From a virus: 57,663 nucleotides of DNA. Each line of letters starts with the position of its first letter. Position 1 is the first letter of the stretch. The stretch spans positions 1 to 57,663 of IMG/VR virus record IMGVR_UViG_3300034062_002204; one strand, 5' to 3'. The notes beneath the pieces were generated by a model. The model made no database searches. It had not been told where the DNA came from and saw nothing but the letters and a program-made list of their open reading frames with translations. Positions 1 through 57,663 of this stretch are shown here, piece after piece. A program made the position numbers and the translations under genes.

Positions 1-1
1 A

Positions 2-373
2 TATAAATTATTTAATAAATTATATTATGATGATTCTTCTGCAAAGAAGGTTCAAGATGTTCTTTATTCTGATAAAAAATACAATTCATTAACAAAGACT
101 TTCATTAAAGTTTATATTAAAGCTAAAACAAACCCAGTATTTTTCGATAGATTTTGTGATCGATTAACAGAATCGAATCCTTATTCTGTAGTTTATGCTG
201 AACAATATCTAGACATTGAAGATTCAGAAGAAGTCGCTTCACTATCAGAAGATACTCTTTCTCTTCTAAAATCTTCTATCGAAGATTATGTAGATTTAAT
301 ACCTGATGATAGTAAAATGCGAGAATTAGAAACATTATTATCAGATTTATATACCGAGGCAATAAAATCATGA
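2..373 (+). CDS. 47: gp47-like recombination nuclease subunit, C-terminal part
   Basis: The frame is open from the window edge to a TGA at 371-373 (123 residues visible); the start lies outside. gp47 is the Mre11-type nuclease subunit that works with gp46 in end resection for recombination-dependent replication. The visible part is the acidic C-terminal region, so no catalytic motif can be read. The identification rests mainly on the ATGA overlap with gp46, the arrangement seen in T4-like phages. It is inferred by context more than by sequence. Confidence 0.7.
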   Translation, partial: YKLFNKLYYDDSSAKKVQDVLYSDKKYNSLTKTFIKVYIKAKTNPVFFDRFCDRLTESNPYSVVYAEQYLDIEDSEEVASLSEDTLSLLKSSIEDYVDLIPDDSKMRELETLLSDLYTEAIKS

Positions 374-2091
374 TTATATTTGAAAAAATGAAATATAAAA
401 ATATTCTTTCAACCGGAAATAAATTTAATGAAATAATATTCAATGGTGTGAAAACAAATCTCTGCATCGGAAAAAATGGTGAAGGAAAATCAACTTTTCT
501 TGACGCATTAACTTTCGTTCTATACGGTAAACCTTTCAGAAAAATCAACAAACCACAACTAATTAATTCTACAAATAACTCAGATTTACTTGTTGAAATT
601 AACTTTAAAATCAATAAAGATTCATACCTAATACGTCGTGGTATGAAACCAAATATTTTCGAAATCTTTACAAATAACAAGTTAATAGATCAGAATGCAA
701 TCTCAAGAGATTATCAAGAATTACTGGAAAATCATATCTTGAAGATGAATTATAAAACATTCACTCAGATTGTCGTTATTGGAAACGCAACTTACATGCC
801 ATTTATGAAGTTGAATCCAGTAGATAGAAGAAATATCGTTGAAAATCTTTTGGATATTGATATCTTCTCTAAGATGAATTCTCTTCTTAAAACAAAAGTG
901 TCTAAGACAAAAGAAGAAATAAATGGAACTTCTTATAAACTAGATCTATCTAAAGAAAAGATGAAGATACATAAGAATCTAATTTCGAATTCAACATCAG
1001 ATATTGACAAATCAATCACAGATATCGATGCTGAAATGAGACGAAATGAATTGCAAGTAATTGCAAAAGAATTGGCTATAGATAAATTGAATAAAGAGAT
1101 TCAAGAGATCATTGTTAATGATTCAAAAATCAGTACCCTTACTTCTAAGATATCCAATCTTACACATTATTCTGTAACTTTTAAAGAAAAGATGAAGAAT
1201 CTGTCGAAAGAAATTAAATTCTTCAATACAAATGATTCTTGTCCAACTTGTACACAATCTATTCCAGAAGAATTTAAATCAACTACATTATCATCTAAAG
1301 AAAAAGAATTAACCAAATATAATGATGCCATATCGTCCTGTAATTCTGAGATTAATAGTATATCTATCGAGATAGAAGAAATTAACAAAAATATAGAAGA
1401 GATTAAAGAAAGAAAGACAGAAATAACAAAGAGACAATTTGAAATTGATTCTATTACACAATATATCGGTAAGTTATCAAAACAGATTAATGATTTAAGA
1501 GTTAAGAAGATTGAAGATGTAAAGAAGATCGAAGAAGAAAAGACAATCTTAGAACAGGAATTGGAAACTCTGAATGAAGAACGTGATACTCTTCTAAATC
1601 AACAACACCTACAATCCATTGCAGCAATTCTTTTGAAAGATGATGGAATCAAAACGAAAATTATTCGTCATTATCTTCCAGTAATGAATAAGATTATCAA
1701 CAAGTATCTACAATTAATGGACTTCTATGTCAACTTTTCACTTGATGAAAACTTCGATGAAGTCATCAAGAATAAATCAAAAGAGAATTTTACTTATCAT
1801 TCCTTCTCTGAAGGCGAGAAATTAAGAATCGATCTTGCTATCCTTTTTACTTGGAGAGAAATTTCAAAGATGAAGAATGCTGCAAATACTAATTTGTTGA
1901 TTCTTGATGAAATTCTTGATTCATCATTGGATGCTCTGGGTATTGATGATTTCTTGAAAATCTTATCTTCTAGTAAAGAACAAACTAATACCTTTGTTAT
2001 TTCGCATAGAAGTGATGGAATTCAAGATAAATTTGAGAGAATCTATAGATTCTCTAAGGTAAATGGTTTCACTAAGATATCTATAGATTAA
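370..2091 (+). CDS. 46: gp46-like SbcC/Rad50-type recombination ATPase subunit
   Basis: 573 residues, close to T4 gp46 (560). Walker A GKNGEGKST lies at residues 34-42. Long coiled-coil arms flank a zinc-hook CPTC at about residues 291-294. The ABC signature SFSEGEK, Walker B LLILDEILD and an H-loop ISHRS follow near the C-terminus. With gp47 it resects DNA ends and feeds UvsX-driven recombination and late replication. Its ATG overlaps the stop of gp47 (ATGA), suggesting translational coupling. The 3' end overlaps the convergent ClpA-like gene by 4 nt. Confidence 0.96.
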   Translation: MIIFEKMKYKNILSTGNKFNEIIFNGVKTNLCIGKNGEGKSTFLDALTFVLYGKPFRKINKPQLINSTNNSDLLVEINFKINKDSYLIRRGMKPNIFEIFTNNKLIDQNAISRDYQELLENHILKMNYKTFTQIVVIGNATYMPFMKLNPVDRRNIVENLLDIDIFSKMNSLLKTKVSKTKEEINGTSYKLDLSKEKMKIHKNLISNSTSDIDKSITDIDAEMRRNELQVIAKELAIDKLNKEIQEIIVNDSKISTLTSKISNLTHYSVTFKEKMKNLSKEIKFFNTNDSCPTCTQSIPEEFKSTTLSSKEKELTKYNDAISSCNSEINSISIEIEEINKNIEEIKERKTEITKRQFEIDSITQYIGKLSKQINDLRVKKIEDVKKIEEEKTILEQELETLNEERDTLLNQQHLQSIAAILLKDDGIKTKIIRHYLPVMNKIINKYLQLMDFYVNFSLDENFDEVIKNKSKENFTYHSFSEGEKLRIDLAILFTWREISKMKNAANTNLLILDEILDSSLDALGIDDFLKILSSSKEQTNTFVISHRSDGIQDKFERIYRFSKVNGFTKISID

Positions 2092-3110
2092 ATATTCATA
2101 GATATATTATATTTTTTCATTTTGTTGGTTTTGGTTTTTTCGAAGAGTAAATCTTCCTGATCTTCTACTATCTTTATAAGAACAACATCTCCGGATTGTA
2201 ATCGTTCGTCAGAAAGAACGCAAGATAACGGGATTTCAATTTTGCTAGAAATAACTCTCTTCAAATTTCTTGCACCATATTCTTCGGAAAAACCTTTTTC
2301 TATCAACCAGTCTTTTGTCTTATCTTCCATAACAAAAAAGATTTTCTTTAGATTCATCTTAGACGATAATATTCTATATTGGATATCAGATAACTGTAGT
2401 TCCAGAATCTTTTTCATATGTTCTGGTGTTAATGTTTCGAATTTAATTGTCACATCAATTCTATTCAAGAATTCTGGTCTAAATTTTGATCTCATCGATT
2501 TATCTAGTAGAGACAATTCTTCTTCTTCGTCGACCTCTTTGTTAACAAATCCTATCGTTTTAGATCTTTGCACATACTCCTCAACACCAATATTTGATGT
2601 GAATATAATGAAACAATTTCTGAAATTCACAGAATCATTATTTCCCAATCTAATTTCTCCCTTATCTAATATAGAAAGAAGTAGATTAAATAGAGAATCT
2701 GTAGCTTTCTCAATCTCATCGAATAGAATGACATTCGGAACAACTCCTTCTACATCTTTTTTGTTGAAGAATGCTTTGGTTTCCGAGTGTCCTATATAAC
2801 CAGGAGGAGCTCCAATTAATTTGGCAAGCTCATGAGATTGTTGATACTCACCACAATTTACTTTAAGAAACCTATCAACACCAAAAAACTTAGCCAATTC
2901 TTCTGCTACTTTCGTTTTCCCGCAACCAGTTTTACCAGCAAAGAAGAAAGAAGATATAGGTCGAGTTGGATCAGATAAACCATTATAGAACTTTTGTGTA
3001 GATATCGCCAATTCTCTTATGGCTTTTTCTTGACCAACAACAACATTATTCAATTTATCTTCTAATTCTTTTGCTGGTCCAGACAGATTTCTAGAGTTTA
3101 AGATCATCAT
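2088..3110 (-). CDS. clpA: ClpA/ClpB-type AAA+ unfoldase (single D2-like module)
   Basis: 340 residues, only the second (D2) ATPase module of a ClpA-like protein: VVVGQEKAI near the N-terminus, Walker A AGKTGCGKTK, pore loop GAPPGYIG, Walker B VILFDEIEKA, sensor/arginine-finger segment FRPEFLNRID, then a D2-small domain. No N-domain or D1 is present. Between the ATPase core elements is SKTIGFVNK, which aligns with the IGL loop by which bacterial ClpA docks on ClpP, so it may drive host ClpP. An AGGAGG lies 3 nt before the first ATG and 6 nt before the second (3107), so the second may be the true start. The partner protease is not in this window. Confidence 0.9.
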   Translation of the reverse strand: MMILNSRNLSGPAKELEDKLNNVVVGQEKAIRELAISTQKFYNGLSDPTRPISSFFFAGKTGCGKTKVAEELAKFFGVDRFLKVNCGEYQQSHELAKLIGAPPGYIGHSETKAFFNKKDVEGVVPNVILFDEIEKATDSLFNLLLSILDKGEIRLGNNDSVNFRNCFIIFTSNIGVEEYVQRSKTIGFVNKEVDEEEELSLLDKSMRSKFRPEFLNRIDVTIKFETLTPEHMKKILELQLSDIQYRILSSKMNLKKIFFVMEDKTKDWLIEKGFSEEYGARNLKRVISSKIEIPLSCVLSDERLQSGDVVLIKIVEDQEDLLFEKTKTNKMKKYNISMNI

Positions 3111-3147
3111 GATCCTCCTGAAACTATTTATTGGTATATGTGAAAAT

Positions 3148-3173
3148 GCCGCCTTCTGTTTCCAGGTGGCGGC
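3148..3173 (-). terminator. GC hairpin at the 3' side of the tmRNA gene
   Basis: On the minus strand GCCGCC and GGCGGC pair around a loop, followed by ATTTTC. It sits after the tmRNA tag stop and before the ClpA-like gene, so it may end the tmRNA precursor. It could instead be part of the tmRNA fold. Confidence 0.5.
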
Positions 3174-3465
3174 GAACCCAGTCTTATGCTGTTTAAGCAG
3201 CAGCAGACATTACTAATACGTTAGTATTTGCGTTTATAGTTTACGCTGTTATGGTAGTCGTCTACCAGAAATCTACTCTCATCTATTCCTGCCAATCGAT
3301 ACTGATTCAGGCCCACCAAAGTATACTCTTTGTCAATATCCCCGCAGATATCATACGTTTGGTGTAGGACTCAACTTCATAGGTCGAGCGAGTATACTTT
3401 GGTGGACCTGCTGGGTTCCGCCCCCAGGTCTTGCACAGTTGTTGAATCGGATCAACGATTTCAAT
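3174..3465 (-). ncRNA. ssrA: Circularly permuted (two-piece type) tmRNA
   Basis: Read on the minus strand, a T-arm (CTGGG, 7-nt loop, CCCAG; 3427-3411) is followed by acceptor strand CAGGTCC and an encoded ACCA ending at 3400. After an intervening segment comes GGGCCTG at 3314-3308, which pairs with CAGGTCC (7 bp, one G-U), then a D-like region resembling other tmRNA 5' ends. A hairpin GGTAG/CTACC looks like pseudoknot 1. The tag frame starts at GCA 3231 and reads ANTNVLVMSAAA with TAA at 3195-3193, the stop lying in a TGCTG/CAGCA hairpin as in P5. The 3' half precedes the 5' half, so the gene is permuted; a 20-bp stem (3309-3328 with 3390-3409) closes the excised segment. GATTTC/GAAATC (3268-3273, 3457-3462) may be part of P2. 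The T-loop GGCGGAA is atypical. Outer ends are approximate. Confidence 0.87.
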
Positions 3466-3516
3466 TTTTATTTATTAGTCTTCCTCTCACCAATCCAAAA
3501 GATTCAGTCTCAAATA

Positions 3517-3786
3517 TCAAATAATTATTTGTGCCATCATTATACCAATGTCTTGTGTTTCCCAAACCATCTCTTCTGCCGTTTCACTGAAAATGCCCAT
3601 AGTCTTTTCTAATTCCTCAATAGCAATATTCTTATTTGTAATTCTATTTTTGGTAGAAAACGAATCTATAACAAGACCCGTTGTTAAATGTATTAACCTG
3701 ACACCAGCTGGATTCTCATTCAATTTTTGATCTGGTGTCAGGAAATATTCAAATGTACACTGTGTGTTAATCGTGTGAATATTCAT
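3517..3786 (-). CDS. Release-factor-like small protein lacking GGQ
   Basis: About 89 residues from the ATG at 3786 (ATG 3792 also possible). The core GVRLIHLTTGLVIDSF followed by NRITNKNIAIEEL matches the segment of class I release factors that follows the GGQ loop (V-R-x-x-H-x-x-T-G-(I/L)-V ... K-x-x-A-x-x-x-L). Where GGQ would be expected the protein reads TPDQ, so peptidyl-tRNA hydrolysis by the usual mechanism is unlikely. The start overlaps the end of the upstream gene by 20 nt. It lies just upstream of the tmRNA gene on the same strand. Family similarity is by eye; function is unknown. Confidence 0.6.
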   Translation of the reverse strand: MNIHTINTQCTFEYFLTPDQKLNENPAGVRLIHLTTGLVIDSFSTKNRITNKNIAIEELEKTMGIFSETAEEMVWETQDIGIMMAQIII

Positions 3787-4231
3787 CCACATCAATTTGA
3801 CCATTACGATATACATTAATCTCTGCATGATCACCAAACATTTGACGAAGATCTTCATCTTCAAACATAGATAGAAGTTCGTCTACTTCATTATATGCCT
3901 TCTTTATTGAATCGATCGAATCGAAAGAAAGATCTTCAAGATCAATCTCTTTACTATATTGTTCGTTATTCAAAGTCCAGTTATCAACATGATCACAAGA
4001 GTTATTGAATCTATAATAATCTCGATTAACACCAAATACACAAGTGTCACCATCATTGAAATAAGGTGTATATTGATTCCAAGAAAATGAATTCAATTGT
4101 GGATTGTCATTGAAGATATCTTTTGTGATATCACCAAATACACTCTTTGCGTTATCTCGTAACATCTTCATATGTTCGTCACGAATTACCTTAAATTCAT
4201 TAATCTTTGCAATAAATTCATTCTTAGTCAT
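3767..4231 (-). CDS. Hypothetical protein, 154 residues
   Basis: The ATG at 4231 is preceded by GAGG; the stop of the upstream gene is 1 nt before it, so the two are probably coupled. The product is acidic and polar with no membrane segment or motif I recognise. Phe/Tyr/Asn-rich central part, Asp/Glu-rich C-terminal half. No function assigned. Confidence 0.8.
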   Translation of the reverse strand: MTKNEFIAKINEFKVIRDEHMKMLRDNAKSVFGDITKDIFNDNPQLNSFSWNQYTPYFNDGDTCVFGVNRDYYRFNNSCDHVDNWTLNNEQYSKEIDLEDLSFDSIDSIKKAYNEVDELLSMFEDEDLRQMFGDHAEINVYRNGQIDVDEYSHD

Positions 4232-4232
4232 A

Positions 4233-4628
4233 TTAATCAATCCTCATTTTATTAGTTACAGTTTTTGCAATTTTCTTGTGAGAAGAAGGAACAGTGTCTT
4301 TACCAGCATTCATCCAAGATCTATATTCCATTTCTTCCAAATAATCAGAAGCATTTGGAATATATCGATTACCAAAATCCTCTAGGATATGTTGCTCACC
4401 AATATCCCTGACAGATACATTCCGACCATCAGAATTTTTGATATTCACCCCAAATATTTTTTCTAAGATAGTTGAAAGAAACCAAGAATTATGAGTTAAT
4501 GCACGATGACGATTATCTGACATCGCACCCTTCGACGAATCCATCAGATTATGGATATCAAAATAATCTTCTGGAACACCACCAAACTTCTTAGCAGAAG
4601 ATACTGCGTGAATCCAAGGTTTTGCCAT
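4233..4628 (-). CDS. Conserved phage hypothetical protein, 131 residues
   Basis: Starts MAKPWIHAVSSAKKFGG and continues with a pattern (DYFDIHNLMDSSK, then DNRHRALTHNS) that I recognise from uncharacterised phage proteins of this size, possibly the DUF6915 group; that name is tentative. A promoter with its -10 box ends 5 nt before the ATG, so this is a leaderless start and the first gene of a short minus-strand operon. No function known. Confidence 0.8.
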   Translation of the reverse strand: MAKPWIHAVSSAKKFGGVPEDYFDIHNLMDSSKGAMSDNRHRALTHNSWFLSTILEKIFGVNIKNSDGRNVSVRDIGEQHILEDFGNRYIPNASDYLEEMEYRSWMNAGKDTVPSSHKKIAKTVTNKMRID

Positions 4629-4633
4629 AATTT

Positions 4634-4662
4634 ATTATACCTTATTCAATTGTTCTAGTCAA
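4634..4662 (-). promoter_or_regulatory. Leaderless-type promoter
   Basis: TTGACT, 17-nt spacer, TATAAT, then 5 nt to the ATG at 4628. It overlaps the 3' end of the metallophosphoesterase gene. Confidence 0.75.
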
Positions 4663-5187
4663 CTTGAACCCGACAGTTCCGCCTTCTGATTTAATTTTAG
4701 CACAGACTTCTTCGAAAAGAATCGGTGCATACTCAGTGTGTTCGACGCAGACATTATGATATCTAATATCTGGAATATTATTGACGTGGAGATGGCCATG
4801 AATATTACATCCAAATCTACCAAGCGATTCATTATGAACTGGAATATGACTCAAGATCATACCATTCATCACATGATACGAACGAATGTCACGAAAATAT
4901 TCTGTGTAATCCGACAACTTGAAGATATCATGATTGCCACGAATCAAGATCTTATCTCCATTCAGTCTAGATAAAATTTTAAGGTTCTTTCTAGAAATGA
5001 CAACATCGCCTAGATGATAGATCTTATCATTTGGTTTGACTCTTGCATTCCAAGCTTCAACCATATATTCATCCATTTCTCCGGCCGAAGAGAACGGTCG
5101 CATCGGCGACCCGTCTTCCCTCTTAAATACTGTACATGTTTTCTCGTGACCAAAGTGGGTGTCACTAATTAACCAAACTGAAGGCAT
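4642..5187 (-). CDS. Calcineurin-like metallophosphoesterase
   Basis: 181 residues with the metal-binding set of the family in order: DTHFGH near the N-terminus, GDVV at about residue 62, GNHD at about 84, H in LSHIPVH and GHLH at about 130. Length and motif spacing fit the small phage/bacterial YfcE-like phosphoesterases. Substrate unknown. It sits in a minus-strand run with 5196-5570 and 5570-6334 and is probably co-transcribed from the promoter at 6341-6368. Confidence 0.9.
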   Translation of the reverse strand: MPSVWLISDTHFGHEKTCTVFKREDGSPMRPFSSAGEMDEYMVEAWNARVKPNDKIYHLGDVVISRKNLKILSRLNGDKILIRGNHDIFKLSDYTEYFRDIRSYHVMNGMILSHIPVHNESLGRFGCNIHGHLHVNNIPDIRYHNVCVEHTEYAPILFEEVCAKIKSEGGTVGFKLTRTIE

Positions 5188-5195
5188 AATTTTCT

Positions 5196-5570
5196 CTATA
5201 GATCCTTTTCTAAATTCTGATTAACATGATTCCACGTTCCACATCCAAATGCATTTCGTGTTTCTTTAAGAATACAACTGTATAAAGAATCGTATTCGTT
5301 TCCCCTATAAACATACTTATCTGTTTCTTTGTTGAACGTAATCGATTCTTTAAATTTATCTGCTTCTATGAGCATATTTAATAAGATGTTATATTTTTCA
5401 AGTAAGTTTGCAGCATTCTTTTGTTCATCTTCAGTTGCGCAACCAGATTTCAATTCAAAATATACATCCCAAACACCCGCAGATGTGATAGAATCAATTG
5501 TATGTTGTTCTTTGTTGAGAACAACAATCATTCTTTGTTTTAATGCTTCTATTCGTTTAGATTGTGACAT
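5196..5570 (-). CDS. Hypothetical protein, 124 residues
   Basis: Its ATG overlaps the TAA of the upstream gene (TAATG), so translation is probably coupled. Mostly helical, charged, cytosolic; Lys/Glu-rich with scattered Cys. No recognised domain. Confidence 0.75.
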   Translation of the reverse strand: MSQSKRIEALKQRMIVVLNKEQHTIDSITSAGVWDVYFELKSGCATEDEQKNAANLLEKYNILLNMLIEADKFKESITFNKETDKYVYRGNEYDSLYSCILKETRNAFGCGTWNHVNQNLEKDL

Positions 5571-6334
5571 TATCGATTCGCTTCCGGATTAATACGATTG
5601 ATATAATCAAGAGCATCGTCTACAGAGTTGAAGACTGGACGCCCATAAGCATCAATCTGGCACTTGCCAAGAATAAACTTCGGACCATAGACATCAAGAC
5701 TCAGATCACAAGAGCCATTTTTGAACGACAACCGAACGAACTCTTTTCCGGAACCAGAAACCTTATTCAAAGTCGAATAGAGTTGGAGCTTTTCTGACTT
5801 ATTCTGAAGGATATACTCAACAACTTCATCACGAGTCATGTTCTGACGCATTTCACGAGGATATCCGCCATCCGTACGATAGACGATAACCCAAGCAGAA
5901 CCTGAAAGACCATAACCAGAACCAGTGATCTTGGCATAAGCTGGAGCCATTTCTTGTTTTTCTACGAAACCAAGCTGCTTCTGTTTCCTAGAATTTTCAC
6001 CAACAGGCAGGAAAATACCAGTAAATTTATCGGTCTTAGGATCAACAATCGCCCAAACTGAACGGAACGACTTCCCGAAACCACGATATCGATCACGAAC
6101 TTGAATGATCTTAGCAGGAACTCGTTCACCAGTCTTGGCATTGAACAGACCAGGAAACGAAGAAACCCAACCAGCATCCGCCAATTCAGCTAAAGTTTGA
6201 TTCAGATTCGAGCTGATACCAGAAGCCCATTGTGAAAGAAACCCATCGGTATCGCACCGATCGAAAGAATCTTCACGATCCTGGATATTGCGAGCAGCCA
6301 TTTGGCGATACTCATCAGCAGTAAGCTTTTCCAT
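5570..6334 (-). CDS. Hypothetical protein, 254 residues
   Basis: First gene of the 6334-to-4642 minus-strand run. The -10 box of its promoter ends 6 nt before the ATG, implying a leaderless mRNA. It has more GC-rich codons than its neighbours. Residues roughly 130-200 contain GSGYGLSGSAWVIVYRTDGG and a basic/aromatic pattern; no catalytic motif was identified. Confidence 0.8.
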   Translation of the reverse strand: MEKLTADEYRQMAARNIQDREDSFDRCDTDGFLSQWASGISSNLNQTLAELADAGWVSSFPGLFNAKTGERVPAKIIQVRDRYRGFGKSFRSVWAIVDPKTDKFTGIFLPVGENSRKQKQLGFVEKQEMAPAYAKITGSGYGLSGSAWVIVYRTDGGYPREMRQNMTRDEVVEYILQNKSEKLQLYSTLNKVSGSGKEFVRLSFKNGSCDLSLDVYGPKFILGKCQIDAYGRPVFNSVDDALDYINRINPEANR

Positions 6335-6340
6335 ACATTC

Positions 6341-6368
6341 AGTATACCGTATCCTTCGTCTGAATCAA
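6341..6368 (-). promoter_or_regulatory. Leaderless-type promoter, leftward
   Basis: TTGATT, 16-nt spacer, TATACT, 6 nt to the ATG at 6334. One half of a divergent pair with 6520-6547. Confidence 0.8.
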
Positions 6369-6380
6369 AGTTTTTTCAGA

Positions 6381-6510
6381 ACTATATTCTCTTTATTTTC
6401 AATAACTTACGGTAAATCGTTGATTCTAAACGAGATATTCTTCCGAAGAATATTCTCTTTGTTTTCAATGACTTGTTGCAAGTCATTCATTTTAAACGGA
6501 ATATAATTTA
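6381..6510. repeat. Two copies of the recurrent palindromic promoter-upstream element
   Basis: Two copies lie back to back between the divergent promoters. Each has arms related to GAGATATTC/GAGAATATTC and a central TGACTTG-loop-CAAGTCA type hairpin. Related copies occur at 29237, 43892, 49421 and 49979, always just upstream of a promoter. No gene in the 219-bp gap. Confidence 0.7.
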
Positions 6511-6519
6511 CAAAAAACT

Positions 6520-6547
6520 TTGATTCGGATCTCCAATAAGGTATAAT
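6520..6547 (+). promoter_or_regulatory. Leaderless-type promoter, rightward
   Basis: TTGATT, 16-nt spacer, TATAAT, 6 nt to the ATG at 6554. Confidence 0.8.
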
Positions 6548-6553
6548 GGTTAT

Positions 6554-6943
6554 ATGAAGAAGAGAGAAACCGCTAAAGAAAAACGTGAACGATTGGCTCT
6601 TGAAGAGCAAATTCGAAATGATAATGAATGGCTTGAATTGAAGAATCAGTATCCAACCATCCTTTTGGATTTCGTGTTCGTCTTCTCGAAGCTTCCTAAT
6701 TACGAAGTAAACAAGCACGAAGCAGTATATTCCTTCACTGATCTTGTATATGATTCTCCATTCTTTCTTCCGATTGTCTTACCCAATGATTATGATTTTG
6801 ATGTGATCTTCGAAATCCAAAGAATGAATGATTATCTCGAAGAAATTCGCCTGAAAGAAGAGTACGAGAAAGAGAAGAATCGAAAGATCTATGCTGCTCT
6901 TGCTAAGTTAACCAAAGAAGAAAAAGAACTGTTGGGTCTGTAG
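6554..6943 (+). CDS. Hypothetical protein, 129 residues
   Basis: Highly charged N-terminal helix (MKKRETAKEKRERLALEE) and charged C-terminal helix around a hydrophobic middle with Phe/Leu/Pro. The ATG is 6 nt after the -10 box, so the message is likely leaderless. No domain recognised. Confidence 0.75.
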   Translation: MKKRETAKEKRERLALEEQIRNDNEWLELKNQYPTILLDFVFVFSKLPNYEVNKHEAVYSFTDLVYDSPFFLPIVLPNDYDFDVIFEIQRMNDYLEEIRLKEEYEKEKNRKIYAALAKLTKEEKELLGL

Positions 6944-6969
6944 AATCGACATCGTCTTCGGAGAAAGAA

Positions 6970-7047
6970 ATGAAACAAACAATCAATATTAAATATCGTG
7001 TTGATTTAATCGAATCTGAACGTGGCTGGGCCAAACATTATTTTTGA
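6970..7047 (+). pseudogene. Truncated N-terminal remnant of a small phage gene
   Basis: ATG at 6970 after a GGAGAAAGAA ribosome site opens a 25-codon frame (MKQTINIKYRVDLIESERGW) that stops at 7045-7047. The start resembles small phage proteins of the 'YKVDLVESERGWG' sort, which are longer, so this looks like the 5' end of a gene joined by deletion to the next one. Confidence 0.4.
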
Positions 7048-7063
7048 CCAAATACTTCGAAAT

Positions 7064-7471
7064 ATGATCTGGGAATCGATCTTTCTCAAATATTGTGATT
7101 ATGCAAAAACCAAATTGAATGTATCGGATATTACTATATTTGTAAATGAAGAACAAGAATCATTATTTGAGAAGATCGATTTCTTCGTTGATGGGTGTGT
7201 ATTTATTGAAGATGATTGGACAATAATAGATTTATACACCGAATCATATGATCGTTACGATTTACTATTATGTGTGTTGATTCACGAAATTGGTCATGTT
7301 ATCTGTTGGAATAAATATGGTTACGATCATACTGAAGAAGATGCTTGGGATAATGGTGGATCTATCTTAGAACAAAACGAAATTCCGGAATGTTTTGATC
7401 TGGTGAAAGTTGAGGCTTTGAGTAGTTATGCTAGAATTGCAAAAATTTCTGAACACGAATTTTGGCGATAG
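7064..7471 (+). CDS. HEIGH-type zinc metallopeptidase-like protein
   Basis: About 135 residues from the ATG at 7064 (a GTG at 7022 is also open). Contains LIHEIGHVI, a zincin HExxH motif, followed by TEEDAWDNG, the same layout as the paralogue at 23094-23489 (LIHEIGHVI then TEKDAWICG). Third zinc ligand not certain. No secretion signal, so probably cytosolic or virion-associated. Substrate unknown. Its 3' end overlaps the RNA ligase gene by 44 nt. Confidence 0.75.
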   Translation: MIWESIFLKYCDYAKTKLNVSDITIFVNEEQESLFEKIDFFVDGCVFIEDDWTIIDLYTESYDRYDLLLCVLIHEIGHVICWNKYGYDHTEEDAWDNGGSILEQNEIPECFDLVKVEALSSYARIAKISEHEFWR

Positions 7472-8525
7472 GCTTCGTCTGTCAAGCGAATATGGTGTGT
7501 ATTCTAAACAACACAATCAATATCCAAATCTGTACCAATTCACTTATGATCAGATTGAATCTTCGAAGATCAAAGATCATCCGATCGTGCGAGAATCTCG
7601 TGGTATTATCCTGGATCGTGATGCCTCTTGGTCGGTAGTTGCTCGTCCTTTCGATCGATTCTTTAATTGGGGCGAGAATGTCACTGAAGTTAACTTTGAT
7701 TGGTCTTCCTTTGTAGCACAAGAAAAGATTGACGGATCATTAATGATCCTATACAATTATCTTGGTAAATGGAATGTTGCCACCAAAGGTTCTCCTGATG
7801 CGAATGGTACTATCGGTGATAATTCGTTCACATTCGCTGAGTTATTCTGGGAAACCTTCAAACAACAAATGTATTCTGTTTCTGATCTAGATCCTAGAAA
7901 TACATATATGTTTGAATTGACTTCAAAGTATAATCGTGTAGTTACTTCTCAGTTGAATAACGAAGGCAAGTTAACTCTAATTGGTGTTCGTGATAATAAT
8001 ACTGGTCAAGAGTTTCCAGTTTCTTTGTACAAAGATATCTTCGATGTGGTTCGATCATATGATATGAATACTATCGATGAGATCTTAATTGCAGCAAAAG
8101 AACTCGATCCTTCTAAACAAGAAGGCTTCGTTCTAGTTGATAAGAACTATAATAGAATCAAAGTTAAGTCAGAGAAGTATGTTTTGATTCATCATCTGAA
8201 TTCTGGTAACGTTCGCCGCAGCTTACTAAATCTTTGGAAATCAGGAGATTCGGAAGAGCTATTATCATATCATACGGAATTTCGAAATGAATTTAATAAT
8301 TTAGATGCGTCTATTCATTTATTATGCCAAGAAATAGACAATGGATGGTCGATGACAAAACACATCATTGATAGGAAAGAATTTGCTTTAACTGTTAATC
8401 AATACTACAAACATATTTCATCTGCCCTTTTTATGAAAAAAGATAATAAATTGAAAAATACAATAGATTATTTTAAAAATATGGATATTAAAAAATTAGA
8501 AAAAATATTAGACTTTGTTATCTGA
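7428..8525 (+). CDS. rnlA: T4 Rnl1-type RNA ligase
   Basis: 365 residues (T4 Rnl1 is 374). The nucleotidyl-transfer motif I is QEKIDG with the adenylated Lys at about residue 100. RESRGIILD and ARPFDRFFNWGE upstream match T4 Rnl1 (CRGIMFE, SRPMEKFFNL). Motif IV-like QEGFVLVD and motif V-like RIKVKSEKYV follow. It seals 5'-phosphate/3'-OH RNA ends and, with the PseT protein at 27492-28433, repairs host or phage tRNAs cut by anticodon nucleases. The end overlaps the convergent homing endonuclease gene by 18 nt. Confidence 0.92.
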   Translation: MLELQKFLNTNFGDRLRLSSEYGVYSKQHNQYPNLYQFTYDQIESSKIKDHPIVRESRGIILDRDASWSVVARPFDRFFNWGENVTEVNFDWSSFVAQEKIDGSLMILYNYLGKWNVATKGSPDANGTIGDNSFTFAELFWETFKQQMYSVSDLDPRNTYMFELTSKYNRVVTSQLNNEGKLTLIGVRDNNTGQEFPVSLYKDIFDVVRSYDMNTIDEILIAAKELDPSKQEGFVLVDKNYNRIKVKSEKYVLIHHLNSGNVRRSLLNLWKSGDSEELLSYHTEFRNEFNNLDASIHLLCQEIDNGWSMTKHIIDRKEFALTVNQYYKHISSALFMKKDNKLKNTIDYFKNMDIKKLEKILDFVI

Positions 8526-9329
8526 AATACGAGAAAGACGATTATTTTTTCTAGTTTCTACCATTTGAGATTTTTGTTTCAAACTAATAATTCGTCCTGG
8601 AATAAGTAAATGATTTGTATCGTCGATATGTTCTAGATCCTTTACTTTAATAAATATATTTTTTGTCCCATCATTATACCACTTCCCTCCCTTATTATTT
8701 TTCTTATTTTTATTTTCTATCAAAGAGGCGGACCGTTTTTTCTTCGTTTCTTCAGATTGTTTTTTATTAAAAGAAGGATTTTTAGAACCCAATTTAGATT
8801 CAGACATATTTTTTTTCTGTTTATCGGTTCTTTTTTGTCCGACGACATATGTATTGCCCAATTTAGATAAACCCATTTTCTTACGGTGAATTTCAGATTT
8901 TCTTTTACCTAGTAGTGCAGCAGATATTTCGGCTTTGGTTTCTGGAGTGTGGTTCTTTCCATACCTAGGAGACTTTTCTCCAGTTTTTCCATACATAGGA
9001 GACTTTTCTCCAGACCTTTTGTCTAGTGCTTCCGGAGTGTATTTATAACCAGACACCCCTTCCCCGCCATCGGTCTTATTTCTCAGGATTCCTGTTCCTA
9101 GATCTTTTCGACCATAAAACTGTATTAGTCTTATTTCTTCGTCGAAGGCTTCTGATTCTGACAGATTTTCGAAGAGAATAGATATTCTAGAAGATTCAAC
9201 AGGACGAAATCGTCTCTTACACCAGGCTCTGTTACCCTGACCTTTTCCAATATAATATGGAGTCCCATCTTCTCTTAGAAAAGCATAGACATAGAATCTG
9301 GCTGGGTCTTTATAAATAGTTTTAGACAT
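8508..9329 (-). CDS. GIY-YIG homing endonuclease with NUMOD3 repeats
   Basis: 273 residues from the ATG at 9329, which has GGGAGG 8 nt upstream. GIY-YIG domain: FYVYAFLREDGTPYYIGKG, the Arg in NRAW, and Glu in FDEEIRLI. Then several NUMOD3 DNA-binding units (for example SPMYGKTGEKSPRYGK and SKLGSKNPSFNKKQSEETK), as in T4 Seg/Mob-type enzymes. It stands free between the RNA ligase and a GNAT gene and probably spreads itself by cutting related phages lacking it. Confidence 0.92.
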   Translation of the reverse strand: MSKTIYKDPARFYVYAFLREDGTPYYIGKGQGNRAWCKRRFRPVESSRISILFENLSESEAFDEEIRLIQFYGRKDLGTGILRNKTDGGEGVSGYKYTPEALDKRSGEKSPMYGKTGEKSPRYGKNHTPETKAEISAALLGKRKSEIHRKKMGLSKLGNTYVVGQKRTDKQKKNMSESKLGSKNPSFNKKQSEETKKKRSASLIENKNKKNNKGGKWYNDGTKNIFIKVKDLEHIDDTNHLLIPGRIISLKQKSQMVETRKNNRLSRISDNKV

Positions 9330-9364
9330 ATAAGCTACCTCCCAAGTAGTTTGTGTGTTCAGAT

Positions 9365-9388
9365 GGGAGAAAGCGAACACTTTCTCCC
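9365..9388 (-). promoter_or_regulatory. Leader hairpin downstream of a late-type promoter
   Basis: GGGAGAAAG and CTTTCTCCC pair around a 6-nt loop between the late-type promoter at 9395 and the homing endonuclease start. It may sequester or stabilise the leader. Confidence 0.5.
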
Positions 9389-9394
9389 CATAAT

Positions 9395-9402
9395 TATTTA
9401 TA
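9395..9402 (-). promoter_or_regulatory. T4-type late promoter (TATAAATA)
   Basis: A perfect TATAAATA on the minus strand, the consensus read by the gp55/gp33 form of host RNA polymerase, 66 nt before the homing endonuclease ATG. Confidence 0.6.
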
Positions 9403-9541
9403 AAAATATATTCTTGACTATTTTATCAGAATTTGAAATTATCAAAGTTCTTCTTATATGAAGATCCTCACCGTACTTGCGAATTGTATGAAAGTTCTAA
9501 TTGGTATAAGTTTAAGAAATTCATTCGCTTAGAAAAATAAA
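9403..9541. other. Intergenic rearrangement scar
   Basis: About 9425-9460 repeats, with a few changes, the last codons of the gp41 gene (KKNFDNFKF and stop; 10380-10410). Next to it, on the plus strand, 9465-9540 reads as a short C-terminal frame (DPHRTCELYESSNWYKF...) ending in TAA with no start. The gap looks like debris of recombination. Confidence 0.5.
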
Positions 9542-9556
9542 GGGGCCGCTGGCCCC
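9542..9556 (-). terminator. Rho-independent terminator after the GNAT gene
   Basis: GGGGCC-AGC-GGCCCC followed by TTTATTTTT on the minus strand, directly at the stop of the 9556-10368 gene. Confidence 0.8.
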
Positions 9557-10368
9557 TATTTCTTTATTTGTAATAACATTTTCTGAAGTGCGTTAAATAG
9601 ATTCTTCTCATTAGAGAATTGTTCATAATTCATCATTAATTCTAAATCGTTATCTAACTTGGAATTAGTATTTGTCATAATCAATAAAGACTCATATTCT
9701 TCATATCCTTCCGTGTCAACATAAACAGATTCGACGGATTCAACTCCATCTGGAGTCATAAACACTGCAGACAATTCATCAGGATTTTCTGGAATAGAAG
9801 TAAGTTTATCTGACAAAGAAATAGATTCTATAAAATCATCTTTTGTTCTTTGTAACTCTTTGGATACAAATAATCTGACGCCAAGTATTGCCCAAATCTT
9901 GATTCCTTCTCTTCCATATAAATTCTTCCACATCTTTCTTGCACCAGCAGATTGAGTATCTAATGCTGCAAGATTGATTCCCCTCTTTATCAATCCCATA
10001 TATGTTGTAGGCATAATTCCTTTTCCAATATATTCTGTTTTCAAATATGAATTGATGATCTCATAAAAATCATATCCGTACCGATTATATATTGGTCTCT
10101 TGTATAGATGCAACATACCAATACATCTTGGGGTCTTGTTGACCATAACCCAATTAGTTATGTATGTTACTGGCCCCTTTGTAAAATATCTGACTTCTAT
10201 AATAATATCATCTTTTGTTTTAAACAAAAGAGGCTTATCAAATTCACTATATATTGTTGCATATTCTTGTGAACTTGGAAAATCTCGTGTTGATTTAGCG
10301 AAATCTTTCGTGATTGAAAGATTTCGCTGTAATTCTACTATATGATTAGAAAATTCTTTAAATAACAT
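9556..10368 (-). CDS. GNAT-like acetyltransferase, possible packaged protein
   Basis: 270 residues. The middle has a GNAT-like order: a strand with VTYITNWVMVNKTPRCIGMLHLYK, then YLKTEYIGKGIMPTTYMGLIKRG (the acetyl-CoA loop region) and a SAGARKMWKNLYG segment also seen in the GNAT protein at 37469. The N-terminus MLFKEFSNHIVELQ resembles the short Phe-rich peptide ending hydrophobic-x-Glu shared by several proteins here. No ribosome site is visible; the start is 11 nt after the gp41 stop. Confidence 0.65.
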   Translation of the reverse strand: MLFKEFSNHIVELQRNLSITKDFAKSTRDFPSSQEYATIYSEFDKPLLFKTKDDIIIEVRYFTKGPVTYITNWVMVNKTPRCIGMLHLYKRPIYNRYGYDFYEIINSYLKTEYIGKGIMPTTYMGLIKRGINLAALDTQSAGARKMWKNLYGREGIKIWAILGVRLFVSKELQRTKDDFIESISLSDKLTSIPENPDELSAVFMTPDGVESVESVYVDTEGYEEYESLLIMTNTNSKLDNDLELMMNYEQFSNEKNLFNALQKMLLQIKK

Positions 10369-10379
10369 ACATATATTTA

Positions 10380-11780
10380 TTAGAATTTGAAATTATCGAA
10401 GTTCTTCTTATATTTCGAAGAACCATATCCTGAATCAAATTCACCATAATTATTATCCTGATAAGGATCTTGAATACCACCTTCTCCATCAATCTGAATA
10501 TCACCGATATCAAATAATCTCATCTTAGATCTATCAATACCAACCAAGAATTTCTTATTCTTAGTCACATCATTATATCTATTCTTCAACTGTTTAATCA
10601 TCAACTGACCAAGTTTTTCTAATTCTTCTGTATTAATTAGAGCAATCATGAAATCGCAAGTGGCGGCGACGCCGAAACTTTCTGCAATATCACCCATACC
10701 AGCATCAGAATCAGACGCTCCAGATCTCGTAAATTGTGATGCGGATACGATCGGAAGATTAGCTTCTACAGCAAGACCACGAACTTCTTCAGCAATAGAC
10801 TTAACCAACATATAAGAATTTACTTGACCGTTATTCTTAATTCTTGAAGAAGCACAAATATTCAAATAATCAATATAGATAATATCTGGAATAAACTTCT
10901 TCTTTAGAGCAAGTTCATGTAGAAGATATCTGAAGTGTGATACGTTGGCTGAACCAGTTGGATATTCCTTGATAACCAACTTGCCTGGTGTTCGACTTTC
11001 TAACTTATTAATTAGTGATAAGAATTGTTTCTTAGAAATTTGTTTTAGAGTATCTAAGGTAATATCCAATAGATTCGCATCAATTCTCTCGGCGATTCTT
11101 TCTTCAGCCATTTCACATGTAATATACAAAACATTCTTACCATCAAGAACATTAGAAGCTGCCATATGACACATCGCCAAAGTTTTTCCAGCATTAACAC
11201 CACCAAGAATTAAGTTTAGCGTTTTTCTCGGAAGTCCTCCACCAGTAATAAGATTTAAATTCTGGATATCAAAACGAATTCTCTCTTCTTTCTTATGATA
11301 AAATTCAAATCTTGTTTCTGCATCAGAAACAAAATCATGACCAACTGATGGATCGAATGTAATTGCAAGAGCTTCTTTAAGAATTTCAGGAATAGAACCT
11401 TTATCTCTAGTATCTTTTTCATCAGATATAATCTTAATAGAATCTAAGATTGCATTATGCAATGATTTTTCTTTACAAAATGATTCAGTCTGTTTGATCA
11501 AGAATTTTAAATCAGTTTGCTCATTCTTCGACCAAGAATCTAATAGATTAGATATTACTTCTGAGTCTTCAATTTTAATCTTCTTAGATTCAGAAGTCAT
11601 AATCTTAATAGCTTCTACGGAAGCTTGTTTATTATATTCTGTGACAAACGAATTAATGAATTTAAATATACTTCTATCATTATGATCCGAAAAATATTCA
11701 GACTTTAGAAAGGGTAATACTGATCTAGTATATTCTTCGTTATGTAAGAGATTCTTTAAAACCAAATGTTCAATTTTCAT
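10380..11780 (-). CDS. 41: gp41-like replicative DNA helicase (DnaB family)
   Basis: 466 residues from the ATG at 11780, preceded by AGGAG (T4 gp41 is 475). RecA-fold core: Walker A GGVNAGKTLAM, Walker B IIYIDYLN, motif H4-like QFTRSGASDSD and an acidic/Gly-rich C-terminal tail. It is the 5'-3' hexameric helicase that unwinds ahead of gp43 and loads the primase, with gp59 as loader. The first codons overlap the preceding small gene by 11 nt, so translation is probably coupled to it. Confidence 0.96.
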   Translation of the reverse strand: MKIEHLVLKNLLHNEEYTRSVLPFLKSEYFSDHNDRSIFKFINSFVTEYNKQASVEAIKIMTSESKKIKIEDSEVISNLLDSWSKNEQTDLKFLIKQTESFCKEKSLHNAILDSIKIISDEKDTRDKGSIPEILKEALAITFDPSVGHDFVSDAETRFEFYHKKEERIRFDIQNLNLITGGGLPRKTLNLILGGVNAGKTLAMCHMAASNVLDGKNVLYITCEMAEERIAERIDANLLDITLDTLKQISKKQFLSLINKLESRTPGKLVIKEYPTGSANVSHFRYLLHELALKKKFIPDIIYIDYLNICASSRIKNNGQVNSYMLVKSIAEEVRGLAVEANLPIVSASQFTRSGASDSDAGMGDIAESFGVAATCDFMIALINTEELEKLGQLMIKQLKNRYNDVTKNKKFLVGIDRSKMRLFDIGDIQIDGEGGIQDPYQDNNYGEFDSGYGSSKYKKNFDNFKF

Positions 11781-11991
11781 AATTAGTTTTCTCCTGTGAT
11801 AACGACCAAGAATTAGAGTCTGAACCTGAGCCTGAAGAAGATAAATTTGCAGACCAAGATTCTGATTTGGGTATCTCTCCGGACCAAGACCAGGATCCCG
11901 ATCTGCGTGAATTTCCAATTCCACTCCATGATCCAGAAAATAAACGAGTCCAATATATATATTCTGATTTCTTTCTTAATTTGTGAATCAT
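11770..11991 (-). CDS. Small Ser/Trp/Gly-rich repeat protein (fourth of cluster)
   Basis: 73 residues: basic start MIHKLRKKSEYIYWTR, then an irregular Ser-X run (GSWSWSG, SESWSANLSSSGSGSD). The ATG overlaps the TGA of the preceding gene (ATGA) and the stop overlaps the gp41 start, so it is embedded in the uvsX-41 operon by translational coupling. Shares the basic head and Ser-X body with the genes at 12214 and 12386. No known family recognised. Confidence 0.55.
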   Translation of the reverse strand: MIHKLRKKSEYIYWTRLFSGSWSGIGNSRRSGSWSWSGEIPKSESWSANLSSSGSGSDSNSWSLSQEKTNYEN

Positions 11992-12182
11992 AAATTGGAT
12001 GTCCCGGATTTAGAACCATATCGATATCTACTGTCGGTAATCCATGATAGATAATGATTAGATTGGCCAGACTTAGAAGATAAGAAGATACTCGAAGAGG
12101 TTCCGCATCTATGGAGACCGGAGAAGAACCTCTTCTTGGAATTAAATCTCAATCTAATAGATTTTCTTTTTGTTGTTAACAT
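11988..12182 (-). CDS. Small basic Ser-rich protein (third of cluster)
   Basis: 64 residues, very basic N-terminal half (MLTTKRKSIRLRFNSKKRFF) and Ser-rich C-terminal half, one Cys. Ends in the ATGA overlap with the next gene. Ribosome site weak (GGAAAT directly before ATG). The opposite strand also reads acidic peptides but those frames have no start and are broken by stops. Confidence 0.5.
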   Translation of the reverse strand: MLTTKRKSIRLRFNSKKRFFSGLHRCGTSSSIFLSSKSGQSNHYLSWITDSRYRYGSKSGTSNL

Positions 12183-12213
12183 ATTTCCATTTATCTTGAA
12201 TAATCTAGAATAA

Positions 12214-12381
12214 TTAATTTCCAGACCTAGACCAAGACCTAGACCTAGACCTAGACCAAGACTCAGACCTAGACTCAGACCTAGACCAAGACCCAGACCT
12301 AGACCTAGACCTAGACCAAGACCAAGACCAAGACCCAGACCTAGACCAAATAATTCTTTTGTAAATTGATTTCTTTATCAT
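12214..12381 (-). CDS. (Ser-X)n dipeptide-repeat protein (second of cluster)
   Basis: 55 residues: MIKKSIYKRIIW then about 20 Ser-X pairs, X being Arg, Gly, Trp or Glu. Encoded by hexamers TCT(A/G/T)GG, with TCTGAG for Glu. It is a tandem copy of the gene at 12386-12592 with the same 12-residue head. Its ATG is 5 nt after the stop of that gene and no promoter lies in between. Confidence 0.6.
   Translation of the reverse strand: MIKKSIYKRIIWSRSGSWSWSWSRSRSRSGSWSRSESRSESWSRSRSRSWSRSGN
12222..12348. repeat. Hexanucleotide array 1
   Basis: About 21 copies of GACC(T/A/C)A or GACTCA on the plus strand (TNGGTC on the minus). Inside the second Ser-X gene. Followed by a 40-bp flank that is repeated after array 2. 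Confidence 0.9.
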
Positions 12382-12385
12382 ATTT

Positions 12386-12592
12386 TTAGTTAGACCTAGA
12401 CCCAGACCTAGACCTAGACCAAGACTCAGACCTAGACCCAGACCAAGACCAAGACCCAGACCCAGACCAAGACCTAGACCTAGACCCAGACCAAGACCCA
12501 GACCCAGACCCAGACCCAGACCAAGACCAAGACCCAGACTCAGACCTAGACCTAGACCCAATATTTTTTTTGTAAATTGATTTCTTTATCAT
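12386..12592 (-). CDS. (Ser-X)n dipeptide-repeat protein with its own promoter
   Basis: 68 residues: basic head MIKKSIYKKNIG, then Ser at every other position for about 56 residues with Arg, Gly, Trp or Glu between. The ATG at 12592 lies 6 nt after a TATAAT with a TTGACT 17 nt further upstream, the same leaderless promoter class used by other genes here; this is the main reason to take it as a real gene. One variable base in TCTNGG switches Arg/Gly/Trp. No known family; the product could bind nucleic acid (Arg/Ser) or membranes (Trp). Confidence 0.65.
   Translation of the reverse strand: MIKKSIYKKNIGSRSRSESGSWSWSGSGSGSGSWSGSRSRSWSGSGSWSWSGSRSESWSRSRSGSRSN
12391..12561. repeat. Hexanucleotide array 2
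   Basis: About 28 copies of the same hexamer family as array 1, with the same 3' flank (TTGTAAATTGATTTCTTTAT) after it. The two array-plus-flank blocks form a tandem duplication. Confidence 0.9.
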
Positions 12593-12598
12593 ATTACA

Positions 12599-12627
12599 AT
12601 TATAACTTATTTTGTAATATTAGTCAA
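12599..12627 (-). promoter_or_regulatory. Leaderless-type promoter of the Ser-X cluster
   Basis: TTGACT, 17-nt spacer, TATAAT, 6 nt to ATG 12592. It overlaps the last codons of the 12607-12945 gene. Confidence 0.75.
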
Positions 12628-12945
12628 CTGGGAATCATTTGCATGCAAAATAGCATATTCTAATATCTTCTTAATTAATTTCTTGACAATTTGAATCAGA
12701 GTTTTATCATTACTGGATACATTATTGGGAGAGTACACAACTGTCATATCAAACGTCAATATAGAAGAATCTTCTTCTTCACAAGTTATATCTGTTATTT
12801 CTATAATAGTTTCTTTATGTTTTCCTTCATCTAATCTCAATAATATCTTTTCGTTATTGTTGTGTTCTGTAATAAAGAACGATGCTTTCATATCTGAAAA
12901 TGGTACTATCTTATATGATTCTTCTTTTTGTTTAGTATTTTTCAT
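12607..12945 (-). CDS. Hypothetical protein, 112 residues, between uvsX and 41
   Basis: Starts after GGAGATATAA. Soluble, alternating strands then a C-terminal helix with IVKKLIKKILEYAIL. In T4 the place between uvsX and 41 is held by gene 40 (114 residues), but I see no clear sequence likeness, so only the position matches. Confidence 0.7.
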   Translation of the reverse strand: MKNTKQKEESYKIVPFSDMKASFFITEHNNNEKILLRLDEGKHKETIIEITDITCEEEDSSILTFDMTVVYSPNNVSSNDKTLIQIVKKLIKKILEYAILHANDSQLTNITK

Positions 12946-12961
12946 TTATATCTCCAAAAGA

Positions 12962-12980
12962 AAGAGGACTTAGTCCTCTT
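12962..12980 (-). terminator. Terminator at the uvsX stop
   Basis: AAGAGGAC-TAA-GTCCTCTT followed by TCTTTT; the uvsX stop codon is in the loop. The next gene's GGAG follows directly, so read-through is likely partial. Confidence 0.6.
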
Positions 12981-14010
12981 CTGCATATTCTTCCGTTGTT
13001 TCATCTTCTACAATCTTATTAGATAACTTAAATTTATAGATAACATAATCTTGAAAAGTTTTATCTTGCATAATAGATTCCCAAAAATCTTCAGTATTTG
13101 TGGCATCTAATCGATAATTCTTATCTTCTCCTACTTTTTGGTACCATCCATTTTTTGGCTTGATTACATGTCCCGATTCCAAAGCGAGATCCATCAATCC
13201 AGAATATTTACTAATTCCGTCATTGAATTTAACTTGAAATGTTAATTTACTCTTCTCTTTTACGAATCTAGATTTCTCAATGTTGATAGTAAAATTATAA
13301 CCCACTAGATCGGTACCATCTTTTTCTTGTGTGCGTGTTACAATAAAAATCTGATTTGCAGAATATGTCACTGATGTACCACCACCAACGACGGCTTTAG
13401 AGTAGAGCTCCATTGTAGCATAAACGTGATTTATTACAAGACAAGGAATATCTTTCATAGTAAGATGGGGAGTAATGATTCTCAACAATGATCGAATCGA
13501 TTTTGCTCTGGTCATATCTGCAACTGATTTTTCATCAACAGCATCATCTACTTCTTTCTTAGAAGAAAGCGATCCTAATGAATCAATCATGACGAATACT
13601 TTATCACCACGTTGTATTTCATTCAATCGTTTGACTATATCAAATTTAAGTTGTTCGATATGTTCGATTGGAATATGAATGATTCTAGAAGCGTCGATTC
13701 CATACATCTCAAGATATTCTGGTGTAATACCAAACTCAGAATCATAGAGAAGTGCTACGGAATCTTCATACTTATCAAAGTAAGCCTTCATACAATAAAG
13801 AGAAAGAAGTGTCTTGTATGACTTTGATTGTCCGGCAACTACAGTTAAACCTGGAACTAGACCACCATTCAGATCTCCAGAAAATGCAATATTTAAGATA
13901 GGAAGTTCGGTGCTAATGCAATCTTTAATATTGAAGAACGATGATTCGGATAAGATCTCTGCGTTTTTTACAGATCCTGCTTTTTGTAATTTGTCTAATA
14001 GTTTACTCAT
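12970..14010 (-). CDS. uvsX: UvsX-like RecA-family recombinase
   Basis: 346 residues (T4 UvsX 391). Walker A-type AGQSKSYKT (T4: GPSKSFKS) at about residue 59, Walker B VFVMIDSLGSL, and the L2 neighbourhood GGGTSVTYSAN. Catalyses strand exchange on gp32-coated DNA with UvsY as mediator. The ATG is preceded by AAAGGAAACAA. Head of the uvsX-41 operon. Confidence 0.95.
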   Translation of the reverse strand: MSKLLDKLQKAGSVKNAEILSESSFFNIKDCISTELPILNIAFSGDLNGGLVPGLTVVAGQSKSYKTLLSLYCMKAYFDKYEDSVALLYDSEFGITPEYLEMYGIDASRIIHIPIEHIEQLKFDIVKRLNEIQRGDKVFVMIDSLGSLSSKKEVDDAVDEKSVADMTRAKSIRSLLRIITPHLTMKDIPCLVINHVYATMELYSKAVVGGGTSVTYSANQIFIVTRTQEKDGTDLVGYNFTINIEKSRFVKEKSKLTFQVKFNDGISKYSGLMDLALESGHVIKPKNGWYQKVGEDKNYRLDATNTEDFWESIMQDKTFQDYVIYKFKLSNKIVEDETTEEYAEED

Positions 14011-14056
14011 TTGTTTCCTTTTGCTGTTTGATACAGGAGCTACCTGTGTTTAATAT

Positions 14057-16570
14057 TTAGTCGAAAAACGAATCAAGAGTTGATTTGTTTTCTAATGACC
14101 AAGAAATTGCATCTAAAATAGTAGAAATAGGTTCTATAAAAGTCTTTTGAAATTGTAAATTGTAATCTATAAATTCATGTAATTTAAGTTCCGGAGGAAG
14201 AATTGAATTGAAAGAAATTATATTCTCTCGAATCATATTCGGTTCTTTAAGATACAAGAATTTAATCTTTTCTCCTTCGTGGATCTCAGTATACTTCTTT
14301 AGAAGATCATTCTTTTTCAAGAGATTGTTGTAAACAAGTGAACCTCTTACATGTATTGGAGTTCCTTTTGTATAGATAGAAATATTAGATGAATATGTTT
14401 TTAGATTATTAACACCTCTGGGAAATGCAATATCTTCTGGAGAAAGCGAAAGAAATTCTTTTTTTACATTATCAATATATTCACGCAAATCAGACTCATT
14501 CGATTTCATGATAATTTTAATTGCTTCTTTAATTTTACCACGACAAAATTTTGGAGTTGAAGATTTAACAGCTTCAATACCCATGATTTTCATTTTTGGT
14601 TCTGAATATCTTACTCCTTCTGAATCATAAACATTTAACATATATCTTTTCTTTGCCGTCCAAATACCACGATCGGCGATCGATTCTCTCTTCATAATCA
14701 TTTTCTGTGAGTATGAATTTAGATAATCAGCTAGATCTTCATAAGAATCATTAATTATTTTCTGAAGTTGTTCTTTGCATATTTTATCTAGAAGATCAAC
14801 TGTCTGTTCGTTAGTCTTATTGGGAAAGAATTTGTTTACTAGATCTTGAAGATCTAAATATGCCGAGTCCGTATCTATTGCGATAACATAATCTTTATTC
14901 GTTTTTAATATATTTCTTAGATATCCATTCAATCTATTAGAAACCCAACGAATAGCCAATTGGCCAGATACAGTAATTGATTCTGCAATTCTCTTATCTG
15001 AGAATCTAAAATATCTATTGGCAATTGCACCATAAGCTGAATTCAATGCAATCTTCTTAGCCATCTGCAGATTCTTATACTTTGAGATATCATTCAGAAT
15101 TTGCTTAGTATCTTCACCAGTCTTATTTGCGGATTCTAAATCTTTTTCCGCTTGAATCATTTTTGACTTATAAATCTTACGTTGTTCGAACATCCAGGAC
15201 ATGAGCTGTGTCAAAAATCCATCCTTATCTCTACGATACAATTGTCCTGTCGCAGACATTGAGAAATTATTTTTCTTTAAATCTGATAGATCTATCTCCT
15301 TAGATAACAATTTATCTACAGAAATACCAGGAATAATCTTATCTATAATTGTGTCCGGAGAAAAATTCCCGCCCATAATAAGATGAGGGTACAGCGATTG
15401 TAAATCGAAAGAAACTACCCAATTATAGAATCCAGGTCTGGGTTCTTTTACATAAGCTCCTTCAATTTCTTCTTTAATTGATTCTTGTCTTTCAGGAATA
15501 ACATAACCTCTTGAAAGTAGATGATTGTAAATAATAACATCCCACATTCTAATTTGAGAGAATACGTCATCGAAATTGACTTTTGCGTCATAAGCCATAG
15601 TCATAGCCAACTCGATTAATTTCATCTTATTTTCAAGAGAAACAACTAAATCCACATCTTTCGCATTGTATTCGAGAAATTTATTATAATCTTCTTTATA
15701 AAGAAGGTGAAGAGAACCATACTCAGAATAATCTAATTTATTTTCACCAAGTTCAACAGAAGCAATATAATCTAATTTATAAGATTCCTGAGCAGAGTAA
15801 GTGAATTTCTTATAGAGATCTAGATAATCAAGAACAGAGATACCGAACATATCATATGTCTGGACTTTCTTACCCATAATTTCAATAGTCTCTTCACGTA
15901 AGATTTTCCATGGCGAAAGATTCTTTGCCTTGGCTTCACCAAATACACGTGTAATTCTATTGATTAGATAGGGAATATCGAAGAATTTAACGTGCCATCC
16001 CGAAACAACATCAGGATAATTCGATTTCCAAACCTTCAAGAATTTCTCTAGTAATATCTCTTCAGATTCACAAGGAAGATATATCGCATCGGTCAAATTT
16101 CCTGTGAAATGATCAAATCCCAATACAATCTTTTTCTCTAGATTAGAAAATTTAATTGTAATGGCATTAATTTCTTCAATGGCATTTGAAATAGAAGGAA
16201 ATCCATTCTCACAAGTACATTCGATATCTATATATGCAACCACAATATCTTCGGTTTTCCATTGTATATCACTGTTAGTGTTTTGTGATATCCATTGATA
16301 TTGTGGTTGTATATTACCATATACTGAGAAATTACCAACATCCTTATTGCGTGCGATAAATTCTCTTGTTTCTTTTACATTCCCAGCATCAAATTCAATA
16401 ACAGGATATTCATCTAAGTTCTTAAATTCCGATACTGTATTTGGTGAAGAGGCAGGAATCCAGATTCTAGGATGAAAATCATTTATCCTATCTTGTTCTC
16501 GCTTCCTGTCCTCAACATAACGAACATATAAAGTATTTCCCCAAGATTGAACATTAGTATAATATTTCAT
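14057..16570 (-). CDS. 43: gp43-like family B DNA polymerase
   Basis: 837 residues (T4 898). 3'-5' exonuclease: Exo I AYIDIECTCENG, Exo II GWHVKFFDIPYL, Exo III region YNAKDVDLVVSL. Polymerase: motif A SFDLQSLYPHLI, motif B KKIALNSAYGAIANR, motif C IAIDTDSAYL. The C-terminus ends with an aliphatic/aromatic clamp-binding-like tail (LDSFFD). Replicates the genome with gp45, gp44/62, gp41 and gp32. TATAAT ends 7 nt before the ATG, so the transcript may be nearly leaderless. regA is not adjacent here, unlike T4. Confidence 0.98.
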   Translation of the reverse strand: MKYYTNVQSWGNTLYVRYVEDRKREQDRINDFHPRIWIPASSPNTVSEFKNLDEYPVIEFDAGNVKETREFIARNKDVGNFSVYGNIQPQYQWISQNTNSDIQWKTEDIVVAYIDIECTCENGFPSISNAIEEINAITIKFSNLEKKIVLGFDHFTGNLTDAIYLPCESEEILLEKFLKVWKSNYPDVVSGWHVKFFDIPYLINRITRVFGEAKAKNLSPWKILREETIEIMGKKVQTYDMFGISVLDYLDLYKKFTYSAQESYKLDYIASVELGENKLDYSEYGSLHLLYKEDYNKFLEYNAKDVDLVVSLENKMKLIELAMTMAYDAKVNFDDVFSQIRMWDVIIYNHLLSRGYVIPERQESIKEEIEGAYVKEPRPGFYNWVVSFDLQSLYPHLIMGGNFSPDTIIDKIIPGISVDKLLSKEIDLSDLKKNNFSMSATGQLYRRDKDGFLTQLMSWMFEQRKIYKSKMIQAEKDLESANKTGEDTKQILNDISKYKNLQMAKKIALNSAYGAIANRYFRFSDKRIAESITVSGQLAIRWVSNRLNGYLRNILKTNKDYVIAIDTDSAYLDLQDLVNKFFPNKTNEQTVDLLDKICKEQLQKIINDSYEDLADYLNSYSQKMIMKRESIADRGIWTAKKRYMLNVYDSEGVRYSEPKMKIMGIEAVKSSTPKFCRGKIKEAIKIIMKSNESDLREYIDNVKKEFLSLSPEDIAFPRGVNNLKTYSSNISIYTKGTPIHVRGSLVYNNLLKKNDLLKKYTEIHEGEKIKFLYLKEPNMIRENIISFNSILPPELKLHEFIDYNLQFQKTFIEPISTILDAISWSLENKSTLDSFFD

Positions 16571-16577
16571 ATTACTA

Positions 16578-16606
16578 ATTATACTATATTATTTGTTATT
16601 TGTCAA
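16578..16606 (-). promoter_or_regulatory. Promoter of the DNA polymerase gene
   Basis: TTGACA, 17-nt spacer, TATAAT, 7 nt to the ATG at 16570. Confidence 0.8.
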
Positions 16607-17223
16607 GTAATTTGTATCTTAGATGAGAAGTCATTTACTTTTGCAAGCAGAGACGCACCATATCCGGAATCTAGATTAAGTCCTCTGCCACCAATTACTT
16701 GTGTTACTGCTCTATCTGCATCGGCTTGATTTGTGAATTGTATTTTTCCAGATAATCCAACCAATACAAATTTAACAGAAATAATTGCAGAAATATTTCT
16801 ATCAGTTACCAACAGATCTGGATCTTGGATAATATTGAATCCACATAGATCACCATACGTTTTATAATTTGATCTACCAGTTAATTGGATGTATCCTCTC
16901 CCACGATAAGTCCAACCATCTCCTGGATTAACATTACCCATTCCCCTACCAATAACATTGGTATTTCCATAAATCAATTCAGCAAATTCTTGTGGATTGC
17001 ATTTTATTCTTGACAATTCTGAATCTGACAATCGATAAACCCTAGAACCAAATATAGATTTGATTCTAGAATTATCTGTTTTACAATAATTTAGATTTTC
17101 TTCTTTTGGGATTAAACCACACTCTTTATATGCATTGGATATTATCGCTTTTTTTAAAAAATCACATTTAATACCGCAAGCTACACATGCATCTAATATT
17201 GGTTGTATAAGTTGTTTATCCAT
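16603..17223 (-). CDS. GH19 chitinase-like endolysin
   Basis: 206 residues from the ATG at 17223. Glycoside hydrolase 19 fold: NAYKECGLIPKEENLNY (first catalytic Glu region), then GDGWTYRGRGYIQLTGRSNYKTYG, the hallmark of phage GH19 lysozymes, and a C-terminal GYGASLLAKVNDF. Presumably cuts peptidoglycan at lysis. No signal peptide, so a holin would be needed; candidate membrane proteins lie at 25.0-27.2 kb. The start is 2 nt after the stop of the upstream gene. Confidence 0.9.
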   Translation of the reverse strand: MDKQLIQPILDACVACGIKCDFLKKAIISNAYKECGLIPKEENLNYCKTDNSRIKSIFGSRVYRLSDSELSRIKCNPQEFAELIYGNTNVIGRGMGNVNPGDGWTYRGRGYIQLTGRSNYKTYGDLCGFNIIQDPDLLVTDRNISAIISVKFVLVGLSGKIQFTNQADADRAVTQVIGGRGLNLDSGYGASLLAKVNDFSSKIQIT

Positions 17224-17225
17224 AT

Positions 17226-17876
17226 CTATGTCCAAAGAAATCGTCTAATCTTAATAAGACGAATTAACATTTGTTCGTCTTCTTTATCATATTTAGCTTC
17301 AATCTTTGTGATTGTTTTAAACACTTGTCTTTCTTGTTTGGTTGACCGTTTTAAAGTATAATATGTTTCTCCATCACGTTGGACTTCAACAAGATCATCT
17401 CTGAGAGTTTTGCCTTTAAATACTTCATAATAATTAGCTTCAACATATGGATCTGGTCTATTTGGTCGTGTTTCTTTCCACCAAGTATAAAGATCTAGAA
17501 CTTCTTTTGCTGCTTTAGCTTGATGCACTAATTCAGTTTGATTAATCTTCCAATTCAAATATTCGATACCATCTTCTGGAGAACGAAATCTTCGAAATTT
17601 CTTGTCGAACCAAGATAATTTTGAATACTTAGATCTATCAGTCCATGTATTCATCCATGCTTTTTCGATCTCAACGAAATCAACAAGAAGATTAAAATTA
17701 ACATGTAACATACGAGTGTCGGTGTCATAATAACCTGGCTCCAACCCAGTATTTACGATATGATATCTTCTACATGTTCTGAAACGAACCCAATCCAATA
17801 CCAGAATATACTTATCTTTAAGCATATAAAGAATATCTTCAATCTGTTCTTTCCAATAGTTTTTGTATTTCATCAT
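17226..17876 (-). CDS. Conserved phage hypothetical protein, 216 residues
   Basis: Segments such as CRRYHIVNTGLEPGYYDTDTRMLH and VNFNLLVDFVEIEKAW recur in uncharacterised proteins of many large phages. Trp/Tyr-rich and basic; ends in an Arg-rich helix. SD AAGGAATTC before tandem ATGs. Function unknown. Confidence 0.8.
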   Translation of the reverse strand: MMKYKNYWKEQIEDILYMLKDKYILVLDWVRFRTCRRYHIVNTGLEPGYYDTDTRMLHVNFNLLVDFVEIEKAWMNTWTDRSKYSKLSWFDKKFRRFRSPEDGIEYLNWKINQTELVHQAKAAKEVLDLYTWWKETRPNRPDPYVEANYYEVFKGKTLRDDLVEVQRDGETYYTLKRSTKQERQVFKTITKIEAKYDKEDEQMLIRLIKIRRFLWT

Positions 17877-17924
17877 GAATTCCTTCTTGTGGTTTTTAGT
17901 GAATGTATTCTATAACCACTAAAA

Positions 17925-20900
17925 TTAAAAATTTAGTCTTAGACTTAACTGTAGTTGTCTTGAAGTTCCTAGACCAACAGTTTTATCAAGTGTTGATTGT
18001 ATCGTTCCAAATACAGCTCCCTTTGTTACATCATTGTAAGATTGACCGGGTTGTAGTGTATTAGACTGACCAATTCTGGATGGAATTGCATTTGGTAATT
18101 GTGCTGGAGGATTTGTAAAATTTACATTATTAAAGATGTTATATAATTCTGTTCTGAAAATTAAATTGTATTTGTCTTTAGCATAAATCTTTTTCTGAAG
18201 AGTTAGATCTGCTTGGAAAAGCATTGGACCTCTCAACGAGTATCTAGAAGCGTTTCCAAAATATCCAGGCAACGGAACTGAGAAAGCAGCAGGATTCAAG
18301 AAAATTGTTTTATCAGTATTTTTGATATATGACGAAACTCCTAATACATAATCAGGTCTGCGGATTTGTCTTGTTTGTCCACCACCAGGAACATTAATAA
18401 CAGCTACAGAATTAGACCCTACAGAACTATTATAGTACAATCCAGATGATTTGTCAAGAAAGATTATGTCGTTTCTTACGATTAATGGATCAAGAGGAAG
18501 ACCTGATCTGGTATTGATAACAGAACCAATCTGCCACGTTTTCCATTCATACAATCCAACAATATTTAAATTGTGACGAATATCCGCTGCATTATTACCA
18601 TAATCGGTTCTCCAATTGAAAGGATTTGCAACAGTTACAGTTTCATTTGAACCACCAGATGAACCGATTGATCTTCCCCATGTATATGATACACCATAAA
18701 TTAGGCCGCTCTTCGTTTTTCTGTTTAGAGTTGCCTGTAAAGCATTATAATGATCATTACCACCTGATGTTTTTACATCAACTTCAGCAAATCTATCACC
18801 AAATTGTCTCTTTACAGTTCCAGTAGGAGTTACATCTGTGATTAGATTTCCAAGTGTTCTAATGAACAAATTTCTACCAAGAGAACCAACATACGCAACA
18901 GTTAAAACATTATCTTTAATTTGTTGTTGAACTGATGCTGTATATGAATAAACAGTTTCCGGAATATTATAACCCGAAGAATAAGCTCTTGGTTGAAAAC
19001 GAAGATTTGGGTCATTGATATTGTAAGAAGCAATAATAGAAGTTGGATTAATCGGATAAGTTGTATTAGTTAGAGTCTTACTAACACGATCAGATTCAAA
19101 TGGTTGGATAAGATCTTCTGGTTGTCCTGGTCCAAAATAAACACCAGTTCCTACACGAAATACAGTCTTACCATTTAGAGAATTTGGACTCCATGTTCCA
19201 GATAATCTTGGCGAAAAATTATCTTTATTTGAACGATAGACAGGAAGATTATTTGGTAAAATGTTTCCTGTTTCTGGTGACCAATTAACTAATAGATTTC
19301 TCTTTTCCTTGAAAACTGAATAGAATTCATATCTAATTCCATAATTAACAGTAAAGTTAGAAGATGCTTTCCATTCATCTTGTATATAACCAATTAAATA
19401 ATTCTGAGTAATTTCTCTTTCTCCAGTTGCTCTATTATTAAATGGAGAAGGTGCAGAAAGATCACCCAAGAATTGTATTTGAAGTGGTCGATTATTAATT
19501 AGATCTTCTACGTTTGAGAAACTATAAGTTGTTCCACCAAGACGATCTGTAAATAAACGGATAAATCTTAATTCTCCACCAAACTTAAAATTATGAGAAG
19601 AATTAATCCATGAAAAATTATCAATCAAAGTAATTGAAGTATTAGTATAAGGTTGTCCACGACCATTTGTAGCAGAATTTGATCTTACTAGACCACCAGC
19701 AGTAGCAAATCCTGTGCTTGAACCTTGTGTTGTAATACCAGATAAAGCAACGCCACCAGTTAGATTAATTGAAATATCTGCTGGATTAAAGTTATTTACA
19801 ATTGGTGCAGTTCCCCATGCTCTTGTTTTATAAGCATTTAATCCAATCTTGGTTTCATTAATCTTCTGTGGTGTGATAATCCATTGAACATTTGCTACAG
19901 CATTTTGTGGAACCGCAGTAACATCAATAGAATTTCCAGTAACACCTAGTGGTTGAATTGACTTACCACTATCTCTGAAGTAACGGAAATATCCAGAAAG
20001 ATTATCTGAAATTTTTGAATCTAATCTTAGACCAAACGAATTTTCATCTACAGTCTGTTTTCTATCAATAGCAACAATAGAAGCATTCGGATCTGTTGTT
20101 GGAATATTTCCAACTGGATAAAGTGCTAGAAGATTTCTAACTTGTGGAACTGCTCTTGCTTTTGCTGTTTCTGATGGAACAGCTTCTCTAAACGGAACCG
20201 ATTGTCTCTGTCTTAGACCTTCATATGATGCAAACCAAAAAGTCTTATCTTGCTTTACTGGACCACCAACAGAGCCACCAAATTGATTTAGACGTAAAGG
20301 ATTCTTAGCAGCATCAAAGAAATTTCTAGAATCTAATACATTATTTCTAAGATATTCAAAAACACCACCATGAATCTTATTACCACCAGACTTAGTTACA
20401 ATTGTGATTTGACCACCAGTTCCTGTACCATATTCTGCTGGATAATTATTAGATTCAACACGAAATTCTTGAACATTTTCCATTGAAGATTGTAATCTAA
20501 AGAATGAAGAAATCTGCCCATTTAGATTACCCGGAGAAGCATCAATAATAGAAGATCCTTCAATTCCATCATATTTAATAGCATTTTGTTGATTAGATCT
20601 ACCACTAAACTTAATATTATCAAATGTACCACCGCCAGCAGTTGAAGCACCAGGAGCTAATAGATATAACTGTGAAATTTGTCTACCATTTAGCGGAAGA
20701 TTTGAAACTTCTCTTTCAGAAACATTAACACCAATCTTCGCTGAAGATGTATCGATAGTCGTAACTTCACCACCTTCAACAATAATTTCAGTCTTAATAA
20801 TTTGAGGTACTAAGATGAAATTGATACCAATAGATTCATTAACCAATAATTTAATTCCTGTTTTCTGTGTATTTGCAAAACCGGGAGCAGAAGCTTTTAC

Positions 20901-21110
20901 ATTATAAGATGAAGCAGGTAGATTTGTGATAATGTATTCACCAACTTCATTTGTTACCACTTCTCTTACAGATCCAGTTTTTTCATTCTGAATCTTAACA
21001 GTTGCACCAATAATTACTTCTTCATTCTTGTCAAAAATCTTTCCTCTAATCGAAGCTTCTTGACAAAATAAGCTAGTCGTTAATAAAAATAAACTTAATA
21101 AATATTTCAT
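17925..21110 (-). CDS. Oar-like TonB-dependent outer-membrane protein
   Basis: 1061 residues. Signal peptide at residues 1-17 (MKYLLSLFLLTTSLFC), carboxypeptidase-regulatory-like domain at about 20-105 (GATVKIQNEKTG, GEYIITNLPA), TonB plug at about 115-240 (REVSNLPLNGRQISQLYLL, YDGIEG, FRVESNNYPAEYGTG), then a large beta-barrel ending in Leu-Arg-Leu-Asn-Phe as outer-membrane barrels do. Segments such as LRNNVLDSRNFFD and NQFGGSVGGPVKQDKTFWFASYEGLR are typical of the Oar-like proteins abundant in Acidobacteriota. The frame is intact and base composition matches neighbouring phage genes, so it is long resident. It could alter the host surface, block superinfection or import a nutrient. Confidence 0.93.
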   Translation of the reverse strand: MKYLLSLFLLTTSLFCQEASIRGKIFDKNEEVIIGATVKIQNEKTGSVREVVTNEVGEYIITNLPASSYNVKASAPGFANTQKTGIKLLVNESIGINFILVPQIIKTEIIVEGGEVTTIDTSSAKIGVNVSEREVSNLPLNGRQISQLYLLAPGASTAGGGTFDNIKFSGRSNQQNAIKYDGIEGSSIIDASPGNLNGQISSFFRLQSSMENVQEFRVESNNYPAEYGTGTGGQITIVTKSGGNKIHGGVFEYLRNNVLDSRNFFDAAKNPLRLNQFGGSVGGPVKQDKTFWFASYEGLRQRQSVPFREAVPSETAKARAVPQVRNLLALYPVGNIPTTDPNASIVAIDRKQTVDENSFGLRLDSKISDNLSGYFRYFRDSGKSIQPLGVTGNSIDVTAVPQNAVANVQWIITPQKINETKIGLNAYKTRAWGTAPIVNNFNPADISINLTGGVALSGITTQGSSTGFATAGGLVRSNSATNGRGQPYTNTSITLIDNFSWINSSHNFKFGGELRFIRLFTDRLGGTTYSFSNVEDLINNRPLQIQFLGDLSAPSPFNNRATGEREITQNYLIGYIQDEWKASSNFTVNYGIRYEFYSVFKEKRNLLVNWSPETGNILPNNLPVYRSNKDNFSPRLSGTWSPNSLNGKTVFRVGTGVYFGPGQPEDLIQPFESDRVSKTLTNTTYPINPTSIIASYNINDPNLRFQPRAYSSGYNIPETVYSYTASVQQQIKDNVLTVAYVGSLGRNLFIRTLGNLITDVTPTGTVKRQFGDRFAEVDVKTSGGNDHYNALQATLNRKTKSGLIYGVSYTWGRSIGSSGGSNETVTVANPFNWRTDYGNNAADIRHNLNIVGLYEWKTWQIGSVINTRSGLPLDPLIVRNDIIFLDKSSGLYYNSSVGSNSVAVINVPGGGQTRQIRRPDYVLGVSSYIKNTDKTIFLNPAAFSVPLPGYFGNASRYSLRGPMLFQADLTLQKKIYAKDKYNLIFRTELYNIFNNVNFTNPPAQLPNAIPSRIGQSNTLQPGQSYNDVTKGAVFGTIQSTLDKTVGLGTSRQLQLSLRLNF

Positions 21111-21158
21111 ACATTCCTTTATTACTATTTGGTTACTTTTCTTTCATTTAAAACACGT

Positions 21159-21180
21159 GAACGGCAATTAATTGCCGTTC
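21159..21180 (-). terminator. Palindromic terminator between thioredoxin and the TonB-dependent gene
   Basis: GAACGGCAA-TTAA-TTGCCGTTC is a perfect inverted repeat; on the minus strand ACGTGTTTT follows. The rest of the 116-bp gap holds an AAGGAATGT ribosome site before 21110. Confidence 0.65.
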
Positions 21181-21226
21181 ATTTTATTTATGTAATTCGT
21201 ACAACATCTGATATTTCTAACATCAT

Positions 21227-21493
21227 CTAAGACAACTCATCAATTACATCTTGAATATATTTCTTAGTCTTAGAACCAACAAATCTGAAGATCTCTTCGT
21301 TACGATGATTCACGAATACCACTGTTGGTAGTGATTTAATCTTATATTCGATAGCAGCATTCCCATCTTCTTCAGAATCTACATCCTTCACAACAAATTC
21401 ATGACTAGGATTCGATACCTTCAATTCTTCTATGATTGGCTCTAGAGCCACACAAGCGGAACACCATTCTGCCCCAAATTTAATTATTTGCAT
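21227..21493 (-). CDS. Thioredoxin
   Basis: 88 residues. Active site WCSAC at about residues 11-15, cis-Pro in SLPTVVF, and the C-terminal helix. A dithiol reductant that could serve phage or host ribonucleotide reductase or other enzymes. The thioredoxin-fold protein at 26290-26577 lacks the cysteines. Confidence 0.9.
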   Translation of the reverse strand: MQIIKFGAEWCSACVALEPIIEELKVSNPSHEFVVKDVDSEEDGNAAIEYKIKSLPTVVFVNHRNEEIFRFVGSKTKKYIQDVIDELS

Positions 21494-21511
21494 ATTAACC
21501 TTTCAAGATTA

Positions 21512-21527
21512 GGGGAGTTTCCTCCCC
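21512..21527 (-). terminator. Hairpin after the Hsp20 gene
   Basis: GGGGAG-GAAA-CTCCCC with a short downstream T-poor tail; lies 4 nt past the Hsp20 stop. Confidence 0.55.
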
Positions 21528-21530
21528 TCA

Positions 21531-21959
21531 TTATAATTCTTTGATATTGAATTTCTTCGGCTTCTTCGATTCAGGAAGAACCAATTCAAGATCAATACTC
21601 AACATACCATTTTTATAATCAACATCTGTTACTTCGACATATTCACCTAGAGTGAATGATCTAATAAATTCTCTTTCAGCAATTCCCTTATGAACATAAG
21701 TCACACCTTCAGGAAGAGGCTTTGGTTCTGCCTTTCCTTTAACGTGCAATTGATTGTCTTCTACTGTTACTTCCAAATCTTCTGGCGCAAATCCAGCTAC
21801 AGCAAAAGTGATATTGAACTTAGAATCTTCACTCTTTGTTAGATTGTATGGAGGATAAGTGCCTGATTGTTTGGCTTGTTCATTCCAGAAAGAAGTCACG
21901 TTATCATAATTGAATAGTGGAAAAGATAGTGGATCTAATGTAATGCGTCTGTAAGTCAT
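21531..21959 (-). CDS. Hsp20 small heat-shock protein
   Basis: 142 residues with an alpha-crystallin domain: FNITFAVAGFAPEDLEVTVEDNQLHVKGKA, then GIAEREFIRSFTLGEYVEV and the closing GMLSIDLELVLPE; the C-terminal tail carries no clear IxI. Small heat-shock proteins of this kind are widespread in T4-like marine phages, perhaps aiding capsid folding. SD AGGAGAAAAAC. An AATAAATA late-type box lies about 60 nt upstream. Confidence 0.92.
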   Translation of the reverse strand: MTYRRITLDPLSFPLFNYDNVTSFWNEQAKQSGTYPPYNLTKSEDSKFNITFAVAGFAPEDLEVTVEDNQLHVKGKAEPKPLPEGVTYVHKGIAEREFIRSFTLGEYVEVTDVDYKNGMLSIDLELVLPESKKPKKFNIKEL

Positions 21960-22038
21960 TGTTTTTCTCCTAGTTAAAGCGAGTAAGTTGTGAGAATCCG
22001 ATAGGCATTCTCAATACTATTTATTATACTAAAAATTT

Positions 22039-22248
22039 CTATCCATTCAAAATCCGTTTATCGGAGAAATATTGAATATTTGGTGTTGTTTGTGGGTATG
22101 TATTTGTAATTGTTGGATATTGATTTGGATAATAATTCCAATAGTTTTTTTGTTTAGTAGAAATCTTTATCGTTCCTTCTGATTCTAATGTAACTTCTAC
22201 TCCATCATCAATATGAAGTTCTATGTCATTTATCTTGATTTTTTTCAT
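22039..22248 (-). CDS. Hypothetical protein, 69 residues
   Basis: MKKIKINDIELHIDDGVEVTLESEG then a Tyr/Asn/Pro/Thr-rich tail. Preceded by AGGAG. Looks like a small beta-strand protein; no family recognised. Confidence 0.7.
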   Translation of the reverse strand: MKKIKINDIELHIDDGVEVTLESEGTIKISTKQKNYWNYYPNQYPTITNTYPQTTPNIQYFSDKRILNG

Positions 22249-22268
22249 AATACTCCTATAATGAAAAT

Positions 22269-22287
22269 GGGAGGAACGAGTCCTCCC
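22269..22287 (-). terminator. Terminator after the virion protein gene
   Basis: GGGAGGA-CTCGT-TCCTCCC followed by ATTTTC on the minus strand. Confidence 0.7.
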
Positions 22288-22308
22288 ACCATTTTAATTG
22301 TTTTTGTT

Positions 22309-23028
22309 TTAAGCGTCTGGGAAGATAGTATCTTCTGCGTCGCCCATTGTTGCAGCAGGAACACTCATAGCAACTAGAGTTTCATATAACTTGCGATTAT
22401 ATCTTCCACCCATAATAACAGTTCCAACTACACCAGTTGCTCCAGTAGAACCAATGGTAACAGTTGGGGCGGAAGTTGTATAAGACCCTCCGTTAGTTAC
22501 TGTTACACTAGTTACTGCTCCAGCAGCTGAAACAACTGCAACACCAGATGCTCCACCTGTAGAGAAAACGACTGGTGGAGGTGCAGCAGGATTATATCCA
22601 GTCGCTCCTGTTGTATTTAAATTAATTTCTTTAACATAACCAGCACCTTGTACTACTTTAACCCAACCAGCATGTGCTGGACCTGGATTAATTAGAGCTC
22701 CTGTTGGACCAGTAGCACCCATTTCTTTTGTATCTACACCAAAAGTTTGAGTTTTCTTTTCTGTTTCAGAAAGATATTTTGGCATCTCAGAAACGAAGAA
22801 TCCTGTTGATCCTGATGCTAGATAGATTGAACTTTCTAATGTGATTGATGTATTGGAATTAACTGTAACGACTGCAGCTTTCTGTGTTCCTGATGCAAAT
22901 AGATCGCCATTCTCAACTTCTGTTAAGAATGTTGTATCAACACCAGTAACAGTTACTCCAGTTGCGCCGCCAGTATTTACTGATGTTCCAGACAGGAATT
23001 TAACTTCTTTATTTCCCCAAAGTGACAT
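22309..23028 (-). CDS. Virion structural protein, Gly/Ala/Thr-rich
   Basis: 239 residues, MSLWGNKEVKFLSGTS at the start, a form I know from structural proteins of T4-like marine phages. Beta-rich with repeated GATG/GAVV units (VTNGGSYTTSAPTVTIGSTGATG) and no cysteine. Good SD AAGGAG, and an AATAAATA late-type box about 50 nt upstream, consistent with late expression. Probably head- or neck-associated; exact role unknown. Confidence 0.7.
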   Translation of the reverse strand: MSLWGNKEVKFLSGTSVNTGGATGVTVTGVDTTFLTEVENGDLFASGTQKAAVVTVNSNTSITLESSIYLASGSTGFFVSEMPKYLSETEKKTQTFGVDTKEMGATGPTGALINPGPAHAGWVKVVQGAGYVKEINLNTTGATGYNPAAPPPVVFSTGGASGVAVVSAAGAVTSVTVTNGGSYTTSAPTVTIGSTGATGVVGTVIMGGRYNRKLYETLVAMSVPAATMGDAEDTIFPDA

Positions 23029-23093
23029 GTATTTCTCCTTGATCCTTATAGCTATAATTGTAGGATATATATCTATTTATTAAAATTTGATAT

Positions 23094-23489
23094 TCAACCA
23101 AGGAGTTTCTTAATCCATCCAAATCTCTTATAATCGTATGTTTTTAGACATTCCATACAATGTCGTCCTAATAATTTGGGATGAAATTTCTTTGGAACAG
23201 TTTGAATTCCACATATCCAAGCATCTTTCTCAGTATGCCAACATTTTCCTTCTTGAAAGAGAATTACGTGACCTATCTCATGTATTAACATGGACGTCAT
23301 CTTTTCCCAATCCATATTAGATTTATCTGCATAAAGAATAATATATCCATCCGAACCAGCTACACCATTTACGATTCTATCTTCTGTTTTTGTTTTTGCG
23401 TGTTCGTAATATGATGTGTCTATCTGGATAGATATATCTTCTTTATCGGTTATCCAATCAACTAATTCCTGGAATATCTTTTTCTTCAT
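23094..23489 (-). CDS. HEIGH-type zinc metallopeptidase-like protein
   Basis: 131 residues with MLIHEIGHVILFQEG then TEKDAWICG, paralogous to 7064-7471. C-terminal half Cys/His-rich (GRHCMECLKTYDYK). ATG overlaps the stop of the GMP reductase gene (ATGA). Substrate unknown. Confidence 0.75.
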   Translation of the reverse strand: MKKKIFQELVDWITDKEDISIQIDTSYYEHAKTKTEDRIVNGVAGSDGYIILYADKSNMDWEKMTSMLIHEIGHVILFQEGKCWHTEKDAWICGIQTVPKKFHPKLLGRHCMECLKTYDYKRFGWIKKLLG

Positions 23490-24493
23490 GAAAATATATT
23501 ATTATATTGTCTTCGTACCTTAATGAATTTTTGTTTGCCAATGAACTCCGTTAGATTTGATGCACCAACATATGTACAAGCTGACCTCAATCCACCAAGA
23601 ATATCAAGAACGGTTTCTTCTAGAGGTTTAGTGTGTTTATATAGATCTACTCGTTTCCCTTCAGAAGTTTTGTAATTTGAAACGCCACCAGAATACTTAT
23701 CCATAGCATCTTTCGATGACATACCATAGAATGTAGTTCCAGTTTCATTATGACCAGCAAACATTCCACCTAACATAACAAATCTAGCTCCGGCTCCAAA
23801 AGCTTTTGCAACATCTCCTGGAGATGTGCATCCACCATCAGATACAACATCATACACATCATTAAGATTCAGTAGAGCCGAGAATTGTGGAACCCCAATT
23901 CCTGTTTTAATTCTTGTAGTACATACAGATCCAGATCCAATACCAAATTTAATGAAGTCGGCTCCAACACTAACCAACGACTGGCATCCTCTATTAGTAA
24001 CAACGTTCCCGGCCATAATGAATTTATCTGAAAATCTTCTTCTAAATTTAGAAACACATTCATGAAATGCTTGTGTATATCCATTTGCAACATCTAAACA
24101 GATAAATTTAATTTTCGGATCATATTCCAAGATCTCAGATATATTCTGTAATTCTTTTTCTGAAATCCCGGCAGAGATACCGATATACTCTGAATCGTAT
24201 TCGTGCTTCTTGAAATCTTCGACAGTATAAAACTTATGAAGTATTGTCAACATCTTAAATTTTGATAAGACACGTTCTACTTCAAAAGTTCCAATAACAT
24301 CCATGTTAGATGCACAAATAGGAATTCCGGACCAAACCAAATTACCATTAGTATATCTTACTTCTAGATTCACATCCGATCTAGAATTAACTTTTGTGAG
24401 TGTATTATTAGGACGAATCAGAACGTCACAGAAATCTAGATATTCTTCTAATTCTTCCGTCTTACTTGCATAATGAGATTCTTCACCTATCAT
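23486..24493 (-). CDS. guaC: GMP reductase / IMP dehydrogenase family
   Basis: 335 residues, (beta/alpha)8 barrel. Phosphate and flavin-type loops AGNVVTN, and GIGSGSVCTTR with the catalytic Cys followed by Thr-Thr-Arg, as in GuaC; DGGCTSPGDVAKAFGAGARFVMLGGMFAGHNE binds the nucleotide. No CBS domains, which supports GMP reductase (GMP to IMP) over IMPDH. Overlaps dUTPase (ATGA) upstream and the metallopeptidase downstream, so the three are one coupled unit. Likely redirects purine pools. Confidence 0.88.
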   Translation of the reverse strand: MIGEESHYASKTEELEEYLDFCDVLIRPNNTLTKVNSRSDVNLEVRYTNGNLVWSGIPICASNMDVIGTFEVERVLSKFKMLTILHKFYTVEDFKKHEYDSEYIGISAGISEKELQNISEILEYDPKIKFICLDVANGYTQAFHECVSKFRRRFSDKFIMAGNVVTNRGCQSLVSVGADFIKFGIGSGSVCTTRIKTGIGVPQFSALLNLNDVYDVVSDGGCTSPGDVAKAFGAGARFVMLGGMFAGHNETGTTFYGMSSKDAMDKYSGGVSNYKTSEGKRVDLYKHTKPLEETVLDILGGLRSACTYVGASNLTEFIGKQKFIKVRRQYNNIFS

Positions 24494-24999
24494 TTTCCGG
24501 TACTCCCAATTCCACCAATTCTATCTGTAATTTGCTCAGGCTTGTTATAAGTTTGCGATAGACAATAATTTTCCATCTTCAATAATTCACCCTGAGCAAT
24601 TCTATCACCATTCTTTAAATTAACCGTTTGTGTAGAAGTATTTACCAGCATAATAAAGGTTTCGTGGAAATAATCTTGATCTACAACTCCTTCAGAATTG
24701 GCCAAGAATAAACCTTGTTTGAATGCCACAGAAGAACGAATATGAATTCGTAATGAGTAATCTTCTGGAATCTTGAAGATCAAGCCTGTTGGGATTAACA
24801 TTCTATCGCCAGGTTTAATGAGAACGGAATCTTCATGAATGCCGACTAAGATCTCTTTATTTCCTGGAGTATAACATTTAATTTTATTGCCTGTTTTGAT
24901 CCATGCATGAATGTCGAAACAAGCTGATGATAAAGTTGCAAATCTAGGTTCTAGAACTTCTTCTGCCACTTTCCAATATTCTAATGATAAATTACTCAT
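24490..24999 (-). CDS. dut: dUTPase
   Basis: 169 residues, trimeric dUTPase motifs: CFDIHAWI (motif 1), RIHIRSSVAFKQGL (motif 2), EGVVDQDYFHE (motif 3, Asp as the water-activating residue), NLKNGDRIAQGELL (motif 4), and DRIGGIGSTGK (motif 5). Removes dUTP and supplies dUMP. Motif 5 has Ile for the usual Phe. First gene of an ATGA-linked set with GMP reductase. Confidence 0.94.
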   Translation of the reverse strand: MSNLSLEYWKVAEEVLEPRFATLSSACFDIHAWIKTGNKIKCYTPGNKEILVGIHEDSVLIKPGDRMLIPTGLIFKIPEDYSLRIHIRSSVAFKQGLFLANSEGVVDQDYFHETFIMLVNTSTQTVNLKNGDRIAQGELLKMENYCLSQTYNKPEQITDRIGGIGSTGK

Positions 25000-25000
25000 A

Positions 25001-25195
25001 TTATTCTACCTTATGTTGTTCAACTCTTCCCTTCAATAATCCAACTAGCGCCCCCAGAATAAAAATAACTTGCGAATCTGCATCCTTGAAACCGATGTGC
25101 TTCAAACACGCAACGACACCAATAAGGAAGATCAATATAACTATTGATCCCCCCTCGGTCTCGAGCGATCTTAAAAATTTCACCCAATAATCCAT
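25001..25195 (-). CDS. Small two-helix membrane protein, holin-like
   Basis: 64 residues from the ATG at 25195 (an in-frame ATG at 25246 is inside the upstream gene). Two hydrophobic helices, GGSIVILIFLIGVVACL and QVIFILGALVGLLKG, with a basic tail. Size and two-helix plan fit a class II holin, but other small membrane proteins look the same. Next to two more proteins with membrane or amphipathic segments. Confidence 0.6.
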   Translation of the reverse strand: MDYWVKFLRSLETEGGSIVILIFLIGVVACLKHIGFKDADSQVIFILGALVGLLKGRVEQHKVE

Positions 25196-25208
25196 TATTG
25201 TTTTCTTT

Positions 25209-25577
25209 TTAATTTTTCGTTGTTTGTTCTTGTTTGTATTTGGCATATGCTAATTCTACAGCTGTATTAGCAAGATAGTCAGACACAGGATCAGGATTTG
25301 AAGCAACAATAACTTTCTTTGCTAAATCTCTTAGGGCAATAGATTTATCCATACCAGGAGTAAATAGACCTGCAAATCCTAGTCTCTCATAAGCTTCTAG
25401 AATCTTATCATCAGTCTTTGTTGGCGTAAGAAGTGCAATCTTCTTGACTACTGGTAGGGCTTTGTTAACGAGTGGCGATAATTGTTCTAGTAATGCAATA
25501 AAATCATTTGCATTTTGACCGAACAATTTCGTAAAGAAATTCTTAACTGTATTAAATAAATTTTTCAACCAATTCAT
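25209..25577 (-). CDS. Hypothetical protein, 122 residues
   Basis: Amphipathic N-terminus (MNWLKNLFNTVKNFFTKLFG) that could lie on a membrane; remainder helical with Lys/Ala. ATAAATA late-type box about 25 nt before the ATG. No family recognised. Confidence 0.7.
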   Translation of the reverse strand: MNWLKNLFNTVKNFFTKLFGQNANDFIALLEQLSPLVNKALPVVKKIALLTPTKTDDKILEAYERLGFAGLFTPGMDKSIALRDLAKKVIVASNPDPVSDYLANTAVELAYAKYKQEQTTKN

Positions 25578-25597
25578 ATATTAACTCCTATATCTAT

Positions 25598-26305
25598 TTA
25601 TCTGCGTGTTACATTGTAATAAACTAATGTTGCGTTTGCACCTATACCAAGTATTCTATCATACCATTTTGGTTTAGTCAATCTATCGATATTGTTCGTA
25701 ATTTTTGTTACGTTATCAAGAATCACGGGAACTCCATTTGCAAACGAAGTAGAAACTTTATTAATCTCGTTAGTTATTTTTGGAACTTCTTTATTAAATG
25801 TTAAGAAAGAATTAGATCCGGATCTTGCCATATTTCTTGTGTCTATCAATACATCTGTAAAAAGATTTGGCCAACAAGAATCATTATATACGCAATTCAT
25901 TCGTTCATTAATCGGCGTTATTGTATTTGTGAAATCTCTTGGTATGGTTCTATAATCTCTGGAGAGTGCTATAGATTCGTCTGTTATACGATCTAAATTT
26001 GTATTCAATTTTTCGACTGATGCGAAAGTTTTTGATTCTATATTCTCTATTCTAGAGAATAGATTCTTTTCTATAGAAATAATTCTGTTATCTATTTTAG
26101 ATAGAGCAGTGTTTGTTGTTTTTGTAAAATCTTGTCTTACTAATGAGATCTCTGTAAGTAATTTAGTATGCGTCTGGTTAAAGTCTTTAGCAATAGAATC
26201 TAGCGTCTTGTTTATATTGACCAAGAATATGACAGAATATATAAAGAAACAAGCAATACTTAGATTCTTAATGATACCAGATATTTTATCTATTCGTTCA
26301 AACAT
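25598..26305 (-). CDS. Membrane-anchored coiled-coil protein, 235 residues
   Basis: One N-terminal membrane helix (SIACFFIYSVIFLVNI, about residues 15-31), then a long Asn/Ile/Thr coiled-coil with LTEISL, IISIEKN, IENIESK and ITNNIDRL heptad-like steps, two Cys in the middle, and a basic C-terminus. Topology suggests one helix in the inner membrane with a periplasmic rod; a spanin-like or signalling role is possible but unproven. Confidence 0.7.
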   Translation of the reverse strand: MFERIDKISGIIKNLSIACFFIYSVIFLVNINKTLDSIAKDFNQTHTKLLTEISLVRQDFTKTTNTALSKIDNRIISIEKNLFSRIENIESKTFASVEKLNTNLDRITDESIALSRDYRTIPRDFTNTITPINERMNCVYNDSCWPNLFTDVLIDTRNMARSGSNSFLTFNKEVPKITNEINKVSTSFANGVPVILDNVTKITNNIDRLTKPKWYDRILGIGANATLVYYNVTRR

Positions 26306-26577
26306 TTCTTAACATCTTCTCTGTTTATTGGCAACACAAATTTACTAGTTAATTCAGCATTAATATATACATGCACTAGTGGTGTTGTTCTAATTCTATA
26401 TTTCGCATAAGATTCCAAATACTCTTCCGTATCAAGAACACGAATTTCATGACCCAAATCTTTTAATACAGAAAATAATGTCTTTGTCAAAATAGAAGAT
26501 GTGTCACCAAATATAATAATACACTTTTTATTTTGTTCTACAAAATTATCTATGTCAGTTAATTGGAGTTTTGTCAT
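26290..26577 (-). CDS. Thioredoxin-fold protein without active-site cysteines
   Basis: 95 residues. KKCIIIFGDTSS replaces the WCxxC site; RIRTTPLVHVYIN carries the cis-Pro loop and INREDVKKCL the last helix. The fold is suggested by this order, the redox site is not. Overlaps both neighbours by 16-23 nt, so translation is coupled. Confidence 0.6.
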   Translation of the reverse strand: MTKLQLTDIDNFVEQNKKCIIIFGDTSSILTKTLFSVLKDLGHEIRVLDTEEYLESYAKYRIRTTPLVHVYINAELTSKFVLPINREDVKKCLNE

Positions 26578-26842
26578 GTATTTCCATCGAGTACATTTGA
26601 TTTAATGCAATCATCTCGTTACCATGTCTGATAATTTCTTCCATATTCAGCAATTCGATATTTAGTGAATTACCAATTACTTCTGTTGTATTCCAGAGAT
26701 AATCCAAATTCATTTCCAATAAACCATCTTGGCTCGGAAACAACCCCAATTTCAACAGATACATTTGTAATGCTACAAGAAAATATCTTTGAGACTCAAG
26801 GACTTCTTTAAGTTCAGTTTTTTTCATAATAGATTTGTGCAT
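26555..26842 (-). CDS. Hypothetical protein, up to 95 residues
   Basis: Leu/Glu-rich helical protein. Two in-frame ATGs (26842 and 26827) both lie inside the end of the upstream gene; neither has a clear ribosome site, so the start is open. No family recognised. Confidence 0.6.
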   Translation of the reverse strand: MHKSIMKKTELKEVLESQRYFLVALQMYLLKLGLFPSQDGLLEMNLDYLWNTTEVIGNSLNIELLNMEEIIRHGNEMIALNQMYSMEIHDKTPIN

Positions 26843-27227
26843 TCCGTTTCTGTTCTAAGAACTGTTGTTTTCTGGCCTCACTGAAACCTTCTAAGAAGGC
26901 TTGGGTTTCTTCATCAGACATAGATGAAATTTTATGTAGAATGTCGTACGATAGTATACACGATTCTATGAACACACCAAAATATTCTCTATATTCAAAT
27001 AATTTCATCAAATTAAAAACAAAAAATATAACTGGCACAATATACCAAACGACATTATCTGGTTTCGAGATAAACAAATAACTAATAAATGCCATCGAAA
27101 CAATGAATAAACCGATCCGAACGGCAAACGAAATTGACATAATCATCTTAAAAGATGCAGGATCTTCTAAGATCGTTTGCATTAAAGATGGTGAGTATTT
27201 GGAATCAGTGATTGTTTTGAGTAACAT
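26814..27227 (-). CDS. Two-helix membrane protein, 137 residues
   Basis: Hydrophobic helices IGLFIVSMAFISYLFI and VVWYIVPVIFFVFNLM, then a cytosolic helical tail with EGFSEARKQQFLEQ. First gene of the 27.2-25.0 kb membrane-protein run, preceded by a late-type TATAAATA and a strong leader hairpin. Function unknown; belongs to the candidate lysis region. Confidence 0.7.
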   Translation of the reverse strand: MLLKTITDSKYSPSLMQTILEDPASFKMIMSISFAVRIGLFIVSMAFISYLFISKPDNVVWYIVPVIFFVFNLMKLFEYREYFGVFIESCILSYDILHKISSMSDEETQAFLEGFSEARKQQFLEQKRNAQIYYEKN

Positions 27228-27237
27228 AAGATATTGA

Positions 27238-27258
27238 TTGTGGGGTCACGCCCCACAA
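27238..27258 (-). terminator. Strong hairpin between 27262 gene and membrane-protein run
   Basis: TTGTGGGG-CGTGA-CCCCACAA, a perfect 8-bp stem. It lies between a late-type promoter and the next ATG, so it is in the leader of late transcripts and could end early ones. No U-run. Confidence 0.55.
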
Positions 27259-27266
27259 TATTTATA
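27259..27266 (-). promoter_or_regulatory. T4-type late promoter (TATAAATA)
   Basis: Overlaps the stop codon of the 27262-27477 gene and lies 32 nt before ATG 27227. Confidence 0.55.
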
Positions 27267-27477
27267 GTGTGTAATAAATTTCGACTGAACCATTACGATT
27301 CTTCTTGGCTTCAGTTCGAATCTTAAAACCTTCCTTGCGAAGACTCGATACTACAGCTCGGGCATTTGCAATACCAAGATCACGTTGGGCCTGTCGAGCC
27401 GTTAGTTGATTACGATTCTTTCGTGAGAGTACATGTAGTACACGTTCCTTTTGAGTCATATCAGTTAATCGTTCCAT
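27262..27477 (-). CDS. Small helix-turn-helix protein
   Basis: 71 residues: MTQKERVLHVLSRKNRNQLTARQAQRDLGIANARAVVSSLRKEG reads as a winged helix-turn-helix with a recognition helix around ANARAVVSSLR, ending in a two-strand wing (GSVEIYYTL). Probable DNA-binding regulator. SD AGGAG. Confidence 0.75.
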   Translation of the reverse strand: MERLTDMTQKERVLHVLSRKNRNQLTARQAQRDLGIANARAVVSSLRKEGFKIRTEAKKNRNGSVEIYYTL

Positions 27478-27491
27478 TCATTTCTCCTAAT

Positions 27492-28433
27492 TTAAAATTC
27501 AACATCAATTAAACCACACTGAAAAACAGGAAGGTTGAGTTCTTTCCAACATTCCCTGATGACCTGTGGTCGATCGTCAAAGACTACAATTACATTATAC
27601 TTATCTTTTACATATAAGTCAAACAATTCTTTCTTGACAAGCGAATCACGACGGCGATCGCCTTCTTTGCGCATGTGCAATTCAACACAATAATCGCTGG
27701 TAAAATTAGTCTTATGATTTTCAACTTCAAGTCCACACTTATCATTTGTCCAACGAACAGTGGGTTCCAAAGCCTTCTCTGACCGACCAGAGAAAACAAA
27801 CACTTTGAGTTCTGGATTCGCAGTCATCATTGAGATGATAGTGAATAGAACGTGCTGACGAACATCATCCTGATACACCTTATGCTCATCATAAGGACCA
27901 CGATCCTTCATCTGAGCCATGGTACCATCGATATCGACGATGATACAGTCAGGCAGTTTGTTCGGAATCCAAGCAGGCAGATCACGATCTACAGGTGTCT
28001 TCATGAATTGATTATACATGTTACGAATTACCTTTTCGCCAACCTGAGCGAACTCATCACGCAATGAGTTACGACGAATACATTCTTCAAGAGAAACGTG
28101 GCGGAAGTCTACAATCTCAATCACATACCCAAGTTTCTCGCAAGATTCCTTGGTAGATTTAAGGGTCTTCGGATTCAGATGAGTATTATCGATCACAATA
28201 TCTGCTTTGACAAGCGCTCTGGCAACAATCAACATCTCACGATTCGCCCGAACTGCGTCTTCAATCTTTGGAGACCAGTTACGATGACCAAGCGATTCAT
28301 AGATAGCATTTCGAATGTCGTCGTTATTGATTCGAACAATAATATTCTCATCCGTAGAATTCTTCTCGCAGAAGTCTTTCGCCCAAGTAGATTTACCAGA
28401 AGCAGGTAAACCGATAGTAATATATGCTTTCAT
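27492..28433 (-). CDS. pseT: PseT-like polynucleotide 5'-kinase / 3'-phosphatase
   Basis: 313 residues (T4 301). Kinase at the N-terminus with P-loop IGLPASGKST (residues about 5-14) and Asp/Arg sites in IDNTHLNPKT; phosphatase at the C-terminus with DIDGTMA (DxDGT) and VFVFSGRSE, and FDDRPQ near the end. Heals 2',3'-cyclic and 5'-OH ends so Rnl1 (7428-8525) can seal them. Start overlaps the stop of the 26-residue membrane peptide by 1 nt. Confidence 0.95.
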   Translation of the reverse strand: MKAYITIGLPASGKSTWAKDFCEKNSTDENIIVRINNDDIRNAIYESLGHRNWSPKIEDAVRANREMLIVARALVKADIVIDNTHLNPKTLKSTKESCEKLGYVIEIVDFRHVSLEECIRRNSLRDEFAQVGEKVIRNMYNQFMKTPVDRDLPAWIPNKLPDCIIVDIDGTMAQMKDRGPYDEHKVYQDDVRQHVLFTIISMMTANPELKVFVFSGRSEKALEPTVRWTNDKCGLEVENHKTNFTSDYCVELHMRKEGDRRRDSLVKKELFDLYVKDKYNVIVVFDDRPQVIRECWKELNLPVFQCGLIDVEF

Positions 28434-28513
28434 TAGAGAACCACCGTATACAAAACGATAATCAAAATTAGAGCGGCGAAGGCCAGGAAGTCTTTGATGT
28501 CACTCATACTCAT
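28433..28513 (-). CDS. Leaderless 26-residue membrane peptide
   Basis: MSMSDIKDFLAFAALILIIV then a short tail, one membrane helix. ATG is 6 nt after TATACT of a good promoter, and its TAA overlaps the ATG of pseT, so it is both first gene and translational lead-in for pseT. Too short for most gene finders. Confidence 0.65.
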   Translation of the reverse strand: MSMSDIKDFLAFAALILIIVLYTVVL

Positions 28514-28519
28514 ATTAAT

Positions 28520-28548
28520 AGTATACCGTATTGTGTTCAAAATATCAA
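28520..28548 (-). promoter_or_regulatory. Leaderless-type promoter
   Basis: TTGATA, 17-nt spacer, TATACT, 6 nt to ATG 28513. Confidence 0.75.
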
Positions 28549-28751
28549 TCGATGACAAATCTTTTTTTCTGAACTGGAGCCCACATCAGATGCTCCTCAT
28601 TAATCCATTCTGGATAGAATCGACCATTCAAGATATCACAATGTCGCTGGATCTCAAGATTCGATGCTACAGAATCATAGAGAACTTCACCAGTCATTCG
28701 TTCTACAATAGCATTACCAATAACCATAAACCGATCGATGTTGCTATTCAT
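28545..28751 (-). CDS. Hypothetical protein, 68 residues
   Basis: SD AAAGGAAAA before the ATG, which lies 1 nt after the previous stop. Mixed alpha/beta with His, Trp and basic C-terminus. No family recognised. Confidence 0.65.
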   Translation of the reverse strand: MNSNIDRFMVIGNAIVERMTGEVLYDSVASNLEIQRHCDILNGRFYPEWINEEHLMWAPVQKKRFVID

Positions 28752-28934
28752 TTAATTTTCCTTTAAGAGATATTCGTTAGAGATTGTCTTGAACGAGATG
28801 TTTGGATCAAAGATAGACTTCCAAACAAGTCCTTCACGCTTCATATCAGGATTCAAAACAGAATTCCCATCAGCCATATTCAGCATTACATCAACGCTAG
28901 AGCCAATCAATCCACTTTCGTTTATTATACGCAT
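28752..28934 (-). CDS. RNA-ligase-like C-terminal fragment
   Basis: 60 residues with REGLVWKSIFDPNISFKTIS then NEYLLK, which matches motif IV (EGLVxK) and motif V (SFKxISNxYLLK) of Rnl2-type RNA ligases. The adenylation motif KxDG and everything before it are missing. It has its own SD (GAGG) so it may be expressed, but it cannot be a full ligase. Confidence 0.6.
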   Translation of the reverse strand: MRIINESGLIGSSVDVMLNMADGNSVLNPDMKREGLVWKSIFDPNISFKTISNEYLLKEN

Positions 28935-28944
28935 GTATCCTCTA

Positions 28945-29193
28945 TTAAACTTGAGTTAGAAATAATGAGTCCTCATTATCTTTAATGAATTTCAGGACAT
29001 CAAATAAAGTGTTCAAAATTTTATGATCATACGAATATTTCGAAGGGGACTTGGGATCAACATAACGGTGTTCAAAGGAACAATTGTTAGCATCGTACGA
29101 TCCAATATACTCGTCGGTCTTGATGTCATAAAAATCCAACCAAGAACCAGTCAACGAAGGACCGATTTTAATTTTAGAAGTAGCGACGATCAT
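28945..29193 (-). CDS. Hypothetical protein, 82 residues
   Basis: Leaderless start 6 nt after TATAAT. WLDFYDIKTDEYIGSYD and a C-terminal helix; small alpha/beta protein. First gene of a four-gene minus-strand run down to 28545. Confidence 0.7.
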   Translation of the reverse strand: MIVATSKIKIGPSLTGSWLDFYDIKTDEYIGSYDANNCSFEHRYVDPKSPSKYSYDHKILNTLFDVLKFIKDNEDSLFLTQV

Positions 29194-29199
29194 ACAACC

Positions 29200-29228
29200 A
29201 TTATACCTGATCCAAAACCGAGGAGCAA
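29200..29228 (-). promoter_or_regulatory. Leaderless-type promoter
   Basis: TTGCTC, 17-nt spacer, TATAAT, 6 nt to ATG 29193; preceded by AAAAAAACT and the palindromic element. Confidence 0.8.
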
Positions 29229-29236
29229 GTTTTTTT

Positions 29237-29303
29237 GAAAGAATATCTCATTTAAAATCAATGACTTGCTGCAAGTGATTGAAAACAAATAGAATATTCT
29301 TTC
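29237..29303. repeat. Recurrent palindromic promoter-upstream element
   Basis: GAAAGAATATCTC ... GAATATTCTTTC arms around TGACTTG-ctg-CAAGTGA. The last codons of the Nudix gene lie in it. Confidence 0.75.
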
Positions 29304-29698
29304 ACACAATCTTCAAGACCACACGCAAATGTTTTGGCCATCGGGATCATCCAATATAAATTAGTTAACAAAGGCAATTCTTCCATATCATCTATATGAA
29401 TCACAACAATCTGTTCTTCAGTCATAGTGTCGGTCGCATAAGGATCGCCAATAACATAAAAGAAATGAACAACAAAATCATCTCCATTCAAAGTTATAAA
29501 TTTTTTCCAGTTCTCAACATCTAATCCAGCTTCTTCATTAAACTCACGACGCATCGCTTGTTCTGGTGATTCATTCTCTTCGATCTTGCCACCAATACCA
29601 TTAATCTTTCCTCTTTGCCAATCAGGCTTTTCTTTACGGATTAGAGCAATTTGATCTAAAGATTCATTAAATAGAAATCCTACTACATACTCAATCAT
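29258..29698 (-). CDS. Nudix hydrolase
   Basis: 146 residues with a full Nudix box GGKIEENESPEQAMRREFNEEAGL (G-x5-E-x7-REF-x-EE-x-G-L). N-terminus YVVGFLFNESLDQIALIRK is the usual first strand. Could clean oxidised nucleotides or remove ADP-ribose/NADH-type compounds; substrate not deducible. SD GGAGGA before the ATG. Confidence 0.92.
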   Translation of the reverse strand: MIEYVVGFLFNESLDQIALIRKEKPDWQRGKINGIGGKIEENESPEQAMRREFNEEAGLDVENWKKFITLNGDDFVVHFFYVIGDPYATDTMTEEQIVVIHIDDMEELPLLTNLYWMIPMAKTFACGLEDCVKEYSICFQSLAASH

Positions 29699-29717
29699 AT
29701 ATCCTCCAAAATGAAAT

Positions 29718-29740
29718 CCCTCCAGATTTGATCTAGAGGG
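29718..29740 (-). terminator. Terminator after gp32
   Basis: CCCTC(TAGAT)/(ATCTG)GAGGG type stem with ATTTCATTTT after it, between gp32 and Nudix. Confidence 0.7.
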
Positions 29741-29761
29741 AGTTTCTATTTTTATTAATTA

Positions 29762-30673
29762 TTACTCTTCTGCTAACTTACGGAAGAAATCTAAAGAATC
29801 ATCTTCTTCATCAGTTTCTTCTGACTTCCAAGGAACTTCATCCTCATCTTCAGTAACTGATGCTTTCTTGCTCTCCATCTTAGGAGCAGGCTTAGAAGGC
29901 ATAGAATCTTCAGACTTCTTCGGTGCCGAAGCCTTATTACCCAACACCTTATCAAGACGTGCCTTCAATTCTTCATAAGACTTGAAGTTCTTCGGATCAG
30001 TAAACTCATTAAGAGCGTATAGAGAATTCCAAACCTTCTCTAGCTTCTCATCGTCACCATCAAGAAAAGGAGCCTGAGCCTCGAACGATGAATTATCGTA
30101 GTTTGGATATCCATCAACTTTCTTGATCTTCAGACGGAAGTTAGAGCCCTGCCAAAAATCAAATGGATCAACTGCCTTTTCGCCTTCAAATACTGGCTTC
30201 ATGGCTTCTTGAATCTTCTCAAAGATCTTCTTACCAAATTTCCACAATACCACCTTACCTTCATTCTGTGGATTCTTAGGATCAGAAATCACATAGATGT
30301 TAGAGATATATTGCTGCTTGCGCTTACGCTTACGAACGATTTCCTTATTGGCTTCAATACCAGTTGCCCAAAGTTCAGTATTTTTTTCTCCAATTGGATC
30401 CTGTTGTCCAATTGTAGTTAGTGAATTCTCAATATACCAACCACCAGGTCCCTGGAACGAATGCGAAAAAACTGTTACCCAAGGTAACTTATCGTTCTTT
30501 CCTGCTGGAAGGAACCGAATTAGAGCTGTGCCGTTTCCAGTCTTCTCGTCCATAGGAACCGACCAAAAACGATCATCTTGGTACTTGTTACCGCCAGATG
30601 ACATCTTTTCTAATTCTGCTACTAAATTGTCTAGATTAGACTTTGACTTCTTCTTTAGATCTGCGAAATTCAT
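29762..30673 (-). CDS. 32: gp32-like single-stranded DNA-binding protein
   Basis: 303 residues (T4 301). Basic N-terminus FADLKKKSKSNLDNLV holds a LAST-like cooperativity motif; OB core with FWSVPMDEKTGNGTALIRFLPAG and PWVTVFSHSFQGPGGWYIENSLTTIG; acidic tail EEDDSLDFFRKLAEE for partner binding (gp59, UvsY, polymerase). There is no cysteine, so the zinc site of T4 gp32 is absent. Coats ssDNA in replication and recombination. Confidence 0.95.
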   Translation of the reverse strand: MNFADLKKKSKSNLDNLVAELEKMSSGGNKYQDDRFWSVPMDEKTGNGTALIRFLPAGKNDKLPWVTVFSHSFQGPGGWYIENSLTTIGQQDPIGEKNTELWATGIEANKEIVRKRKRKQQYISNIYVISDPKNPQNEGKVVLWKFGKKIFEKIQEAMKPVFEGEKAVDPFDFWQGSNFRLKIKKVDGYPNYDNSSFEAQAPFLDGDDEKLEKVWNSLYALNEFTDPKNFKSYEELKARLDKVLGNKASAPKKSEDSMPSKPAPKMESKKASVTEDEDEVPWKSEETDEEDDSLDFFRKLAEE

Positions 30674-30982
30674 TTAGTTATCCTCTTTCTTTTTCTTGCT
30701 TTTACTTGCTAATTGTTGATAAAGTTTTTTAATCTCTTCACGATACTTCTCATTCTCAACTTCTAAGTTATTTAGGCGTTCTGTATATTCTGTTTCCATC
30801 TTATTGTAAGAATAATACATACTCAAAATAATATTTTCTAAGGTATCTAGTGATTCATACACTTCATCAATTAATGAAGAAATAGTTTCTTCATTAAGTC
30901 CATCGATCTCAAATATATTATCCGATTCTTCCGAATCGGTCAAATCATCTTCATCATCAAACCGTATCAAATCATCTTTCAT
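30674..30982 (-). CDS. Acidic coiled-coil protein between 59 and 32
   Basis: 102 residues. Acidic first half (DDEDDLTDSEESDN), then a coiled coil (TERLNNLEVENEKYREEIKKL) and a Lys-rich tail. Its stop overlaps the region before gp32 (1-nt gap), so co-translated with it. Possibly a partner of the replisome by position only. Confidence 0.7.
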   Translation of the reverse strand: MKDDLIRFDDEDDLTDSEESDNIFEIDGLNEETISSLIDEVYESLDTLENIILSMYYSYNKMETEYTERLNNLEVENEKYREEIKKLYQQLASKSKKKKEDN

Positions 30983-31029
30983 GTCATATGAACCTCATAT
31001 CAATATCATAACTTATATCAGTTCAACTA

Positions 31030-31656
31030 TCAACTAAAAACTTCTAAGAATATTTTTTTTAAGATTTCTCTTTCTGGCAAAAACTTTTGTATGAATGGCA
31101 CATAACATTGCATCAGAAGAAATGAATCCGACCAAATTGGATCACGTGGTCTTTCGGGAGAATTCATCTTATCTGAAATCTTAATAAGATTATCTACACA
31201 AATAAATGTTTCTAAACGAATATCTTTTCTTAGGTACATCTTAAAAATAAGAGGATGTGTTACTCCTTTCGTTTTAAAGAGTTCATTATATTCAATTTCA
31301 TTCAGAAGACAATATTCTTTAATCTTTCCAAGATCAGATTTGAAAGCATATGGGAATGCTTCTACATATCCTCTCCAAACTAGATGCCTTGCTTTATTAT
31401 CTGCAGTTAGAACATCTTTAATCCAAAAGTTTTGGTTCTCTAGATATTCTACTAACATTCTTTCAATAAAGGATTCTTTAGAAATTCTAGCTGATATCTT
31501 TTCGAAATGATATCTATCCTTCCTATTTTCATAGGATTTTGGATTGGATTTTGTTTTCCCGTTATATGTAAAAAAATTATAAGTTGTACTAGAGAAGTGT
31601 AGCTTAAATGCAAGATAAGTTATATATGCATCGTACCCAGAAAACATATCACTCAT
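31030..31656 (-). CDS. 59: gp59-like helicase loader
   Basis: 208 residues (T4 217). ENRKDRYHFEKISARIS matches T4 RRDKYFFQKLSEKY, and LIFKMYLRKDIRLETFICVDNLI matches YIFKLLQSNIISFETFILLDSFL. Loads gp41 on gp32-coated forks. Its ATG overlaps the end of gene 33 (4 nt) in the T4 order 33-59-32. Confidence 0.88.
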   Translation of the reverse strand: MSDMFSGYDAYITYLAFKLHFSSTTYNFFTYNGKTKSNPKSYENRKDRYHFEKISARISKESFIERMLVEYLENQNFWIKDVLTADNKARHLVWRGYVEAFPYAFKSDLGKIKEYCLLNEIEYNELFKTKGVTHPLIFKMYLRKDIRLETFICVDNLIKISDKMNSPERPRDPIWSDSFLLMQCYVPFIQKFLPEREILKKIFLEVFS

Positions 31657-31928
31657 AGTGGTAATGTGTTTGAATTGTTATATTTCTTTTTTAATAATTT
31701 CAAGTCTTTAGCAGATTGTTCGATAAGAGCTCTGAGTGATTGAGGGATAATCTTAGATATGGATGTTGTATCATAATTATTTTTCTCGCAAAAATAAGCT
31801 GTTGCTTCAAGATAATTCATCTTATATTGTTGAACTATCTCTGTTACTTCTCTAAGAATATCTTCTGGCTTAATGATTATGTCTTCTATATTTGGTAGTT
31901 CGTTAGTCATTGTTTGGTTTAATATCAT
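31653..31928 (-). CDS. 33: gp33-like late transcription co-activator
   Basis: 91 residues (T4 112). YKMNYLEATAYFCEKNNYD then IPQSLRALIEQSAKDLKLL match T4 gp33 (FGMSYLEATTAFLEENSIP, IPSGIIEKIQSEAIDENLL). gp33 links sigma gp55 and RNA polymerase to the gp45 clamp at TATAAATA promoters, which occur in this window. Leaderless-type start. Confidence 0.85.
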   Translation of the reverse strand: MILNQTMTNELPNIEDIIIKPEDILREVTEIVQQYKMNYLEATAYFCEKNNYDTTSISKIIPQSLRALIEQSAKDLKLLKKKYNNSNTLPL

Positions 31929-31934
31929 ACTACC

Positions 31935-31963
31935 ATTATATAAAATACATACAAAGAAAGCAA
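31935..31963 (-). promoter_or_regulatory. Leaderless-type promoter of the 33-59-32 operon
   Basis: TTGCTT, 17-nt spacer, TATAAT, 6 nt to ATG 31928. Confidence 0.8.
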
Positions 31964-31985
31964 TATCTTTTTTATAACTCAGATA

Positions 31986-32014
31986 TTGACTAACTTGACT
32001 TTCTACGCTATACT
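31986..32014 (+). promoter_or_regulatory. Orphan rightward promoter
   Basis: TTGACT, 17-nt spacer, TATACT, then 4 nt to an ATG that is followed at once by TAG. It faces into the convergent hydrolase gene and has no gene to serve. Confidence 0.6.
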
Positions 32015-32054
32015 AAGTATGTAGTGGTTTTAAGTTATAGAAATTAAATATACA

Positions 32055-32690
32055 TTAACCGTACACTAAACTGTCAATTCTCTTGTAACTAACATTAAAT
32101 GCATTCATTAGTAATTCTACTTCTCGTAAACATTCATTTCGTCCACCGCCCATTATGTAAGCACCTTGAAAGCGTTTGAGCTGCGCAACACTTGTCCAAT
32201 TTATAATAATGGGATCATCTGCCATCCAGTCCTGCCATTCTGCGCCCACTAACTGCTTTAACTGTTCTAATTCTAAATCTCTGCTCTCATTGGCTTTGGC
32301 TTGATACAGGGCACGGATCACTCGGATGATTACAGCTTCACTAACACCCTGATCCATCCAAGTTCTAAAATATCCATACCCTTTGTCGACGATCGTTACT
32401 CGATTCCAATTGTCAGGGTCAAACCCATAGTCTTCCCAAAAATTAATCACGCTTGCTTTGGTATCGTTTGATACTCCAGTTTCCTCAGCATTAATAAACA
32501 TCAGCACAGGTCCAGTTTGTTGATTTACAAAATTGATAACTTTTTGACTGATTTTATATGCTTTTGGCATCGAACCCTCAGGTTCATCTCTCTGCTGATA
32601 ATATGCATAAGCCGGTTGCACATCCACTACAATACATGGTCTACTTTTGGTTTCATTTATATATTGTTGTTTAAATGATAATATTTTCAT
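32055..32690 (-). CDS. Isochorismatase-like cysteine hydrolase, atypical composition
   Basis: 211 residues. CIVVDVQPAY places the catalytic Asp, and IMGGGRNECLREVELLMNAF the catalytic Cys region of cysteine hydrolases (nicotinamidase/isochorismatase type), though the Lys and the intervening region are divergent. N-terminus MKILSFKQQYINE resembles the shared peptide of candidate packaged proteins. Codon use and GC content differ from its neighbours, and it is flanked by an orphan promoter, so a recent arrival is likely. Confidence 0.6.
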   Translation of the reverse strand: MKILSFKQQYINETKSRPCIVVDVQPAYAYYQQRDEPEGSMPKAYKISQKVINFVNQQTGPVLMFINAEETGVSNDTKASVINFWEDYGFDPDNWNRVTIVDKGYGYFRTWMDQGVSEAVIIRVIRALYQAKANESRDLELEQLKQLVGAEWQDWMADDPIIINWTSVAQLKRFQGAYIMGGGRNECLREVELLMNAFNVSYKRIDSLVYG

Positions 32691-32697
32691 ATTTTTA

Positions 32698-32705
32698 TAT
32701 TTATA
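32698..32705 (-). promoter_or_regulatory. T4-type late promoter (TATAAATA)
   Basis: Perfect box ending only 7 nt before ATG 32690, so the late transcript would have almost no leader. Confidence 0.5.
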
Positions 32706-32910
32706 ATATATGAATAGTTGATCTATTCTCTAATCCCTTTACAAAGTCTTCTAGTAACTCACGGAATATTAATCTTGCATTAACTTTACCGAAATTTGTT
32801 TGACCTGTAATCATGATCCTTCTATCGATCTCTTCCATTGCTTCATCAATGGTTGCGGGAATTCTACGTTCGTATGACATAGAAGGAATTTTAATAATTT
32901 GATCTTCCAT
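32701..32910 (-). CDS. Hypothetical protein, 69 residues
   Basis: Starts 3 nt after the uvsW stop. Helical, charged (IDEAMEEIDRRI, LIFRELLEDFVKGLE). SD GGAG upstream. No family recognised. Confidence 0.65.
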   Translation of the reverse strand: MEDQIIKIPSMSYERRIPATIDEAMEEIDRRIMITGQTNFGKVNARLIFRELLEDFVKGLENRSTIHIL

Positions 32911-32913
32911 AAT

Positions 32914-34386
32914 TTACTCCAATCGTATATCTATTATCTGGTAATCGAAATCTTCAGATGCGTAAACTTTAACTCTTTCAGAGAAATGTTTATATGCAAA
33001 ATTCTTATGATTATTTATACACATATCATCTACAATATCATAAAGAACTGAAGGACCTTCTTTATTCTTAGATAATCTCAGAACTCTTCCGATAGATTGT
33101 AATGTTCGAACACGTGACTTAGATGGGTGTGTGAATATGATGTTCTGAAGAGATGGTATGTTGATACCAGTTGAGAATATCTGAGATGATGCGACAATAA
33201 TTCCATTATTGGCATTCTCGATCGACTTACGAATATCTTCTCGTATTTGTGTTTCTGTTCCACCATATACAAAGTGGACTGGTTTATCAGTCATCTTTTT
33301 GATTTGTTCGAATAATGGTTTACCGTGTGCATCTACTCTTGAGAATAATACAAGAGTGTTTCCCTTCAAAGAAGTTGCTAACTTCGAGATAAATTTGTTG
33401 CGTTTCTCGTGCGCTAACAAGAAAGATACTTCACCTTCCCAATCAAATCCTTTTGCAACTTTTCTGGTTTCTGGAGAATATCCAAGTAACAAAGCATTTA
33501 TGTTGAAAGAAGATAACTGTTTCTTTGAAATTAGTTGAGAAGTTGTTGTAATCTGGAATGCTTTACCAAACAGCCCTTCAAGTTGAAGTTGATGCAATTT
33601 TTCGCCAGAAAGTGTTCCTGTAAAACCATAACGATGCGATGCATTTACACACTTTTCAAATAACTTTGAAATTTCTTTTGCTGAATATAAATGTGTTTCG
33701 TCCCCGATAACTACTTCAAAGTCTTCGAAATATGATTGTGGGTTGTCATATATTGATTGCCATGTAGATATAACAATCTTACGATCAAATCTTTCTGTTC
33801 CTGAGTATATCTTAGTGATCTTCTTTTCAGATTCCCAATCAGGAAAATATTCTTTGATGTCGGATGACATCTGCTCAACTAATGATGTTGTTGGACAAAT
33901 CAGCAATATCTTCCCATCTATTTTCTCATAATAGAATTTGATAATAGATGCAATGATCAAGGATTTACCTGATCCTGTTGGCGATAATGCAATAAAACGC
34001 TTGGATGTAATGGCACGCTTAATTGCATCCAATTGGTAATCACGAATTTCTAATGGTTCGTTTCCCGAATAACATTTCAAATTAGAAACAAATTCATCTG
34101 CAACAGACTGTTCGTATGCAACATTACTGTAATTCTTCAGGATCTTATATTGATTCTCTTCTGTGTATGATTCAATGTAATGTGTGAGACCTTTATGAAT
34201 TATGTTCTTTCTCTTATCATATAGGTGTATCTTGCCGTCCCACATTCTTCTTTTAAATGCAGGCATGTACTTGGCACCAGGAACATCAAATGACAATCTA
34301 TCATACAATTCCTGTGCTATACCAGGTTCGGTGTCAACATGAACCCATGTTGCATTCAAAGATGTGAGTGTAAGTTTCATAGCCAA
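32914..34386 (-). CDS. uvsW: UvsW-like SF2 recombination helicase
   Basis: 490 residues (T4 503). N-terminal RNA/DNA-binding part, Q-like YQLDAIKRAI, motif I SPTGSGKS, motif II GDETH (DExH), motif III FTGTLSG, and C-terminal motifs V (STGINIPSLQNIIFT) and VI (QSIGRVLRLSK). Unwinds R-loops and branched recombination intermediates, shutting off origin replication late. Late-type promoter TATAAATA precedes it, as expected for T4 uvsW. Confidence 0.96.
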   Translation of the reverse strand: MAMKLTLTSLNATWVHVDTEPGIAQELYDRLSFDVPGAKYMPAFKRRMWDGKIHLYDKRKNIIHKGLTHYIESYTEENQYKILKNYSNVAYEQSVADEFVSNLKCYSGNEPLEIRDYQLDAIKRAITSKRFIALSPTGSGKSLIIASIIKFYYEKIDGKILLICPTTSLVEQMSSDIKEYFPDWESEKKITKIYSGTERFDRKIVISTWQSIYDNPQSYFEDFEVVIGDETHLYSAKEISKLFEKCVNASHRYGFTGTLSGEKLHQLQLEGLFGKAFQITTTSQLISKKQLSSFNINALLLGYSPETRKVAKGFDWEGEVSFLLAHEKRNKFISKLATSLKGNTLVLFSRVDAHGKPLFEQIKKMTDKPVHFVYGGTETQIREDIRKSIENANNGIIVASSQIFSTGINIPSLQNIIFTHPSKSRVRTLQSIGRVLRLSKNKEGPSVLYDIVDDMCINNHKNFAYKHFSERVKVYASEDFDYQIIDIRLE

Positions 34387-34395
34387 TCGCTATGA

Positions 34396-34403
34396 TATTT
34401 ATA
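34396..34403 (-). promoter_or_regulatory. T4-type late promoter of uvsW
   Basis: Perfect TATAAATA, 10 nt before the ATG at 34386. T4 uvsW is a known late gene. Confidence 0.65.
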
Positions 34404-34405
34404 TA

Positions 34406-34648
34406 CTACTTTTTGTATCCAGAAGAATCGCCAAAAACTCTTACATACAAATAGACAAGCTTCTTGACAAGATATGATACACCTAGCACACCCATTGCTT
34501 CGTAAAAGATAGCATCGACTTCTCTCTTAGAGAATACAGTATCTTTTCCAGAAACCTTCAAACCAAGTTTCTGTGCTCGTCTTAGTTCGTTTTTAGTTTT
34601 CTGCTTGTTGATTGAATTTCTGTTTGAATTTTTCGTATTCTTTGGCAT
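34406..34648 (-). CDS. Hypothetical protein, 80 residues, sharing a motif with its neighbour
   Basis: Basic N-terminus, NELRRAQKLGLKVSG in the middle, and a hydrophobic helix VLGVSYLVKKLVYLYV. The NELRRAQKxGL motif is also at the N-terminus of the 34593-35882 product, so a piece of that gene seems to have been copied. Overlaps that gene by 56 nt; start uncertain. Confidence 0.5.
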   Translation of the reverse strand: MPKNTKNSNRNSINKQKTKNELRRAQKLGLKVSGKDTVFSKREVDAIFYEAMGVLGVSYLVKKLVYLYVRVFGDSSGYKK

Positions 34649-35882
34649 AATACGAGCTTTTCTTGATTACATTTTCTGCCTCAGGCCAAGGCCTTTTTAA
34701 TACGTCAAACGCATACAAAGCAGCATAATCTGCTTTTTGTAATATATATTTTTCTGCCTGTTCAAATCTACCTTTCAATATTTCTGTGGCATAATCATAC
34801 GCCAATTCAGGATCTTGTGCAATTGCGTCTTCTCCTTTCGGAAAACGACCTTTTAATACATATCTTGAATATCTATATGCAAGTAGAGAATCTTTTGCGA
34901 TTCCATCTTCACCTTTTGGAAATGGACCATTCAATGAATATCTTGCATAATTGTAAGACGTTTCAGGATCTTTTGCAATAGACTCTTCGCCTTTTGGAAA
35001 CGGTCCGTTCAAGATGTATCTTGAATACTCGTACGCTATTACTGGATCTTTTGCAATAGACTCTTCGCCTTTTGGAAACGGTCCGTTCAAGATGTATTTT
35101 GAATACTCGTACGCTATTACTGGATCTGTTGCTAATATGTCTTCTCCAAATTTCGGTACTTTTCTTGTTTGTTTGTATTTGTTTACAACAAACTGCCACA
35201 CAGAATCTATATTATTTTTATCGACATCTATATATTGTTTGTTTTCAAATCGTCTCACAACTTTTGCTACAGTTGAATCAAGTATAACACCTTGTGTTGG
35301 TTCGTTGACGTGAATGATACCGTCGCCTGCATTATCAATAACAACTTTCACACCCAAAGTGTTTCTCAATACACTTGTCCATCTTCTTGGATTATCGTCT
35401 GCTGCAAAAAATGATAGAAACCACCATATACCGCCGGATGTCTGAACTCTTGCATCGTCTTTTGCGTCTCTCAAAATACTTTTGTAATTGTCTTTAAACA
35501 GAATCTTTGCGGCGGCTTCTACGACATCATTTGTAACATTATCCAAAAATACAATATGTTCTTCTTTAGTATCTATTCTTATGATGTTGATAAATGGAGC
35601 TTCGTGTTGAAAAGGAAGTGTTACAGTATTCAAGTAATACTTTGCCGGATAAAAATACACACCAATTGGTGTGTTGTAGTATTCAGATCTTGGATTGATT
35701 CCAACCTTAGGGATCTTGGTCATTGTTACACCATAAAGATCAAGATCTACTCCTTGATCTTCTAAGTTGTGTAAATAAGTTCTGGCTGCAGAATGTCCAA
35801 ACTCTGCAGCCTTATTTACAGCCAGTCCAACTTTTTGTGCTCGTCTTAGTTCGTTGATGAAAGATTTGAAGTGTTTTTGCAT
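34593..35882 (-). CDS. Large protein with 26-residue tandem repeats; candidate packaged protein
   Basis: 429 residues. N-terminus MQKHFKSFINELRRAQ has the shared capsid-targeting-like form. Residues about 50-215 are a domain with TPIGVYFYPAKYYLN seen in other large-phage hypothetical proteins. From about residue 245 come seven or more copies of a 26-residue helical repeat (GPFPKGEESIAKDPVIAYEY and variants). Two DNA copies are almost identical (34966-35043, 35044-35121). Function unknown. Confidence 0.8.
   Translation of the reverse strand: MQKHFKSFINELRRAQKVGLAVNKAAEFGHSAARTYLHNLEDQGVDLDLYGVTMTKIPKVGINPRSEYYNTPIGVYFYPAKYYLNTVTLPFQHEAPFINIIRIDTKEEHIVFLDNVTNDVVEAAAKILFKDNYKSILRDAKDDARVQTSGGIWWFLSFFAADDNPRRWTSVLRNTLGVKVVIDNAGDGIIHVNEPTQGVILDSTVAKVVRRFENKQYIDVDKNNIDSVWQFVVNKYKQTRKVPKFGEDILATDPVIAYEYSKYILNGPFPKGEESIAKDPVIAYEYSRYILNGPFPKGEESIAKDPETSYNYARYSLNGPFPKGEDGIAKDSLLAYRYSRYVLKGRFPKGEDAIAQDPELAYDYATEILKGRFEQAEKYILQKADYAALYAFDVLKRPWPEAENVIKKSSYYAKEYEKFKQKFNQQAEN
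34966..35121. repeat. Near-identical 78-bp tandem repeat inside the 429-residue gene
   Basis: Two adjacent 78-bp units differ at only one or two bases, while other units of the same protein have diverged, so this duplication is recent. Confidence 0.85.
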
Positions 35883-35900
35883 ATAATTATAAAGTATTTA

Positions 35901-36329
35901 TTAGAATTCACCTGCATCAAACTTCAACATTTGGATAGCATTCTTGATTGAAAACTCACGTTGTTCTATGCCACGCAAGATTTTTTCTAAACAAAATATC
36001 TTTTCTTTTTGTGATTGTATATTGTAATTCAAATCAGACAATTCTTGATCTGCGTCTAGATACATATCAATATCTTGTCTCAAAACTTTAATATCGAAAG
36101 GTTTTTCATTATACACCTCTTCAGGTGCTTTACCAGAATAATATTCCCACTTATCCCTTTTCAATTCAGCAAATTTCTTATTCATTTTATGAAGAAGAAC
36201 CTTTTCAGAACGATAGATATCCAAGAATCTCATGAGAATGTTTGGAGTTCTAGTCGCTTCTTCACCAAGCTTAAATCTATCAATCTTTAATTCTTGTTCG
36301 GCTAAGTCTTGTATTTCTTTATATTTCAT
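35901..36329 (-). CDS. uvsY: UvsY-like recombination mediator
   Basis: 142 residues (T4 137). KRDKWEYYSGKAPEEVY matches T4 LKARLDYYSGRGD, and the end FSIKNAIQMLKFDAGEF matches FAIKHIQDMRAFEAG. Loads UvsX onto gp32-covered DNA. Overlaps the nuclease gene upstream by 11 nt. Confidence 0.88.
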   Translation of the reverse strand: MKYKEIQDLAEQELKIDRFKLGEEATRTPNILMRFLDIYRSEKVLLHKMNKKFAELKRDKWEYYSGKAPEEVYNEKPFDIKVLRQDIDMYLDADQELSDLNYNIQSQKEKIFCLEKILRGIEQREFSIKNAIQMLKFDAGEF

Positions 36330-36990
36330 ATTTCAAATTTCCAAGATATTTGTCCATAATGTCTTTCAATGCTGTGTAATAATTAGATCTATTCACTTTA
36401 AAAATAATTGGTTGCGAATCATATGTACACATAAGGATTACAATTTGTTTTATTTTTATACCAGTCATTTCTTCAAACATCAAAGAATACGCTGTTCCTT
36501 GTACGAAATAATTTGTAATCCATTCTTCTTTCTTTTCTTTTCTGGAAGTTTTAAAGTCTATGATAGAAGGAATACCATCAAACTCCGCAATACAATCAGT
36601 TCTCCCGGCTAAACCAAGTGTATCCGAATACAATGAAGCTTCTTGTGTGTATATGTTATCTATTCTATCAAGAGTGTCCTGCATAGAAGAGAACATATAT
36701 TTAGAATGTATTGTTGTTTTTTCTAAGAAATTTGGATCATTATCTAAATATTTTTCAATAACATAATGTAGATTTTCGCCCAATGCACAGGCGTATTCTG
36801 AGATTTGTTTTGCATTTTCTTCTCCAATAGATTTCTTCCAAGATTCTATAGATTCTTTAGAAGTTTGACCCAAGAGAGTCGTGATAGAAGGCATCAGTTT
36901 ACCTGATGGTGTAACATAATACCTTCGATTATTAATCTCTTGGGTCAATAGATTTGGTAGATTTATTTTATTGTGTTTGAATGACTTCAC
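36319..36990 (-). CDS. RecB/Cas4-type PD-(D/E)XK exonuclease
   Basis: 223 residues starting with GTG. Motifs: GENLHYVIEKYL (motif His-type helix), GLAGRTDCIAEFDG (Asp) and SIIDFKTSRK (D-x-K), then QGTAYSLMFEE (Q-x3-Y) as in RecB-like nucleases. Likely acts on DNA ends in recombination together with UvsY next door. The GTG is 6 nt after a TATAAT, so even this start fits the leaderless class. Confidence 0.85.
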   Translation of the reverse strand: MKSFKHNKINLPNLLTQEINNRRYYVTPSGKLMPSITTLLGQTSKESIESWKKSIGEENAKQISEYACALGENLHYVIEKYLDNDPNFLEKTTIHSKYMFSSMQDTLDRIDNIYTQEASLYSDTLGLAGRTDCIAEFDGIPSIIDFKTSRKEKKEEWITNYFVQGTAYSLMFEEMTGIKIKQIVILMCTYDSQPIIFKVNRSNYYTALKDIMDKYLGNLKYEI

Positions 36991-36996
36991 TTATAT

Positions 36997-37025
36997 ATTA
37001 TAATATATTATTTTGTATAATACAA
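36997..37025 (-). promoter_or_regulatory. Leaderless-type promoter with GTG start
   Basis: TTGTAT, 17-nt spacer, TATAAT, 6 nt to GTG 36990. Confidence 0.65.
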
Positions 37026-37027
37026 AT

Positions 37028-37457
37028 TTATTTTGATTTTTCTATACTTCTCACATAGGTGTCTACTTGTTTTAGAATATCTTCTAATTTAGATAGATCT
37101 TTGCCGGATCCAGTCGTATTTTCTAATTCTAAGTCTTTTTGACGACCAGATTCCCAATCTCCTGAATATTTCTTTACATACACTCTATGAGAAGTTGCAT
37201 ATAGTGGATCATCAGGAACACTCCAAACTTTATCGAATGATAAATATGATGTATTTTTTTGACCAAATGATTTATATCCATATTTCTTAAGAAGAGAATA
37301 TATTTTCTTAGCTTCAGGTGAAGTTGTTCCTTCATCATCTAGATAAGCTTCTTCTAATACTTCCTCTACAATAGCTTTGATGTAATCCTTCAGATCGTTA
37401 TCTTGTTCTTTTGATTCTGAAATTACTTTCAAATACGATTCTTTAAATTTTTTTTAT
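37028..37457 (-). pseudogene. Small packaged-type protein with a frameshift at an A8 run
   Basis: ATG at 37457 (after AAGGAG) begins MDIKK, then the frame breaks at eight A residues (37442-37449). One base out of frame follows FKESYLKVISESKE, which matches the start of neighbouring proteins (FKELYLKIVSESK at 38179 and FKEVYLKTISES at 55447), and the frame stays open to 37028. So the full gene needs a shift: programmed slippage, a real mutation or a sequencing error. About 140 residues; acidic, with SGDWESGRQK and a C-terminal helix. Confidence 0.6.
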
Positions 37458-37468
37458 GTCCATTCAAA

Positions 37469-38179
37469 TTACTCCTTAGAATTATTTATTAATTTATTAA
37501 ATTCTGTTAACAATTTATCAACGGAACTATTTTTCTTAGTTGCAATCAATCTTAAATTTTTATTATTATATAGCTTGTCTATTTCTGTATCAAAGTTCTT
37601 TAATTGAAATGCATTTCTTGCTTCTAGAGTTGAACTAGATTCATACAACCAAACAGATATATTCGGATCAGAATTTAAATTAGACCAAAGTTTTCGTGCA
37701 CCTTTACTATGATCATCAGACATCACGGTCCAATCTTCAATTTCTATTAAACCTTTATATAGAGCATAGCCTATTCCTTGACCTTGATATTTTGGTTGAA
37801 CTATAGCAATTTTAATTTTATTAATTAATTTGATATTTTTACCAATTTTGATATTAGTACCATATACACTCAACATAGCTATAGGTTCATCAAGATCTGG
37901 ATTATTATCTGTTCTCTTAACAACAAATACATTTATATCGCTTTTATTTGTAGAAAGATGTGAATATTTTACCGGAAACAATCCAATATCTGATTCAATC
38001 CTATCTAATCTTTTAAATTTGAAAAATTTTAATGAATTAGACCAAATATTTTTAAGTTCTGATGACAAGAATCTAGATTTAGATTTATATTCATTTTTGG
38101 TCAACTCTTTGATTTGATAATAATCTTTTGATTCAGAAACAATTTTTAAATATAATTCTTTGAAACTCTTTAAATTCAT
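37469..38179 (-). CDS. GNAT acetyltransferase-like protein with capsid-targeting-like N-terminus
   Basis: 236 residues. MNLKSFKELYLKIVSE at the start, then a domain with KIKIAIVQPKYQGQGIGYALYKGLIE (the Q/R-x-x-G-x-G/A acetyl-CoA loop) and DDHSKGARKLWSNL, typical of GNAT. Substrate unknown. If the N-terminus directs packaging, the enzyme would be delivered with the DNA, as T4 Alt is. Confidence 0.75.
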   Translation of the reverse strand: MNLKSFKELYLKIVSESKDYYQIKELTKNEYKSKSRFLSSELKNIWSNSLKFFKFKRLDRIESDIGLFPVKYSHLSTNKSDINVFVVKRTDNNPDLDEPIAMLSVYGTNIKIGKNIKLINKIKIAIVQPKYQGQGIGYALYKGLIEIEDWTVMSDDHSKGARKLWSNLNSDPNISVWLYESSSTLEARNAFQLKNFDTEIDKLYNNKNLRLIATKKNSSVDKLLTEFNKLINNSKE

Positions 38180-38180
38180 T

Positions 38181-38930
38181 TTAGTCCTTAGACTTATTTA
38201 TTAATAATTCATCTTCAACTTGAGATTTTGCGATGATAAATGATTTAACTATTCCTGAACGGACTATATCTTCTATACCAAATTCAATTATATCAAATTC
38301 CGGCATCTTCTCAATAATCTTCATAAAATGTGGTAGTCCAGAAACGTCCCACTTAGATTTAATTAGATCGTTTTGTAACCAATCTCCACAAAAGAAAATC
38401 TTAGTATTCTTACCAACACGTGTTATAACTGTTTCCAGCTCCTGCTCACTACAGTTCTGGAACTCGTCAAGAATAATAAATGTATCATTTATGGTTGTTC
38501 CACGTAAGAAAGAAGTAGAACAAAATTCAACAATTCCTTTTGTTTTTAAGATTTCAAATGCATCTCCTCTACCAAATAATTCTGCGAAGATACCACGATA
38601 AGGATCTTCATATACAGCCATCTTTTCTTTCAGAGTTCCTGGCAAAAATCCAACGTCTCTTGATGAAACAGTTGATCGAATAATCATTATTTTTGTTGGA
38701 TGTTCGTTAGCAGTTCTATCTCTCTTTATTAATTCTGAGAGAGCCAAATACAATGATATATAAGTTTTACCAGTTCCCGCCGAACCACAAAGAACAAGAT
38801 TATAACCTTCTCCAAAAGCATCAAAGACATCTTGCTGAGCTTCTGTAATAGGTTGTATCTTTTTCAAAGAAAATGAATTATCTATTGTTGGTTCCAAATT
38901 ATTTTTGGAGTTTCTTGGTTTTCTTGACAT
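38181..38930 (-). CDS. phoH: PhoH-like ATPase
   Basis: 249 residues. Walker A CGSAGTGKTYISLYLAL, the RSTVSSRDVGFLPG loop, Walker B FIILDEFQNC, and KIFFCGDWLQNDL, all standard in phage PhoH. The family is common in T4-like phages; role is unsettled (RNA or stress related). SD AAGGATAC before ATG. Confidence 0.93.
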   Translation of the reverse strand: MSRKPRNSKNNLEPTIDNSFSLKKIQPITEAQQDVFDAFGEGYNLVLCGSAGTGKTYISLYLALSELIKRDRTANEHPTKIMIIRSTVSSRDVGFLPGTLKEKMAVYEDPYRGIFAELFGRGDAFEILKTKGIVEFCSTSFLRGTTINDTFIILDEFQNCSEQELETVITRVGKNTKIFFCGDWLQNDLIKSKWDVSGLPHFMKIIEKMPEFDIIEFGIEDIVRSGIVKSFIIAKSQVEDELLINKSKD

Positions 38931-38973
38931 TTGTATCCTTTCATCATAACCAAGATATCACAAGTTAAACAAG

Positions 38974-39249
38974 TTAAACTTCTCGTACAATTGATCTGGA
39001 TCTCTCTACATTGCCTCTTGGGTGTGCTTCTTTAATTCTACCCAATACATATTTCTGAAAATCTGCAGGTGCTTTTGTGACTCCTAATCTTACAGGATCA
39101 CCTATACCTGGAGCCGTAACAGATTTCTTAACAGATAAGGATAGACATGAAGGACATGGTTGAGTTGTTGGTAGATCACAATCATCCATTTTAACATTCT
39201 TCTCGAAAGAGCATTTACACTCATCACAATGATAATCATACATTGGCAT
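38974..39249 (-). CDS. FmdB-type zinc-ribbon protein
   Basis: 91 residues: YDYHCDECKCSFEKN and QPCPSCLSLSVKK give two Cys-x2-Cys knuckles of an FmdB-like zinc ribbon. The rest is basic. Possibly a regulatory or nucleic-acid-binding protein. Confidence 0.8.
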   Translation of the reverse strand: MPMYDYHCDECKCSFEKNVKMDDCDLPTTQPCPSCLSLSVKKSVTAPGIGDPVRLGVTKAPADFQKYVLGRIKEAHPRGNVERSRSIVREV

Positions 39250-39269
39250 ATAATCAATAACCTCATGTG

Positions 39270-39277
39270 TATTTATA
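39270..39277 (-). promoter_or_regulatory. T4-type late promoter (TATAAATA)
   Basis: Follows the U-tract of the terminator at 39284 directly; 21 nt before ATG 39249. Confidence 0.6.
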
Positions 39278-39283
39278 AAAATT

Positions 39284-39304
39284 GGAGGTCCTAGTAGGAC
39301 CTCC
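39284..39304 (-). terminator. Terminator after the CobS-like gene
   Basis: GGAGGTCC-TACTA-GGACCTCC then AATTTTT on the minus strand; the T-run merges with a late promoter. Confidence 0.8.
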
Positions 39305-39327
39305 TAATTGTTTAAGAATTTATATTT

Positions 39328-40500
39328 TTAAAATAGAATATCCTCATCATCTAAGTTTGATGCTTTATTTGAATTTTGTGTTTCAGCTTCGATAGTAATA
39401 GATTCATCGATTTTTTGATATAATGAATAGAAAGATTTTTTAGTATCAGAATCAAATCTTGAAGTACAATACTTAATAGATTTCATTCTAGTTCCACCTA
39501 CGATAGCAAAGAATCTGATAATATGAATCAATCTTCTAGTTGTAATAATATCATCAATTCCTCCGACATCAAATGTATCACGAATAGTTTTTGCCCATTC
39601 AACCAATTTATTCGCAAACTCAACACTGTCATTCGTTTTACAATTCAACGAATCAAGAATATTAGTTAGAATCTTGATTTCGATTTCTTTTGATGGATAT
39701 TCATGTTCTACGTTCATAGCAAATCTATCGAGCAGAGCTTCGTTCAAAGTATTTGATCCGATATAACGTCCATCATCAGATGCCTTTCCTTTTGTATTTG
39801 CTGTTGCAATAATATTGAAACCTTGAACTGGATGAATAATAGTATTGGTCTTCTTTATATAAATTGGATTACCTTCAAGAATAGGTTGAAGACACATAAT
39901 TTTATGCGTCCCCAAATTAATTTCATCTAATAAAAGAATAGCGCCATGATTCATTGCTTCTACAACAGGACCATCTTGCCACACAGTTTCTCCATTAACT
40001 AGACGATAACCTCCAATCAGATCATCTTCATCAGTAGATTCTGTAATATTAACACGAAATAATGGTTTTTTAGTTTGAGCACAAACTTCATATACCATCT
40101 TAGTCTTACCATTACCAGATTCTCCAGAAATATAAATTGGAAAGAATGCTTTAGAAGAAACAATTTTTTTAACTAGAGAAAAATCACCGAATGCTACGAA
40201 CTCAGGATCTTTAATTGGAATTAAATTGATGTCATGGATGTGTTCTACCTTTTTTTCTGATACGAGCGGTTTCTGTTTATCAGGAGAAGGTGGTCTCTTT
40301 AATTCAATGACACCAGAAGAATCGGATTGTACATTCGAATCAATTTTATATACTCCTCGCCTAATCTTATTAGAATCGGTAGTCATGAATTCTGTAAATT
40401 GTTTTTTTAAAGAATACTTATCTGCTACGATAGTTAATTCCGGTCTAGTGAATGTAGTTTGTCCTGGATACTCATTTCTAATAGCTTCAATAAAGTTCAT
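39328..40500 (-). CDS. cobS: CobS/MoxR-type AAA+ ATPase
   Basis: 390 residues from the ATG at 40500 (AAGGAG 6 nt upstream). Walker A ISGESGNGKTKMVYEV, Walker B ILLLDEINLG, sensor 1 IIATANTKGK, arginine-finger region LLDRFAMNVEHEYP. MoxR-class ATPases pair with VWA proteins; the CobT-like partner lies divergently at 40610. Likely a chaperone-like remodelling pair; target not deducible. Confidence 0.88.
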   Translation of the reverse strand: MNFIEAIRNEYPGQTTFTRPELTIVADKYSLKKQFTEFMTTDSNKIRRGVYKIDSNVQSDSSGVIELKRPPSPDKQKPLVSEKKVEHIHDINLIPIKDPEFVAFGDFSLVKKIVSSKAFFPIYISGESGNGKTKMVYEVCAQTKKPLFRVNITESTDEDDLIGGYRLVNGETVWQDGPVVEAMNHGAILLLDEINLGTHKIMCLQPILEGNPIYIKKTNTIIHPVQGFNIIATANTKGKASDDGRYIGSNTLNEALLDRFAMNVEHEYPSKEIEIKILTNILDSLNCKTNDSVEFANKLVEWAKTIRDTFDVGGIDDIITTRRLIHIIRFFAIVGGTRMKSIKYCTSRFDSDTKKSFYSLYQKIDESITIEAETQNSNKASNLDDEDILF

Positions 40501-40520
40501 ATATCTCCTTAAAATCCGTA

Positions 40521-40523
40521 CAT
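40521..40523 (-). promoter_or_regulatory. Start of a five-codon leader cistron (MYGF)
   Basis: ATG TAC GGA TTT TAA at 40523-40509, whose ATG is 4 nt after the -10 box and whose stop abuts the GGAG of the CobS-like gene. Could be a leaderless minicistron. Confidence 0.35.
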
Positions 40524-40527
40524 ACTC

Positions 40528-40556
40528 ATTATAGCGTTTCCATTCGAATAAAGCAA
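40528..40556 (-). promoter_or_regulatory. Promoter of the CobS-like gene
   Basis: TTGCTT, 17-nt spacer, TATAAT; divergent from 40575-40602. Confidence 0.75.
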
Positions 40557-40574
40557 CTCTTTTATATTTCCTAT

Positions 40575-40602
40575 TTGACATTCATCATGAATAAGGTATA
40601 AT
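40575..40602 (+). promoter_or_regulatory. Leaderless-type promoter of the CobT-like gene
   Basis: TTGACA, 16-nt spacer, TATAAT, 7 nt to ATG 40610. Confidence 0.8.
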
Positions 40603-40609
40603 ATTAAAT

Positions 40610-42889
40610 ATGATTACAACTGTACAAGACAATGTAGCAAAATTAATGTCTATGGAAGATATAACAGTTATCCAGAAATCTGTGTCTACTGCATACTTCG
40701 ATACTAAAAAAAGAATATTGGTTATTCCAACATGGAAGAACCTAACAAATATTGTTATAGAATCTCTTATTGGACATGAGATTGGTCATGCTCTATACAC
40801 CGATTCAGATGCATATGTTAATGCTTGTAAACTTCGAGAACCTAATGAAGTGTTTCGTGATTATCTCAATATTATTGAAGATGCAAGAATTGAATCATTA
40901 GTTAAACAAAAATATCCTGGTATGAAAAAGATCTTCTATTATGGATATAAACATATTATCGACAATAAGATTATTGAGATCGACGATGTAGAGGATCTTC
41001 CGATCATCGATCGATTGAATGTGTATTTTAAATTTAATGGAATTATCCCATTAACGCTGTCAAAACGAGAAAATCTTTTCATTGAAAAGATTCAAGCAAT
41101 TGATAACTTTAAACAAGTTATAGATATTGCAATTGAATTATTTGATTCGGAAAAACATGAATCATTTGATGAACAACCATCTACTCGTCAGATCTTCTTC
41201 GAAAACGAATCAGATACAAACGATACTAAGGAAAACCCAGAGAAGATTAACACAGAAACTGATTTCGATGGAATTCATAATAACTCAGAAAAACCAGAAA
41301 AACCTGATAACGGTGATTCCGGAAATAATGAAGAACAAGAATCAGTAAAAAAAGAGGAATCAGAATCCGATTCCAAAACGAAAAAAGAAACTAGTAATAA
41401 AATTGGTGGTTCGACTGGTTCTAAATCACAAGACGATAATGAACCGTCTAGATCTAAGACAAATAGAGATTTGGCTGAATCACTATCAAAATTAGTTGAT
41501 ACCAGTTCAATGTTACAGTATGTTGACATACCATCTCCAAATTTAAATAATATCATTTATCCATTTGAATCAATTAAAGTGGATTTTGAAAAATTTAATT
41601 TGCCGGATCTTTCAGCGGAAGATGATGATTTTGATTTAGATCGAAATAATCCGATCAAGAATTTTAATAAGAATCATAAAGCAAATATCTCATTACATAA
41701 ACAATTATTTGAAATGAGAAAAAAAGCTTTTCAATACAATAAGACTTTAACATTTAAGACTGGAAAATTAGATACAAACAAATTATATTCATACAAATAT
41801 AATAATGAGATTTTTAAGACTTCAGAAATCAAACCAAATGGAAAGAATAATGGATTAATTTTTATTATGGATCTATCTGGTTCTATGTATTCATATCTTT
41901 CAGGAGCTAAAGAAAAGGCTTTTGAATTAATATTATTCTGTAAACAATCAAATATTCCATTTGTTTTATATGGATTTGTTGATACATTCAGAAATTCCGA
42001 AAATCCTAAATATGGACATAATAAACCCGCTCTTTTCGATCATTATGTTGGAAAAAATGAACATAGTTTAGGAATACATCCTAATTTTAAGTTGTATGAA
42101 TTGTTAAGTTCTAGAATGAATTCATCAGATTTTAAAAAGATGTCTTCAATCTTTCTTAATTATATAGGGAAGTTGTCTGGACAACTTTCAATTGATCCAG
42201 CATCAATTTCTGGTAAAACAATCACAAATATTGGAAATTATTCTTTAGGAGGAACACCATTAACAGAAACCCATTTATGTTTAGATTCACTGGTAAATAA
42301 ATTTAGGAATGACACTCGCACACAAATTGTAAATGTGGTATATTTTACGGATGGCCAAGGAACAGAAACAAACTACATTAACAAAAATGGATCTTATAAT
42401 AGTTTCAATTACTACAGTAGACCGAAAATCGTAATCCATGATCCAAAGACGAAGAAGAATTATGATTCTTCTCAAGAATCGATTCGCAATAGTCCATCTA
42501 CTATTCTTAAGATAATTAAGCAGAGGATGACTGATGTTAATGTCATTAATTTTTTGATAACGAGTGATATTCTATGTGGTGTTTCAGCTGATTATTTTGA
42601 TAAATTAATGACAGATAATGGATATACTGAAAAATATATAAACATGACTCGGGAAAAGAAGCAGGAAGCGGAGATGGTTTTGAGATCTAAATATATTGTT
42701 ATAGAAGATTCTAAAAGAGATTCATTTGATAATACATTCTTGTGTTCTGTTAATATGTTTAGAAAAAAGAAACAGCCTAAAATGGTAGATAAATCTATAC
42801 AAGAAACTATCGATACCTTCGTATTTTCTTCTAACTCTAAAAAGCAAATTAATACGATGATCTCAAAATTTATTGATTTAATTGTTTAA
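40610..42889 (+). CDS. cobT: CobT-like protein: zincin-like N-terminus plus VWA domain
   Basis: 759 residues. Near residue 55 is SLIGHEIGHALYTDSDA, a HExxH motif. Residues about 190-290 are a Ser/Glu/Asn/Lys-rich disordered linker. The C-terminal half has a VWA domain with a complete MIDAS start DLSGSMYSY, a Thr in GGTPLTETH and Asp in YFTDGQG. The order peptidase-like, acidic linker, VWA is that of CobT-type proteins in T4-like phages. Works presumably with the divergent CobS-like ATPase. Confidence 0.85.
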   Translation: MITTVQDNVAKLMSMEDITVIQKSVSTAYFDTKKRILVIPTWKNLTNIVIESLIGHEIGHALYTDSDAYVNACKLREPNEVFRDYLNIIEDARIESLVKQKYPGMKKIFYYGYKHIIDNKIIEIDDVEDLPIIDRLNVYFKFNGIIPLTLSKRENLFIEKIQAIDNFKQVIDIAIELFDSEKHESFDEQPSTRQIFFENESDTNDTKENPEKINTETDFDGIHNNSEKPEKPDNGDSGNNEEQESVKKEESESDSKTKKETSNKIGGSTGSKSQDDNEPSRSKTNRDLAESLSKLVDTSSMLQYVDIPSPNLNNIIYPFESIKVDFEKFNLPDLSAEDDDFDLDRNNPIKNFNKNHKANISLHKQLFEMRKKAFQYNKTLTFKTGKLDTNKLYSYKYNNEIFKTSEIKPNGKNNGLIFIMDLSGSMYSYLSGAKEKAFELILFCKQSNIPFVLYGFVDTFRNSENPKYGHNKPALFDHYVGKNEHSLGIHPNFKLYELLSSRMNSSDFKKMSSIFLNYIGKLSGQLSIDPASISGKTITNIGNYSLGGTPLTETHLCLDSLVNKFRNDTRTQIVNVVYFTDGQGTETNYINKNGSYNSFNYYSRPKIVIHDPKTKKNYDSSQESIRNSPSTILKIIKQRMTDVNVINFLITSDILCGVSADYFDKLMTDNGYTEKYINMTREKKQEAEMVLRSKYIVIEDSKRDSFDNTFLCSVNMFRKKKQPKMVDKSIQETIDTFVFSSNSKKQINTMISKFIDLIV

Positions 42890-42907
42890 GGAAGATCTAA
42901 AATTTCG

Positions 42908-43005
42908 AACTTCATTATGAAGTTGAAGGAGTTCCGTTCGGTGTGTAAAAGTTTTTTTCTAAAAATGCTTGACATCAACCTCCATTAAAGGTATAATTGA
43001 AGTAT
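42908..43005 (+). repeat. 98-bp direct duplication, copy 1
   Basis: Nearly identical to 44150-44247. It carries the last codons of the 44002 gene as a remnant and its downstream promoter. Confidence 0.9.
42969..42997 (+). promoter_or_regulatory. Leaderless-type promoter (in duplication copy 1)
   Basis: TTGACA, 17-nt spacer, TATAAT, 6 nt to ATG 43004. Confidence 0.85.
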
Positions 43006-43708
43006 GGTTACAATATTAAAGGGACTTGTGGGGTCGCATGCTTATGGACATGCGACTCCAGAATCAGATAAAGATTGGATGACGGTATATGTCGGAGGAA
43101 TAGATTCATACTTTGGTCTGAAAAGAGCAGATACTTCGCATTCAGTATCAGAAGATGTAGATGTAACTGATTACGAATTTAAGAAATTCGTTTCTCTTTG
43201 TTGTAATTTTAATCCGAATGTGATTCCTCTGCTTTTCTTAAAGAAAGAATCTTATGATTCAATCACTAACGAATTTGGCTTGAGATTAGTGCAAGCTAAA
43301 AATCTCTTCTTAACAAAAAGATGCTATAACTCATTAAGAGGATACGCAACTTCTCAAGAAAAGAAAGCGAGACTCGGATTAACAGAAAAATTGGGTCAGA
43401 AGAGGAAGGTCCTTGTAGATAAATATGGTTATGATGTAAAGGCTGCTGCACACACTGTCAGATTATTACGTCTAGCAAAACATATATTTTTGTACAATGA
43501 AGTTAATCTTGAAGAAGCAGCAGAAGAGTGTATGAAATATCGTTCCGGTTTCTTTTCAAAAGAAGAATTCCAGAATAGGTTCGATGAATTGATACTTCAA
43601 GTTGATGATTCATTCTCTTCTTGTATTCTTCCAGAAGATGTTGATGCGACTACAGTAAATGCATTTTGTGTTAATTTTTTGAAAGATTGGTTTGAGGAAC
43701 ATGAATAA
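43004..43708 (+). CDS. Predicted nucleotidyltransferase (Pol beta superfamily)
   Basis: 234 residues. LVGSHAYGHATPESDKDW is the catalytic G-S...(S/D)-D-x-D pattern of minimal nucleotidyltransferases like COG3541 proteins. C-terminal helical part with GYDVKAAAHTVRLLRLAKHIF. The second metal-binding Asp may be in DWMTVYV. Such proteins are frequent in large phages; substrate unknown. Confidence 0.85.
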   Translation: MVTILKGLVGSHAYGHATPESDKDWMTVYVGGIDSYFGLKRADTSHSVSEDVDVTDYEFKKFVSLCCNFNPNVIPLLFLKKESYDSITNEFGLRLVQAKNLFLTKRCYNSLRGYATSQEKKARLGLTEKLGQKRKVLVDKYGYDVKAAAHTVRLLRLAKHIFLYNEVNLEEAAEECMKYRSGFFSKEEFQNRFDELILQVDDSFSSCILPEDVDATTVNAFCVNFLKDWFEEHE

Positions 43709-43889
43709 TTATATTTTCTTATTAGAAAAAGATTTAACTTATGTTAAATCTTATGCAGAACAGAATGGTTTGAAGACGAGGATTGTCAATAGAGATAATG
43801 TCCCGGTGTTATTGACATGCGAATATGACGGATCAAGGTTGAATCTGACTGTTATAGATGGAATCGTAAAGGAAATTGGTATTGGATAA
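43701..43889 (+). CDS. Small I78-inhibitor-like protein
   Basis: 62 residues from the ATG at 43701 (GAGG upstream), overlapping the previous gene by 8 nt. GLKTRIVNRDNVPVLLTCEY then DGSRLNLTVIDGIVKEI resembles the I78 peptidase-inhibitor fold (R-V-V ... D-x-R-x-x-R-L-N-V-x-V-D-x-x-G-x-V). Function as an inhibitor is not shown. Confidence 0.55.
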   Translation: MNNYIFLLEKDLTYVKSYAEQNGLKTRIVNRDNVPVLLTCEYDGSRLNLTVIDGIVKEIGIG

Positions 43890-43891
43890 AC

Positions 43892-43958
43892 GAAAGAATA
43901 TCTCCTTTGTTTTCAATAACTTGTGGCAAGTCATTGATTCAAAAGAGAATATTCTTTC
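43892..43958. repeat. Recurrent palindromic promoter-upstream element
   Basis: GAAAGAATATCTC ... GAGAATATTCTTTC arms around TGACTTG-type hairpin (ACTTG-tgg-CAAGT). Confidence 0.8.
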
Positions 43959-43966
43959 GAAAAAAT

Positions 43967-43995
43967 TTGCTTCGGTTGAATGGATAAGGTATACT
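43967..43995 (+). promoter_or_regulatory. Leaderless-type promoter
   Basis: TTGCTT, 17-nt spacer, TATACT, 6 nt to ATG 44002. Confidence 0.8.
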
Positions 43996-44001
43996 TAAAG
44001 T

Positions 44002-44190
44002 ATGAAAACTGTATGGGTTGTTTACGAGTATTGGTATTCCAGTGTACACTCCACCTATTTGAAGACGGTTATTCGGGTCTTCGCCTCAAAAGAAGAGGCT
44101 GATGAATTTGCGAAAACTGAACAGATCTACTCGGATAGAATGAAGTTCAAACTTCATTATGAAGTTGTAGAAGTTCCGTTCGGTGTGTAA
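44002..44190 (+). CDS. Hypothetical protein, 62 residues
   Basis: MKTVWVVYEYWYSSVHSTYL then RVFASKEEADEFAK, a small beta-alpha phage protein type. Leaderless-type start. Its 3' end plus the downstream promoter was copied to 42908-43005. Confidence 0.75.
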   Translation: MKTVWVVYEYWYSSVHSTYLKTVIRVFASKEEADEFAKTEQIYSDRMKFKLHYEVVEVPFGV

Positions 44191-44247
44191 AAGTTTTTTT
44201 CTAAAAATGCTTGACATCAACCTCCATTAAAGGTATAATTGAAGTAT
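44150..44247 (+). repeat. 98-bp direct duplication, copy 2
   Basis: Contains the end of the 44002 gene, a GTGTGTAAAAGTTTTTTT tract and the promoter. The position that holds ATG in copy 1 is ATA here. Confidence 0.9.
44211..44239 (+). promoter_or_regulatory. Promoter in duplication copy 2
   Basis: TTGACA, 17-nt spacer, TATAAT; lacks the ATG 6 nt downstream and instead gives a leader of about 60 nt for ATG 44306. Confidence 0.75.
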
Positions 44248-44305
44248 AGTAGAAAACTATTCTGATCAAAGTAGTGTGAAAGAACTAGTGTGCAAGGAAA
44301 TTAAC

Positions 44306-45046
44306 ATGCATAAAATTATAATTCCCGATATCCACCAAAATATAGATCGTTTGAATTCTATTCTTCAAACTCCTGAATGCCAGGAAGCACAAGAAATTAT
44401 TTTTCTTGGCGACTACTTTGATTCTTTTGATTATGATTTTTACACACCAGAAATGTGTAAGTTTCTAAACAATAACATTAATAATGAACGATATACCTTT
44501 CTTATCGGAAATCACGATATTCATTATATTAGTTCGAATACGAATTACAGATGTTCTGGTTGGTCTTTCCAAAAGCAATCTATTGTTGATAAATTTTTAG
44601 ATAAACAAGTAATTCGAAAACTTCGTCCGTTCAAATATGAGATGATTCAAGATAAACATTTTTTATTCTCTCATGCTGGTTTGCATCCTTCATTTGTCCC
44701 ATTTAATTTTTCTGATATATTAAAAGACAATAATGTTTCTGACTGGTTCAATAATCTAGAACAGAGTACTATGGCTAAACTTATCAGTGGAATTAATGAT
44801 CCATTATTTGGTGCTGGAAAGGATCGTGGTGGTTTTCAGAAAATCGGTGGTATCACTTGGTTGGATTGGAGAAATTTCGAATTAATCGAGAACTTAAATC
44901 AAGTAGTCGGACACTCTTACAGAATAATGCCTGATATGATTAATAGTTTTGATGAATCATCAATAAATATTAATATCGATACGAATTTGAGAAATTATTT
45001 GAGGTTGAATTTGTATGATACAGTTCATTACGAATTTCTTTCGTGA
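44306..45046 (+). CDS. Calcineurin-like phosphoesterase (PPP type)
   Basis: 246 residues from the ATG at 44306 (AAGGAAATTAAC upstream). PDIHQN (D-x-H), FLGDYFDSFD (GDxxD), IGNHDIHY (GNHD), FSHAGLHPSF and GHSYR give the full metallophosphatase set. May act as a protein phosphatase or nucleotidase. Confidence 0.88.
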   Translation: MHKIIIPDIHQNIDRLNSILQTPECQEAQEIIFLGDYFDSFDYDFYTPEMCKFLNNNINNERYTFLIGNHDIHYISSNTNYRCSGWSFQKQSIVDKFLDKQVIRKLRPFKYEMIQDKHFLFSHAGLHPSFVPFNFSDILKDNNVSDWFNNLEQSTMAKLISGINDPLFGAGKDRGGFQKIGGITWLDWRNFELIENLNQVVGHSYRIMPDMINSFDESSININIDTNLRNYLRLNLYDTVHYEFLS

Positions 45047-45233
45047 TATTGATTTAGAAATGATGGAATCCTTTAAGAAAGGAGAAGGCCCAATGATATG
45101 GGTCACACATGAAGGAAGAACCTATTTCAATATTAATAAATTCATGAAATCTGAAAAAGGAAAACAAGTTATCTACGATCTTAAACTCTTTTCAGAAAGA
45201 CATAATTTGAGACCTTGGAGCGGAATAGATTAG
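45015..45233 (+). CDS. Hypothetical protein, 72 residues
   Basis: Starts inside the end of the phosphatase gene after GAGG; stop overlaps the first base of the Ser tRNA. Mixed, slightly basic; no family recognised. Confidence 0.6.
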   Translation: MIQFITNFFRDIDLEMMESFKKGEGPMIWVTHEGRTYFNINKFMKSEKGKQVIYDLKLFSERHNLRPWSGID

Positions 45234-45320
45234 GAGGATGCTGGGGTTGGCTCCCCACACAGTCTAGAAAACTGTAGTATCTCTAACGGGATAATAGTTC
45301 GATGCTATCATCCTCCTCCA
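45233..45320 (+). tRNA. tRNA-Ser (AGA), long variable arm
   Basis: Acceptor GGAGGAT/ATCCTCC with encoded CCA, anticodon arm ACAGT-CTAGAAA-ACTGT (anticodon AGA), long variable arm, T-loop TTCGATG. The D-arm is short and unusual. Adenine at position 34 is rare for bacterial Ser tRNAs. Confidence 0.75.
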
Positions 45321-45530
45321 CAAATAACCAGAAGGTGGGATTAATGGCGTCCATCCTTTAAAGAGTGAATCGTAGTTCCGGCCAATATGGTTGAAAGATT
45401 ACCATGGGTATCAGTAAATCTTTGTAGAATATTAATGTCTAATACTTGGCCGCATAAAGTCTAGAAATAGATTGGTAATTCTACTATGGATTCTTTGGCG
45501 TAATAGCACACTGGTTAACTTTAAAATAAT
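45321..45530 (+). ncRNA. Unassigned structured non-coding region
   Basis: No gene of credible size. Contains pairable segments: AAGGTGG with CCATCCTT (45331-45357), CGGCCAA 45379-45385 with TTGGCCG 45446-45452, AAAGATT with AATCTTT inside that, and GTCTA-GAAA-TAGAT (45458-45471). The 74-nt CGGCCAA/TTGGCCG unit has tRNA-like length but no acceptable anticodon arm or T-loop. Either a decayed tRNA or a small RNA. Confidence 0.4.
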
Positions 45531-45872
45531 ATGTTTATCTCAAAACGCACTGAAAAATTTATTAGTAAGTTGAGTCCCAACGAAGACTTCAAAATCGGTC
45601 CACAACTCACTAGATTGTATGAATTTGGAGACGGCAATGTAATTGATGTTATTTGTGATATAGTTTGTTATACGCCAGATTCAATTGATATTAAAACAGA
45701 ATATGGATCTATGTTGAAAGATTTGAATCTTACTGGATTGATTAATGAATTGGTAGATTATCTATTCGATTATCCAGGAGATTATGATTCTGAAGTTATA
45801 TCTTATGGTAATTGGTTAATAGGTTTAACTATACGCAATGATCGATTTTGGGAAGAATATAATCGAAAATAA
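45531..45872 (+). CDS. Hypothetical protein, 113 residues
   Basis: Acidic, with LTRLYEFGDGNVIDVICDIV and DYLFDYPGDYDSE; soluble. No clear ribosome site. No family recognised. Confidence 0.65.
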   Translation: MFISKRTEKFISKLSPNEDFKIGPQLTRLYEFGDGNVIDVICDIVCYTPDSIDIKTEYGSMLKDLNLTGLINELVDYLFDYPGDYDSEVISYGNWLIGLTIRNDRFWEEYNRK

Positions 45873-45880
45873 TTAAAGAC

Positions 45881-45970
45881 GGAAAATTGGCAGAGTGGTA
45901 TTGCACCTGATTGCTAATCAGTGGTCGTCCTGAAAGGGATGCACAAGTTCGAATCTTGTATTTTCCGCCA
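45881..45970 (+). tRNA. tRNA-Ser (GCU)
   Basis: Type II tRNA with acceptor GGAAAAT/ATTTTCC, anticodon loop TTGCTAA (GCT), variable arm, T-loop TTCGAAT and encoded CCA. Confidence 0.93.
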
Positions 45971-45999
45971 TTGCTTTTTTGTTGTAAATATACTATAAT
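45971..45999 (+). promoter_or_regulatory. Promoter before tRNA-Ile (GAU)
   Basis: TTGCTT, 17-nt spacer, TATAAT; the tRNA begins 12 nt after the -10 box. Confidence 0.7.
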
Positions 46000-46010
46000 A
46001 GTATTGTAGT

Positions 46011-46085
46011 GGACGAGTAGCTTAGAGGTAAAGCGTTCGACTGATAATCGAAAGACCGACGGTTCGATCCCTTCCTCGTCCACCA
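46011..46085 (+). tRNA. tRNA-Ile (GAU)
   Basis: Acceptor GGACGAG/CTCGTCC plus ACCA, anticodon arm TTCGA-CTGATAA-TCGAA (GAT), T-loop TTCGATC. Confidence 0.93.
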
Positions 46086-46114
46086 AATTGAATAATAAGT
46101 AAAGGATAATAATC

Positions 46115-47176
46115 ATGAGTCTATTTGTTAAGAATGGGAGTAATTATCGAGTTACATCGAATGAGAATTTAGATGTGCGAACGATGTTACCAGCAGGAAC
46201 TTATAATGTTAATTATGATACTATGAAGAATGAGTTTTCTTTGAATCATATTGAATCTTTTGACATTCCTAATAAATTGTATGGCGATCTAACAAAGAAT
46301 CGTGATCGAATTCTGAATACATTCAACGATCGAGAATCTTCAACTGGTGTTATTTTGTGTGGTGAAAAGGGTTCGGGAAAATCTCTTCTAGCAAAAGCTA
46401 TCTGTATTTCTGCAGCCGAACAAGGAATTCCGACTATCATCATTAGTCAACCATGGTTTGGCGACACGTTTAACACTTTCGTTCAATCAATTAAACAATC
46501 TGCAATTATTTTCTTCGACGAATTCGAGAAAGTTTATTCGGGGAAAGAGGCTCAAGAAGCTATTCTAACGCTTTTCGATGGTGTTTATCCAACCAAGAAA
46601 ATGTTTATTTGTACTTGTAATGATAAATTCAAGATTGATTATAATATGAAAAATCGACCAGGAAGAATCTATTACATGCTAGATTTTACTGGACTAGAAG
46701 TATCATTCGTTCGTGATTATTGTGAAGAAAATCTAATCAACAAGTCTAATATCAATTCAGTTTGTAATCTATCAATGGCATTCAATAACTTCAATTTCGA
46801 TATGTTGAAAGCTATTGTTGAAGAAATGAATCGATATGACGAAACAGCAAATGAAGTAATTAAGGTTATTAACACCAAAATGGAATTCGTTTCTCCTTCT
46901 AAATATAAGATCGAGTTCACACCAAACCGTGAGTTGAATATCCAAGAAGGTAGCGTTGAGAAAATATATACTGGAAATCCTATTACTAATAATGTGCTAC
47001 TAAATTATTATATTGTTGAGGGTGATGGTGAGATGTATGGTCAAACCACTTTCTCGCCAAATGAAATTGTTGTGTTAGATCCTTCTGGAAAAGTCGTCTA
47101 TGTTAATTCTGCTGGCGATAAGTTGGTCTTGATCAAAGAAGAAACGAAATTAGTTATGCGAAATTTCGCATTCTAA
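46115..47176 (+). CDS. AAA-type ATPase
   Basis: 353 residues. Walker A ILCGEKGSGKSLLAKAI at about residue 85, Walker B AIIFFDEFEKVY at about 130, sensor ICTCNDK, arginine finger MKNRPGRIYYMLDF. C-terminal 90 residues form a beta-rich domain. Single-ring ATPase found in several large phages; substrate unknown. SD AAAGGATAATAATC. Confidence 0.85.
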   Translation: MSLFVKNGSNYRVTSNENLDVRTMLPAGTYNVNYDTMKNEFSLNHIESFDIPNKLYGDLTKNRDRILNTFNDRESSTGVILCGEKGSGKSLLAKAICISAAEQGIPTIIISQPWFGDTFNTFVQSIKQSAIIFFDEFEKVYSGKEAQEAILTLFDGVYPTKKMFICTCNDKFKIDYNMKNRPGRIYYMLDFTGLEVSFVRDYCEENLINKSNINSVCNLSMAFNNFNFDMLKAIVEEMNRYDETANEVIKVINTKMEFVSPSKYKIEFTPNRELNIQEGSVEKIYTGNPITNNVLLNYYIVEGDGEMYGQTTFSPNEIVVLDPSGKVVYVNSAGDKLVLIKEETKLVMRNFAF

Positions 47177-47188
47177 TAAATAGAGGGT

Positions 47189-47263
47189 GCTGCGATAGCT
47201 CAATGGTACAGCAGCAGTTTAGTAAACTGCAGATTGACGGTTCGATCCCGTCTCGCAGCTCCA
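47189..47263 (+). tRNA. tRNA-Thr (AGU)
   Basis: Acceptor GCTGCGA/TCGCAGC with encoded CCA, anticodon arm GCAGT-TTAGTAA-ACTGC (anticodon AGT), T-loop TTCGATC. Adenine at 34 is unusual for bacterial tRNA-Thr. Confidence 0.9.
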
Positions 47264-47270
47264 ACTTTGA

Positions 47271-47344
47271 TGGGGTGTAGCTTAATGGTAAAGCATCCGA
47301 CTTTGACTCGGAGTATGGGAGTTCGATTCTCTCCACCCTAACCA
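47271..47344 (+). tRNA. tRNA-Gln (UUG)
   Basis: Acceptor TGGGGTG/CACCCTA plus ACCA, anticodon arm TCCGA-CTTTGAC-TCGGA (TTG), T-loop TTCGATT. Confidence 0.93.
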
Positions 47345-47362
47345 CTTAATATAGAGAATAAT

Positions 47363-47932
47363 ATGAAATATCTTTTTTGTGATACAGAAACAAGCGGAAT
47401 CGATCCATCTAAGCATGGAATTATCCAAATTGCTGGTTTAATTGACATTGATGGGGAAATCAAAGAATCTTTTGATATTAAGATACAACCCTTTCCAAAT
47501 CAATTGATCTCAAAAGAATCTATGAAGATCAATGGACTTACTGTAGAGGATCTTAAGACATTTCATAAACCACAAGAAGGTTACGCCTTATTGACTGAAA
47601 TATTTTCGAAGTATATTTCTAAGTTTGATAAAACAGATAAGTTCTTTTTCGTTGGGTATAATTCAAATTTCGATGATTCATTTCTAAGACAATTCTTTAT
47701 TAATTCTGGAGATGAATATTATGGTTCTTGGATTTGGTGGCCGACAATTGATGTATCATCATTTGCTATGGAATTTTTGAAGGAAGAAAGATCTAAGTTT
47801 CCAAATTTCAAATTGGCAACTGTTGCAAAGGCTTTTGGTATCTCAGTTGATGAATCTAGATTACATGAAGCAGTATATGATTCAATTTTAACTCGCTCCA
47901 TATATCGAAAGATGATTCTTGGGATTGACTAA
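47363..47932 (+). CDS. DnaQ-like 3'-5' exonuclease
   Basis: 189 residues, DEDDh family: CDTETSGIDPSKHGIIQIAG (Exo I Asp/Glu), VGYNSNFDDSFL (Exo II Asp) and RLHEAVYDSILT (His and Asp of Exo III). Separate from the polymerase's own exonuclease; may act on ssDNA or RNA. Follows two tRNA genes directly. Confidence 0.9.
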   Translation: MKYLFCDTETSGIDPSKHGIIQIAGLIDIDGEIKESFDIKIQPFPNQLISKESMKINGLTVEDLKTFHKPQEGYALLTEIFSKYISKFDKTDKFFFVGYNSNFDDSFLRQFFINSGDEYYGSWIWWPTIDVSSFAMEFLKEERSKFPNFKLATVAKAFGISVDESRLHEAVYDSILTRSIYRKMILGID

Positions 47933-47970
47933 ATTGTATTTTTAAGTTAAAATAAATATGGGAGAATACT

Positions 47971-48261
47971 ATGATTAAAGTGAATGTATATGGAAAGAAT
48001 TATGTTCTTGATTTCGCTTACTCTATGGATGAGCGTGCAGAAATGAATTCAGGTAGGATTACAAAAGCAATGTTATTTGAAGATCTTGGAAATAAGAAAG
48101 ATCAAAATTATTCCAAACCTGATTATATCGGTGTAGCAATGAAACATCCTAAGGATCGAGATGTTAAGGAAAATGCGAGAAAGGCTGCAATTCGGAAGCT
48201 AGTCTCTCGGTTTGATTATGAAACTCGTTCATCTGTGTGGGCAGCTTATTTTGCACGATGA
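47971..48261 (+). CDS. Hypothetical protein, 96 residues
   Basis: Basic C-terminal half (KDRDVKENARKAAIRKLVSRFD). An ATAAATAT late-type box and GGGAGAA ribosome site precede it. No family recognised. Confidence 0.7.
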   Translation: MIKVNVYGKNYVLDFAYSMDERAEMNSGRITKAMLFEDLGNKKDQNYSKPDYIGVAMKHPKDRDVKENARKAAIRKLVSRFDYETRSSVWAAYFAR

Positions 48262-48290
48262 TAAATATTAAATAATTTATGGAGAGATAG

Positions 48291-48794
48291 ATGACTGTTC
48301 TTGTTTTAAATTCACAATATTTGCCCATACAAACAACTTCGGTAAAGAAAGCTGTAAAATTGATTTATCGTGGTGTTGCTGTGGCAGAGAAGTACACAGA
48401 ACAAGTATGGAAATCTATCTCTTCAGAAATGATTCTTCCGGCTGTTATTCGTCTAATCAATTTTCATAGATTACCGAATAGATCTTATAAGTTATCTAAG
48501 AAGAATATTCTCATCAGAGATAGATATACTTGCCAATATTGTCAGGGAATCTTCTCTGAAAGAACTCTGACATTAGATCATGTTATTCCAAAATCAAAGG
48601 GTGGATCTTCTCGTTGGGAAAATTTAGTTGCCGCTTGTAGAAAGTGTAATTCTAAGAAAGCCGATAAGACACCCGAAGAAGCGTGCATGAGATTGTTGTC
48701 GAAACCAATGAAATTGACAGTCCACACTCACACAACAATATTGAGAAATAAAGGAGAATCAAGACCAGAGTGGTCTGAGTTCTTATTCAATTAA
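48291..48794 (+). CDS. HNH endonuclease
   Basis: 167 residues. VLVLNSQYLPIQTTSVKKAV at the N-terminus as in bacterial HNH proteins, then RYTCQYCQGIF, TLDHVIPKSKGGSS (HNH His) and NLVAACRKCNSKKAD with the second CxxC zinc pair. Free-standing; a homing enzyme or a nicking enzyme in DNA metabolism. GGAGAG upstream. Confidence 0.92.
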   Translation: MTVLVLNSQYLPIQTTSVKKAVKLIYRGVAVAEKYTEQVWKSISSEMILPAVIRLINFHRLPNRSYKLSKKNILIRDRYTCQYCQGIFSERTLTLDHVIPKSKGGSSRWENLVAACRKCNSKKADKTPEEACMRLLSKPMKLTVHTHTTILRNKGESRPEWSEFLFN

Positions 48795-48805
48795 GGAATA
48801 TATGT

Positions 48806-49099
48806 ATGAATAATTTTATAGATGATCTTGATATTTTTTGGAATATATTGAGATATATTGTAACGATTGGTGTAATAGCCTTATTTACTGTAAGTTTCTT
48901 GTATTCAGGAAAACAGGAATCATATTATATCTCTCAAGAATCTAATAGCAAAACGCAATTTTATTGTGTGTATGCGGATATTAATTGGAGGCCAGATCAA
49001 CTAATTTATTGCTCAGGGAATATTGTTAATGTCTTGATGATTAAGAATGCAGTGTCTTCACAGACACAGAATGATTCTTTAGAAAAGAAAGTCGATTAA
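48806..49099 (+). CDS. Single-helix membrane protein, 97 residues
   Basis: Acidic N-terminus, one helix (ILRYIVTIGVIALFTVSFLY, residues 14-33), and a polar outside part with two Cys that could pair. Topology suggests a small inner-membrane protein with a periplasmic domain. Precedes two tRNAs. Confidence 0.7.
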   Translation: MNNFIDDLDIFWNILRYIVTIGVIALFTVSFLYSGKQESYYISQESNSKTQFYCVYADINWRPDQLIYCSGNIVNVLMIKNAVSSQTQNDSLEKKVD

Positions 49100-49103
49100 C
49101 AAT

Positions 49104-49179
49104 AGTTCCATAACTCAATGGTTAGAGTGCTTACCTTATAAGCAAGTGGTTCTCGGTTCGAATCCGAGTGTGACTACCA
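49104..49179 (+). tRNA. tRNA-Ile (UAU)
   Basis: Acceptor AGTTCCA/TGTGACT (one mismatch) plus ACCA, anticodon arm CTTAC-CTTATAA-GCAAG (TAT, one A-C), T-arm CTCGG-TTCGAAT-CCGAG. The only reader here for AUA. Confidence 0.85.
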
Positions 49180-49182
49180 AAT

Positions 49183-49257
49183 GCCCCTATAGTTCAACGG
49201 AAAGAACACTAGTCTACGAAACTAAAGATCCAAGTTCAAGTCTTGGTAGGGGTTCCA
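49183..49257 (+). tRNA. tRNA-Arg (ACG)
   Basis: Acceptor GCCCCTA/TAGGGGT with CCA, anticodon loop CTACGAA (ACG), T-loop TTCAAGT. Adenine 34 is normal for this tRNA (read as inosine). Confidence 0.9.
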
Positions 49258-49264
49258 AAATTAT

Positions 49265-49390
49265 ATGTTAAATGATTTATACGAATTCTTATTTTGTCCA
49301 ATACATGGAATACTTTCACCAAGAAATTGGTCAATGATTATTCCAAGTATGATGATGTGTGTATATTATCTTAAACGGAAAATGTTGTAG
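49265..49390 (+). CDS. Small hypothetical protein, 41 residues
   Basis: MLNDLYEFLFCPIHGILSPR then a hydrophobic stretch (MIIPSMMMCVYYL) and basic end. No strong ribosome site. Followed directly by a terminator. Confidence 0.45.
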   Translation: MLNDLYEFLFCPIHGILSPRNWSMIIPSMMMCVYYLKRKML

Positions 49391-49391
49391 G

Positions 49392-49405
49392 GAGCCGAAA
49401 GGCTC
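49392..49405 (+). terminator. Rho-independent terminator after the tRNA cluster
   Basis: GAGCC-GAAA-GGCTC followed by ATTTTTTG. Confidence 0.85.
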
Positions 49406-49420
49406 ATTTTTTGCATTTAA

Positions 49421-49485
49421 ACTATATTCTCTTTAGAATCAATGACTTGCGCCAAGTGATTGACAACAAAGAGAATATTCTTTCG
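49421..49485. repeat. Recurrent palindromic promoter-upstream element
   Basis: Arms TATTCTCTTT ... GAGAATATTCTTTC with inner TGACTTG-cgc-CAAGTGA. Confidence 0.8.
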
Positions 49486-49493
49486 AAAAAACT

Positions 49494-49521
49494 TTGTCCT
49501 GTGATCCGTTCGAGGTATAAT
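49494..49521 (+). promoter_or_regulatory. Leaderless-type promoter
   Basis: TTGTCC, 16-nt spacer, TATAAT, 6 nt to ATG 49528. Confidence 0.8.
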
Positions 49522-49527
49522 GGTTCT

Positions 49528-49977
49528 ATGGAATTTGAACAACTGAAATCTATCTTTCCTGACGCAACGCTCGAGACCTGGCATCAGCATCCGAACGGAG
49601 GAGGCTGGGTCGAGAATACAGCGACAGTAGAGGAGACAGCGTTCGTTGGACCGAACGCTGTCGTCTCTGGGTTCGCTTCGGTCTCTGGGGACGCTCGGGT
49701 CTCTGGGAACGCTCGGGTCTTTGGGGACGCTTGGGTCTTTGGGAACGCTCGAGTCTCTGAGACCGCTTCGGTCTCTGGGAAAGCTTTGGTCTCTGGGGAC
49801 GCTTCGGTCTTTGGGGACGCTTGGGTCTCTGGGACCGCTTGGGTCTCTGGGACCGCTTCGGTCTCTGGGTTCGCTTCGGTCTCTGAGGAAGCTTGGGTCT
49901 CTGGGGAAGCTTCGGTCTCTGGGAACGCTTCGGTCTCTGGGAACGCTTCGGTCTCTGGATCTACAGTCTTGAAATAA
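49528..49977 (+). CDS. Hexapeptide-repeat (left-handed beta-helix type) protein
   Basis: 149 residues. After MEFEQLKSIFPDATLETWHQ come about 17 hexapeptides V-S-G-x-A-x (x: D, N, T, F, E, K; last: S, W, R, L), the pattern of left-handed beta-helix proteins. Encoded by 18-bp repeats with two to three variable bases. More GC-rich than its surroundings. No catalytic domain, so a structural or binding role is likely; possibly a fibre- or surface-like element. Confidence 0.8.
   Translation: MEFEQLKSIFPDATLETWHQHPNGGGWVENTATVEETAFVGPNAVVSGFASVSGDARVSGNARVFGDAWVFGNARVSETASVSGKALVSGDASVFGDAWVSGTAWVSGTASVSGFASVSEEAWVSGEASVSGNASVSGNASVSGSTVLK
49660..49970. repeat. 18-bp tandem repeat array
   Basis: About 17 units of GTCTCTGGG-NNN-GCT-NNG. 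Base changes fall almost only on the two exposed codon positions. Confidence 0.85.
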
Positions 49978-49978
49978 A

Positions 49979-50014
49979 TTTCAAGTCACTCATTCTAAAC
50001 CAGATATTCTTTCG
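49979..50014. repeat. Partial palindromic promoter-upstream element
   Basis: Half copy: CAAGTCACTCATTCTAAACC and GATATTCTTTCG followed by AAAAAACTTGC. Confidence 0.6.
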
Positions 50015-50021
50015 AAAAAAC

Positions 50022-50050
50022 TTGCTTCGATTCTTTGAGTACGCTATAAT
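50022..50050 (+). promoter_or_regulatory. Promoter before 50070
   Basis: TTGCTT, 17-nt spacer, TATAAT; the usual ATG position is ATA, and AAGGAAA plus ATG 50070 follow. Confidence 0.75.
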
Positions 50051-50069
50051 GGTTCTATAAGGAAATCTG

Positions 50070-50304
50070 ATGATCACTGAAAAACAGTACCTCGAACAGA
50101 TTGCTAAGGAAAACACCGAAGCTCTATCGAAGTATCTTGCGAATGGTGGTGGAGTCACTCAATGCAAGCCTGGGACTCCGAAGTCGATCAAGAAGTGGAA
50201 AACGTAGTTGGGATGCGAATATTTCTGACCGGAATCGTCTTTCGAAAGGTTTGAGTCTGAACGATCTCCATGCGAAATTGCCTCGTCCTGATTCTTTTGT
50301 GTAA
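50070..50304 (+). pseudogene. Small gene split by a frameshift (45-codon frame plus out-of-frame tail)
   Basis: ATG 50070 (AAGGAAA upstream) reads MITEKQYLEQIAKENTEALS ... KKWKT and stops at 50205-50207. A frame offset by one base from about 50197 continues WDANISDRNRLSKGLSLNDL to TAA at 50304, with codon use like the first part. The two halves probably were one gene of about 77 residues; the join is near GGAAAACG. Could also be only the 45-residue protein. Confidence 0.5.
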
Positions 50305-50321
50305 AATTTTTCGGTGATTCC

Positions 50322-50350
50322 TTGACAATCACCGACGCCTCTAGTATAAT
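50322..50350 (+). promoter_or_regulatory. Promoter of the 50390 gene
   Basis: TTGACA, 17-nt spacer, TATAAT, followed by a 39-nt leader with AAAAGGAAAA. Confidence 0.85.
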
Positions 50351-50389
50351 AGTTGAGTAGGGAAAATTCCCAGAAAAGGAAAATTAATT

Positions 50390-50881
50390 ATGGCTCGTGT
50401 TAAGGTTTCTCGTGAATTGGCTTTGAAGGCTTTTGTGGATTCTCTGATGGAGACTTTCGTGGACACAAAGACGTTTAGTCGTGCGAACGTCGAACAGATT
50501 GGTAAGACTAATCCTATCGGTCAAACGATGTTCGCTTCCCAGGGTCAGGGTTATGGTAAGATGACTCGTATTGGTCAGGGACAGTACATGATTCCGGATG
50601 CTTGGATGACTGGTAAGTCGCCGTGGGAAGGTGTTGTTGAAATCGTCCCGGTTGCAACCACGAAAGCTCCAAAGGCTCCGAAGTCGACTGATTCTGCGCC
50701 AAAGACCAAGAAGGCGAAGACGCCGAAAATCGAGGAAGTTGAAGTTGCCGAACGAATTACTTCTTCCGTGAAGAAGAATATCCAGAAGGCGGCTTCAAAG
50801 AAAGAGTTGTTTGAGAAGGCGAAGGATCTTCTTGCGAAGAAGAAGCAGAAAACTTCTGTGGCGACTACTGAAACCGAATAA
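50390..50881 (+). CDS. Lys/Ala/Pro-rich DNA-binding-like protein, 163 residues
   Basis: N-terminal folded part to about residue 85 (MARVKVSRELALKAFVDSLM, GQGYGKMTRIGQGQYMIPDAW), then an AP/KK-rich tail (TKAPKAPKST, TKKAKTPK) and a basic coiled end. Strong promoter and terminator make it a single, probably highly expressed gene. Resembles histone-like tails in composition only. Confidence 0.75.
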   Translation: MARVKVSRELALKAFVDSLMETFVDTKTFSRANVEQIGKTNPIGQTMFASQGQGYGKMTRIGQGQYMIPDAWMTGKSPWEGVVEIVPVATTKAPKAPKSTDSAPKTKKAKTPKIEEVEVAERITSSVKKNIQKAASKKELFEKAKDLLAKKKQKTSVATTETE

Positions 50882-50894
50882 GTTTGTGTCTCAT

Positions 50895-50918
50895 AAATGG
50901 GGTGGAAACACCCCATTT
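50895..50918 (+). terminator. Terminator after the 50390 gene
   Basis: AAATGGGGTG-GAAA-CACCCCATTT followed by TTC. Confidence 0.85.
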
Positions 50919-50943
50919 TTCATTGTATAAGTAAAAGGTAACC

Positions 50944-51798
50944 ATGATTCTACTAGACTTAAATCAAATTGTTGTATCAAATATAATGCAACAAATTAAT
51001 ATAACTAAGAACGATGAGATTGAAGAAGATTTCCTTCGACACATGATCCTCAATTCTATCCGGTCAGTTAAGTCTAAGTTTGGCGATGATTACGGTGAAC
51101 TCATTCTATGTTCCGATTCTTTCAATTATTGGAGGAAAGATATCTTTCCTCAGTATAAAGCGAATAGAAAGAAATCACGTGATTCTTCCATCTTTGATTG
51201 GAACGTTATCTTCAAAACAATTAATAAGATCAAAACAGAGATTCGTGAAAACTTCCCATACCATTATCTCGAGATTCCTACATGTGAAGCAGATGATGTA
51301 ATTGCGACTCTGACTGAAAAATTTTCTTCTTCCGAGAAGATTCTAATTGTATCTGGAGATAAAGACTTCGTTCAATTACAAAAGTATCCTAATGTTTCGC
51401 AGTATTCAACTATCATGAAATCATGGATTAAAGAACAGAATCCTAAGAGATATCTTCTTGAAAAGGTTTTGAATGGTGATTCTGGAGACGGTGTTCCTAA
51501 TTTCTTATCTGATGATGATACTTTTGTGACAGAAGGTAAGAGACAGAGAAGATTAACCAAGAAGAAGATCGAACAAATTCTCTCTTGCGCAAAACCTGAG
51601 TCTATCATGACTTCTTCAGAACTAGCTGGTTATATGCGTAATAAATATTTGATAGATTTTGATTGTATTCCAGAAGATCTGAAAGAAGAGATATTGGGCG
51701 AATACAGTAAACCGATCGAACCAACTTCCACACAAATATATAGATATTTGATGTCACATAAATTGTCGAATCTATTGAATAAAATTGGAGATTTTTAA
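50944..51798 (+). CDS. rnh: T4 RNase H-like 5'-3' exonuclease (FEN family)
   Basis: 284 residues (T4 305). Metal sites in LLDLNQ, CEADDVIATL and ILIVSGDKDFVQL; GDSGDGVPNFL is the helix-hairpin-helix region. Removes RNA primers and flap ends on the lagging strand with gp32 and gp45. The next gene starts 1 nt after its stop. Confidence 0.93.
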   Translation: MILLDLNQIVVSNIMQQINITKNDEIEEDFLRHMILNSIRSVKSKFGDDYGELILCSDSFNYWRKDIFPQYKANRKKSRDSSIFDWNVIFKTINKIKTEIRENFPYHYLEIPTCEADDVIATLTEKFSSSEKILIVSGDKDFVQLQKYPNVSQYSTIMKSWIKEQNPKRYLLEKVLNGDSGDGVPNFLSDDDTFVTEGKRQRRLTKKKIEQILSCAKPESIMTSSELAGYMRNKYLIDFDCIPEDLKEEILGEYSKPIEPTSTQIYRYLMSHKLSNLLNKIGDF

Positions 51799-51799
51799 G

Positions 51800-52234
51800 A
51801 TGTATCAGAAAGCAATTCCTGAAGTGCTAAGATTAGCAAATGATATTGAAGATCAAGAAGAGCGTGCTAAGTTCCTGAAGATTCATATGCGAGAATCGTT
51901 ATACAAGGTTCTCGCATGTTTTCATAATGAGAATATTGAATTTGATAAATTTAAAGATATCAAATACACAACCAAACATAATAAAGCAGGTATCTCTGAT
52001 TCAACTCTAGATCATGAGATGAAACGATTATATATCTTTACGAAAGATAATCCACTTCCACTAGAACGTAAACGACAGAAGCTGGCACAGATTCTAGAGA
52101 GTATGTATGCGGAAGAATCCGATTTGGTCTACAATAACATTATCCAAAAGAAGAATCCTTATAAGAATCTGAATAAGAACTTCATTAAGAAATACTTTCC
52201 ACAAGTTCTAACCTACACGATAGTTAGAAAATAA
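51800..52234 (+). CDS. Conserved T4-like phage protein, 144 residues
   Basis: Start ATG 51800, GGAG upstream. Begins MYQKAIPEVLRLANDIEDQE, a form I know from uncharacterised T4-like proteins located near the clamp genes (possibly DUF6433). Helical, basic C-terminus. Function unknown. Confidence 0.75.
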   Translation: MYQKAIPEVLRLANDIEDQEERAKFLKIHMRESLYKVLACFHNENIEFDKFKDIKYTTKHNKAGISDSTLDHEMKRLYIFTKDNPLPLERKRQKLAQILESMYAEESDLVYNNIIQKKNPYKNLNKNFIKKYFPQVLTYTIVRK

Positions 52235-52236
52235 AC

Positions 52237-52265
52237 TTGATTACAAGTAGATAATATAGTATAAT
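52237..52265 (+). promoter_or_regulatory. Promoter of the 45-44-62-regA operon
   Basis: TTGATT, 17-nt spacer, TATAAT, then a short leader with AAGGTG and ATG 52284. Confidence 0.75.
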
Positions 52266-52283
52266 ATATAAAGGTGATTTAAT

Positions 52284-52973
52284 ATGAATACAAAAACAAA
52301 AACACAATTGACTCTTGATCCATTTACAGTCAAAGTCCTTACTAATTTTGCCAGCATCAATAATGGACTTGTAGTGAAGTCTGGTAACGAGATTCGAACT
52401 ATGACAGAAGGAAAGACTGTCTTGGCAGAAGCAACTCTTCCGGATACATTTCCTGTAGATTTTGCGATCTACGATCTTCGACAAATGTTGAATTTCGTTT
52501 CAACTCTGTTCGATAAACCAACAATGGAATTCACTGGTGTCTCTGTAGAGATCACTAATGATAATGATAAGACTAAGATTTTCTATTGTAATCCAGATCT
52601 GATCTCATCACCATCAAAGCGTATCACTATGCCATCTGAAGATATTACACTTCAGATGTCAGAAGAAACTCTCAAGAAGATCACCAAGTCTGCATCGATT
52701 CTAGGTGTCGATGATCTTAAGATTTCCTCTGTAGATGATATGATCGAACTTGAAGTTCTTGATAAGACGAATTCTTCTACAAATACCTGGTCTACAAAAA
52801 CTTCAGGAATCAATAATTCTGAGTTTACTGTTTATTTGAAAATTTCTAATTTGAAGTTACTTGAAGGTGATTATCAAATTACAATTTCTAATAAGGGAAT
52901 TACTCGATTCAAGCATATGAATAATGATGTTCGTTATTACATTGCAGCAGAAGCTGATTCAAAGTTCAACTAA
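52284..52973 (+). CDS. 45: gp45-like sliding clamp
   Basis: 229 residues (T4 228), first gene of the replication operon. PCNA-like fold: VKVLTNFASINNGLVVKSGN, FAIYDLRQMLNFVSTL, MEFTGVSVEITNDND, and a last strand YYIAAEA. Identity follows from the length, from these segments and from the perfect gene order 45-44-62-regA. Holds polymerase on DNA and activates late transcription via gp33/55. Confidence 0.93.
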   Translation: MNTKTKTQLTLDPFTVKVLTNFASINNGLVVKSGNEIRTMTEGKTVLAEATLPDTFPVDFAIYDLRQMLNFVSTLFDKPTMEFTGVSVEITNDNDKTKIFYCNPDLISSPSKRITMPSEDITLQMSEETLKKITKSASILGVDDLKISSVDDMIELEVLDKTNSSTNTWSTKTSGINNSEFTVYLKISNLKLLEGDYQITISNKGITRFKHMNNDVRYYIAAEADSKFN

Positions 52974-52997
52974 ACATTTACTTTCTTGAGTTTGCGG

Positions 52998-53017
52998 CGG
53001 TATAATAAAATATACCG
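52998..53017 (+). promoter_or_regulatory. Hairpin between 45 and 44
   Basis: CGGTATA-ATAAAA-TATACCG, a 7-bp stem 24 nt before the gp44 ATG. May tune expression between clamp and loader. Confidence 0.5.
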
Positions 53018-53040
53018 TCATTCATTTTTATGAGGATTAT

Positions 53041-53985
53041 ATGATTGAAAATACACTATGGGTAGAACGCTACAGACCACAGGTAATCGATGATTGTGTT
53101 CTTACAGAAGATATTAAGAATTCATTCAAGAACTTTGTTAAGAATAAAGATATCCCCAACATGCTTCTTACTGGTAAACCTGGTATGGGGAAGACAACTA
53201 TTGCTAAGGCAGCTTGTAATGAACTTGATTGTGATATCATGGTTATTAATGCATCTGCAGACGGAAACATAGATACACTAAGGAATAAGATTCAAGTCTT
53301 CGCTTCTGCGATTTCTCTTTCTGGTGGCCAGAAGATTGTTATTCTAGATGAAGCCGATTATATGTCGTCCGCAGTTCAGCCTGCACTGAGAAACTTCATG
53401 GAAGAGTTCTCTAAGAACTGTCGATTTATTCTTACTTGTAATTATAAGAAGAAGATTATTGAACCACTTATCTCAAGATTGACTGTTTTTGAATTCACTA
53501 TTCCATCTTCTCAAAAATCTAAATTAGCAGCTCAAATGATGAAGAGAATTCAAGGTATTCTTGAAACTGAATCTGTTGAATTCGATAAGAAAGTTCTGGC
53601 TGAAATTATCATGAAGTTCTTTCCAGATTTCAGAAAAACAATCTCTGAGATCCAACGATATGTTATTGCAAATGGAAAGATTGATGTTGGCGCTCTTTCA
53701 TCTATTCAAGATGTTTCAATTCGTGATCTAGTCAATTCACTTCGTATGAAAGATTTTACTGGTATGAGGAAGTGGGTTAATGAGAATCTAGATTCTGAAC
53801 CTAATGTGATTGTTCGGTTGGTCTTTGATAATCTTGAAGCTTATCTTGAGCCGTCATCAATTCCTACAGCTATTGTAATTCTTGCAGATTACTCTTATAA
53901 GTCTGCGTTCGTTGCTGATCAAGAAATTAACCTTACTGCGATGTTCATTAATATTATGTCAGAATGTTTATTCAAGAAGGTATAA
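53041..53985 (+). CDS. 44: gp44-like clamp-loader ATPase
   Basis: 314 residues (T4 319). ERYRPQVIDDCVL, Walker A TGKPGMGKTTIAKA, Walker B IVILDEADYMS, sensor LTCNYK and SRLTVFEF. Four gp44 with one gp62 load gp45. GAGGATTAT upstream. Confidence 0.97.
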   Translation: MIENTLWVERYRPQVIDDCVLTEDIKNSFKNFVKNKDIPNMLLTGKPGMGKTTIAKAACNELDCDIMVINASADGNIDTLRNKIQVFASAISLSGGQKIVILDEADYMSSAVQPALRNFMEEFSKNCRFILTCNYKKKIIEPLISRLTVFEFTIPSSQKSKLAAQMMKRIQGILETESVEFDKKVLAEIIMKFFPDFRKTISEIQRYVIANGKIDVGALSSIQDVSIRDLVNSLRMKDFTGMRKWVNENLDSEPNVIVRLVFDNLEAYLEPSSIPTAIVILADYSYKSAFVADQEINLTAMFINIMSECLFKKV

Positions 53986-53986
53986 G

Positions 53987-54400
53987 ATGCCAAAGCTTGG
54001 TGATATTCTTAATTCTATTAATGTAACAAAAGATACAGATCTTCTTGATGAATACAATAAAACTGATTATGTTCCATTTCTGATTAATAGAGGAATGTCT
54101 TTCTATCCAGAAACCATTCTTCATGCAAACTTTCTTAATTCTAATTCACACTTAGACCGAATTCTACAATATAAATACTTTCTGTATAGCGTCAAAAAGA
54201 AGAAGAGATTTTCTAAGTGGTTAAGTAATTCAAAACCACCAGAAAATATTCAGATTATATCTAAGTTTTATGGTATTTCTATAAACAAATCTAAAGAGAT
54301 TGCTGATATGATTACTTCTGAAGATCTAGACAATATGAAAAAATATTTAGATACTGGTGGTACAAAGAGATCATCAAGAAAAGGCGAAAGTGATGAATGA
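53987..54400 (+). CDS. 62: gp62-like clamp-loader small subunit
   Basis: 137 residues from the ATG at 53987, 1 nt after the gp44 stop (T4 187, so shorter). MPKLGDILNSINVTKDT and NRGMSFYPETILHANFLN resemble the T4-like gp62 region; position between 44 and regA supports it. Confidence 0.85.
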   Translation: MPKLGDILNSINVTKDTDLLDEYNKTDYVPFLINRGMSFYPETILHANFLNSNSHLDRILQYKYFLYSVKKKKRFSKWLSNSKPPENIQIISKFYGISINKSKEIADMITSEDLDNMKKYLDTGGTKRSSRKGESDE

Positions 54401-54854
54401 CAGAAACAATAATTGGGTTGAGACGTTTATAGAAGTTGAATTAGATAATCAAGAAGCATTTCTTCTTTGTAAAGAAACACTAACAAGAGTAGGTATCTCT
54501 TCGAATAAAGATAAGAAACTATATCAATCTTGTCACATTCTTCATAAGAAGGGTAAGTATTATCTCGTACATTTCAAAGAATTGTTTACTCTAGATAATA
54601 GAGCTTCTGGTCTTGATGAGACAGATCTTTCACGAAGAAATACTATCGCAAAGTTGCTACATGAGTGGGGGCTTTGTAATATTGTTGGGGCGGAATATGT
54701 AGGTGAGGATGTTGAAACTGGAAAGAAGATTTATCGATATCCAGAAAAGATGTCTGTATTCTGTTCACTGAATAAGATAAAGATTATTCCTTATGCAGAT
54801 AAGGTTAATTGGGATCTTATTTCTAAATATACAATCGGTAAGAAATATAATTAA
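54393..54854 (+). CDS. regA: RegA translational repressor
   Basis: 153 residues from ATG 54393 (T4 122, with an N-terminal extension here). KETLTRVGISSNKDKKLYQS then CHILHKKGKYYLVHFKELF matches T4 RegA almost residue for residue. Binds start regions of early mRNAs to repress translation. If many early mRNAs here are leaderless, RegA targets may differ from T4. Confidence 0.95.
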   Translation: MNDRNNNWVETFIEVELDNQEAFLLCKETLTRVGISSNKDKKLYQSCHILHKKGKYYLVHFKELFTLDNRASGLDETDLSRRNTIAKLLHEWGLCNIVGAEYVGEDVETGKKIYRYPEKMSVFCSLNKIKIIPYADKVNWDLISKYTIGKKYN

Positions 54855-54873
54855 GGGAGGCCTGACCTCCCTT
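54853..54873. terminator. Bidirectional terminator between regA and the right block
   Basis: AAGGGAGG-CCTGA-CCTCCCTT, with TTAATTATT on the plus side, between convergent gene blocks. Confidence 0.75.
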
Positions 54874-54878
54874 AATTA

Positions 54879-55099
54879 TTATAATTCAGTTGGTGTTACC
54901 GAACCAAAATCGTAAACATAATATTCTTCATCACCATCACCAAATTTACTGTACTTAGCATTGTCTGTTGTTAACCAACTTGGTTGTGTTTTTGGATCAA
55001 CGTCTTCCCAAGATCCTTCTATAAGGTATCCGTTACAAATTCATCTGAATTTTCTATTATAATCTTCTGGTATATCTCTTTGAAGTTTTCGAGGTTCAT
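54879..55099 (-). pseudogene. Frameshifted small packaged-type protein
   Basis: ATG 55099 reads MNLENFKEIYQKIIIENSDE then stops early. One base out of frame it continues GYLIEGSWEDVDPKTQPSWL to the end VTPTEL. The head matches the shared peptide of 55109-55447. Together about 72 residues. Confidence 0.6.
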
Positions 55100-55108
55100 T
55101 TCTTTTCC

Positions 55109-55447
55109 TCAATTATTCTTCTTCCACAACTTATCTAATTTTGCAATGGCTAGATTTTGAATTTGTTCAAAATCATCGTCTGGATGTAAATTATCTTCAA
55201 TTGTAATTTCACTAATCCATTTATTCCATTCAGGATAATTCATAATAACTTCTTGGAATTCAATTGGATCCTTATCAAATATATCCAACAACTTCTTTGC
55301 ATCTTTTGTTAGATCATTTGTTAGATCATATTTTTCTTCATTGAGAATTTCTTCCACAATAGATCTGATCCAATTCTCGAGATCTGAATCATCTGTCGAT
55401 TCAGATATTGTCTTTAGATAAACTTCCTTGAAATTTTCTAGGTTCAT
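55109..55447 (-). CDS. Small acidic protein with capsid-targeting-like N-terminus
   Basis: 112 residues: MNLENFKEVYLKTISESTDD, then an acidic helical body with EEILNEEKYDLTNDL. The head is near-identical to neighbouring genes. Candidate internal head protein; paralogue of the frameshifted gene downstream. Confidence 0.65.
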   Translation of the reverse strand: MNLENFKEVYLKTISESTDDSDLENWIRSIVEEILNEEKYDLTNDLTKDAKKLLDIFDKDPIEFQEVIMNYPEWNKWISEITIEDNLHPDDDFEQIQNLAIAKLDKLWKKNN

Positions 55448-55455
55448 ATTTCCTC

Positions 55456-56751
55456 TTACTTTGATTTTACAATATAACCAAATTTTCCATCGACTCTATC
55501 AGTCTTATATCTTGTTCCAGATTCGATCAAAACATTTGTTACTGCATCATCAGGCCATTTTGTATCAAATTTATCAAATACAACCATACCATTTCTGGTT
55601 TTTGCTTTTGTATAGACTTGAATAACTGTTCCGTTCAATAGTAATGATGCGAATCTGCTAAATTGGATATCGTCCGATTCATTAATTGCTGTTGCAACAG
55701 ATTTGGCAATACCAGCAAGTACATGATAGAATGGCGGAGGAGTCTTTCCTAAACCAGGTTTAATCGTATCTCTAAGTTTGATGATATTTGGATTTAATTT
55801 GATGGAAGGATTGGTTCTTAAATCTGTTAGAATCTTCTTCTCTTTCTGAGAGATTAATCCTAGTAATAAGGCAAGATCAATTGGAGATTGTTCTGCATCA
55901 ACTTCAGTAATAATTCTTGCAATTTCAACAGCATCTTCAAATTCTTCAAACATATCTTTATCTTTGTAAGCTTTATAAATCTTATAAAGATTTGTCACAC
56001 TTGCTTTTGCTGATTGTGAAGCGGACCCAAATTTAGAAGAAATATTAATCTGTGAATCGCCTGAAGTTAGATATGAATCATATAAACCTTGAGTAACACC
56101 TTTTGGAAAATTAATCTTGAAATCTGATATGTCATCTGTATTTACCAATGCTTTAATACCATCTAAAGCATTTCCTGTATAATCTCCATTAATCAATGCA
56201 ATTGGTTGTAAGATCTCAGCAAAGTAATTTGTAATGCCGGTTTCAGATAGATTACCAATAGGAATTTGGATAGGATAATTACTTTTATTTTCACTTTCTA
56301 TTGCTTGTTTTGTTGCAATATATAAACCAGATTCTTTTCCAAAAGCAGAACCAACTTGATTTAATATACCATCAAAAGTCAATCCTTCCATCTTCGTCAA
56401 GAAGTCAGATGGTTTTAAACCGGATTGTTCTTTTGCAGTTGCTTTCGATTTGTACTCAAAATAATTTGGATTAGAATTATCCCATTTAGTAGTTCTTGGT
56501 TTAATGTATTTTACGAATCTAACAGTATCACCTGATTCATTCTTAAACTCAACAACACCCAAGCCTGTTAAATTAGATAGAGGCTTGTTGACTGGAGTTG
56601 CATCAGTAACATCCCCCGCATCCTCTGGATTATCAAAAAATTCAACTTTCTGAAAGATAAGAATTTTTCCATCTTTATCTGTGAATGTTTCTCCTGGTTT
56701 TCTACCAGTTAAACCTTGAGCTTCTGTGATAAAATCTGTAAATCGTAACAT
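55456..56751 (-). CDS. Large phage protein, 431 residues, capsid-targeting-like N-terminus
   Basis: MLRFTDFITEAQGLTGRKPG at the start, close to T4 internal protein heads (MKTYQEFIAEA) with a candidate cut after ITE. The rest is alpha/beta with few motifs. ATG overlaps the stop of the tail-tube-like gene by 1 nt. Probably virion-associated; function unknown. Confidence 0.65.
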   Translation of the reverse strand: MLRFTDFITEAQGLTGRKPGETFTDKDGKILIFQKVEFFDNPEDAGDVTDATPVNKPLSNLTGLGVVEFKNESGDTVRFVKYIKPRTTKWDNSNPNYFEYKSKATAKEQSGLKPSDFLTKMEGLTFDGILNQVGSAFGKESGLYIATKQAIESENKSNYPIQIPIGNLSETGITNYFAEILQPIALINGDYTGNALDGIKALVNTDDISDFKINFPKGVTQGLYDSYLTSGDSQINISSKFGSASQSAKASVTNLYKIYKAYKDKDMFEEFEDAVEIARIITEVDAEQSPIDLALLLGLISQKEKKILTDLRTNPSIKLNPNIIKLRDTIKPGLGKTPPPFYHVLAGIAKSVATAINESDDIQFSRFASLLLNGTVIQVYTKAKTRNGMVVFDKFDTKWPDDAVTNVLIESGTRYKTDRVDGKFGYIVKSK

Positions 56752-57269
56752 TAAATTGCCTCTAGTTTATAATACAAATAATTGAGTGTGACATCAGTTG
56801 TAATTGGGGTTACATCTGTAATTGATGCATCGTAAGTTAATGGAGAAAGAGCAGTTGGATAAACATCAATAAATGTAACTTTCGCCACCGGATTGTATTT
56901 ATTTGACAAGATTAAAAGTGTAGCATCTGAGTAGATATTTGCTTTGTTTGATAGATTTGGATTTGCTCTTGCAATAGAACGATAAGAATCTAGATTTTCT
57001 GGATGACCTATCTTGAATAACCAATTATAGATTTCAATATAATTTGCAAGATTTTCTTGCACTATGAAATTCAAAACCAATGGATCGTAAGTTAACTTAT
57101 CTCCAGGCAACTTTAAATCGAGTAATGGAGTTGGTTGTATAACTTCACCAAGTGTAACACCAGGAACATTTACGCTATAAGACCAATATTCAACATTTGG
57201 AAATTTATTGAATATAAGTTTAAATAAAGCTGGATTAGTTTGGTCTATCGATGAAGGATTAAATGCCAT
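56751..57269 (-). CDS. Tail tube / baseplate gp19-like protein
   Basis: 172 residues. NPALFKLIFNKFPNVEYWSY, NVPGVTLGEVIQPTPL, KLPGDKLTYDPLVLNFIVQE and a closing beta strand are the pattern of gp19/gp54-type tail-tube fold proteins of T4-like phages. At this size it is probably a tube or tube-initiator component. Confidence 0.75.
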   Translation of the reverse strand: MAFNPSSIDQTNPALFKLIFNKFPNVEYWSYSVNVPGVTLGEVIQPTPLLDLKLPGDKLTYDPLVLNFIVQENLANYIEIYNWLFKIGHPENLDSYRSIARANPNLSNKANIYSDATLLILSNKYNPVAKVTFIDVYPTALSPLTYDASITDVTPITTDVTLNYLYYKLEAI

Positions 57270-57531
57270 CTGATTCCTCTATTTCTATTACTAAATCGTC
57301 TATTCCTCTCCATAATCTATGGAAAACCATTTTAGGAATTGATATTTGTTTTCCTTTAATTAATTCCTGGGGAAGCGAATTATCTAATTGTATCTTCCAA
57401 CCGATTCCTTCTAGTATTTTAACTCTTCTATCTTCCTTATCTCTATGCCAGATTAATTCGGAATCTTCAACATCTTTCGAGAAATGTCTTATGAAGGAAT
57501 TATCTGATGTATTTTTTTGTGTGTAAGGCAC
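57259..57531 (-). CDS. Conserved phage structural-type protein, 90 residues
   Basis: GTG start at 57531. HRDKEDRRVKILEGIGWKIQ and PKMVFHRLWRGIDDLVIEI recur in small T4-like phage proteins next to tail genes. Overlaps the gene after it by 11 nt and a small gene before it by 32 nt. Function unknown. Confidence 0.7.
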   Translation of the reverse strand: MPYTQKNTSDNSFIRHFSKDVEDSELIWHRDKEDRRVKILEGIGWKIQLDNSLPQELIKGKQISIPKMVFHRLWRGIDDLVIEIEESDGI

Positions 57532-57583
57532 GAAATACCTCTAATACTCTTAGATATAATTGAATCTTTTCTTGTTTAGTCAT
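57500..57583 (-). CDS. Possible 27-residue peptide
   Basis: MTKQEKIQLYLRVLEVFRAL then a basic end. Its ATG overlaps the stop of the gene upstream (TAATG); it overlaps the start of the 57259 gene. May serve mainly to couple translation. Confidence 0.4.
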   Translation of the reverse strand: MTKQEKIQLYLRVLEVFRALHTKKYIR

Positions 57584-57663
57584 TACCAAAAGAATTTTCC
57601 TCCACCTTGTAATCCTAATTGTTTTGCGAATGCAGGAATTCTACAAGCCCAATATCCTGCTTT
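57583..57663 (-). CDS. C-terminal end of a gene running off the right edge
   Basis: 26 residues (KAGYWACRIPAFAKQLGLQG then GGKFFW) ending at TAA 57583. I have a sense of this ending from T4-like structural proteins but cannot name it. Confidence 0.6.
   Translation of the reverse strand, partial: KAGYWACRIPAFAKQLGLQGGGKFFW

Follow-up and report, generated by a model that had tools for sequence, protein, structure and literature searches.

A permuted two-piece tmRNA gene beside a putative ClpA/ClpC-type unfoldase gene in a T4-like phage

The genome of a T4-like phage encodes an RNA that its sequence identifies as a permuted, two-piece tmRNA, followed directly by a gene for a putative ClpA/ClpC D2-type unfoldase; the same virus also carries a clpP gene of its own. 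We tentatively favour a model, to which we give a little less than even probability, in which the tmRNA is functional and would rescue ribosomes late in infection together with host SmpB, its tag feeding the neighbouring unfoldase and the phage ClpP. The stretch of DNA analyzed here (the window) comprises a virus record of 57,663 bases, whose T4-like genes include gp43, gp32, UvsX, the clamp loader, and a DnaB-type helicase. Its DNA polymerase (gp43) is about 50% identical to those of Synechococcus phages, and the phage presumably came from fresh water, judging by the IMG samples of its relatives.

Two Rfam covariance models match the minus strand of the window (Table 1), each far above its gathering score: RF04321 (99.9 bits, E = 2.6e-18; gathering score 47 bits) and RF01849, alpha_tmRNA (92.9 bits, E = 5.1e-24; gathering score 50). 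An earlier note, made from the letters of the DNA, had proposed a phage-encoded permuted tmRNA at positions 3174–3465 and had suggested checks with covariance models and ARAGORN. The tmRNA is indeed located there, and the Rfam matches together with the T4-like genes of the window agree with a phage-encoded permuted tmRNA; the gene is longer than was proposed (3145–3524 by RF01849) and lies on the minus strand, where the note had given no strand. ARAGORN reported no tmRNA in the window, which we regard as a false negative. A blastn comparison of the tmRNA region with phage records gave chance hits only. None of 100 shuffled versions of the region was as stable as the real sequence by minimum free energy.

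Read on the minus strand, the acceptor half (T-arm, CAGGTCC, and ACCA) is encoded before the coding half, which begins with GGGCCTG; this is the permuted order that had been described. The acceptor strands CAGGTCC/GGGCCTG pair at all seven positions, as the note had also claimed, with one of the seven being a G3.U70 wobble. This is the alanine identity pair, present as T.G at acceptor pair 3 in the window and in two relatives (G003 and G005). The T-stem is CTGGG/CCCAG. An intervening segment of 85 nt lies between ACCA and GGGCCTG and is closed by a precursor stem (3390–3410 with 3308–3328), which had been recognized at a length of 20 bp and in fact comprises 21 bp, 20 of them Watson-Crick pairs and one a G.U pair. 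The T-loop region GGGGGCGGAACCC, which had been considered unusual and non-consensus, is a single base away from the RF01849 consensus GGGGGCGGUACCC and is thus ordinary for an alpha-type tmRNA. The tag frame (3193–3231; GCA AAT ACT AAC GTA TTA GTA ATG TCT GCT GCT GCT TAA) encodes ANTNVLVMSAAA* and its stop codon sits inside a hairpin, in agreement with the earlier reading. With alphaproteobacterial tmRNA (RF01849; merged RF04321) the window RNA shares the order of the halves, the T-arm GGGGGCGG(U/A)ACCC, the acceptor, and ACCA, as well as the processing stem, resume region, tag, and 3′ ACCUGGNAACAGAA end. The end of the tag differs, being MSAAA in the window and ALAA in the alphaproteobacterial tag.

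Table 1. Coordinates of the tmRNA, of its parts and neighbours, and of a dispersed element in the window
Feature	Position	Strand	Basis or remark
Permuted tmRNA (ssrA) core	3193..3462	-	RF04321 match; RF01849 spans 3145-3524; fold z -7.4
Acceptor piece: P2 5′ strand, T-arm 3411-3427, CAGGTCC 3404-3410, ACCA 3400-3403	3400..3462	-	Sequence, Rfam alignment
Intervening segment, presumably removed in maturation; closed by 21-bp stem	3315..3399	-	Sequence, MFE fold
Coding piece: GGGCCTG 3308-3314, tag frame, stop-codon hairpin, alpha-consensus-like 3′ end	3145..3314	-	Rfam
Tag reading frame ANTNVLVMSAAA + TAA	3193..3231	-	Sequence
ATAAATA, late-promoter-like, just upstream of tmRNA	3469..3475	-	Motif; kept in relatives
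ATAAATA, late-promoter-like, 15 nt upstream of unfoldase ATG	3125..3131	-	Motif; kept in relatives
Lone ClpA/ClpC D2-type AAA+ ATPase, 340 aa, IGF 186-188	2088..3110	-	Pfam, PDB match, relatives
Dispersed hairpin element copies	6440-6565, 29185-29310, 43885-44000, 49418-49490		In the window

Homologs of the window unfoldase were identified in seven other viral contigs (73–100% identity), and every one of these (L002–L008) has a permuted tmRNA close to that gene. The contigs represent three lineages: the window's own virus (G002 and G001, the latter 89,224 bases long and matching the window at 99.98% identity across 54.5 kb), G003/G004/G007, and G005/G006. A profile search for more unfoldase relatives returned the same seven contigs and none further, and scans with the tmRNA sequence revealed no new lineages. 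Across the three lineages, few as they are, the acceptor and T stems are maintained via compensatory changes; the acceptor pairs read CAGGTCC/GGGCCTG, CACCTCC/GGGGGTG, and CTCATCC/GGGTGAG, with G3.U70 in each. The stop-codon hairpin (identified by eye) is formed by GTCT..AGAC in one lineage and re-formed by GAGTG..CACTC in another. Loss of the pairings in relatives, which the earlier note had held to speak against a tmRNA, is therefore not seen. The tmRNA of some relatives scores best to the betaproteobacterial Rfam model, indicating that the RNA has diverged between lineages.

The adjacency of tmRNA and unfoldase gene was noticed after the fact; the gap between them is about 35–65 bp in two lineages, and in the third (G005/G006) one extra gene separates them. 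This insert lies between direct repeats of 28 nt (86%) that correspond to the tmRNA 3′ end (L006:2594–2621 and 3908–3935), which points to a later insertion, so that direct adjacency is probably the ancestral state. The contig of the nearest outgroup, G038, seems to stop short of the tmRNA region and is uninformative there. The inserted gene encodes a protein of 370 aa that is glycosyltransferase-like by eye and has no Pfam match.

The tags of the three lineages (ANTNVLVMSAAA, VNTNVMAMSAAA, and GNAKAMSMSA) have Met-Ser-Ala in common. Two lineages encode the serine with TCT and the third with AGT; retention of the peptide despite this switch suggests that selection acts on the tag itself. The end of the window tag had been singled out as unusual, and comparison with other viruses upholds this: among 53 distinct permuted tags reported by ARAGORN in the viral loci fetched (a count that leaves out the window and G003 tags, both of which ARAGORN misses), 42 have LAA at their end and a single one, which belongs to this group, has AAA. 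The G003 tag ends in MSA, not MSAAA, so the MSAAA degron is not strictly conserved among what are only three independent tags.

The unfoldase gene is located directly downstream, with a gap of about 35 bp between its start and the end of the Rfam match to the tmRNA. Its product has AAA_2 and ClpB_D2-small domains (Pfam), Walker A and B motifs, and a GYIG pore loop, and its best PDB sequence match is to residues 500–792 of ClpC (the D2 ring; E = 1e-58). The AAA_2 and D2-small domains, the GYIG loop, and the position of the IGF motif are shared with the D2 ring of ClpA and ClpC. Unlike these proteins, the phage ATPase is a single domain of 340 aa without an N-domain or D1 ring, the match to ClpC beginning only at residue 500. 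The IGF motif, read directly in the sequence, occupies the position of the ClpP-loop of ClpC and is invariant in five sequences, whereas the flanking residues vary. An AlphaFold model of the protein was unusable (mean pLDDT 45).

ClpP (PF00574) is encoded in all three lineages (G001, G003, and G006); in G001 the gene lies outside the window, about 24 kb from the tmRNA. Columns for the Ser-His-Asp triad, common to PF00574, are present in each of these phage proteins. Compared with E. coli ClpP, the phage protein is about 25% identical and the hydrophobic residues of its docking pocket are only partly kept (Y60R, F82G, and L114T). The best PHROGs matches of the phage ClpP are head maturation protease families. 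The gp21 (S77) head protease is encoded by a separate gene in the same three contigs, so the phage ClpP, judged by gene content, is probably distinct from the head maturation protease. A Band-7/SPFH lipoprotein-like gene is found directly beside clpP in two lineages (G001 14077–14868, minus strand, L132:2245–3036; G003 6583–7374, minus strand); SPFH proteins regulate FtsH in bacteria. No SmpB gene was found in the nine contigs searched.

The motif ATAAATA is the core of T4-like late promoters. In each of the three lineages one copy precedes the tmRNA and another precedes the unfoldase gene. Of the 31 copies in the window, 15 are located at most 60 nt upstream of a gene on the same strand, which is the best result for 21 words composed of the same letters; for the 20 others the proportion is at most 22%. 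The overall frequency of the motif in the window is not over-represented. Its position upstream of the two genes suggests that tmRNA and unfoldase may be expressed late, unlike the early promoter proposed for the ssrA gene of Methylophilales phage Melnitz.

Two-piece tmRNAs have already been published for aquatic phages, with 53 suggested among approximately 18,000 phage genomes (PMC9004378), so the RNA alone is not new in kind. Huge phages are known to have tmRNA and SmpB (PMC7162821), and the Sinorhizobium jumbo phage AP-J-162 is reported to have a tmRNA and six Clp-like ORFs (PMC11242549). Melnitz and the Pelagibacter phage Mosig (PMC9004378) are also lytic, T4-like aquatic phages with a permuted ssrA; Melnitz ssrA is associated with an early promoter as well as a glutamine riboswitch, in contrast to the late-type motif and the adjoining Clp unfoldase of the window tmRNA. 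ClpP is not mentioned in PMC9004378, and a full-text literature search with partial coverage found no report of a phage tmRNA coupled with a phage Clp protease. The novelty of the locus is in its surroundings: the RNA adds to the published phage two-piece tmRNAs, and the pairing within a set of tmRNA, unfoldase, and ClpP with its own tag appears not to have been noted before.

The isolates with the nearest ClpP are Synechococcus phage BUCT-ZZ01 and, second-closest, the Sinorhizobium jumbo phage Phosso, and both have a permuted tmRNA. Phosso (PV764938) encodes a permuted tmRNA, a full-length ClpA-type ATPase, and ClpP, the same parts as found here; it differs in that the two-domain ClpA is located far from the tmRNA and in its host-like tag, ANDNVSTKVALAA (read from L158). 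Synechococcus phage BUCT-ZZ01 also has a CTA-anticodon tRNA reported by ARAGORN as 'tRNA-Pyl' (L157, 2875–2950), perhaps an amber suppressor.

A permuted tmRNA is also present in three (G040, G045, and G048) of 31 contigs fetched by their related DNA polymerase, in each case with a tag of the normal ALAA type. A search for ClpP in ten of the longer T4-like contigs matched exactly these three, about 1.2–1.5 kb from the tmRNA, and the seven others have neither gene (Fisher p = 0.008, for an association spotted after the fact among contigs that are fragments and, within a lineage, not independent). A ClpA/ClpX-type ATPase was looked for in the three contigs and not found. In another locus (L189), where the surrounding genes differ, tmRNA and ClpP are separated by about 1.4 kb, and a contig of 328 kb (G024) encodes tmRNA, ClpP, and a ClpA-type ATPase. 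Of 29 ClpP contigs of at least 20 kb, eight have a tmRNA, mostly far from ClpP; the density of tmRNAs is not significantly higher in the ClpP contigs than in the DNA-polymerase contigs (8 in ~1.39 Mb versus 3 in ~0.91 Mb; p = 0.54). A glutamine riboswitch (RF01739, 54.5 bits) is located near a ClpP gene on the viral contig L194 (3943–3994; compare the riboswitch of Melnitz ssrA).

Several other elements of the window genome were identified. The gene at 17925–21110 (minus strand) of this lytic phage encodes an outer-membrane beta-barrel protein of the Oar/TonB-receptor type, 1061 aa long, whose N-terminal domain is carboxypeptidase-regulatory-like; a role in superinfection or surface modification is possible. 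The protein has no PHROG match; its best full-length cellular matches are from Acidobacteriota (27–30%), and these matches point weakly to a host in that phylum. An element of approximately 100 nt with the hairpin CAATGACTTGC-N-CAAGTNATTG is dispersed through the window, where four or more copies occur, and G001 has additional ones. Tandem or duplicated segments are found at 12223–12595, 34764–35137, 42901–43008/44143–44250, and 49513–49958, some of which recur at other places in G001.

In the model that we favour, the rescue part (late transcription, cutting, charging, and use of host SmpB) draws on established tmRNA biology. The precursor would be transcribed late in infection from an ATAAATA-type promoter; host tRNA-processing enzymes would cut on either side of the 21-bp stem, and the acceptor and coding pieces would stay joined through base pairing. 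Once charged with alanine via its G3.U70 acceptor stem, the tmRNA would act with host SmpB to free stalled ribosomes, adding ANTNVLVMSAAA to unfinished proteins. We infer the step from tag to phage Clp proteins from the gene linkage, the divergence of the tag, and the IGF loop: the altered tag end may be tuned to the neighbouring ClpA-D2-type unfoldase, which would dock on the phage ClpP via its IGF loops, and the resulting complex would degrade tagged, truncated proteins, mostly late proteins of the phage. The linked unfoldase and the phage ClpP, which the earlier note had not recognized, make its suggestion that the RNA could redirect rescued proteins more plausible; its other suggestion, that the tag might mark phage translation, gains nothing from these findings. 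An exclusively phage-run tag-and-destroy route, in which a tag ending in ...MSAAA is poorly seen by host proteases and is read by a one-ring unfoldase feeding the phage ClpP, we consider unlikely.

Earlier suggestions for the role of tmRNA in lytic phages are ribosome rescue and the recycling of host proteins. The strongest rival to the favoured model, and one that we hold to be quite possible, is that the phage tmRNA serves ribosome rescue only; the tag would then be left alone or be degraded by host ClpXP, ClpAP, Lon, or FtsH, and the phage unfoldase and ClpP would have other tasks (such as host takeover or protein quality control). Such a role fits the host-like ...LAA tags of most phage permuted tmRNAs elsewhere, the many tmRNA contigs without an unfoldase gene, and the often wide spacing of tmRNA and ClpP. 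It does not readily account for a tmRNA-unfoldase neighbourhood maintained in three lineages, for an unusual tag end restricted to this phage group, or for the IGF loop and ClpP occurring in the same genomes.

Because the window tag lacks the leucine at position -3 that is present in most tags, it could also be that the phage tmRNA interferes with the host system: it would compete for SmpB, and the poor degron it adds would let tagged proteins evade the proteases of the host. A pure decoy would not be expected to have a conserved Met-Ser-Ala within a full tag, nor a linked protease-type unfoldase, and we regard interference as improbable. It is very improbable that the gene is a captured host ssrA that does nothing for the phage, whether as a passenger or as a relic of an attachment site: temperate elements often have ssrA fragments (PMC9004378), but here the two halves are intact, as are the tag frame and every stem, divergent relatives show compensatory changes and a serine codon switch that leaves the peptide the same, the RNA has its own promoter-like motif in three lineages, and a non-exhaustive scan of the genes found no integrase. 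Chance resemblance to a tmRNA, with which the silence of ARAGORN at the locus would agree, has negligible probability and is already refuted by the two covariance-model matches and by the same match in relatives.

The location of a tmRNA beside a gene for a putative ClpP-docking unfoldase, in a phage with its own ClpP, offers a possible answer to why lytic phages have tmRNA: the phage may decide what becomes of tagged proteins. If this is true, the tag and protease pair may not cross-react with that of the host, and it could provide a tool for controlled degradation.
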